A stretch of DNA of 31,583 bases from a virus: the IMG/VR virus record IMGVR_UViG_3300041809_000718, positions 1 to 31,583 of that record; one strand, given 5' to 3'. The notes beneath the pieces were generated by a model, which did no database searches, was not told where the DNA came from, and saw only the letters and a list, made by a program, of their open reading frames with translations. Position numbers and translations under genes: made by a program. Position 1 is the stretch's first letter. Every line of letters begins with the position of its first letter. Shown here piece by piece: positions 1-31,583 of this stretch.

Positions 1-5
1 TTCGA

Positions 6-251
6 TCATACTATCTTCTTTCTTCTTTGCTGCTGTTTTTCTAACCATCTCGCCATACGATGATCTTCATTGAAGAATCGTTGATGGCCATGAGTTGGTA
101 TAAAAACTTTTTCGCAACCACATCGACAAATTCTTTGATTGATATTGGTAATAACAGCTTTGGCCGGCTTTGATTTATGGCCACTAAAATTTTCTACTTC
201 CTCTTTGGTTAAACTAAAACGCTTTAAGATTTCTTCTGGCGCGTATTGCAT
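6..251 (-). CDS. Small zinc-ribbon-like protein
   Basis: An 81-residue leftward protein of unknown function. Its middle has a tight Cys cluster, CRCGC at residues 42-46, then FIPTHGHQRFF and a His at residue 64, then a basic end (QQQRRKK). This resembles the short phage zinc-finger pattern C-x-C-x-C...F-x-P...Q-x-(Y/F)-C, but His replaces the usual later Cys residues, so metal binding is possible and not proven. The ATG lies 28 bases inside the 3' end of the upstream gene, and no strong ribosome binding site is visible, so it may depend on translational coupling. The stop codon lies at the extreme left of the window. It is the last gene seen of the leftward early cluster. Confidence that it is a gene is fair; the function is unknown. 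Confidence 0.6.
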   Translation of the reverse strand: MQYAPEEILKRFSLTKEEVENFSGHKSKPAKAVITNINQRICRCGCEKVFIPTHGHQRFFNEDHRMARWLEKQQQRRKKIV

Positions 252-586
252 ATATAATCCAACTTTTTTTTAAATTTTCTGGGTTTATGAGGAGAAACAA
301 CTTCAGGCCAAGGCTGTTCGACAATGTCAAAACTTCTAGCAGCTTCTACTAATGCTTCATTAGCGCCACTTCTAGCAGCTTCTACTAATGCTTCATTAGC
401 GCCATTTAAAAGTGAAGGATTATTATGTGAAGGATTATTATTTAAGATAAATTCCCAGCGTCGTCTATGTCGTTCAATTAGTTCTCGCACTGCTATACGT
501 GCTTCTAGTGTCAGTTCACTAATATGTTGAAGCTCTTCAGCAGATAGTATATCTTCTACTGCTCTATAATTTCTTCTTGAATTCAT
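224..586 (-). CDS. Hypothetical protein with internal tandem duplications
   Basis: A 120-residue leftward protein that I do not recognise. The start is the ATG (MNSRRNY) whose ATGA overlaps the stop of the upstream gene at 583-735, a standard coupled junction; an in-frame upstream start exists but lies deep inside that gene. The N-terminal half is helical and charged (AEELQHISELTLEARIAVRE, then LIERHRRRWEF). The middle contains two adjacent exact duplications: NNPSHNNPS, and GANEALVEAARS present twice. The C-terminus is basic (KPRKFKKK). Gene position suggests an early accessory role in the replication cluster. The duplications imply a flexible or length-tolerant linker. No enzyme motif is visible. 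Confidence 0.6.
   Translation of the reverse strand: MNSRRNYRAVEDILSAEELQHISELTLEARIAVRELIERHRRRWEFILNNNPSHNNPSLLNGANEALVEAARSGANEALVEAARSFDIVEQPWPEVVSPHKPRKFKKKLDYICNTRQKKS
332..403 (-). repeat. Perfect 36-bp tandem duplication
   Basis: Positions 332-367 and 368-403 are identical, two head-to-tail copies of 36 bp, read leftward as the peptide GANEALVEAARS twice. The unit is a multiple of three, so gain or loss of a copy keeps the frame. The absence of any base difference implies a recent event or ongoing conversion. Confidence 0.95.
412..441 (-). repeat. Perfect 15-bp tandem duplication
   Basis: GTGAAGGATTATTAT occurs at 412-426 and again at 427-441 with no base between, encoding the doubled NNPSH/NNPS part of the same protein. 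It lies only 8 bp from the 36-bp duplication, so this small gene has two independent in-frame expansions side by side. Confidence 0.93.
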
Positions 587-735
587 TTGTTGGCCTGCTT
601 TAATGACCACACTTTCTGCCAATATTCCCCATAGAGCTCAAACGTCGGATGATGTTCCAACATTTGCAAAGCTGTATCGTAGAGTTTAGATTCAATCACT
701 TCGTCAATGGCATCCTGAAAAAAGTTTGTTTCCAT
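583..735 (-). CDS. Small hypothetical protein (50 aa)
   Basis: A 50-residue acidic, helical protein that I do not recognise. The ATG at 735 (METNFFQD) is preferred over a TTG 33 bases upstream because the extra codons read unlike protein and fall in the intergenic segment. The residues DAIDEVIESKLYDTALQMLE look like a single amphipathic helix pair. Its stop overlaps the start of the 224-586 gene in an ATGA, so the two are probably co-translated. It follows the SSB gene after a gap of about 234 bases that holds two inverted repeats. Confidence 0.5.
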   Translation of the reverse strand: METNFFQDAIDEVIESKLYDTALQMLEHHPTFELYGEYWQKVWSLKQANK

Positions 736-738
736 TAG

Positions 739-861
739 TTGAGGACCCCAGGTGGTCAAAATCCACAAATTTTACAGCCTGTGGAAAAATTTCCACAGCC
801 GGGAAAAGCTAGAGATCAAGCAGCAATAGCTATTGGCGGAGGAGTAATTTATCGTGCATAA
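739..861 (+). pseudogene. Possible rightward gene remnant
   Basis: A 40-codon open frame on the strand opposite to all its neighbours, running from just after a TAG at 736-738 to a TAA at 859-861. It has no ATG, only TTG or GTG. Its last 20 residues, PGKARDQAAIAIGGGVIYRA, read like real protein and resemble the start of a helix-turn-helix as found near the end of ParB-like phage proteins (pattern K-x-R-D-x-A-A-x-x-x-G). I infer a truncated fragment of such a gene; it could also be chance. The segment overlaps the palindrome at 779-798. Confidence 0.25.
779..798. repeat. Palindrome with DnaA-box-like halves
   Basis: CTGTGGAAA at 779-787 and TTTCCACAG at 790-798 are exact inverted 9-bp arms separated by AA. 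On the minus strand positions 788-780 read TTTTCCACA, which fits the DnaA-box consensus TTWTNCACA; on the plus strand 789-797 read ATTTCCACA, one mismatch. It may be a binding site in the 736-969 intergenic segment or may be coincidental within the remnant ORF. Confidence 0.5.
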
Positions 862-878
862 GTTTTCCTTTGTTAATG

Positions 879-908
879 GATAACCTGACCTATTACAGTC
901 AGGCTATC
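879..908 (-). other. 11-bp hairpin downstream of the SSB gene
   Basis: GATAACCTGAC (879-889) and GTCAGGCTATC (898-908) form an inverted repeat with an 8-base loop. In leftward RNA the only imperfect position is a G-U wobble, while in rightward RNA it is an A-C mismatch, so the structure is better suited to the leftward transcript that carries the flanking genes. No U-run follows on that strand, so it looks like a processing, attenuation or protection element and not a classic terminator. Nothing else convincing was seen in 862-969. Confidence 0.5.
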
Positions 909-969
909 TCTCTTTGCATTGCTAAGCTAAGCGTATCCGATGCCGAGCATAACGATCCTTGGCTTCGCC

Positions 970-1833
970 TTAGCGGCTCGAAGTGTCGATAATCAGTTCG
1001 TCGTTCTCTTCAGGACTTTTTTCAGAAGGTTCTTCCTGCGCCTCTGGATGAGTTTCCTTGAATGTGTCAGGATTAACCATCCGAATAGCATCACTGATAA
1101 CTAAAGGAACTTTTTTCAGAATCTTCAGAACTTCTTCTGTTGTTGACATCTGACGAAGAGAAGACAAATCAAGCATCTTCAAGGCTTTTTGCGCATCAGT
1201 TAAGGGACTCTTTGGAGGGAGCGGGACAGTTTCGTATTCAGTTGTGATACCTGAACCAGTTTTAGTCGTCGAAAGCCAATATCCATTTTCAGGATCAGAA
1301 GGGCTGCCCCAACTGGCATTTCTCCCAAAACCATTAAGAGCTTTCCAAATGCCTTCTCCAACTGTCAAACGAAAAACTTTACCAATTTGTCCTTCGACTA
1401 TAATGCAAAGATCATGTCCCATCTTCGCTTTGAAATCATTGATGAACTTCTCTCGGAAAGCTTTTGCCTCAGGATGATCTTTGTTCTTGTCCCACTTCGT
1501 TTCTTTCAATTCGGAATATTGTTTCCAACGATAGGCGATTGCGGAACAAAGTAAACAATCCACTCCTGGCAAATGATAGACTGGAACTTTTTTGATTGTC
1601 ATAGCAGAAGTAACAACAGGAACCCAATGAGATTCGAAATTAAACCATGGATATGGTTGAGCAGGTAAGATTCTCCATTTAGTTTCGCCTTCTGGAAAAG
1701 TAAAATCGAAAATAGACTTTCCAGAAGAAGGACGATCACTATCATTATCGGTATTCAACCAAGGATTATTCTTAAGACGTTCATCGTTCAGATCTGGACG
1801 GGCTTCGTTCTTTTCGTGATTTTGCGGATGCAT
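970..1833 (-). CDS. Single-stranded DNA-binding protein, T4 gp32-like
   Basis: A 287-residue protein that fits the phage gp32-type SSB plan: a short N-terminal tail, then WRILPAQ (residues 53-59) opening the OB-fold core, a His at 69 and the C-L-L-C pair at 93/96 that could form part of a zinc site, a later core segment WLSTTKTGSGITTEYE, and an acidic C-terminal tail (QEEPSEKSPEENDE) of the kind that recruits replication partners. The role would be coating single strands during replication and recombination. The start chosen is the ATG at 1833, with GGAG six bases upstream; a GTG at 1917 would add 28 poorly protein-like residues and abuts its Shine-Dalgarno. The N-terminus carries NNPWL, also found near the N-terminus of the primase-helicase. 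Confidence 0.75.
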   Translation of the reverse strand: MHPQNHEKNEARPDLNDERLKNNPWLNTDNDSDRPSSGKSIFDFTFPEGETKWRILPAQPYPWFNFESHWVPVVTSAMTIKKVPVYHLPGVDCLLCSAIAYRWKQYSELKETKWDKNKDHPEAKAFREKFINDFKAKMGHDLCIIVEGQIGKVFRLTVGEGIWKALNGFGRNASWGSPSDPENGYWLSTTKTGSGITTEYETVPLPPKSPLTDAQKALKMLDLSSLRQMSTTEEVLKILKKVPLVISDAIRMVNPDTFKETHPEAQEEPSEKSPEENDELIIDTSSR

Positions 1834-1903
1834 GATAAACTCCATTGTTAGATTGTGATTGGCTTTAATGTCTAATGACTTAATGCCATGATGAAAATAG
1901 CCT

Positions 1904-2197
1904 TCACATTGTGGCACCTCCTATATCTGGTAAATTTTTCCAATTTTCATATTCCTGCTTAGTGTCTGTTGTAAGATATTTACCACGATCTGTTTCTTCG
2001 TATTCTAATTGACGTCGTGCCCATAATGGTTGTTCAGGCCACTTGTCTTTACTTAGTTTTTCATGATAACCATGTTGTTCATTTAAGATACGATCATTGA
2101 CAATCATGACTTTTTGATCTGATTGTTGTTCGGAGAAGTTTTTCTTATCTCCTCTCATTTTTATTGCAACTCGATATGCTTTATTTAATGCTAACAT
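1904..2197 (-). CDS. Hypothetical protein between primase-helicase and SSB
   Basis: A 97-residue charged protein that I do not recognise. The start chosen is the ATG at 2197 (MLALNKAYRV), preceded by AAAGGGG at good spacing; an upstream alternative adds a hydrophobic stretch inside the intergenic gap. It is rich in Lys, Glu and Gln, with no membrane segment, and has an aromatic-basic patch (WPEQPLWARRQLEYEE). Its stop (ATGTGA) and an AGGAGG sequence fall just upstream of the SSB reading frame, so the two genes are likely on one message. Its location between two replication genes suggests an accessory replication role. Confidence 0.6.
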   Translation of the reverse strand: MLALNKAYRVAIKMRGDKKNFSEQQSDQKVMIVNDRILNEQHGYHEKLSKDKWPEQPLWARRQLEYEETDRGKYLTTDTKQEYENWKNLPDIGGATM

Positions 2198-2257
2198 CCT
2201 AACCCCTTTGAAAAGTGTGAATAATGATGGAAAATATGAAATGAACAAAGTAAATCC

Positions 2258-4762
2258 TTATGTTTGTGATGGTGATGGCATATCAATCATCTTCTCAACG
2301 CCAGTTTTTCTTTTCAATTTTTCAAGATAAGAAATATTAGTTGCCCCTCGATATGGTTTGATACCAACTTTTTTTAGAAGTTCTGAGAAAGCCTTTGGAG
2401 TAATATCATATTCTTCTTCTTCTTGTTTACAGAAAGCAACCCATTCTTCTCTAACTTCTTTTTGCTTAACATCTTGACGGGTAACATCTGCAATATTAAC
2501 AAAATTTTTGTGAAGCCATCCAGCAAAAGGGTTTTCTTCATCATAATATTGTTGAGTTGCCTTCTTGACACAATCAGGTTCGATAAAACCATGCTGTTGG
2601 AAGTCTTTCCAACCTTGAATCGCTAAATATAAAAAACCTGCATTAGCGTTTAGCAATTCTTTTTCCAGTTCAACTCGATCCCGTCTTTTTGGATGTCCAA
2701 TTGGAAAATAAGCATTGAATGGGATTAACTTTAACTTAGTCCAAATCGCTTCGGAAGAAGAAGGAATTTTCAATTTTTCATTACCATAAATAAAGAGCTT
2801 ATGTGTTTGTCTAAAGTCTTGAGGTTTTTCGTAAAGATCTCTGGCTGTGATTGTATCTCCTCCAACCATATCTTTTATAGTTTTGATCGATAATTGCTTT
2901 TGCTCAATTTCAGTTCCAACAGAAAATCTAATTCCCTTCAAATAAATGAATTGGCTGGCTTGATTCCCATCACTTTGCTTTTTCGTATCCATAATCAAAT
3001 CTGAACTAATCTTCTTAAAGTAATCTCCAAAACATTTTCCAATTGCTTCCAAAAGAGCGCTCTTAGCGTTGTCTCCCTTTTTACCATGACATAAGTAAAT
3101 ACATTTATTATCGGTGTATCCTGATAAACAATATCCAATAATCTGCCAGAACCAACGGATAAGGTCTTCATCTGGAGTTCCATCCTCTTTCACTAAAATC
3201 TGATGAAGCATATCATCCCAAACTTTTATGATTTTAGGGTCAGGATTCTTTTGATAGATGCAATTCATGGCTTTCTTGTTGTAAAAATTGGGATCAGAAT
3301 CAGAAAATTTGTTCTCATTCAAATCATAAACGCCATTCATTAGGGCAATGTGAGAAAGACTTTGATCAAAACAATCGGCTGTGATTGAAATTCCTGGCAA
3401 AGATTGGAAAACCTTCAAAACTTGTTCCCTGGGTCCATGATTCTTAAGTTTCTCAGTTGCTTTAATGACAAATTTAGATTTGAATTTATTGTTTAACTTA
3501 TCAAAAGCCTCATCAGCCATTGGATTTAATTTTTTAGTATGATCTCGAGCCCATTTATATCCATTCCAAATTCGATAATCTTTTTCTGTTTGATCATACC
3601 GAACTTCCTGCCCATAGCATTGGGAGAGCCATTTTGCATACCATAAATCATTGGGTTCAAAGGAATCTCCAACAAAGTATTTAATGGAAGTCATGAATTT
3701 CAGAACTTTTTCCTTTGTCCACCCTTCGGCTTGAGCATCTGCTAAATCCCATCCAGAAGGAAATTTAGCAGAATTTAAAATAACAACTTGAACTCCGCCA
3801 AGAAGTTCGGCAATATTTTCCGCTGCTTTCATTCCTGCTTCATCATTATCTGGCCAAATGATAATTCTGGCAATGGGTTTCTTATAACGATGAATAGTCT
3901 TTTTAATTAAACCATCCTTATTGACTTTTTCATCTTCATATGAAAAGGTTTCAAGTAAATCGTTCCAATCAGATTTTTTGATTGCCATTGCGCCATTACA
4001 CCATGACATAACTTGACAGGTATCTCCTAAAAGTTGTTGGGCAGCATCACAAGTCTTCTCACCTTCAACAATAAGAATAAACTGTTCTGGTTTTAAAGAT
4101 TTCAACTTCTCAATTCCATAAAGAGGGCGAAGAACATTCGTGACACCCTTCCAAGCCCAATGGTCAATTTCATTTTCATAGTGACCATAACTTAAAGGCC
4201 AAAGCGTTTTTTGCTTCTGTTGAGTGATAGGATCAATGAAATCTTTTCTTATAATATAGAAAGCTAACTGTCCCTCTTTAGTAAAATATGAATATTTTGT
4301 GGTCTTGACATCAGATTTAGACTCGAGTGAGAAAGGGATATTAGAAATAGCTTCTTTGGGAACTGGAATCACTGCCGTCCAAACTGGTGCTGGTTGAGTC
4401 TGCTGAGCTATTTTTTTAGATTGGTAAATTGCTTGTTTTTGAGGATTAGAAAGAAATTCTTCAATTTTCTTCTTAGCCTCATCATATGAAATTCCTAAAG
4501 CATACTCTACATAAGTAATGGGACCAAGCCCTCCTTTATTAAAAGAAAAATCCGCCCATTTGTTAGTATTGATGTTGTATTTAAAAGCACCAATGTGGTT
4601 ATCAGAACGATTAGGACATAAAGCATCCCATTCAAAATCTACTAATTCTCCATCAGGACAAAAGTATTGAACAATGTCTTGGGCTCGACTTAAAATATCA
4701 TCGTTGGAGAAATTTATCTCGTTCGATAACCACGGGTTGTTAAGCTTTCTTTTCAGTGCCAT
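2258..4762 (-). CDS. Primase-helicase (TOPRIM plus D5/SF3-like ATPase)
   Basis: An 834-residue replication protein. Region 1 (about residues 30-105) looks like a primase-type zinc ribbon that has lost most of its cysteines: ALCPNRSDNH, then NKWADFSFNKGG. Region 2 is a TOPRIM domain with the glutamate motif IVEGEKT (about 232-237) and the WPDNDEAG motif (about 303-310). Region 3 is a D5-type N-terminal segment followed by a superfamily-3-like ATPase with Walker A GKKGDNAKS (about 560-568), then VGTEIEQKQL and the conserved GGDTITARDLYEKP...KLFIYGNEKL section. It should unwind the fork and probably prime it. The ATG at 4762, with TTTGGA upstream, is preferred to a TTG four codons earlier. It lies directly downstream of the iteron region, as expected for an initiator beside its origin. 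Confidence 0.85.
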   Translation of the reverse strand: MALKRKLNNPWLSNEINFSNDDILSRAQDIVQYFCPDGELVDFEWDALCPNRSDNHIGAFKYNINTNKWADFSFNKGGLGPITYVEYALGISYDEAKKKIEEFLSNPQKQAIYQSKKIAQQTQPAPVWTAVIPVPKEAISNIPFSLESKSDVKTTKYSYFTKEGQLAFYIIRKDFIDPITQQKQKTLWPLSYGHYENEIDHWAWKGVTNVLRPLYGIEKLKSLKPEQFILIVEGEKTCDAAQQLLGDTCQVMSWCNGAMAIKKSDWNDLLETFSYEDEKVNKDGLIKKTIHRYKKPIARIIIWPDNDEAGMKAAENIAELLGGVQVVILNSAKFPSGWDLADAQAEGWTKEKVLKFMTSIKYFVGDSFEPNDLWYAKWLSQCYGQEVRYDQTEKDYRIWNGYKWARDHTKKLNPMADEAFDKLNNKFKSKFVIKATEKLKNHGPREQVLKVFQSLPGISITADCFDQSLSHIALMNGVYDLNENKFSDSDPNFYNKKAMNCIYQKNPDPKIIKVWDDMLHQILVKEDGTPDEDLIRWFWQIIGYCLSGYTDNKCIYLCHGKKGDNAKSALLEAIGKCFGDYFKKISSDLIMDTKKQSDGNQASQFIYLKGIRFSVGTEIEQKQLSIKTIKDMVGGDTITARDLYEKPQDFRQTHKLFIYGNEKLKIPSSSEAIWTKLKLIPFNAYFPIGHPKRRDRVELEKELLNANAGFLYLAIQGWKDFQQHGFIEPDCVKKATQQYYDEENPFAGWLHKNFVNIADVTRQDVKQKEVREEWVAFCKQEEEEYDITPKAFSELLKKVGIKPYRGATNISYLEKLKRKTGVEKMIDMPSPSQT

Positions 4763-4891
4763 TTTATTTTCCAAACTTTGTTAAATACTTGTTAAATGTT
4801 TTGAACAACAGTTACCGTTACCTATGCTTTTATAATTATTTTTATATATAAAATAAAATATTTTTTTTTTTAGTAAAGTAATTTTAAGGTA

Positions 4892-4897
4892 ATTATA
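4892..4897 (-). promoter_or_regulatory. Possible -10 box upstream of primase-helicase
   Basis: On the minus strand 4897-4892 read TATAAT, a perfect -10 hexamer pointing towards the primase-helicase gene. No good -35 hexamer lies 16-18 bases upstream, so it would need an activator or be weak. It overlaps the iteron at 4895-4903, so a protein bound there would block it. Confidence 0.4.
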
Positions 4898-4949
4898 GGT
4901 AACTGTTGTTAACCGCCCCTAATAAATCAATAACTTAGTTGTTAACTGT

Positions 4950-4982
4950 ATAGGTAACAAATAGGTAACTTATAGGTAACAC
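4950..4982 (+). repeat. Three tandem 11-bp iterons
   Basis: ATAGGTAACAA, ATAGGTAACTT and ATAGGTAACAC stand head to tail at 4950-4960, 4961-4971 and 4972-4982. The 11-bp period is about one helical turn, so a protein bound at each copy would sit on the same face of the DNA. The 9-base core is identical in all three and only the last two bases vary. Confidence 0.92.
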
Positions 4983-5060
4983 TTTGATCGGTCTGCCCAA
5001 AAATGTTAACCAATATATATGGATAAAATTTAGCTGAGAATTTATAGGTAACATTTCTCA

Positions 5061-5339
5061 TCAAAATTCTCTCAATTCTTTCGTTTCGAGTTTTATAGGT
5101 AACTGTTCATTTCCTGCAGCCTTTTCCTGTTCATTCTTCAGCCAAGTATAACGTTGAAGATATAGGTCTAAGGCTTCGTCAATCACTCGATAAAATGTCT
5201 TACCTGTCTTCTCGTAAAGATCACAAAGCTTTTCCCAAGAACTTTGATGAATAAGAATTGAACGCTTCCTTCGTTCACCCAAAACAGGATCAAAACGTTC
5301 TCGACGATATTGCCGTCTTGCTTTATAGTTTTCTTCCAT
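5061..5339 (-). CDS. Probable ribbon-helix-helix DNA-binding protein
   Basis: A 92-residue basic protein. After an Arg-rich start (YKARRQYRRERF), residues about 23-31 (RRKRSILIH) fit the beta strand and residues about 33-64 the two helices of a ribbon-helix-helix fold (SSWEKLCDLYEKTGKTFYRV, then IDEALDLYLQ). Such proteins bind short direct repeats as dimers, in line with plasmid copy-number and phage Arc-type regulators. The start at 5339 has a strong GGAAGG upstream. The gene is directly upstream of the iteron region, and one iteron lies within its own 3' end, so I infer that it binds these repeats and regulates itself, the primase-helicase or origin firing. The fold call is from pattern only. 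Confidence 0.6.
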   Translation of the reverse strand: MEENYKARRQYRRERFDPVLGERRKRSILIHQSSWEKLCDLYEKTGKTFYRVIDEALDLYLQRYTWLKNEQEKAAGNEQLPIKLETKELREF

Positions 5340-5376
5340 TTTACCTTCCTTTCATTACTAATATATTCCTTTATAT

Positions 5377-5604
5377 TTAATTTTGTTCTTTTTCTTTCAA
5401 AATATTTTCATTCCGGCTTTTCAGCCCCTTCCTTTGTTTCTCTTTTTGCATCCGCATCCCTCTAATCAATCTAAGGGCATATGCCATTATTTGATCGACG
5501 TCGTTCATTCTTCCTCCCTTATTTCCAGCCATATAACCTAACGCATAAACCCTCAGCCATTCGCTATTAGCTCGTCTTTTTGCTTCAATTTCTTTCTTTG
5601 ACAT
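5377..5604 (-). CDS. Small basic hypothetical protein
   Basis: A 75-residue, strongly basic protein of unknown function (KKEIEAKRRANSEWL near the start, KEKQRKGLKSRN near the end). The ATG at 5604 has CAGGAG at ideal distance. Its first 52 bases overlap the 3' end of the sigma-like gene in another frame. A Gly-rich turn, GYMAGNKGGRMND, sits between two predicted helices. The charge suggests nucleic-acid binding. It is co-directional with the sigma-like gene and the RHH gene and probably shares their message. Confidence 0.6.
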   Translation of the reverse strand: MSKKEIEAKRRANSEWLRVYALGYMAGNKGGRMNDVDQIMAYALRLIRGMRMQKEKQRKGLKSRNENILKEKEQN

Positions 5605-6242
5605 ATAATACTCCTGTATTGTGGATTATTGAAATTGGAATAACGTTTGATCTTCATAAACACTTCATAATATGGACTTTTGAATTCACGTAATAGTTTA
5701 ATAGCACTTTTTACACGATAACGAACCATTTCTTGTGACACTTTCTTACCAAAAAAAGTACAATATTCTTTCAAATTTGCATAAATACAAGGATTATGGA
5801 AATACGTCAATAGTAAGTCCTTAAACATTGCCATAGTCGTTTTTCGATAATTTCTCACTTTAACTTTTGAACAACGATCTAGGTCTTTCTCTAGTTCTGC
5901 CAAGTCAATAGTATTCAAATAATACCACATTTTAAGTCGTCTTAATGCTTGTTGTTCAACATAATGAACAACTTCTTGAGTCATTCCCATAAGTCTAGCA
6001 ATCTCTTTTTGATTACGTAATAATGCGTATCTATAGTTCAATACTTCTTGATCAACTTGAGGAAGTTTATGTAAAAATGTATATAAATGCTCCATACCTT
6101 TCATTTCTTCACGTTCTTCATTATAATGAAAAGAATCATTAAGCAGGACGTCCATCAATTGTGGGTCTCTAGGAACTAGTTCAATTCGATTCAAACGACT
6201 AGGCGCCACAGTTCCTCGTCGAGTCCTTGAATTAACCTTCAT
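5553..6242 (-). CDS. Sigma-70 region-4-like transcription regulator
   Basis: A 229-residue protein. Residues about 57-105 match a sigma-70 region 4 helix-turn-helix: LHKLPQVDQEVLNYRY, then NQKEIARLMGMTQEVV and ALRRLK. A second, weaker helix-turn-helix is visible at about 155-187 (FGKKVSQEMVRYRVKSAIKL). There is no recognisable region 2, so it is not a complete sigma factor; it may bind -35 elements alone or act with host polymerase. The start at 6242 has AGGAGC upstream. It is the first gene of the leftward cluster and lies back-to-back with the late operon across 6243-6458, so I infer that it controls late transcription, early transcription or both. Confidence 0.65.
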   Translation of the reverse strand: MKVNSRTRRGTVAPSRLNRIELVPRDPQLMDVLLNDSFHYNEEREEMKGMEHLYTFLHKLPQVDQEVLNYRYALLRNQKEIARLMGMTQEVVHYVEQQALRRLKMWYYLNTIDLAELEKDLDRCSKVKVRNYRKTTMAMFKDLLLTYFHNPCIYANLKEYCTFFGKKVSQEMVRYRVKSAIKLLREFKSPYYEVFMKIKRYSNFNNPQYRSIICQRKKLKQKDELIANG

Positions 6243-6458
6243 AAGTAGCTCCTATAATAAAAAAAAGGTTATAAACATTATAGAAATTTTGTGTTGTAAG
6301 TTATTATTATATATTACTTTAACTCGAAAAGTTTTCCAAAGGTTTTATAAAAAAACAGCAAATGAAAGGACTAAAACTCACAATGCTTATTTGCTGTAAT
6401 TTATAGCTGTAACGTCAGATCCAGCATTCAAACAATGATCTGCGAAGGATAAAAACTC
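6243..6458. promoter_or_regulatory. Divergent control region between early and late genes
   Basis: The only divergent gene boundary in the window. It must hold promoters for both directions, but I could not find a hexamer pair with consensus spacing; AT-rich -10-like words (TATAAT on the minus strand around 6305-6320 and 6275-6282) are present. Repeats at 6355-6413 are listed separately. The lack of consensus late promoters fits use of a phage-encoded regulator. Confidence 0.5.
6355..6397. repeat. 9-bp inverted repeat upstream of terminase
   Basis: ACAGCAAAT (6355-6363) and ATTTGCTGT (6389-6397) are exact inverted arms 25 bases apart. A further direct copy of the core follows: GCTGTAA at 6393-6399 and again at 6406-6412, 13 bases apart. 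This is a plausible operator or activator site for the late operon, or a stem in its 5' leader. Confidence 0.6.
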
Positions 6459-6824
6459 ATGGCAAGATCAGGCCCAGGCCGCCCGCCCCGTTATAAGACA
6501 GCAGAAGCTTTGCAAGCGAAGATCGACCAATACTTCAATCAATTGGCGCCTGACGCCGCTCCGACGATCTACGGCTTAGTTCTGTATCTTGGTTTCTGCG
6601 ATCGTCAAGCTTTTTATCATCTGGAAAAAAATGCAGAATTTTGTCACATCATAAAATCCGCAAGATCAAGAATAGCAATCAGTTATGAAAAAGCGTTGCT
6701 TGGTAGTAAGTACGCGACCGGTGCTATATTCTGGCTCAAAAACGCCGGCTGGACAGACAAACAAGATTTGAACATCGGCGGCCAACCTGATAACAAATTG
6801 GACTTCAAGGTCACGTTTGAATGA
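6459..6824 (+). CDS. Terminase small subunit (gp3-like)
   Basis: A 121-residue DNA-packaging protein. It has a basic N-terminus (RSGPGRPPRYK), a helix-turn-helix-like stretch (about residues 36-60, TIYGLVLYLGFCDRQAFYHL) for recognition of the packaging site, a central helix (ARSRIAISYEKALLG), and the hallmark GAIFWLKNAGWTDKQD (about 88-103) of the gp3-type small terminase family. It is shorter than P22 gp3 (about 160). It would form a ring that recognises viral DNA and activates the large subunit. AAGGAT precedes the ATG. Its 3' end overlaps the large-subunit gene in ATGA. The first part uses more G- and C-rich codons than the genes around it. Confidence 0.85.
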   Translation: MARSGPGRPPRYKTAEALQAKIDQYFNQLAPDAAPTIYGLVLYLGFCDRQAFYHLEKNAEFCHIIKSARSRIAISYEKALLGSKYATGAIFWLKNAGWTDKQDLNIGGQPDNKLDFKVTFE

Positions 6825-8239
6825 AAATCGACCTTCGAATTCCAAAAGCTTATAAAGAACTTCTTACTGAACATCATCGTTACTATTGTTATTATGGCGG
6901 ACGTGGAGCAGCAAGGAGCTGGACTTGTGCAAGATATCTGATTTATCGTTCATTACAATCTAAAGTTCGTATTGCTTGTTTTAGAGAATTTCAACGATCA
7001 ATCAAAGAATCCATTCATCGTCTTCTATCAGATCAAATCGAGCTTCTAGGACTAACTAAGTATTTTGAAATTACTGATAATTCAATTGTTTGTTTGACGA
7101 ATGGCTCAAATTTTCTATTTGAAGGTCTTCATGCAAACGTCAACAAGATCAAGAGCTTAGAAGGCATCGACATTGCAGATATTGAAGAAGCCGAGTCAGT
7201 CTCAGAAGATAGTTGGCAAATATTACTTCCTACAGTTCGTAAAGAAAATTCACAGATCCTGATTCGATTCAATACGAAATATGAAGACGATCCAACATAC
7301 ACGCGTTTTGTTAAATCACCTCCTGCAGATTGTTGGACTAAATTAACTTCTTGGGAAGACAATCCTTATTTCCCAGAAGTTCTTAAGAAAGAAAAAGACC
7401 AAGATTACGCATTCAGACCTCATGAAGCCAAGAACATCTGGGGTGGACAACCGATTGGCGTAGGTAGATTAGTTTGGCCAGATTTCAAATACGATGTTCA
7501 TGTCAAAGATTTTGATTGGAACATCGTCAAACAAACTGGCAATTTTTTCATGGCCATGGATCCAGCTTCCCACTATTACCCAGCTTGTATTTGGTTGGCT
7601 TTATTTCAGAAACCAGGCACAAAAGATCTGATCAAGTGGATTTATGCTGAATATCCGACATACAATGATCTTGGAGATTATTTCCACAAACTTCGATCTA
7701 AACTATTATATACTGGTTCATTACAAGATTTAGCTCGAGAAATTCAAGCTAAAGACGGACAAGAAATTAAGATCACAAAACGTATGATTGATACTCGATT
7801 TGCAAAAGGCAGTGGATCAGCAAGCTATGTAAACGATTCTCAAGGAATTGTTTCTGAAATGGCCAAACGTGAGAACGGCGGTTTGATATTCACAAGTCCA
7901 GCTGAAGTCACAATCGATACGATGCGATCAAGGATCACAACAGATTTACAATACAATGTTCTTCAACCGATCAACAGTTTCAATTATCCTAAACTTTACG
8001 TCGCTCCGTGGTGCAAGAACGTCATTGAATCCTTAAAGAACCACAGATTGCAAGAACAGTCAGAAACTGAAGACGCTCGATACAAAGATATGTCAGACGC
8101 AATAAGGATTTGTTACGCAGGAATGGATAACCACCGTTATAAGTCACCAGGTGACCAAGGACAACCTAGAACATCATCAATGGATAAATCATTCAATTGG
8201 AATAATACTAATGCTGGCGTTGGCTGGATGTCAGCATAA
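6821..8239 (+). CDS. Terminase large subunit
   Basis: A 472-residue packaging motor. Walker A is the deviant GGRGAARSW (about residues 26-34), Walker B is IDIADIEEAE (about 116-125) with the catalytic Glu, and the coupling segment is ILIRFNTK (about 146-153), matching the Terminase_3/PBSX-like ATPase. The nuclease domain begins at about 240 with the metal-binding Asp in FFMAMDPAS (Asp 247); a late acidic motif, YKDMSDAIR, fits the last nuclease Asp. The protein translocates DNA into the prohead at the portal and cuts it. It is coupled to the small subunit by a 4-base overlap. Length is close to the family norm and no key residue looks lost. Confidence 0.93.
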   Translation: MKIDLRIPKAYKELLTEHHRYYCYYGGRGAARSWTCARYLIYRSLQSKVRIACFREFQRSIKESIHRLLSDQIELLGLTKYFEITDNSIVCLTNGSNFLFEGLHANVNKIKSLEGIDIADIEEAESVSEDSWQILLPTVRKENSQILIRFNTKYEDDPTYTRFVKSPPADCWTKLTSWEDNPYFPEVLKKEKDQDYAFRPHEAKNIWGGQPIGVGRLVWPDFKYDVHVKDFDWNIVKQTGNFFMAMDPASHYYPACIWLALFQKPGTKDLIKWIYAEYPTYNDLGDYFHKLRSKLLYTGSLQDLAREIQAKDGQEIKITKRMIDTRFAKGSGSASYVNDSQGIVSEMAKRENGGLIFTSPAEVTIDTMRSRITTDLQYNVLQPINSFNYPKLYVAPWCKNVIESLKNHRLQEQSETEDARYKDMSDAIRICYAGMDNHRYKSPGDQGQPRTSSMDKSFNWNNTNAGVGWMSA

Positions 8240-8271
8240 CCAATTTCACAATCTTAACAAAAGTTACCAAA

Positions 8272-8463
8272 ATGCCTTTCAAATCTGAAGCTCAACGCGC
8301 CTATTTATTTATCCATGAACCAGCTGTGGCGAAGGAATTCGCCGCTCATACACAAAAAGGCAAGAAACTTCCTTATCATGTTTCAGATAAACATGGGCAT
8401 GGATTTAGTTCTAAGGGCATGAAAGAATACGTCAATAAACGTTCTGAAGAGAAACGTAAGTAG
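8272..8463 (+). CDS. Small conserved phage protein (MPFKS family)
   Basis: A 63-residue basic protein beginning MPFKSEAQRAYLFIHEPAVA, a start seen in many phage genomes next to terminase or portal genes; the family usually follows the form MPFKS-x-A-Q...P-x-(I/V)-A-x-x-F...T...K-x-L-P-x-(K/H)-V, all present here. Its function is unknown to me; the location suggests a minor virion or assembly factor. There is no clear Shine-Dalgarno before the ATG, but the family start is unambiguous. Confidence 0.75.
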   Translation: MPFKSEAQRAYLFIHEPAVAKEFAAHTQKGKKLPYHVSDKHGHGFSSKGMKEYVNKRSEEKRK

Positions 8464-8472
8464 GAGGAACAA

Positions 8473-8922
8473 ATGCAAGAAGCTTATAGCACACCTGGAA
8501 TGAAGACGTTCGTCCAAAAACGAATGGAAACTTCGCCTGCATTGAAAGGTCCGAACGCCGCCCCAGGTAATACAATGTCGATTAAAACATTGCCTGTTCA
8601 AGAACATCTTCAAGCAGCTAGCGATCATATGTCTGCTGCAAGAATGGTTCAAGATCATGATCACGAATCAGCTGCAGATCATCTTCAGAAAGCAGCTATT
8701 CATAATATGGCTGCCGGTCAACATTTCGAAACTCATTCTAAAATGTGGATTCAGAAAGCCGTCGCTCATGCACATGGACAGTTTGCAGCTAAAGCTAAAG
8801 CCGCTCATAAATCAACAGCTGGCTTTGCTTCTAAAGTTTTAGCCAAAGGATCGAAAGCTTCTACACATACTAAGAAACAAGCCAGTCTAGCAAAAACATT
8901 AGCAAAAGTACGTCCACATTAA
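8473..8922 (+). CDS. Ala/His-rich basic protein, unknown
   Basis: A 149-residue protein behind a strong TAGGAGGAACAA ribosome binding site. The central part is rich in His, Ala and Gln (EHLQAASDHMSAARM, DHDHESAADHLQKAAIHNMA) in a heptad-like helical pattern. The C-terminal third is strongly basic and Ala-rich (FAAKAKAAHKSTAG, KVLAKGSKASTHTKKQ). I do not recognise a family. A long helical body with a Lys/Ala tail suggests a DNA-binding or scaffold-like virion component. It lies between the terminase and portal genes. Confidence 0.65.
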   Translation: MQEAYSTPGMKTFVQKRMETSPALKGPNAAPGNTMSIKTLPVQEHLQAASDHMSAARMVQDHDHESAADHLQKAAIHNMAAGQHFETHSKMWIQKAVAHAHGQFAAKAKAAHKSTAGFASKVLAKGSKASTHTKKQASLAKTLAKVRPH

Positions 8923-8933
8923 GTTCATAGTTC

Positions 8934-8963
8934 ATGAATCGTGAACAAGAAAGTTATCCATGA
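8934..8963 (+). other. Nine-codon leader-like ORF
   Basis: ATG at 8934 encodes MNREQESYP and stops at a TGA (8961-8963) that overlaps the ATG of the next gene. The first five codons repeat the start of that next gene (MNREQ), with one silent base change. No strong ribosome binding site precedes it. It may be a coupling peptide or a duplication scar. Confidence 0.3.
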
Positions 8964-9139
8964 ATCGCGAACAACGAAGAAAAATTCAACAGAGATCACC
9001 TGAAGTCCTTGATTTGATTGATGGCATTGCAGAAAAATGGTTAGAAGAACGTATAAAGGAACCTGATGCACAAGATAAGTCAATTGAAGAGTTATACACG
9101 GAATTCGTTAAGCATATTAAAGGAAAACAGGATAACTAA
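8960..9139 (+). CDS. Small hypothetical protein upstream of portal (59 aa)
   Basis: A 59-residue charged protein, MNREQRRKIQQRSPEVLDLI then DGIAEKWLEERIKEP, ending KHIKGKQDN. Its stop overlaps the portal start as TAATG, and its own start overlaps the stop of the nine-codon ORF, so it appears fully integrated in the operon. Codon use matches the neighbours. The function is unknown; it is helical with alternating charges and has no membrane segment or metal motif. Confidence 0.6.
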   Translation: MNREQRRKIQQRSPEVLDLIDGIAEKWLEERIKEPDAQDKSIEELYTEFVKHIKGKQDN

Positions 9140-11316
9140 TGTCAACAACAACAAATGAAATCAGTTCTGGCGGCACAACGAAGGCCGATGATCCTTATCC
9201 CTATGCTGAAGGGGAGCCAGGATCTGACGAACGCATTCTTAGTGTTGCTATAGAACGTTTTAAACAATGTCTTGACGCTTCTGATAAGATTCGTGCGGAA
9301 GCATTAGAAGACGTGCTTTTCATTAATGGTCAACAATGGCTAGAATCTATCATCAAAGATAGGGCTGATGATCGACGTCCTGCAATGACTGTCAACCGAC
9401 TACCTGCTTTCGTCAATCAAATTGTCAATGATATGAGAAAGAACAGACCAGCAATCAAAATTCGTCCAACTGCTGATCAGTATAAAGACAACGCTTCTGT
9501 AGTTGACGGCTTAGTTCGATCAATTATGACGAACGGCGATGCCAAAACAGCTCTTGACACTGCATCGTTATATCAGGTTGTGAATGGTTTTGGTTATATT
9601 CGTGTCTTGACTGACTATTGTAATGACGAATCTTTTGATCAGATCATCAAAATCGATCGATGTGAGAATCCATTTGCGGTTTATTTCCCTATTCATTTAT
9701 GTCGTCAGTTAGATTATTCTGATGCTCCATTTTGTTTTATCCGATCGAAGATGTCTAAAGAAGAATTCTATCGCAAATATCCGAACGTCAAAACAGATAA
9801 CTATGAACTTCAAGGAACCGGTGATCCAAACTGGATTTCTAAAGACTATATTTATGTCGCTGAATATTTTGACGTTATTTATGACACTAAAAAACTATAT
9901 TTACTTCGTGATGGAACTACAACAAAAGAAAAACCAAAGAATCCTAAAGACGTTGTTCGAACTAGAGATATTGAAACACACGAAATCAAATGGTATTTGC
10001 TCACACAGTATGATATTTTAGAACGACGGGATTGGGTTGGTAAATATATTCCAGTGATTCCCGTTTTAGGACAAGAAATCAACGAAAATGGTGTAAAAAC
10101 ATATATTTCTATGATTCGTTTCGCTAAAGATCCACAACGAATGTTCAATTATATGTATTCATCGTTTGCTGAATCTGTGGCTTTAGCGCCTCGTGCTCCA
10201 TGGGTTGCTGCAGAAGGGCAAATCGAAGACTTCAAATCAGATTGGCAGACTGCTAACCAGAAAAATCACGCAGTTCTTGTCTATAAACCGACTTCATTAG
10301 ATGGTCAAACAGTTCCGCCACCTCAAAGAACTCAACCTGCTGATGCTGGCGCTAGTGTTCTCCAAGGCATGTCAATGGCTGTTGACAATCTAAAAGCAGT
10401 CACAGGCGTTTTTGATGCAAGTCTCGGCGCTCCTGGCAATGAAACTTCAGGTCGTGCAATCATTGCTCGTCAGAAAGAAGGCGATAACAGTAATTATCAC
10501 TTCATGGCTAATATGCAAATCGCTACTCATCACTTAGGACGTATTCTTGTTGACATGATTCCGAAGATCTACGACACTGCAAGAACTGTGCGTATCTTGG
10601 GTGAAGATATGACTGACAAAATCGTCGAGCTAAATCAAGAATCTGAAGATCAGGATGAGATATACGATATGTCAGTTGGTGAATATGAAATTCTTGTTGA
10701 TGTTGGACCAACATACGAAACAAAGCGTGTAGAAACAGCTCAGAATTTGATCAACATCATCACAGCTTTGCCACAAGTTGGTACAATCACCGCAGATATT
10801 CTTATGAGACAATTGGATTTTCCATTATCTGATGAAGCTGCAGATCGTCTTAAACGCATGATTCAGAACACCAATCCTGGCGTCATTGTTGATACTACAA
10901 ATCCTGGTGGTAAAATGACGCCTAGCCAAATTCAAGAAATGGTTGGTGATATGCAAAAGCTGATGCAAGCTCATCAACAGACAATGCAAGAAAATATGCA
11001 AATGCAGCAGATCATCCAAGGAATGGAAGCTCAACTTAAAGATAAGTCTATGGATCGTGATGTTGAACTTCAGAAGACGATTATCAAAGCTCAAACAGAA
11101 CTTGATCGAGCGGATATGAACAATCAACATGATTTCTTAACACAGGCAGTTCAGCATGGCGTTGATCTTCATAAAATGAACCAGAATCTTCAAAGACATA
11201 CACAACCAGCGCCAGTGAATTTAAACCTTCAACCAGTCAGGCAGGTCTTACCTCAACAGACACAACCTGGATTCATTGGGGGCACACAGGCCAACCAGAA
11301 TCCAATGGGCCAATAG
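9139..11316 (+). CDS. Portal protein, P22 gp1 family
   Basis: At 725 residues it matches the length I recall for P22 gp1. Typical family segments are visible: an early helical stretch AEALEDVLFINGQQW, then PAMTVNRLPAFVNQIVNDMR and KNRPAIKIRP, a wing-region aromatic stretch, and in the stem region GAPGNETSGRAIIARQKEGD, the conserved Gly/Ser/Arg segment of this family. The C-terminal 150 residues are Gln/Met-rich helix (MQKLMQAHQQTMQENMQMQQ), like the helical barrel of P22. It forms the dodecameric ring through which DNA enters and leaves the head and on which the gp4-like protein assembles. Translation is coupled to the preceding gene by TAATG. Confidence 0.92.
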   Translation: MSTTTNEISSGGTTKADDPYPYAEGEPGSDERILSVAIERFKQCLDASDKIRAEALEDVLFINGQQWLESIIKDRADDRRPAMTVNRLPAFVNQIVNDMRKNRPAIKIRPTADQYKDNASVVDGLVRSIMTNGDAKTALDTASLYQVVNGFGYIRVLTDYCNDESFDQIIKIDRCENPFAVYFPIHLCRQLDYSDAPFCFIRSKMSKEEFYRKYPNVKTDNYELQGTGDPNWISKDYIYVAEYFDVIYDTKKLYLLRDGTTTKEKPKNPKDVVRTRDIETHEIKWYLLTQYDILERRDWVGKYIPVIPVLGQEINENGVKTYISMIRFAKDPQRMFNYMYSSFAESVALAPRAPWVAAEGQIEDFKSDWQTANQKNHAVLVYKPTSLDGQTVPPPQRTQPADAGASVLQGMSMAVDNLKAVTGVFDASLGAPGNETSGRAIIARQKEGDNSNYHFMANMQIATHHLGRILVDMIPKIYDTARTVRILGEDMTDKIVELNQESEDQDEIYDMSVGEYEILVDVGPTYETKRVETAQNLINIITALPQVGTITADILMRQLDFPLSDEAADRLKRMIQNTNPGVIVDTTNPGGKMTPSQIQEMVGDMQKLMQAHQQTMQENMQMQQIIQGMEAQLKDKSMDRDVELQKTIIKAQTELDRADMNNQHDFLTQAVQHGVDLHKMNQNLQRHTQPAPVNLNLQPVRQVLPQQTQPGFIGGTQANQNPMGQ

Positions 11317-11368
11317 ATTACACCAACGCACTAGTCCGATGGCTAGGCTTAATCCGTAGGAGCATCCT

Positions 11369-12214
11369 ATGTCAGAAGAACAAGCAGTAGAAGAAGTTAA
11401 AGTAGAAGAACCGACGTCATCAGAAAATGCGTCAAGCACTTCAGAACCCGCTCCAGTAGAAACGAAGACAGAACAACCGACTACTGACAGCGACAAAAAG
11501 GAAAAGACTGAAGAGCCTAAGCATGGCGACAGATTTCAGAAAAGGATCGACAAACTTACTGCTAGAAATTATGCATTGCAAGCCCAACTTGATCAGTTGG
11601 CAACTCGTGTCAATGGTAATCAACAGCAGCAAGTGTCCCAACCGAAACCTGATCGTCGACAATTTAATGATGACTCATCTTATATGGAAGCGCTCACCGA
11701 CTTCAAGTTGAATGAACGACTTCCAGAAGTCCAACGTCAAGCAACTGTCCATGCTCAGCAAAGTTCAGCTGAACAAAGTTTTAGAGCTAAAGAAGCTCAA
11801 GTTAGACAAGAAATACCAGATTACGACGAAGTTATCGCAGAAAACGCTGATATTCCGATCAAACATCAGGCAGTACTCGATGCAATTGTCACTTCAGATC
11901 TTGGACCGAATCTTAGGTATTATCTTGCTAGTCATCCAGACGAAGCGAATGCCTTGAACAATATGAGTTCAGGCACTGCAGCTCGAACAATCGGAAGATT
12001 AGAACTAAAGCTTGAAACTGAATTAGCTTCTAAAAAGAAGGTTGAACCGAAGAAACAATCACAGGCTCCTGCTCCTGTGAAACCAGTAAATGCTGGTGGA
12101 ACTACAACAGGCGAACTTGATTTCAACGATGCAAAGGCCCCAATCGACGATTGGATGAAAAAACGACGCGAACAAAAATTCGCCCGGAATAAGCCTTTAC
12201 AACGTAAAACATAA
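11369..12214 (+). CDS. Scaffolding protein
   Basis: A 281-residue protein with the usual scaffold composition: an acidic Ser/Thr/Glu-rich N-terminus (EEVKVEEPTSSENASS), a coiled-coil start (DRFQKRIDKLTARNYALQAQ), Gln-rich helices, and a basic C-terminus (WMKKRREQKFARNKPLQRKT). In P22 the basic C-terminal helices bind the inside of the coat shell, and this end is well placed for that. Position between portal and coat supports the call. GTAGGAGC precedes the ATG. It would be absent from the mature particle. P22 gp8 is about 300 residues. Confidence 0.82.
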   Translation: MSEEQAVEEVKVEEPTSSENASSTSEPAPVETKTEQPTTDSDKKEKTEEPKHGDRFQKRIDKLTARNYALQAQLDQLATRVNGNQQQQVSQPKPDRRQFNDDSSYMEALTDFKLNERLPEVQRQATVHAQQSSAEQSFRAKEAQVRQEIPDYDEVIAENADIPIKHQAVLDAIVTSDLGPNLRYYLASHPDEANALNNMSSGTAARTIGRLELKLETELASKKKVEPKKQSQAPAPVKPVNAGGTTTGELDFNDAKAPIDDWMKKRREQKFARNKPLQRKT

Positions 12215-12234
12215 TTTGAAAGGAATGGCTTATA

Positions 12235-13473
12235 ATGGCTAATACACTTCTGTCCCCAACTGCGATTACGCGTGAATTCTTGATGATTCTTCACGCAAAC
12301 TTGACTTTTACGAAGACTATTAATAGACAGTACAACTCAGACTTCGCGAACTCCGGCGCGACAATGTCCGGTAAGATCGGTCCTAGCTTGAGGGTTAGAA
12401 AGCCTAACCGTTATCAGGTTCGTACTGGTGCAGCGATTCAGGTTCAAGACACAACTGAAGATTACGTAACTGTTAACTGTACAACGCAAAAAGGCGTTGA
12501 CATGCGGTTCAGTTCCGCCGATCTCACATTGACAATCGACGACTTCTCCGACAGGTACATCAAGCCGGCTGCTTTGCTTCTGGCTTCTACGATCGACGCT
12601 GATGGTCTTGCACTGAACAACAACGTGTATAACTGGGTTGGTGCTCCTGCTTACGATCTTGGTGATGCTACAAACAACAAATCGCCTGGCGTATTCTTGA
12701 ATGCCGGCGCTCAGTTGTCGATTTATAACACGCCGCTTGATGAACGAGCCATTGTACTTAGTCCTTACGCCCAGGCTACATCGGTTGCAGGTTTGAGCGG
12801 CTTGTACAATCCTCAGGATTTGATCTCCGAACAGTACCACAAAGGTGAAATGGGAAATTCGTTAGGATTTGATTTCCACATGGACCAGAATGTTCAGAGA
12901 CATACTTGTGGAACTCGTGTTGCTACTGGTGAAACAACTGTCTATACTGCTAACCAGTCCGGCAATCAGCTTGTTTGTTCAAATGCCACAACGCATACTT
13001 TCGCAGTTGGTGACCTGTTCTACGTTACTTCAGGAACTGCGGTCAACACAGTCAACCCTGAAACGAAACAGGACACAGGCGTAGCTCAGACTTTCGTTGT
13101 TACTGCTGCTACCGCTGCTGCTGGTGGATATGTGACATTGAACATCAGTCCTTCGATCATTTTGACTGGCGCAACGCAGACTGTTACAGCTTCTCCTGAT
13201 GCAGGCGCTCAGTTAACATTTGTTGGAGCTGCTTCTTCGACCTACACAACTAATATGGCTCATCACAAAGACGCTTTCACACTCGTGACTGCGGACTTGG
13301 TTATGCCGAAAGGCGTCGATTTTGCAGCTCGTGAAGTGTATGATGGCATTTCTTGTAGGATCATCCGTCAGTACGATATCAATAACGACAACCTCCCTTG
13401 TCGTATTGATGTTCTGTATGGTTGGACAACGATCAGACCTGAAGTTGCTACTTTGATTCTGTCCGATAAGTAA
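12235..13473 (+). CDS. Major coat protein, P22 gp5-like
   Basis: A 412-residue HK97-fold coat protein of the P22 type (P22 gp5 is about 430). Recognisable segments are the N-terminal ITREFLMILHANLTFTKTIN, NRYQVRTGAAIQVQDTTED, the long-helix part IKPAALLLASTIDADGLAL, and the C-terminal DINNDNLPCRIDVLYGW. A Thr/Ala-rich inserted region (TFAVGDLFYVTSGTAVN and onwards) likely corresponds to the surface-exposed domain. Codons are more G/C-ending than in neighbouring genes, which fits high expression. GAAAGGAATGG precedes the ATG. A strong terminator follows. Confidence 0.9.
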   Translation: MANTLLSPTAITREFLMILHANLTFTKTINRQYNSDFANSGATMSGKIGPSLRVRKPNRYQVRTGAAIQVQDTTEDYVTVNCTTQKGVDMRFSSADLTLTIDDFSDRYIKPAALLLASTIDADGLALNNNVYNWVGAPAYDLGDATNNKSPGVFLNAGAQLSIYNTPLDERAIVLSPYAQATSVAGLSGLYNPQDLISEQYHKGEMGNSLGFDFHMDQNVQRHTCGTRVATGETTVYTANQSGNQLVCSNATTHTFAVGDLFYVTSGTAVNTVNPETKQDTGVAQTFVVTAATAAAGGYVTLNISPSIILTGATQTVTASPDAGAQLTFVGAASSTYTTNMAHHKDAFTLVTADLVMPKGVDFAAREVYDGISCRIIRQYDINNDNLPCRIDVLYGWTTIRPEVATLILSDK

Positions 13474-13486
13474 CCACCAGGGTTCT

Positions 13487-13525
13487 AAGTGAAGACAACT
13501 AAAAACTGTCTTCACTTCTTATTTC
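13487..13525 (+). terminator. Intrinsic terminator after the coat gene
   Basis: AAGTGAAGACA (13487-13497) pairs perfectly with TGTCTTCACTT (13507-13517) around a 9-base loop, then CTTATTTC follows. It lies 14 bases after the coat stop codon. The U-tract is imperfect, so some read-through to the downstream late genes is expected; this would lower their level relative to coat. Confidence 0.8.
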
Positions 13526-13558
13526 ATTGTTCACAAATTTCTTACAAAGGATGGCAAT

Positions 13559-13840
13559 ATGACTATTTCGACAGTAGGTTTTGGTGCTAATGGAATCGAA
13601 AGAATTGGGGAAGGATCTCCTTCTGGTTCTGATCTCGGCGTTAGCGCTACAGACAAAATCGGAATGTACGGCGCAACACCCGTCGTTCAGGCGTCAACGA
13701 TTGCTTTGGTAGCTACAACCGTAGCAACTACGTCTGCTTACGGATTTACTTCCGCGCAGGCTAATGCAATTGTTGCTGATGTTAATGCTATTGTTACAGC
13801 ACTCAGCGCTCAGCAAGGTGGAATTGGTCTGATTGCTTAA
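13559..13840 (+). CDS. Head-fibre-like small structural protein
   Basis: A 93-residue protein. The motif TDKIGMYGATPVVQAS matches the D-K-(I/L)-G-(F/M)-(Y/F)-G-x-T-P-V-x-Q segment common to small phage proteins often named head fibre or decoration proteins. It is followed by an Ala/Thr-rich stretch and a helix (QANAIVADVNAIVTALSAQQ) suited to trimer formation. Position directly after the coat gene fits a capsid surface protein. AAAGGATGG precedes the ATG. Confidence 0.7.
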   Translation: MTISTVGFGANGIERIGEGSPSGSDLGVSATDKIGMYGATPVVQASTIALVATTVATTSAYGFTSAQANAIVADVNAIVTALSAQQGGIGLIA

Positions 13841-13910
13841 CCAATTGCAATAAATGCACTGATGCATATCGTCAGGACTAAATCCGTAGTTCATCTACGA
13901 AAGGGATAAC

Positions 13911-14684
13911 ATGAAAATTGCAATTGCAACACCCATGTACAATGGGACAGCAACTGTTCAATACATTAATTCTTTGACGCTCACATTGAAAGTACTCACA
14001 TTAGCGAAAATCGAATGGGAATACTTCACTGAAAGCGGAGATACATTCATAGACCGGGCTCGTAACGCTTTATGCGCTCGGTTTATGAATTCTGATTGCA
14101 CTGATTTGATCTTCATCGACGCAGATATGGGATGGGATATTGAAGGTTTCTATCAACTACTTCAAAGCCCTTATGGTGTAACGGCTGGTGTAGGGCATTT
14201 TAAGAACGAAGATCCAGATAGCTGGGCTACGGTTATTAAAACTCACGAAGATCGAACACCAGTTTGTGATGCAAAACATGGTTTGATTGAAGCGGACTTT
14301 GTTGGTGGAGCTTTTCTAAGAATTAAGAAAGAAATTTTTTCAAATATCTTATCCAAAACTAATTTAGAAGGACAATGCTACTATAATGAAAAAGGTGAAG
14401 TCATTCATAATTATTTTGAATGCAAAATTAAAAACGCTTTACGTTATGGTGAAGACGTTGTCTTTTGTGAAAAGGTTCGAGAATCAGGTGAAAAAATTTG
14501 GATCGAACCACGAATCAATCTGATTCATGTCGGACAGAAAGAATACATTGGAAATTATCATAAATATCTAATTGAACTAAAACAAAAAGAAGATCCTAGA
14601 AGTATTAAAGAGATTATTAAAGATCTTAATACGCTTCATACTATTTCTAAATCTTCAATCGCTCAATTAGAAAAATTGGTTTAA
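13911..14684 (+). CDS. GT-A fold glycosyltransferase-like protein
   Basis: A 257-residue cytoplasmic protein of the family-2 type. The N-terminus MKIAIATPMYNG begins a Rossmann-like strand. DLIFIDADMGWD holds the DxD metal/sugar-nucleotide motif (Asp 70 and 72). FVGGAFLRIKKEIF and YGEDVVFCEKVRESGEKIWI, then INLIHVGQ, match the acceptor-side section of phage GT2-like proteins. It probably transfers a sugar from a nucleotide donor; the acceptor is unknown. Lying among virion genes, virion proteins or the host surface are more likely acceptors than DNA. AAAGGGAT precedes the ATG, just after a 5-bp hairpin at 13885-13899. Confidence 0.75.
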   Translation: MKIAIATPMYNGTATVQYINSLTLTLKVLTLAKIEWEYFTESGDTFIDRARNALCARFMNSDCTDLIFIDADMGWDIEGFYQLLQSPYGVTAGVGHFKNEDPDSWATVIKTHEDRTPVCDAKHGLIEADFVGGAFLRIKKEIFSNILSKTNLEGQCYYNEKGEVIHNYFECKIKNALRYGEDVVFCEKVRESGEKIWIEPRINLIHVGQKEYIGNYHKYLIELKQKEDPRSIKEIIKDLNTLHTISKSSIAQLEKLV

Positions 14685-14725
14685 CGACAGTTCAACCCAA
14701 AGAACTGCGAACAAAGGAATTAAAA

Positions 14726-15061
14726 ATGCCTTGTGAAGATTGCAATCAATATCCGAAATGCATTAATTTTCCTGATGGAACATGGAAAACAGTTTATAAC
14801 GAAGCTCAAGAAGAAATTGTCAAACAACATTCTTCTGCTAAAGAAGTTGACATGGATTCAGTTGTGGCTAAAGCAAATGAACTAGTTCTAATAGCTTTAG
14901 CTAATAAGAAGAAACAACAAGAATTAGAAGAAGAAGCTAAGGATCAATTAATCGCTCAACAAATAGCTATTAACCAAAGTAAACCACAGGACGCTATTGT
15001 AATTCCAAAAGAAAAGAAACGACGAAGAACTTCGCCAAATGATTGTGTTGATTGTGGTTAA
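14726..15061 (+). CDS. Hypothetical protein with Cys pairs at both ends
   Basis: A 111-residue protein that I do not recognise. It starts MPCEDCNQYPKC and ends NDCVDCG, with a charged helical middle (KKKQQELEEEAKDQLIAQQI) and a basic KEKKRRRTS before the last Cys pair. The two CxxC motifs could meet to bind one metal and close a helical hairpin, or could form disulfides. ACAAAGGA precedes the ATG. It sits between the first glycosyltransferase and a truncated fibre-like ORF. Confidence 0.6.
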   Translation: MPCEDCNQYPKCINFPDGTWKTVYNEAQEEIVKQHSSAKEVDMDSVVAKANELVLIALANKKKQQELEEEAKDQLIAQQIAINQSKPQDAIVIPKEKKRRRTSPNDCVDCG

Positions 15062-15076
15062 CAAAGGAGATTTTAT

Positions 15077-15190
15077 ATGTCATTGATTTACAAAGGATTT
15101 GACATTAACGATGCAAGTACACCAGGAGGAATACATGGTAACGAAGGAACAGATGGAACAGTTCGAGGCTCTTGCTCGTCCGTTGGTTAA
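15077..15190 (+). pseudogene. Truncated paralogue of the 15359 structural gene
   Basis: A 37-codon ORF behind a strong AAAGGAG. Its first residues, MSLIYKGFDINDASTPGG, share FDINDASTP exactly with the N-terminus of the intact gene at 15359 (MSTNYKQFDINDASTPAP), but the codons differ at many silent positions. After about 18 residues the similarity stops and the frame runs out-of-frame through the next gene. I infer a duplicated gene whose body was replaced by the cassette starting at 15135. It may still be translated as a short leader. Confidence 0.55.
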
Positions 15191-15302
15191 GTTTCTAAAC
15201 GACAATTGCGATCCGCATGCGGAAATAGTCGTTGACAGTACAAGTGCTCGCTTGCTTTCCGGCGAATGCAGCGTGCCCATTACCGAATACGTAAAAGACT
15301 AA
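15135..15302 (+). CDS. Small conserved phage protein (55 aa)
   Basis: The ATG at 15135, with CAGGAGGA at ideal spacing, gives MVTKEQMEQFEALARPLVKF, continuing LNDNCDPHAEIVVDSTSA and ending ITEYVKD. The pattern A-R-P-L-(I/V)-K-(F/W)-L-N-(D/E)-N...P-H...S-A is one I associate with small proteins found in many phage structural regions; the function is unknown. An in-frame upstream start exists at 15099 but lacks a ribosome binding site. Codons such as CCG, GCG and GGC are more frequent than in the genes on either side, which suggests separate acquisition. It overlaps the truncated ORF 15077-15190 in another frame. Confidence 0.7.
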   Translation: MVTKEQMEQFEALARPLVKFLNDNCDPHAEIVVDSTSARLLSGECSVPITEYVKD

Positions 15303-15358
15303 GAGCGCCGAGCTATTTTAAATAGCGCAATTAAATATTTAGAAAGAAAGGACTAAAA

Positions 15359-15946
15359 ATGTCTACTAACTACAAACAATTTGATATTAACGACGCTTCA
15401 ACTCCTGCTCCTTGGGGTCAACGCGAGACACAATGGAACGAAGACATAATTGATACTTTATGTGTTGGTACTAACATTGCTACTAAAGATACTGTTAATG
15501 GTCACCAGCATTATCGATTAGTGTTGCAAGGTGATTCAAGCAATTCAACGTCGTTGATCGGTTACACAACAGGTCAAGTAGTACTGTACACTGATTCAAA
15601 CCAAGTTGGTTCACTTAGAATATGTAGAAATGTTAATGATGTAGATACTGCTCAGTTAGCCACAGATAGCACTGGAAATATTTCATTGACCAGCGTCTTC
15701 CACAATGTTACTATTGCCGGGAACGGTCTGACAAATATGACTTCTGCTGAAGGTGGTGTTATTCAGATTGATAGTGGATCAATTAATATTCAAACTAATT
15801 CTGGATCTGCTTGTTCAATTCTTATAGAACCTGCTACAAACGGCTATGTGACAATTGCTAATCTTCCTACTTCAAGTGCTGGACTAACTTCAGGAATGTT
15901 GTGGATCAATGGATCAGGTGGCTATGTTTGTATCGTAACACCATAA
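15359..15946 (+). CDS. Fibre-like minor structural protein
   Basis: A 195-residue protein. The N-terminus carries FDINDASTP. The body is beta-rich, with repeated short strands (VVLYTDSNQVGSLRICRNV, VIQIDSGSINIQTNSGSACS). The C-terminus, LPTSSAGLTSGMLWINGSGG, fits the ending L-P-T-S-x-x-G-L-x-x-G-x-L-W common in phage fibre and tail proteins. I infer a virion surface protein, possibly a small fibre. GAAAGGAC precedes the ATG. An exact 7-bp palindrome (GCTATTT-T-AAATAGC) lies just upstream, at about 15310-15324. Confidence 0.6.
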   Translation: MSTNYKQFDINDASTPAPWGQRETQWNEDIIDTLCVGTNIATKDTVNGHQHYRLVLQGDSSNSTSLIGYTTGQVVLYTDSNQVGSLRICRNVNDVDTAQLATDSTGNISLTSVFHNVTIAGNGLTNMTSAEGGVIQIDSGSINIQTNSGSACSILIEPATNGYVTIANLPTSSAGLTSGMLWINGSGGYVCIVTP

Positions 15947-15955
15947 GGAACAACA

Positions 15956-16594
15956 ATGAAAATTAGGGTCGGACTTCCAAGCTTTAATGGCAAATTGCGA
16001 GACGAAACTCAGCAGACGCTCGAACGTCTGAAAGCTTGTAAAAAACATGAATTTGAAGTTATCCAAATTAATGGTGGCTGCATTTACCGCGGAAGAAATT
16101 CTTCGTCTTTAGCAGTTCCATGTTTGAACGGCGGCAAAATCAAGCAGACAATGCCTTATGACTATTATCTTGCGATGGATTGGGATATGTCGTTCTCAGC
16201 TGAAACAATCCATGCTCTTATAACTTGGGATAAAGACATTATCTGTGCAGCATACGGCGACCGCAATGGTCAGAATGACTTATTAGTTGCTGGTCATTGG
16301 GATAAAGTTCCTGGCGATAGTCCAATGATAAAACGTTTGAAGTTCTACGAAACAGGTTTAAAAGAAGTTGATTGGACTGGCGCAGGTTGTTTGTTAATTA
16401 AGAAGAACGTCTTCGAAACTCTTGAATATCCATATTGGACTCATAACATTATTCGAGTCGAAGACTGCCAAGAAGTTGTTGCTGAAGATATCAGTTTTTG
16501 TATGAACGCCAAAGCGGCTGGTTTTAAAGTTTGGCTTGACTGTGATCATCGTGCAGCTCATTTAGCTCATCCACAGGACAAAGTACTATATTAA
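15956..16594 (+). CDS. Second GT-A fold glycosyltransferase-like protein
   Basis: A 212-residue protein. The N-terminus MKIRVGLPSFNGKLRDET resembles the first strand of GT2 enzymes. YYLAMDWDMSFS supplies a DxD motif (Asp 75 and 77). VDWTGAGCLLIKKNVFE and VAEDISFCMNAKAAGFKVWL, then DCDHRAAHL, parallel the acceptor-side segments of the 13911 protein (VGGAFLRIKKEIF; GEDVVFCEKVRESGEKIWI), so the two are distant relatives. A sugar-transfer role is likely; the substrate is unknown. ATAAGGAAC precedes the ATG. It directly precedes the head-completion gene, an unusual location for an enzyme. Confidence 0.72.
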   Translation: MKIRVGLPSFNGKLRDETQQTLERLKACKKHEFEVIQINGGCIYRGRNSSSLAVPCLNGGKIKQTMPYDYYLAMDWDMSFSAETIHALITWDKDIICAAYGDRNGQNDLLVAGHWDKVPGDSPMIKRLKFYETGLKEVDWTGAGCLLIKKNVFETLEYPYWTHNIIRVEDCQEVVAEDISFCMNAKAAGFKVWLDCDHRAAHLAHPQDKVLY

Positions 16595-16604
16595 CGAGGT
16601 CATA

Positions 16605-17429
16605 ATGGCTATATTTGGAAGCAACTATGCGTTTGGTGCTAGTCCATTATATATGGATGACGGAGCTCCTGTTCCAGAGCCAATCGTTTGTAATGATGGA
16701 ACATTGATTCCGCCAACAACTATCTTAGACATTATTCGTCGAGCGCTTAGATTATTAGGCGTTCTTGCAACTGGTGAAACAGCTGATGGGCCAGAAGCTG
16801 CTGATGCATTACAAGTTCTTAACTGGATGATAGAATCATGGACCAATGAAAAGTTGATGGTTTACTATATACAAAATGAACTATTTCAGATTATTGCTGG
16901 AAAAGGTTCTTACACAATTGGTCCAGATCCAAGTCAAGACTTTGATACTATGTTGCCGATCAAAATCGAATCGGCTTTTGCTCGAGATAATTCTTCCGGA
17001 TATTTGAACGACTACAAACTGGAATTAATTCCCAATGATCGATATCAAGATATCTTCCAGAAATTCTTGCCGACAACTTATCCAAAATACATTCATTACG
17101 TTCGAACATGGCCTTATGGACAAATTGATCTATGGCCAATTCCTACCAGAAACTATGTTCTTGGTTTATCTCACTGGCATCAGATCACAAAGTATTTGAA
17201 CCTCACTGATATTGTTTGTTTGCCACCTGGTTATAAAACAGCTTTAGCATATAATCTAGCTGTTGATCTAGCTGGCGAATATGGACAAGCGATTAGTCCA
17301 TTAGTTACGATGAAAGCAACTGAAACTAAGACAATTTTGAAACGTGAAAACCGCGAATCAATTCTAATGTCCACAGATCCAATGCTTGTCCCGAGGCGGA
17401 TGTATAATATCTATAGTGACAGATATTAG
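16605..17429 (+). CDS. Head-completion / tail accessory protein, P22 gp4-like
   Basis: A 274-residue protein. Residues about 38-120 carry the gp4-type pattern ILDIIRRALRLLGVLATGET, DALQVLNWMIESW, and the segment FQIIAGKGSYTIGPD. The C-terminal half has YPKYIHYVRTWPYGQIDLWP and PPGYKTALAYNLAVDLAGEY, as in larger relatives of gp4; P22 gp4 itself is only about 166 residues. It should form the ring beneath the portal that closes the filled head. The first 37 residues are an extension, with FGSNYAFGASPLYMDDG, which recurs at the N-terminus of the collagen-like fibre at 26347. The protein ends YNIYSDRY. GAGGT precedes the ATG. Confidence 0.82.
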   Translation: MAIFGSNYAFGASPLYMDDGAPVPEPIVCNDGTLIPPTTILDIIRRALRLLGVLATGETADGPEAADALQVLNWMIESWTNEKLMVYYIQNELFQIIAGKGSYTIGPDPSQDFDTMLPIKIESAFARDNSSGYLNDYKLELIPNDRYQDIFQKFLPTTYPKYIHYVRTWPYGQIDLWPIPTRNYVLGLSHWHQITKYLNLTDIVCLPPGYKTALAYNLAVDLAGEYGQAISPLVTMKATETKTILKRENRESILMSTDPMLVPRRMYNIYSDRY

Positions 17430-17471
17430 TAGTGATAAGGACTTACGTCTATTTTAAAAAGTTGTAAATAG

Positions 17472-17552
17472 TTATACATTCTCCTTGGTAATAGAGACGC
17501 TAAATCCCAGAAAGTCCTAATGCCCACTCCCGGCTATTCCGACAGGTACTAA
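17472..17552 (+). pseudogene. Remnant of a gp4-like C-terminus
   Basis: In the 124-base gap after the gp4-like gene, one frame is open from a TAG at 17469-17471 to a TAA at 17550-17552 and ends ...LMPTPGYSDRY, the same YSDRY-stop as the gene before it. The codons differ: TATTCCGACAGGTACTAA here, TATAGTGACAGATATTAG at 17412-17429. Codons in this stretch are G/C-rich (CCC, GGC, TCC). I infer the eroded tail of a second, related gene left by recombination. Inverted AGGACTT (17438-17444) and AAGTCCT (17512-17518) flank it. Confidence 0.4.
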
Positions 17553-17553
17553 C

Positions 17554-19341
17554 ATGGAACTTCCATTCATTGGATCAGCTTACAAAGGAAGATCGTCTTC
17601 TGTTGATGGACAGGAGACGATCAACTTTTATTTGGAATATCTTGCGACTGTGAAGTTCAACATGATGTCGTCAACAACTATTTATTCTGGACAAGCTGAA
17701 TCTTCAAAATCAACTAAAGTTTTATATCCCACTCCTGGTCTTACAGAATTTGTGACTTCTTCAGCTTCAGGCATTGTTCGGCAGACATACACAACAACTA
17801 CTGGAAGAATGTTTGCAGTTATTGGTAATCAACTATCTGAATTCACAACAACAGGAACGGAAATTTATCGTGGAACATTACTTACTAATCAAGGTTTTGT
17901 TTCGATGGCCGATTGTGGTGATGGCGCTGGCCGTGGTTTTGGAATTGTTATCGTTGACGGACAATTTGGCTACAATTTTAATTTAACAAATAACTCTTTT
18001 GAACAAATTATAGATCCAACTTTTGTTCAGGCTTCAAAAGTAATCTTTATGAATGGCTATTTCATTATCAATGAACTAACATCAAGTCGATTTAGGTATT
18101 CACAATTATACGATGGTTTAGATTGGGGCGATTTAAACGAGACTTGGTCTATAAGTTCACCAATTGCAATGCAAACTGGTCTTATCACTGTCGTTCTATT
18201 AGATTCTCAAGGTAAACCGGCAGTTAATTTGACTAACATTGCCAATGGAACTTATTTGACAATCACTTCTTCTAATGGTTATTTACAAGGGATAAGCCAA
18301 AATTATGATACAGCTACTGCTACTTTAATTATTAACATCACATCATTTAGCGGAACAACAACGAATAATTGGTCTGTCAATATCTTTACTGGTTCGACGA
18401 GATTCTACACAAAAGAATCTACAGGAGATTACCTAAAAACAATTGCTACTATTCATGGCGAACTATGGTTGATTGGGGAACAAAGCATTGAAGTTTGGTA
18501 TCAACCAAGTGGTGCTACTGATGATAATCCTTTTATGCGAATCCATGGTGCTGTAATGAACAATGGAACAGTTGCTCCTAATTCAGTAGCAACTAATGGC
18601 GCAAATCTTTTCTTTCTTGGAAGTTCCGCAGCTGGTCATGGTCAGGTCTGGATGACAACCAGTTATCAACCAAATGTGATCAGCACAAATTCTATAGATC
18701 ATATGATTGAAAGTCTTCCTAATATTCAGGATGCAATTGCATTTACATACACACAAGAAGGCCATGAATTTTATGTTTTGTCATTTGTTCAAGGCAATAA
18801 GACGTTTGTCTATGACACTTCAACTGGTGAATGGCATGAACGAGCTTATTGGAACAAATTCACTGGACAATTTGAAAGATATTTGCCTAACACACATTGT
18901 TTATTCAATCAGGTGAACTACGTTGGCGATTATCGAAATGGCAAAATCTATTCCCTTGACTTAGATCAATACACTGATAATGGCGAAACAGTAAGACGAG
19001 TAAGAACCGGTCCTCATATCCATAATGATCGTCGAAGAATATTCTTCAAAGAATTTGAAGTCGATATTGAACGTGGCGTTGGGTTAGATGGCAATGGACA
19101 AGGTTCAGATCCAGTTGCTTTTCTTCAATGGTCTGATGATGGCGGATTTACTTGGTCGAATGAATATTGGGGACGTTTTGGTGGCAAAGGCCAATACAAA
19201 ACACGACTTCACTGGCATCGCTTAGGATATTCAAGAGATCGCGTCTTTAAATTGACAGTTACAGATCCTGTTAAATGTGTTTTGATCAGTGCTCGTGGGG
19301 ATTTGTCTATAGAAAACGCTAATGCAGTACAAGGAAGATAA
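17554..19341 (+). CDS. Packaged-DNA stabilization protein, P22 gp10-like
   Basis: A 595-residue tail-hub protein (P22 gp10 is about 470). The N-terminus MELPFIGSAYKGRSSSVDGQ then ETINFYLE is diagnostic of this family (L-P-F-x-G...S...D-x-Q...N-x-Y). WLIGEQSIEVWYQPSGATD, GHGQVWMTTSYQPNVIST and HEFYVLSFVQGNKTFVYDTS then GEWHER are family beta-propeller-like segments. Extra length comes from an N-terminal Ser/Thr-rich stretch and an inserted beta domain at about residues 205-270 (GTYLTITSSNGYLQGIS). It forms the hexameric hub beneath gp4 and carries the needle or spikes. ACAGGTAC precedes the ATG. Confidence 0.85.
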   Translation: MELPFIGSAYKGRSSSVDGQETINFYLEYLATVKFNMMSSTTIYSGQAESSKSTKVLYPTPGLTEFVTSSASGIVRQTYTTTTGRMFAVIGNQLSEFTTTGTEIYRGTLLTNQGFVSMADCGDGAGRGFGIVIVDGQFGYNFNLTNNSFEQIIDPTFVQASKVIFMNGYFIINELTSSRFRYSQLYDGLDWGDLNETWSISSPIAMQTGLITVVLLDSQGKPAVNLTNIANGTYLTITSSNGYLQGISQNYDTATATLIINITSFSGTTTNNWSVNIFTGSTRFYTKESTGDYLKTIATIHGELWLIGEQSIEVWYQPSGATDDNPFMRIHGAVMNNGTVAPNSVATNGANLFFLGSSAAGHGQVWMTTSYQPNVISTNSIDHMIESLPNIQDAIAFTYTQEGHEFYVLSFVQGNKTFVYDTSTGEWHERAYWNKFTGQFERYLPNTHCLFNQVNYVGDYRNGKIYSLDLDQYTDNGETVRRVRTGPHIHNDRRRIFFKEFEVDIERGVGLDGNGQGSDPVAFLQWSDDGGFTWSNEYWGRFGGKGQYKTRLHWHRLGYSRDRVFKLTVTDPVKCVLISARGDLSIENANAVQGR

Positions 19342-19355
19342 CAAAGGATAAAACT

Positions 19356-20159
19356 ATGGGATCAGCAGATTATGGAAGCGCAATTGGTGGATTAGGCAAC
19401 ATGATCACTGGCATTTGGGGCAACAATGCTGCTGCTCAAGCAGAGAATGCGGCAATTGGAAACGCTTCAAATACTTTAAACCAGTATTATGGAACGGCTG
19501 CTGGTTACCAACAACCCTACTCAGCAGCTGGACAAACTGGATTAGGTGGCGCACAAAATTTAGCAAATCAAGCGCCATTAACATCGAACTTCCAATATAA
19601 CTATCAACAAGATCCAGCATATCAGGCTCAATTAACAGGTGGTAATAGAAATATTCAGTCTCAAGCTTCATCGTTAGGAAATTTGTTTAGTGGTTCAACG
19701 ATGAAAGCATTAAATGCATATGGATCTAATTTAGCCAATCAGTCGTATGCACAGAACTATGCACGAGCATTACAAACATATCAAGACCAACGTAATTTTA
19801 ATGCTAATCAATTAGCTCAAAAATATCAACAGTATATGGGATTAGCAGGAATTGGTCAATCGGCTGCAAACAACTTAACCGGATTAAGCACACAACAAGG
19901 AAATTCACAGGCAGGTTTAAACATCGCTCAAGGAAACGCTAATGCTGGAGCTATTATGGGCGAAGCTAACGCAATTGGAAATGGCATCGGCCAAATGTTT
20001 GGTTCCAGTGGAAGTTCAGGCGGTGGTGGAGGTGGCGGATTTAACTTAGGTTCATTATTTGGTGGCGGCAATAGCGGAACTGGTGACAACGCCAATGGAA
20101 CTGGTGGTTTGCAAGCAGGCAATTATAGCTTAGATACTTCATCTATGCCATCAGAATAA
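19356..20159 (+). CDS. Ejection protein, gp7-like position and composition
   Basis: A 267-residue, Ala/Gly/Gln/Asn-rich protein. The pattern YQQPYSAAGQTGLGGAQNL, DPAYQAQLTGGNRNIQSQAS, TMKALNAYGSNLANQSYAQN and YQQYMGLAGIGQSAANNLT is characteristic of DNA-transfer proteins of P22-like phages (P22 gp7 is about 230). A Gly-rich C-terminal section (SSGGGGGGGFNLGSLFGGG) follows. It would be stored in the head and delivered into the cell envelope ahead of DNA. It is the first of three consecutive genes in the order small, medium and large, like gp7, gp20 and gp16. AAAGGAT precedes the ATG. Confidence 0.72.
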   Translation: MGSADYGSAIGGLGNMITGIWGNNAAAQAENAAIGNASNTLNQYYGTAAGYQQPYSAAGQTGLGGAQNLANQAPLTSNFQYNYQQDPAYQAQLTGGNRNIQSQASSLGNLFSGSTMKALNAYGSNLANQSYAQNYARALQTYQDQRNFNANQLAQKYQQYMGLAGIGQSAANNLTGLSTQQGNSQAGLNIAQGNANAGAIMGEANAIGNGIGQMFGSSGSSGGGGGGGFNLGSLFGGGNSGTGDNANGTGGLQAGNYSLDTSSMPSE

Positions 20160-20181
20160 CGCAAATAAACAGGGGTGTAAT

Positions 20182-21600
20182 ATGCCAATAGATGTTCCGA
20201 ACATTCAACCTACTAATTTTGGCTATCAATTTGGTGTGCCTGGTGTTGAGAATGCTCAACGTTATGCCACAATTGGTAATTTGAATGCTGACGCCGCTTT
20301 ACGTCAACAACAGCTGGCTCAAAGCCAATATGGTATGCAACAACAACAACAAGCTGATCAACGAGCAGCTCAGGTCAGGAAAGTTATAGCTGATCAAACA
20401 CAAGCACAACAAAATCAACCAACGCCACAAGATCCTAATGTTGCGTTAAATAACACATATAATGCTATTGCTCAAGTTGATCCTCAAGCTGCTGAACAAT
20501 ATCGTCAGTCAGCTGCAGTCAATCAATTTTACCAAGCTCGTGCACAAGACTTTGCCGCTCAAGGACAGGAACGAACACAAGCGTTAGTCACACAACATCA
20601 AAATGAAATTCTTCAACATACTAATGCTGTTAGTGGTTTAGCTCATTCATTGCTTAATACTACGTTAGACAATGCCGGAACTTATGTTTCTGGTTATAAT
20701 CCAAATGGAACTTCAATTCATACATCAGATCCAACGTCTAATAACTATCAAGGTGTTGAATATTTTCCTAAACTTTCAACACCACAACAAGTTGCTGATA
20801 CAAGACAACATGTGGCTAGTTTAATTGCTGCTGCTCAAATGGGAAAAGTTGATGATGCAATGACTATTCCACCAATTGAACAATATGATGCTAATCCACA
20901 ACAGTATATGCAAAACCTTTACAATGAAGAAAAAGGTTGGTATCAAATCAACCAAAATGCTCCTGGCACAATTAAAACAAATATCGAACAACAAAAAGCA
21001 AATACAGAACAACAATATAAGAATCAACAACTTGGAATTGAACAAGGCAAATTGAACCTTGAACGTCAGAAAGAACTTGACAAAACAGGCGGAACAGGAT
21101 CTTCTGAACCTGTCTATCCAGGCGTTGATCTTGGAACAGTGAAAATACCACCAAGTATGCGTTCACCTGCTGGACAAAATATGCAATTGCTCAATGGTTA
21201 TGCTGATGCGTTAGATCTAATGAAATCTGGCAATGTTAATTCTTATCAACTTGATGCAATTAAATCTAAATTAGCCGGATTCGAGGCGCCACCAACAATT
21301 TTAAGCAAGATTAGTCAATTTGCTGAGAATTTAACGGCTTCAGGTCAGCCAATGTTAAGCAAAGCTCAAATTGGTGAAATTAAAGACGTGATTAGAACTG
21401 AAGGTGATCCTAGGGCTCAACAACTTCCTGCACAAATGGGGCCTTATAACCGTAGCATTCAATTAACTGCTAAACCGGTCATCGATCGATATAATGCTTT
21501 AGCTCATGGAAGTCCTGCTGGAAATGGACAGTCCAAAGGCGGAATGACTGCAGCTGATCAAGCAGCATTAGATCAACTATTTCCACCAAAGAAGAAGTAA
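20182..21600 (+). CDS. Probable ejection protein, gp20-like position
   Basis: A 472-residue, Gln-rich helical protein, nearly the length I recall for P22 gp20 (about 470). N-terminal coiled-coil stretches (LRQQQLAQSQYGMQQQQQAD and EQQKANTEQQYKNQQLGIEQ) flank a less charged middle section. No enzyme motif is visible; there is no lytic transglycosylase signature. Assignment is from gene order, size and composition; sequence identity to gp20 is not established. ACAGGGGTG precedes the ATG, and the stop is 3 bases before the next start. Confidence 0.6.
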   Translation: MPIDVPNIQPTNFGYQFGVPGVENAQRYATIGNLNADAALRQQQLAQSQYGMQQQQQADQRAAQVRKVIADQTQAQQNQPTPQDPNVALNNTYNAIAQVDPQAAEQYRQSAAVNQFYQARAQDFAAQGQERTQALVTQHQNEILQHTNAVSGLAHSLLNTTLDNAGTYVSGYNPNGTSIHTSDPTSNNYQGVEYFPKLSTPQQVADTRQHVASLIAAAQMGKVDDAMTIPPIEQYDANPQQYMQNLYNEEKGWYQINQNAPGTIKTNIEQQKANTEQQYKNQQLGIEQGKLNLERQKELDKTGGTGSSEPVYPGVDLGTVKIPPSMRSPAGQNMQLLNGYADALDLMKSGNVNSYQLDAIKSKLAGFEAPPTILSKISQFAENLTASGQPMLSKAQIGEIKDVIRTEGDPRAQQLPAQMGPYNRSIQLTAKPVIDRYNALAHGSPAGNGQSKGGMTAADQAALDQLFPPKKK

Positions 21601-21603
21601 ATC

Positions 21604-23286
21604 ATGGATAGAATGACTTTTTTGAAACAATTATCTGATCGTGGTTATAGTCGTGACGAAGCTACACAAGCTTTACAAACTTGGCGTAGTTCTGGGAAAA
21701 CTTTTGACGATGATCCGACAACAAACAACGCTCCAGAACAACAATCAACAAATTGGGTTCCTGGCGGTGTAGGCGGCGTTGCTTCTAGAGCAATCCAAGG
21801 TGCAGGAAATGTTGTCAAAGGCGTTGGCCAATATGTTACAGGACTTGGTGGACAAACTTATCCAGCTCCTGGTTCAATTGAAAGCACAGCTCTTGATGTT
21901 GGTAAGACAATGGGCAACGCAGTAATGCAACCTCAAACTATTCCACAAACAGGAATGGGAATGGTAAAAGGATTAGGAGCTACTTTAGGAAATATTCCTG
22001 GCATTATTGGAAATGCTGTTGGCGTTGTTTCGCCAGCAGCTGGTCAAGCAATCAATAATGTTATTACACCTGGACAATCAAACTATGTTTATCAGCCAAC
22101 TCCAGAACAACAACAAGGATTTCAAACAGGATCTGAATTGACAAATGCTGGTTTAATGGCTTTACCTGCTAAAATTCCTGGGGCACAACTTCCTATTGTT
22201 GGAAAAGCAATTCAAGGAGCAAACATAGTTTTAGGAGCTCCAGGCGCTGCAATTGAAAGTGCGGTCAGACTTCCTGATATGTTAGCAGGAAAATTAGCTT
22301 CAGGATTATCAGGTGTGCCAGAAGAAACTTTAAGAGCAGCAACAAATCCCGTAGAACGAGCTAAAATGGCTGCTCAATCAGGACAAGAAGCAGCAATCGG
22401 CGAACAATTTGTTAAATCTTTACAGGATGCTTATAATCAAATTCCTAGAGCGCAAGAAATTCAAGGAGCTCTTCAAAATCTGCCACCGATTAATATCAAT
22501 AGTATGACCGATAAAATGTTACAAAAAGCTTCTGGATATAAGACTCCTGAATTACAAGCTGTTGGTGATAAATTGGTCAATCAAGCTGATGCCTTAAGTA
22601 AATTAGCAGACCCTGATGGAAATATTGACCCTTCACAACTATGGGATTATCGAAAACAATTAGATCAAACTTTATATGGTCCTAAAACTGGTGAATTAGG
22701 AACTGGCGAATATATTTCACAATTAAAGGGATTAAGAGACGATATTCGTCAGTCACTACTAGATGCTTCTGATAATACTCCTTATGCTGATCTAATGAAA
22801 GACGCTTCAAACAAATTAAATACAATTGACGATATCAAAAAAATGATCGGCGGAAGTGATTATAAACAAGCAGTAAATTCTGAAAGTTTTATCAAGAATA
22901 TTTTGAATGGAAATAAAACTACACAACAGAAATTTTTACAAAACTATCAAGATGTTTTTGAAACACCAGATTTTTTAGAAGCCGCTAATTATGCTAAGAT
23001 GGCAAGACAAATTGGAGAAGCAAAAGGTGGAGGTGGCGAACTTGCTCTGTTGCCAAAATATTCAACAGGAAAAGCAACTCTTGGACCTATGCTTGATATG
23101 TTAACTTCAGGTCATATTGGGGGAATGACAGCATTAAGTTCTCCTGCTGCTTCAACAATGGTAACATTACCAGCAACACAATACCTTGGAAAATTAGGAA
23201 CACCCTTAGCGAAAAGCTTTCAAGGTAGTATTGTTAATCAACAAAATCCGTATATGACATTAGGACAAATAGGTCAACAACAATAA
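21604..23286 (+). CDS. Probable ejection protein, gp16-like position
   Basis: A 560-residue protein in the place of P22 gp16 (about 610). The N-terminus MDRMTFLKQLSDRGYSRDEA is a small helical module. Residues about 55-200 are rich in Gly, Ala, Val and Ile with weakly hydrophobic helices (GGVASRAIQGAGNVVKGVGQ, GLGATLGNIPGIIGNAVGVV), suited to insertion in a membrane or formation of a trans-envelope channel. The C-terminal half is soluble and helical (DPSQLWDYRKQLDQTLYG). I infer a role in DNA passage through the envelope. No peptidoglycan hydrolase motif was seen. Confidence 0.6.
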   Translation: MDRMTFLKQLSDRGYSRDEATQALQTWRSSGKTFDDDPTTNNAPEQQSTNWVPGGVGGVASRAIQGAGNVVKGVGQYVTGLGGQTYPAPGSIESTALDVGKTMGNAVMQPQTIPQTGMGMVKGLGATLGNIPGIIGNAVGVVSPAAGQAINNVITPGQSNYVYQPTPEQQQGFQTGSELTNAGLMALPAKIPGAQLPIVGKAIQGANIVLGAPGAAIESAVRLPDMLAGKLASGLSGVPEETLRAATNPVERAKMAAQSGQEAAIGEQFVKSLQDAYNQIPRAQEIQGALQNLPPININSMTDKMLQKASGYKTPELQAVGDKLVNQADALSKLADPDGNIDPSQLWDYRKQLDQTLYGPKTGELGTGEYISQLKGLRDDIRQSLLDASDNTPYADLMKDASNKLNTIDDIKKMIGGSDYKQAVNSESFIKNILNGNKTTQQKFLQNYQDVFETPDFLEAANYAKMARQIGEAKGGGGELALLPKYSTGKATLGPMLDMLTSGHIGGMTALSSPAASTMVTLPATQYLGKLGTPLAKSFQGSIVNQQNPYMTLGQIGQQQ

Positions 23287-23296
23287 AGGATCTACT

Positions 23297-25960
23297 ATGA
23301 TAGTTCTCAGTCCGTATCCAAAACTGCAGTTCATTGATAACAATGGCGTTCCAATGGCTAATTGCCTGTTGTTCACTTATGAAGCAGGCACAAGTAACCC
23401 ATTGGCGACGTTCACTGACTCAACAGGATCTTCTTCTAATCCAAATCCTATTGTTCTAGATGCTGGCGGTCGTGCCAATGTCTGGCTTGATAGCAATCTA
23501 TCGTATAAATACATTTTGAAGAACAGCGATGGTTCGATTCTATTTACAGTTGACAATATCAATTCAACAAGTGATGTCACAGTCATTTCTTGCAACACAA
23601 TCGCTGATCTGAAGGCGATCAACACAAGTGATCTATCAAATGCAACAGCAAATGTTGCTGGATATTATGTCGCTAATGATGGCGGAGGCGGAGAATTTAG
23701 TTTTAATTCAAGTTCAACTACTACTGATGATGGCGGAATGATCATTGCTCCAACAGTTGGAACAGGACGTTGGTATCGTATTGCCAATAGTGAAATCAAT
23801 GTTCTTTGGTATGGCGCTTATAGCGATGGCATTCAGAACGACTTCAATGCATTTCAATCAGCTAATGCTTATGCAACCTCAGCAGGATGGCAGTTATTCG
23901 TTCCTAATGGCGTATTTTATCTTGCGTCGAATCCTTCTCTAACAGTGAAAGTCAGATTTGATAGCAATGCCCAATTGAAATGGTCTAACTATTCTCTTCA
24001 ATTAGATCCAATTATCACTGATGAAGGCAACCACTTCATTTGTCAATCAACAGCTAACGTCACATTTTCAGCTAATATCACAGAAATTCATCCTGAATGG
24101 TTTGGCGCCAAAGGTGATGGAAGTTTTTTGAACAATGCTCATGGAACTGATGATACAACTGCAATTCAAAAGACTTTTGATTCTTGTTCTGTCGGATGCG
24201 AAGTTGTTTTTAGTTCAACAAAGAAATATTGGTCAGATACAATCAATCCAAAGCCTGGAACTACGATTAAAGGCACACAAAGTTTTGAAATTGACGCTGA
24301 CCCATCACCAGCGAATGACTTTAACGCTAATCTTCAATACATTTCTAGCGGCGCAAATTTTATTGAAACTTCTAACACTGGAATTGGTGGACTTCGTGGT
24401 GTAAAGATTCAAGATCTTATCATTGATGGTTCTGGAAGTGCAACAATAGCCATCACATTAGAAACAATGAATTCAGACATCGATCATTGCACAATTAGAA
24501 ATGCTGCCACAGGAATATCTTTTGGCGGAACGACGAATGCTTCAACAGGAAATAGAATTGAAAGTTGCAATATCAAGAATATGACTGTTGTTGGTATTAC
24601 CAATGCTGGTGTTGAATGTACTGCCGGTTTCATTAACAATATCAATTTTACTAATTGTCTAGCGGATGTCGGATTAACTATCCAAACTAATTGGATCGTC
24701 TCCAATGTCATTAGAAGTTCAGGAAGCTCACATAACGTTGAATATGGTAATATCATTTATAACGATAACGCCTTGGCTTCATCGGACCTGGCTTTCAATC
24801 TAATCAGTTCTGAAGGCACTATCGCCGATACAGTTCCAACAAACGTCTGGAAAAGAGATTATATCATTCGTGAAGGTTCATCGGTGTCGTTCACTAACGC
24901 TAATTACCACGATGCTTTGACATTTGACCTTCTGAATTCAACACCACGAGTTGACACTAGAACATGGTATGAAAAGGATTTGAACGGCGTTCATACATGG
25001 GGTGATCAAAATATTCAATACGGAACGCTTGGGCCAGCTCCAACTTCTGGCAACAATGGAATTCTTTCTGTTGGTGCTCTAAACTTCGGTGGTTTTGGTG
25101 GCAATGTCACATTGACTGGCATTCAGACATTGATGATGGGCGGCGACAATATGTATTGGCTTTTATACCAAACATTGTTGAACACTGTGATGCTTAATAT
25201 TGTCACTTATTCTGTAGGACACTATTACTATCCTGTTTATCGAAACTTAGCGCCAGTTCCAACTGATTTAGCGACAACTTCCACATGGCAAAAAGCCTTA
25301 GGACAACAGACAGTTAACATCCAGACTGGACAAACATATCAGCCTGGCGACTTTGTCATCATAGCTTCAGTCTCAAGAGCAACGTGGTTGAATGTGACTG
25401 AATCAGGTGGTTTCTTCTATACTGGCTGGTCAGGTCAGGATTATCTATGGGGCGAAGTGCTAGCGTATAATGCTTCGACTGGATCAATTACAGTCAATGT
25501 TGAAACGTACCATATTGCAGCTAACACAAATCCGATTGTCAATGCTCATATCTTTGGAGCTTTTCCTTGGTTCTCGAACAATGATCAATCTAAAGCTGTT
25601 CTAGCTCAACAAGATGGAAATATTAGCAGTCTGGAAATTACGCCAATTGAACTGTTTTGGGGACCAAATGAAACAATTCCCAATCAAACAATACCTCTAC
25701 AGGTTCAAAATACTCCACCTGGTTTTGTGGGTGTAAATTTTGTCCTCATTGTTCAATCAACTCCAAATGGAACTACGTCAACATCAGGTTCTCCTGTTCC
25801 ACCTAATACACCCTTTGCAATCACTGCTATTCCAAATGGCGGACATTCTTTCTCGTCATGGCAAGTGACTTATGGACAAGCCGTAATTGCAAGTCCAACT
25901 TCAGCGTCAACGACAGTGACATTGACGAGCAACGCAACAATCACAGCTGTCTTCGTCTAA
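23297..25960 (+). CDS. Tailspike with beta-helix and C-terminal Ig-like repeat
   Basis: An 887-residue receptor-binding protein. Residues 1-90 are the anchoring domain used by many spikes: LQFIDNNGVPMANCLLFTYE, TYEAGTSNPLATFTDSTG, NPIVLDAGGRANVWLD and a final TVDNI. Then come two pectate-lyase-type beta-helix entries, LWYGAYSDGIQNDFNAFQSA and HPEWFGAKGDGS with DDTTAIQKTFD, followed by repeated Ser/Thr/Asn-rich coils. The last 80 residues (FAITAIPNGGHSFSSWQVTY, then TVTLTSNATITAVFV) resemble a divergent InlB-type or Ig-like repeat. It probably binds and may cleave host surface polysaccharide; catalytic acids cannot be assigned by eye. AAAGGATC precedes the ATG. Confidence 0.8.
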   Translation: MIVLSPYPKLQFIDNNGVPMANCLLFTYEAGTSNPLATFTDSTGSSSNPNPIVLDAGGRANVWLDSNLSYKYILKNSDGSILFTVDNINSTSDVTVISCNTIADLKAINTSDLSNATANVAGYYVANDGGGGEFSFNSSSTTTDDGGMIIAPTVGTGRWYRIANSEINVLWYGAYSDGIQNDFNAFQSANAYATSAGWQLFVPNGVFYLASNPSLTVKVRFDSNAQLKWSNYSLQLDPIITDEGNHFICQSTANVTFSANITEIHPEWFGAKGDGSFLNNAHGTDDTTAIQKTFDSCSVGCEVVFSSTKKYWSDTINPKPGTTIKGTQSFEIDADPSPANDFNANLQYISSGANFIETSNTGIGGLRGVKIQDLIIDGSGSATIAITLETMNSDIDHCTIRNAATGISFGGTTNASTGNRIESCNIKNMTVVGITNAGVECTAGFINNINFTNCLADVGLTIQTNWIVSNVIRSSGSSHNVEYGNIIYNDNALASSDLAFNLISSEGTIADTVPTNVWKRDYIIREGSSVSFTNANYHDALTFDLLNSTPRVDTRTWYEKDLNGVHTWGDQNIQYGTLGPAPTSGNNGILSVGALNFGGFGGNVTLTGIQTLMMGGDNMYWLLYQTLLNTVMLNIVTYSVGHYYYPVYRNLAPVPTDLATTSTWQKALGQQTVNIQTGQTYQPGDFVIIASVSRATWLNVTESGGFFYTGWSGQDYLWGEVLAYNASTGSITVNVETYHIAANTNPIVNAHIFGAFPWFSNNDQSKAVLAQQDGNISSLEITPIELFWGPNETIPNQTIPLQVQNTPPGFVGVNFVLIVQSTPNGTTSTSGSPVPPNTPFAITAIPNGGHSFSSWQVTYGQAVIASPTSASTTVTLTSNATITAVFV

Positions 25961-25974
25961 GGATTGAACTAATT

Positions 25975-26271
25975 ATGCCAAAGAAAAATGCTCCTGCACC
26001 AGTTATAAAACTCACAAAGCCGCCGCTTGATACACCAATCCATGATCAAAGTGGACGATCAACGCACGCATGGCAAGCTTGGTTCTCAGACATCACTAAC
26101 GTTGTGGGTATTGGAACTGCAGGGCTTCAACCAGGTCCTACAGGCCCAACTGGCCCACAAGGTGTTCAAGGAATTCCTGGTGTTGCTGGAGCTCCAGGTG
26201 TTAAAGGCGATCAAGGAATAGCGGGACCTTCTTTAAAGCCATTAATTTCTTCAATTATGATCTATGGATAG
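25975..26271 (+). CDS. Short collagen-like fibre protein
   Basis: A 98-residue protein. The ATG at 25975 is preferred to an in-frame start that lies inside the tailspike gene. The N-terminal 45 residues include STHAWQAWFSDITNVVG, a short helical module often found at the start of small phage tail-associated proteins. It is followed by about ten Gly-X-Y triplets (GPTGPTGPQGVQGIPGVAG...), here with Pro in the X position, unlike the Gln/Thr-rich repeats of the next gene. It ends in a short non-collagen tail. It is likely a trimeric virion component and could be a linker or tip for the larger fibre. Confidence 0.6.
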   Translation: MPKKNAPAPVIKLTKPPLDTPIHDQSGRSTHAWQAWFSDITNVVGIGTAGLQPGPTGPTGPQGVQGIPGVAGAPGVKGDQGIAGPSLKPLISSIMIYG

Positions 26272-26346
26272 AATTATCCAACCTATTGATTAAAGTCAAG
26301 CCTGCGTCATCCAGTTGATTCCCAGACAACAAATAAGGAAACACCA

Positions 26347-29300
26347 ATGCTTCTATTACAAGAAAACACAATTATTGGTGGAATAGCAGCAAATGCAGCG
26401 CCACTAGCAGGACCATTTGGTTCTAATTACGATTTTGGTTTTAGTCCACTTTATATGGACGACGGATCTTCAACACCGTCAACGATCATCGTCACGATTT
26501 CAGGCATTGAAGTTAACAATGCTGACAACTCAGAAGTGTTGAAAACTTTGTTTCAAGGGCCTCTGCCTGCTACTCTAGATGCGCTATATACAGTTCCTTC
26601 TGGCAAAACGCACACTGTTCGTTCAATTAACGTTGTCAATGCTGGCGGATATGCTTCAGGAATCGCTTTGTATTTTGGTGGCTTAAATCCAAATAATATG
26701 TGGACAGCCGCTTTTAATATGCAAGCAAATACGTGGGCAACGTATGAAGACGATGGTTGGCAGTTCTATGACTCAAATGGAAATATTCTGACAGTTGGTA
26801 ATCAAGGTATTGCTGGACAGACTGGAATTCAAGGTCAAACAGGCGTTCAAGGTATTCAAGGCATTCAAGGAAATCTTGGACAAACTGGCTTCGGTGTTCA
26901 AGGGCAGACAGGTGTTGCAGGCGTTCAGGGAATTACAGGACCAGGCGCTGGACAACAAGGCGGAACAGGTATTCAAGGGCAGACTGGACTTCAAGGTCCT
27001 GGTGTTGGTATTCAAGGCGTCACTGGAGTTCAAGGTCAAACAGGAACTGCAGGTATTCAAGGCAAAACTGGTATTCAAGGTTTTACAGGTTCTCATGGCG
27101 CCAACTTCATTGATAGTACAACATATCCAGCTGACGGAACTTATGTAAAACCAGAATTTTTATGGAATAGAACTGACGAAGCTGTCTTTATTGGTGCTAC
27201 TGGAATTGATAGTTGGGTTCAACTGGGTGCTGGTTCACAAGGTGTCACAGGCTTTGCTGGTCAAACTGGTGTTCAAGGACAGACAGGATTTGGTCTACAA
27301 GGTGGAACTGGCGTTCAAGGACAAACTGGTGTTAAAGGTAATACAGGTTTTCAAGGCCAGACTGGCGTTCAAGGACAAACTGGCATTCAAGGACAAACCG
27401 GTGTTCAAGGCGTTACTGGATTTCAAGGTCAAACTGGTTTACAAGGACAGACAGGCGTCCAAGGACAAACAGGTTTACAACCAGCTACTGGTATCCAGGG
27501 TATAACAGGATTTCAAGGACAAACTGGACTACAAGGACAACAGGGACAAACCGGTGTTCAGGGCCAAACAGGATTTCATGGCGCTACAGGTTTTCAAGGA
27601 CAAACTGGCGTTCAGGGACAAACTGGCGTTCAAGGACAGACTGGACTTCAAGGACAGACAGGAAATATTGGAACGACGGGCTTCCAAGGACAAACTGGTT
27701 TACAAGGTCAAACTGGAGTTCAAGGACAAACAGGTTTACAACCGGCAACTGGTATCCAGGGCGTAACAGGATTTCAAGGACAGACAGGCGTCCAAGGCCA
27801 AACTGGTTTACAAGGTCAAACCGGTGTTCAAGGTGTTACTGGTTTACAACCAGCAACTGGTGTTCAAGGCCAGACTGGATTACAAGGGCAGACTGGTGTT
27901 CAAGGCCAAACAGGACTACAAGGCCAAACCGGTAATATTGGAACTACAGGTTTCCAAGGTCAGACTGGTGTTCAGGGTCAAACTGGTGTTGCCGGCGTTA
28001 CAGGATTTCAAGGACAGACTGGTTTACAAGGACAGACAGGTTCCCAAGGTCAGACTGGCGTTCAAGGACAAACTGGTATTCAAGGACTACCTGCATCACC
28101 GGGCAATAGTTCTGAAGGCGAGCTATATGCCGCAGGCGGTACATTAGCTGTTTCAGGGACACCTGCCCTAATGGGTTCGACTGTTACTTGGGTTTCTGGA
28201 TTTAACACAGGATTTACAACAGACACAACGAATGGTAAATTGATCAGCAACGTCGGAACTGCTAATTACCAGATGTTGGCTGAAGTTGATTGTTCAGGAA
28301 TTTCTAATGGAACTTTTGATATTCAGATGTATAAGAATGGCGTGGCAATTACTGACCATATTGCCAGCGTTCACGCGCCTTCTGGTGATGGTGATTGGGT
28401 CGTTACATTGACAGGCGTTGATTCACTCAACAATGGTGATTATTTACAACTTTATATTACTTGCACATCGGGCACAGGAACCTTAACAATTGACCATGTG
28501 AATTTCAATGCAACAGCTTTGCAAGGTGCAGTTGGGCAGACAGGTTCTCAAGGAATTACAGGAATTCAAGGTCAAACTGGTTCGCAGGGCCAGACTGGTG
28601 TTGCAGGTTTCACAGGATTCCAAGGACAGACTGGCTTCCAAGGTCAAACTGGTATTCAAGGACAGACTGGTTTACAACCAGCAACTGGAATTCAAGGACA
28701 AACTGGTGTTCCAGGCGTTACAGGCTTTCAAGGACAAACTGGTGTTCAAGGCCAAACGGGATTCCAAGGTCAAACTGGTTTACAACCAGCAACTGGAATT
28801 CAAGGACAAACTGGTGTTCCAGGCGTTACAGGCTTTCAAGGTCAAACAGGATTTCATGGAGCAACTGGTTTCCAAGGTCAAACTGGTTTACAACCAGCTA
28901 CTGGAATTCAAGGTCAAACTGGCGTTGCAGGAAACACAGGCGTTCAAGGCGTAACTGGTTTCCAGGGCGTCACAGGACTTCGTGGTTTGACTGGTTTCCA
29001 AGGTCAAACTGGTTTTGGACTTGGATACACTGGACTTCAAGGTTACACTGGGATTCAGGGTGTTACAGGAATTCAAGGTCAAACGGGTATCCAAGGAACT
29101 GCTTCTAGTTTGTTAGGAATTCAAACTTTTACTTATGGCAACACTTCATATACACCAACTTCTGGTTGTACTAAAGCAATTATTGAAATGTGGGGTGCTG
29201 GTGCTGGTGGCGGAGGAGGTGGTTATACTAACCAAGGTGGTGGTGGTTCAGGCGGATATGCGTTATATTTATTCACTTCTGTTGGAGCAGGTCCATACAC

Positions 29301-29703
29301 AATAGCAATTGGGCAAGGTGGTGGAGCTACAACTAATGGTGGAAATACGACGTTCAATACGGGTTTAACAACTATCACAGCTTATGGTGGTAGCGCAGGA
29401 GCTTCTTCAAATGGTTATCTTGTTTATGGAGGAGGACCAGGCGGAGCAGTTTCAACAAATGGAACTATCAATGGCGCAGGAATGAATGGTTTTGACGGAA
29501 TGACTATTTCTACTACTTATCGTGGCGGAGACGGAGGTTCTACAAGTTTAGGCGGTGGTGGAATTGGTGGAGTAGGTCAATCAAGTTCAGGAAATGGCTC
29601 AAATGGAGTAGCTAATACTGGATCAGGTGGTGGTGGTGGTTGTGGTGGTGGAAATGCAGGCAGTGGAGCTAATGGTTTTATGAGTATTAGGGAATATAAA
29701 TAA
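26347..29703 (+). CDS. Long collagen-like fibre with adhesin tip
   Basis: A 1118-residue modular fibre. Residues 1-50 carry FGSNYDFGFSPLYMDDG, shared with the gp4-like protein. About 50-150 is a beta domain. Collagen block 1 spans about 154-248, then an insert containing TTYPADGTYVKPEFLWN (about 249-297), block 2 (about 298-581), a beta-sandwich-like domain about 582-725 (LAVSGTPALMGSTVTWVSGF), block 3 (about 726-917), and a Gly-rich tip (about 920-1118, MWGAGAGGGGGG onwards). Blocks are built of GQTG(V/L/I/F)Q hexamers, so Thr is often in the Y position, as in bacterial collagens that lack hydroxyproline. It should be a trimeric triple-helical fibre, probably receptor-binding. AAGGAAAC precedes the ATG. 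Confidence 0.85.
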   Translation: MLLLQENTIIGGIAANAAPLAGPFGSNYDFGFSPLYMDDGSSTPSTIIVTISGIEVNNADNSEVLKTLFQGPLPATLDALYTVPSGKTHTVRSINVVNAGGYASGIALYFGGLNPNNMWTAAFNMQANTWATYEDDGWQFYDSNGNILTVGNQGIAGQTGIQGQTGVQGIQGIQGNLGQTGFGVQGQTGVAGVQGITGPGAGQQGGTGIQGQTGLQGPGVGIQGVTGVQGQTGTAGIQGKTGIQGFTGSHGANFIDSTTYPADGTYVKPEFLWNRTDEAVFIGATGIDSWVQLGAGSQGVTGFAGQTGVQGQTGFGLQGGTGVQGQTGVKGNTGFQGQTGVQGQTGIQGQTGVQGVTGFQGQTGLQGQTGVQGQTGLQPATGIQGITGFQGQTGLQGQQGQTGVQGQTGFHGATGFQGQTGVQGQTGVQGQTGLQGQTGNIGTTGFQGQTGLQGQTGVQGQTGLQPATGIQGVTGFQGQTGVQGQTGLQGQTGVQGVTGLQPATGVQGQTGLQGQTGVQGQTGLQGQTGNIGTTGFQGQTGVQGQTGVAGVTGFQGQTGLQGQTGSQGQTGVQGQTGIQGLPASPGNSSEGELYAAGGTLAVSGTPALMGSTVTWVSGFNTGFTTDTTNGKLISNVGTANYQMLAEVDCSGISNGTFDIQMYKNGVAITDHIASVHAPSGDGDWVVTLTGVDSLNNGDYLQLYITCTSGTGTLTIDHVNFNATALQGAVGQTGSQGITGIQGQTGSQGQTGVAGFTGFQGQTGFQGQTGIQGQTGLQPATGIQGQTGVPGVTGFQGQTGVQGQTGFQGQTGLQPATGIQGQTGVPGVTGFQGQTGFHGATGFQGQTGLQPATGIQGQTGVAGNTGVQGVTGFQGVTGLRGLTGFQGQTGFGLGYTGLQGYTGIQGVTGIQGQTGIQGTASSLLGIQTFTYGNTSYTPTSGCTKAIIEMWGAGAGGGGGGYTNQGGGGSGGYALYLFTSVGAGPYTIAIGQGGGATTNGGNTTFNTGLTTITAYGGSAGASSNGYLVYGGGPGGAVSTNGTINGAGMNGFDGMTISTTYRGGDGGSTSLGGGGIGGVGQSSSGNGSNGVANTGSGGGGGCGGGNAGSGANGFMSIREYK
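26797..29097 (+). repeat. 18-bp collagen-coding repeats in three blocks
   Basis: The 18-bp unit encodes GQTG(V/L/I/F)Q and recurs through three blocks (about 26797-27090, 27235-28090, 28523-29097). The peptide is nearly constant while synonymous bases differ between copies (caa/cag, act/aca/acc/acg, gga/ggt/ggc). A larger 108-bp periodicity is visible in the spacing of the PAT interruptions at 27742/27850 and 28678/28786/28894. Confidence 0.9.
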
Positions 29704-29715
29704 GGAGAACAAAAT

Positions 29716-29877
29716 ATGTTACAAAATTCTCATTCAATGCAGAAAATCGAAGATCAAATAAAACTTATTGAAGAAGAAACTATTAAATTCAATAAGAAAA
29801 TTGATTGTTCTGAATTAAAGTCAATTTTGTTAAAAATTGAACAACTTAAAGTCTTAGTTCAAAACTTTAAAAAGTAG
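29716..29877 (+). CDS. Small coiled-coil protein (53 aa)
   Basis: The ATG at 29716 has TAAGGAGAAC in ideal position. The product, MLQNSHSMQKIEDQIKLIEE then a helix ending IEQLKVLVQNFKK, is almost entirely charged heptads with Ile/Leu at a/d positions, a probable coiled coil of about 45 residues. There is no signal or membrane segment. Located between the long fibre and a fibre-domain protein, it may be a trimerization or assembly helper. I do not know a family. Confidence 0.65.
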   Translation: MLQNSHSMQKIEDQIKLIEEETIKFNKKIDCSELKSILLKIEQLKVLVQNFKK

Positions 29878-29882
29878 GTAAT

Positions 29883-30320
29883 ATGTCATTTCCAAATGGA
29901 GCTTCTGACGGTCAAATATACGTCAATGCTTTAGGAACTGTATATCAATATTCTTTAGCTAGAACAGCATGGATAATTCTAGGCGGAAATATTTTTACAT
30001 TTCCTCGAGTGACGTCGATCACAAGTTCTTCAACACCAACACCAAATGCAGCAACAACTGATTTATTTGAAGTGTCTGCTTTAGCTACTGGCGCTACATT
30101 TGGTGCACCTACAGGAACTGCTAATGACGGACAAAAAATGATCATAAGAATTTATGACAATGGATCAGCTCAAACATTAGCTTGGAATGGAATTTATAAA
30201 GCATTTGTTTCAATTCCTTTGCCAACAACAACAACAATTGGCAAATATACTTATGTTGGTTGTATATATAATCTGACGGAAAATGCTTGGAACGTTTTAT
30301 CAGTAGGAGTAGAAGCTTAA
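29883..30320 (+). CDS. Fibre-domain protein
   Basis: A 145-residue beta-rich protein. The N-terminus SFPNGASDGQIYVNALGTVY, then QYSLARTAWIILGG, is a repeat often found in tail fibres. The segment VTSITSSSTPTPNAATTDLF, GATFGAPTGTANDGQKMIIR and ALGW-like QTLAWNGIYKAF fits a widespread phage C-terminal domain of the form T-P-T-P-N...T-D...A...G-Q-x-(L/M)-I-I-R-I-x-D-N-G. It is probably a virion fibre tip or decoration. AGTAGGTA precedes the ATG, and the stop overlaps the next start (TAATG). Confidence 0.7.
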   Translation: MSFPNGASDGQIYVNALGTVYQYSLARTAWIILGGNIFTFPRVTSITSSSTPTPNAATTDLFEVSALATGATFGAPTGTANDGQKMIIRIYDNGSAQTLAWNGIYKAFVSIPLPTTTTIGKYTYVGCIYNLTENAWNVLSVGVEA

Positions 30321-31192
30321 TGGCACAAATATTTTTAACTGATACCAGTATGACAACTTGGCATGGAGTTGCTACTGACGATTCAAATATCACTGTAGAA
30401 TGTATAGGAGCAGGTGGAGGCGGAACAAGATATGACGTCAGCACCGGCGGAGCAGGCGGTGGCGGCGAATATCGAAAAAGTACTATACCATACACAAGCG
30501 AAAGTTCAATCAATGTTCAAATAGGAGTTGGCGGAACTTATACGGTTTCCGGAACTGCTACTAAATTTGGAACTTCAGTGATTGCTAATGGCGGCATTGG
30601 TGGCACTTCAAGTTCAGGTGGTGCTGGCGGATCAGGAGGGACTGGAACCTTAGGACATAATGGCGGAAATGGTGGATATAATTCTGTTCATAAAGGTCAA
30701 GCTGGTGGCGGTGGCGCAGGTGGTCCAAATGGCATTGGTGCTAATGGGGGCATTGGAGGCACTTTTCCTGGTGGTGGTGGCGGTGGTAATGGTGGCGGAA
30801 CAATTGGAGCAGACGGCGGAGCAAGTGCTGGCGGAGACGGAGGAAATAATTCTTCAAGTAGTGGATCAGGAGCTGGCGGAACTTCTTTAACTTCAGGCAA
30901 TGGTTCACCAGGAACTAATGGTGGTGGTGGGGGAGGAGCACTAGCTGGATATTTTGGCCAAAGTAATGGAGGCAATGGTGGAAATGGAAATGAATATGGT
31001 TCTTATGGATCAGGTGGCGGTGGTGGTGGTGGAACAGTGGGTTATGGTTATGGCGGAACAGGCGGATTATATGGCGGCGGAGCAGGAGCTAATATTGATA
31101 ATTCAATTAAAGGTGGCCAAGGTTTGATTGTAATCACATACACACCAAGACCATGCAATTTTGCGCCTTTTTTCTATAGTAAAAATTTCTAA
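30320..31192 (+). CDS. Polyglycine-rich adhesin-like protein
   Basis: A 290-residue protein from the ATG at 30320, coupled to the preceding gene by TAATG. It opens with TWHGVATDDSNITVECIGAG, then long Gly-rich runs (GGAGGGGEYRK, GGGGGGNGGGTIGADGG) and a closing beta strand GGQGLIVITYT, the layout of glycine-rich adhesin domains that form polyglycine-II bundles in some phage fibre tips. The same type of domain ends the 26347 fibre. A final PRPCNFAPFFYSKNF is unusual for the domain. It is likely a receptor-binding tip or an adhesin for an alternative receptor. Confidence 0.72.
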   Translation: MAQIFLTDTSMTTWHGVATDDSNITVECIGAGGGGTRYDVSTGGAGGGGEYRKSTIPYTSESSINVQIGVGGTYTVSGTATKFGTSVIANGGIGGTSSSGGAGGSGGTGTLGHNGGNGGYNSVHKGQAGGGGAGGPNGIGANGGIGGTFPGGGGGGNGGGTIGADGGASAGGDGGNNSSSSGSGAGGTSLTSGNGSPGTNGGGGGGALAGYFGQSNGGNGGNGNEYGSYGSGGGGGGGTVGYGYGGTGGLYGGGAGANIDNSIKGGQGLIVITYTPRPCNFAPFFYSKNF

Positions 31193-31274
31193 TGACTCGC
31201 TTTCAATTTATTTTTGGGATGAGATATTACCAATCAGACTCAGAGCGATTGACCCACTCAGACAGGAGCTAAGC

Positions 31275-31325
31275 ATGGAAGAGAAAGAACTTGAACGTCG
31301 GAAAGGAGCATTTTTATGCCAATGA
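31275..31325 (+). other. Possible 16-aa ORF with strong ribosome binding site
   Basis: The ATG at 31275 follows ACAGGAGCTAAGC and encodes MEEKELERRKGAFLCQ, ending in a TGA that overlaps the start region of the next gene. The ribosome binding site is good but the peptide is very short. It may be a leader that couples translation of the 31316 gene. The rest of 31193-31274 shows nothing convincing. Confidence 0.3.
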
Positions 31326-31483
31326 ACCTCGATCCTGGTTATAGTCATACTGGAATGTCTTTGGGTTCTGACAACGAAGACGACGAACATGGTGATAAAA
31401 CACCGGTGATCACCGAAGAAGAAACAAAGAAGATTGTAACAATGGGAAAGATCTCTGCTCAAGGCTTAACAGTTAGGCGTTAA
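31316..31483 (+). CDS. Small acidic hypothetical protein (55 aa)
   Basis: The ATG at 31316 has GGAAAGGAG upstream. The protein begins MPMNLDPGYSHTGMSLGSDN, has an acidic centre (NEDDEH) and a helical end (ITEEETKKIVTMGKI) finishing LTVRR. The function is unknown. Its TAA stop overlaps the stop of the converging leftward gene within the palindrome GTTAAC. Confidence 0.55.
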   Translation: MPMNLDPGYSHTGMSLGSDNEDDEHGDKTPVITEEETKKIVTMGKISAQGLTVRR

Positions 31484-31583
31484 CGATAGTTAAATTCTTT
31501 TTGCGAAAAATCGTTCAATTCTTCTTGCTTTTTAACATATGAAACATTTTCAGGAGTTGCAGGCAAATAGTAAGCATGTTCAC
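31480..31583 (-). CDS. Leftward gene, C-terminal part only
   Basis: One minus-strand frame is open from the right edge to a TAA at 31482-31480. It reads EHAYYLPATPENVSYVKK then QEELNDFSQKEFNYR, protein-like and with the codon use of this phage. The start lies beyond the window. It converges on the 31316 gene with a 4-base stop overlap and marks a change of transcription direction after the fibre cassette. The product is not recognisable from 34 residues. Confidence 0.55.
   Translation of the reverse strand, partial: EHAYYLPATPENVSYVKKQEELNDFSQKEFNYR

Follow-up and report, generated by a model that had tools for sequence, protein, structure and literature searches.

Repeat array and A/T element

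This locus raises the question of whether a cluster of short repeats lying next to a primase-helicase gene is a phage replication origin and, if so, which of the neighbouring proteins would recognise it. Analysis of the window, i.e., the whole 31,583-bp virus record, revealed seven exact copies of ATAGGTAAC within 287 bp (4817-5103), six direct and one inverted, conforming with the seven full copies and a half site in about 290 bases given in the preliminary description. The frequency of the 9-mer elsewhere had been set beforehand as the refuting test; the rest of the record was found to contain no exact copy and one match with a single mismatch, at 13466. The elements of the segment are:

4779-5009, plus strand: second repeat TGTTAA, five same-direction copies (4779, 4790, 4907, 4940, 5004)
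4811-4816, minus strand: half site (GTTACC / GGTAAC), abutting the inverted iteron 4817-4825
4817-4825, minus strand: inverted iteron ATAGGTAAC, on the primase side of the A/T element
4828-4872: pure A/T run of 45 nt, candidate DNA-unwinding element, with iterons on both sides
4895-4903, plus strand: iteron ATAGGTAAC, sharing its 11-bp register with the tandem trio
4950-4980, plus strand: three tandem iterons ATAGGTAAC (starts 4950, 4961, 4972), spaced at exactly 11 bp
5044-5052, plus strand: iteron ATAGGTAAC, immediately 3' of the stop codon of the ribbon-helix-helix (RHH) gene
5095-5103, plus strand: iteron ATAGGTAAC, within the RHH coding sequence, at its 3' end

The array is confined to one place and lies far above chance. 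In shuffled versions of 4775-5104, any non-A/T 9-mer reached at most three copies and mostly one, and no comparable clustering of another 9-mer was detected in the record outside the collagen-like gene. The tandem trio at 11 bp noticed earlier was confirmed, and the iteron at 4895, preceded at a distance of 10 bp by a degenerate AAGGTAAT, was found to lie 55 bp (5 × 11) ahead of 4950, which places four copies (4895/4950/4961/4972) in one 11-bp register. The copies at 4817, 5044 and 5095 are out of this register, so that the 'helical phasing' ascribed to the array holds for four of the seven. Among the TGTTAA copies, two are 11 bp and two 33 bp apart; elsewhere in the record, this hexamer does not exceed two same-strand copies per 240 bp.

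The nearly pure A/T stretch reported at 4826-4880 was traced to the 45-nt run, which is free of G and C; the second-longest pure A/T run in the record measures 16 nt. A nearest-neighbour model ranks the 50-mer starting at 4828 below all others of the record in stability (z = 4.5). A search for DnaA boxes showed TTATCCACA to be absent from 4775-5110, and Rfam families and tRNAs gave no matches. Cumulative GC skew, which had been proposed as a check, has a broad minimum near 13 kb and leaves 4811-5103 unmarked. It is uninformative because skew follows gene direction, which switches at ~6.3 kb; it was rejected as an origin marker and neither supports nor refutes an origin at the array.

Gene neighbourhood and the RHH protein

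The genes on the array side of the directional switch, which are read leftward, comprise:

970-1917, minus strand: SSB-like gene, member of the same leftward replication block
2258-4774, minus strand: primase-helicase (Toprim 233-326, D5_N 380-526, DUF5906, TIGR01613 primase_Cterm), proposed initiator
5061-5339, minus strand: RHH-like protein of 92 aa with a weak RHH_3 match, proposed regulator of the primase operon or alternative iteron binder
5553-6242, leftward: sigma-70 region-4 protein gene, early block, upstream of the RHH gene

In leftward order, the sigma-70 region-4 gene is followed by an ORF of unknown function, the RHH gene, the array, the primase-helicase gene, a small ORF and the SSB-like gene. 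The array adjoins both the RHH and the primase-helicase gene, as had been described, except that its last copy is not intergenic and lies within the RHH gene (5061-5339), at its 3' end. The sigma-70 region-4 protein is a possible phage transcription switch. The rightward genes are P22-like and include small and large terminase, portal (PF16510, 4e-159), scaffold and coat; the terminase genes lie 1.4 kb from the array in opposite orientation. In the tail region, 26347-29703 encodes a collagen-like protein of 1118 aa with many GQTG triplet repeats.

Direct repeats are bound by RHH proteins of the CopG, ParG and MatP type, and tandem spacing of 11 bp suits RHH arrays. The array might thus be an operator at which the RHH protein represses a primase promoter located in the A/T element, or a centromere/partition site. 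The RHH-like gene abuts the array, the A/T-rich DNA immediately upstream of the primase is promoter-like, and a copy-number repressor gene, orf56, likewise precedes the primase-helicase gene of pRN1 (PMC4234260). We nevertheless regard this explanation as unlikely. The RHH_3 match is weak and below the cutoff (E = 0.027; 14.9 bits versus 21.6), and the single-sequence structure model of the protein bears a weak resemblance to MatP, CopG and ParG. The array extends over 287 bp and would be unable to control the RHH promoter, since it lies at the 3' end of that gene with one copy inside it. As to a partition site, the proteins scanned included none recognisable as ParA-like. Moreover, in the relatives surveyed below, iterons track the primase-helicase gene.

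Primase-helicase and its predicted C-terminal domain

By domain content, the product of 2258-4774 is a primase-helicase of the P4-alpha type, with Toprim, D5_N and SF3 helicase domains and a winged helix predicted at the C-terminus. Profile matches were obtained to PF01751 (Toprim, 1.8e-9), PF08706 (D5_N, 1.5e-12) and the P4-family phage/plasmid primase model TIGR01613 (158.5 bits, cutoff 108.7), while the DUF5906 match fell slightly under its cutoff. ATG 4762, with GGAA upstream, has a better ribosome-binding site than TTG 4774 and is more likely the true start. In the P-loop of the SF3 domain (2995-3100), alignment revealed GDNAKS versus GxNGKS in relatives, with Ala replacing the usual Gly before Lys.

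The last 104 residues (~735-838) were modelled together with 37 aligned relatives, and AlphaFold returned a winged-helix topology with a pLDDT of 74. The RFX DNA-binding domain was the top PDB match of the model (probability 0.99, although with E = 0.07), and the C-terminus of AsfvPrimPol came second; searching the PDB with the domain sequence yielded no match of value. The modelling supports the predicted fold, short of proof. A primase search of bacterial genomes found nothing, and the primase profile built from nine divergent members was too diverse for searching.

Proteins of this class are known to act on repeats. P4 alpha contains a Toprim primase and uses a winged helix to bind the P4 origin repeats, upon which unwinding and priming take place (PMC4234260). 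The C-terminal domain of SaPI Rep recognises iterons adjoining its own gene, and residues 400-538 of the D5-type helicase Cch2 bind its direct repeats (PMC7581432).

Iteron arrays beside primase-helicase genes

Among the reference phages and plasmids with a P4-family primase that were inspected first, arrays were found to adjoin several of the genes, e.g., seven copies of TGTGACGG directly after the primase gene of Lactobacillus phage CL2 and seven copies of GGGTTACT in a Bacillus plasmid. The first survey counted as an array any 8-mer present in four copies or more in the 400 bp 3' of the gene. By this definition, 14 of the 16 non-redundant Firmicutes loci with P4-family primases had an array, versus 1 of 1077 other windows (Fisher p ~5e-29, a rough guide rather than a strict probability, as the windows overlap). 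The iteron words differ among relatives, and in nearly all comparisons the protein has diverged most in its C-terminal domain.

A second survey of P22-portal relatives carrying a different primase-helicase, of the Toprim/AAA_25 type, showed at least five iterons at the 3' end of the gene in 6 of 11 loci, or 5 of 10 when L052 and L054 are counted as the one lineage that they represent; 14 of 1818 other windows contained at least four copies. Dense arrays of differing words lie 3' of the Toprim/AAA_25 gene in L052/L054 (TGTACCGA, 12 copies), L056 (AAACCGTA, five copies), L071 (ACGGGACA, seven copies), L046 and L058. The main structural difference is position, the array being 5' of the primase-helicase gene here versus 3' in the surveyed loci.

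The Toprim-D5 group, which is nearest in primase sequence (80 loci, L128-L207, mostly one high-GC lineage), is mostly devoid of an array immediately beside the gene. In about 10 of the 80 loci (L133, L142, L147, L150, L151, L161, L166, L178, L183 and L196), TGC[A/G]AAC(C) repeats were found in four to six copies ~1.4-1.6 kb downstream of the primase; these could be an origin or another site.

Occurrence of the 9-mer in other viruses

Scanning IMG/VR for ATAGGTAACNNATAGGTAAC returned 22 contigs, which by inspection fall into ~11 families. In L017, L021 and L029, pairs of ATAGGTAAC at 11 bp coincide with the 3' end of a tyrosine integrase gene or lie close to it, and in L014 such a pair is found at the 5' end of a tyrosine integrase gene; these pairs are probably integrase arm sites. 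The 9-mer is thus not diagnostic of an origin by itself and integrase sites are a real rival explanation, because the same 11-bp pairs adjoin tyrosine integrases. The array would then consist of arm-type sites (attP) or excisionase sites, with the integrase encoded beyond a contig that may be incomplete; some excisionases bind direct repeats one helical turn apart (PMC7498355). Against this, matches to PF00589 (tyrosine integrase) are absent from the 31.6-kb record, the array lies within the replication block, 4.8 kb or more from whichever contig end is nearer, and its copies are found on both sides of the least stable DNA in the record, a feature for which attP has no need. The same word also occurs beside a helicase gene in L030. 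Taken together, we consider integrase or excisionase sites very improbable here.

In L030, 13 copies of ATAGGTAAC come after a gene for a VapE-like helicase (PF05272, 8.5e-46), on either side of an A/T-rich core, and L217, a 58% relative of L030, has the same layout with a different word. The L030 helicase and the primase-helicase of the window showed no significant similarity, C-terminus included, and sharing of the word is therefore no proof of shared specificity.

A tandem TATAGGTAACTTATAGGTAACTTATAGGTTAC is conserved across L010, L011, L012, L015, L016, L019, L022, L024, L026, L028 and L031. In the members examined (L010, L016, L022), it lies upstream of a small gene that resembles a terminase small subunit by inspection only, without a Pfam match, and L018 and L025 contain a pair of the 9-mer near terminase genes. 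These placements, along with the sigma-70 region-4 protein encoded at 5553-6242, would be compatible with another regulatory site, i.e., one that switches transcription from one early block to another or is related to packaging. The terminase genes of the present phage are 1.4 kb off and face the other direction, and iterons combined with an A/T element fit an origin better; a regulatory array of this kind appears the most remote of the explanations considered.

Proposed origin and comparison with known systems

The segment comprises a clustered word at a single place, an adjacent A/T element and an adjacent gene for a candidate initiator, as is characteristic of iteron origins. We conclude that ~4811-5103 is probably the replication origin (replicator) of the phage, with the neighbouring primase-helicase as initiator. 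An origin, as suggested in the preliminary description, is well supported by the anatomy of the segment, the class of the neighbouring protein and the comparative surveys. Two points of that description need qualification. The RHH protein, which had been put forward for footprinting along with the primase-helicase, is the less likely binder in view of its weak RHH_3 match; the primase-helicase is the likelier one, and the RHH protein is likely a regulator. Plasmid-like phage replication is neither implied nor needed, since such iteron origins are commonplace among phages and satellites that encode P4-type primase-helicases.

We infer the identity of the binding protein, melting, priming and initiation from the observed repeats, A/T element, gene order, domain content, predicted winged helix and recurrence of iterons beside primase-helicase genes. 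The primase-helicase (2258-4774, minus strand) would act as initiator, as in satellite phage P4 and the SaPIs. By analogy with these systems, its predicted C-terminal winged helix would bind the ATAGGTAAC iterons flanking the 45-nt A/T element, and the protein would assemble at the array as a hexamer or two. Its SF3 helicase would melt the A/T run and then unwind the DNA, primers would be synthesised by the Toprim domain, and the phage SSB-like protein (970-1917) would coat the single strands. Primase expression is probably tuned by the RHH protein, which is encoded just upstream in the same direction.

Among known systems, P4 alpha and its origin likewise combine a Toprim-type primase, an SF3 helicase and a C-terminal winged helix (predicted in the present case) in one protein with short-repeat binding sites (PMC4234260); the repeat word differs, and the present virus is a full tailed phage with P22-like structural genes. 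SaPI Rep and SCCmec Cch2, which are D5 or Primase_Cterm helicases, also have iterons directly beside the helicase gene, and specific DNA binding resides in their C-terminal domain (PMC7581432), as is proposed by analogy here too. In contrast, their origins are 3' of the gene, whereas the array is 5' here, and their primase is of another type or a separate protein instead of a Toprim domain. The P4-family loci resembling that of Lactobacillus phage CL2 share an iteron array (7× TGTGACGG) abutting the primase-helicase gene; they differ in having it 3' of the gene, with other words and in two inverted clusters.

Plasmid pRN1 (orf56/orf904) has the same succession of a copy-control repressor gene and a gene for a primase-SF3 helicase with a C-terminal winged helix, but its origin is a large stem-loop and not iterons. 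A stem-loop origin of this type was rejected for the present segment, which folds no better than shuffled sequences (z = -1.36, not significant). Classical iteron plasmids resemble the locus in their direct repeats and A/T element; unlike in those plasmids, no plasmid-type Rep was recognised here, and the helicase itself is the initiator candidate. Most likely, the locus represents a known type of origin, with its own DNA word, in a new P22-like phage.

More tentatively, and with considerable doubt on our part, the word recognised by the initiator might diverge fast together with the C-terminal domain across phages while the placement of iterons next to the helicase gene is retained. In that case, the window and the unrelated L030 would have converged on an identical 9-mer, and a code linking winged helix and iteron might be readable from sequence pairs. 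The natural pairs of iteron and C-terminal domain collected here could allow such a recognition code to be tested. For an uncultivated P22-like podovirus lineage carrying a P4-type replication protein, a precise and testable origin is provided, and the surveys suggest an origin-finding rule for uncultivated phages, namely a fast-changing iteron array against a primase-helicase gene.

Near-identical contig and genome end

In the search for the same 9-mer in related phages, another check proposed at the outset, the sole close relative found was a near-identical contig (99.93% over the 14.9 kb compared), which contains the identical array; all 10 differences fall at 7456-8738, and the contig thus provides no independent conservation of the array. 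This 1.3-kb stretch, comprising the end of terL and the following ORFs, looks like a recombined or hypervariable patch.

No terminal repeat was detected in the window. The near-identical contig, IMGVR_UViG_3300017988_000034, terminates no more than one base away from window position 1, and the coinciding contig ends may reflect a real genome end or an assembly break caused by a repeat.
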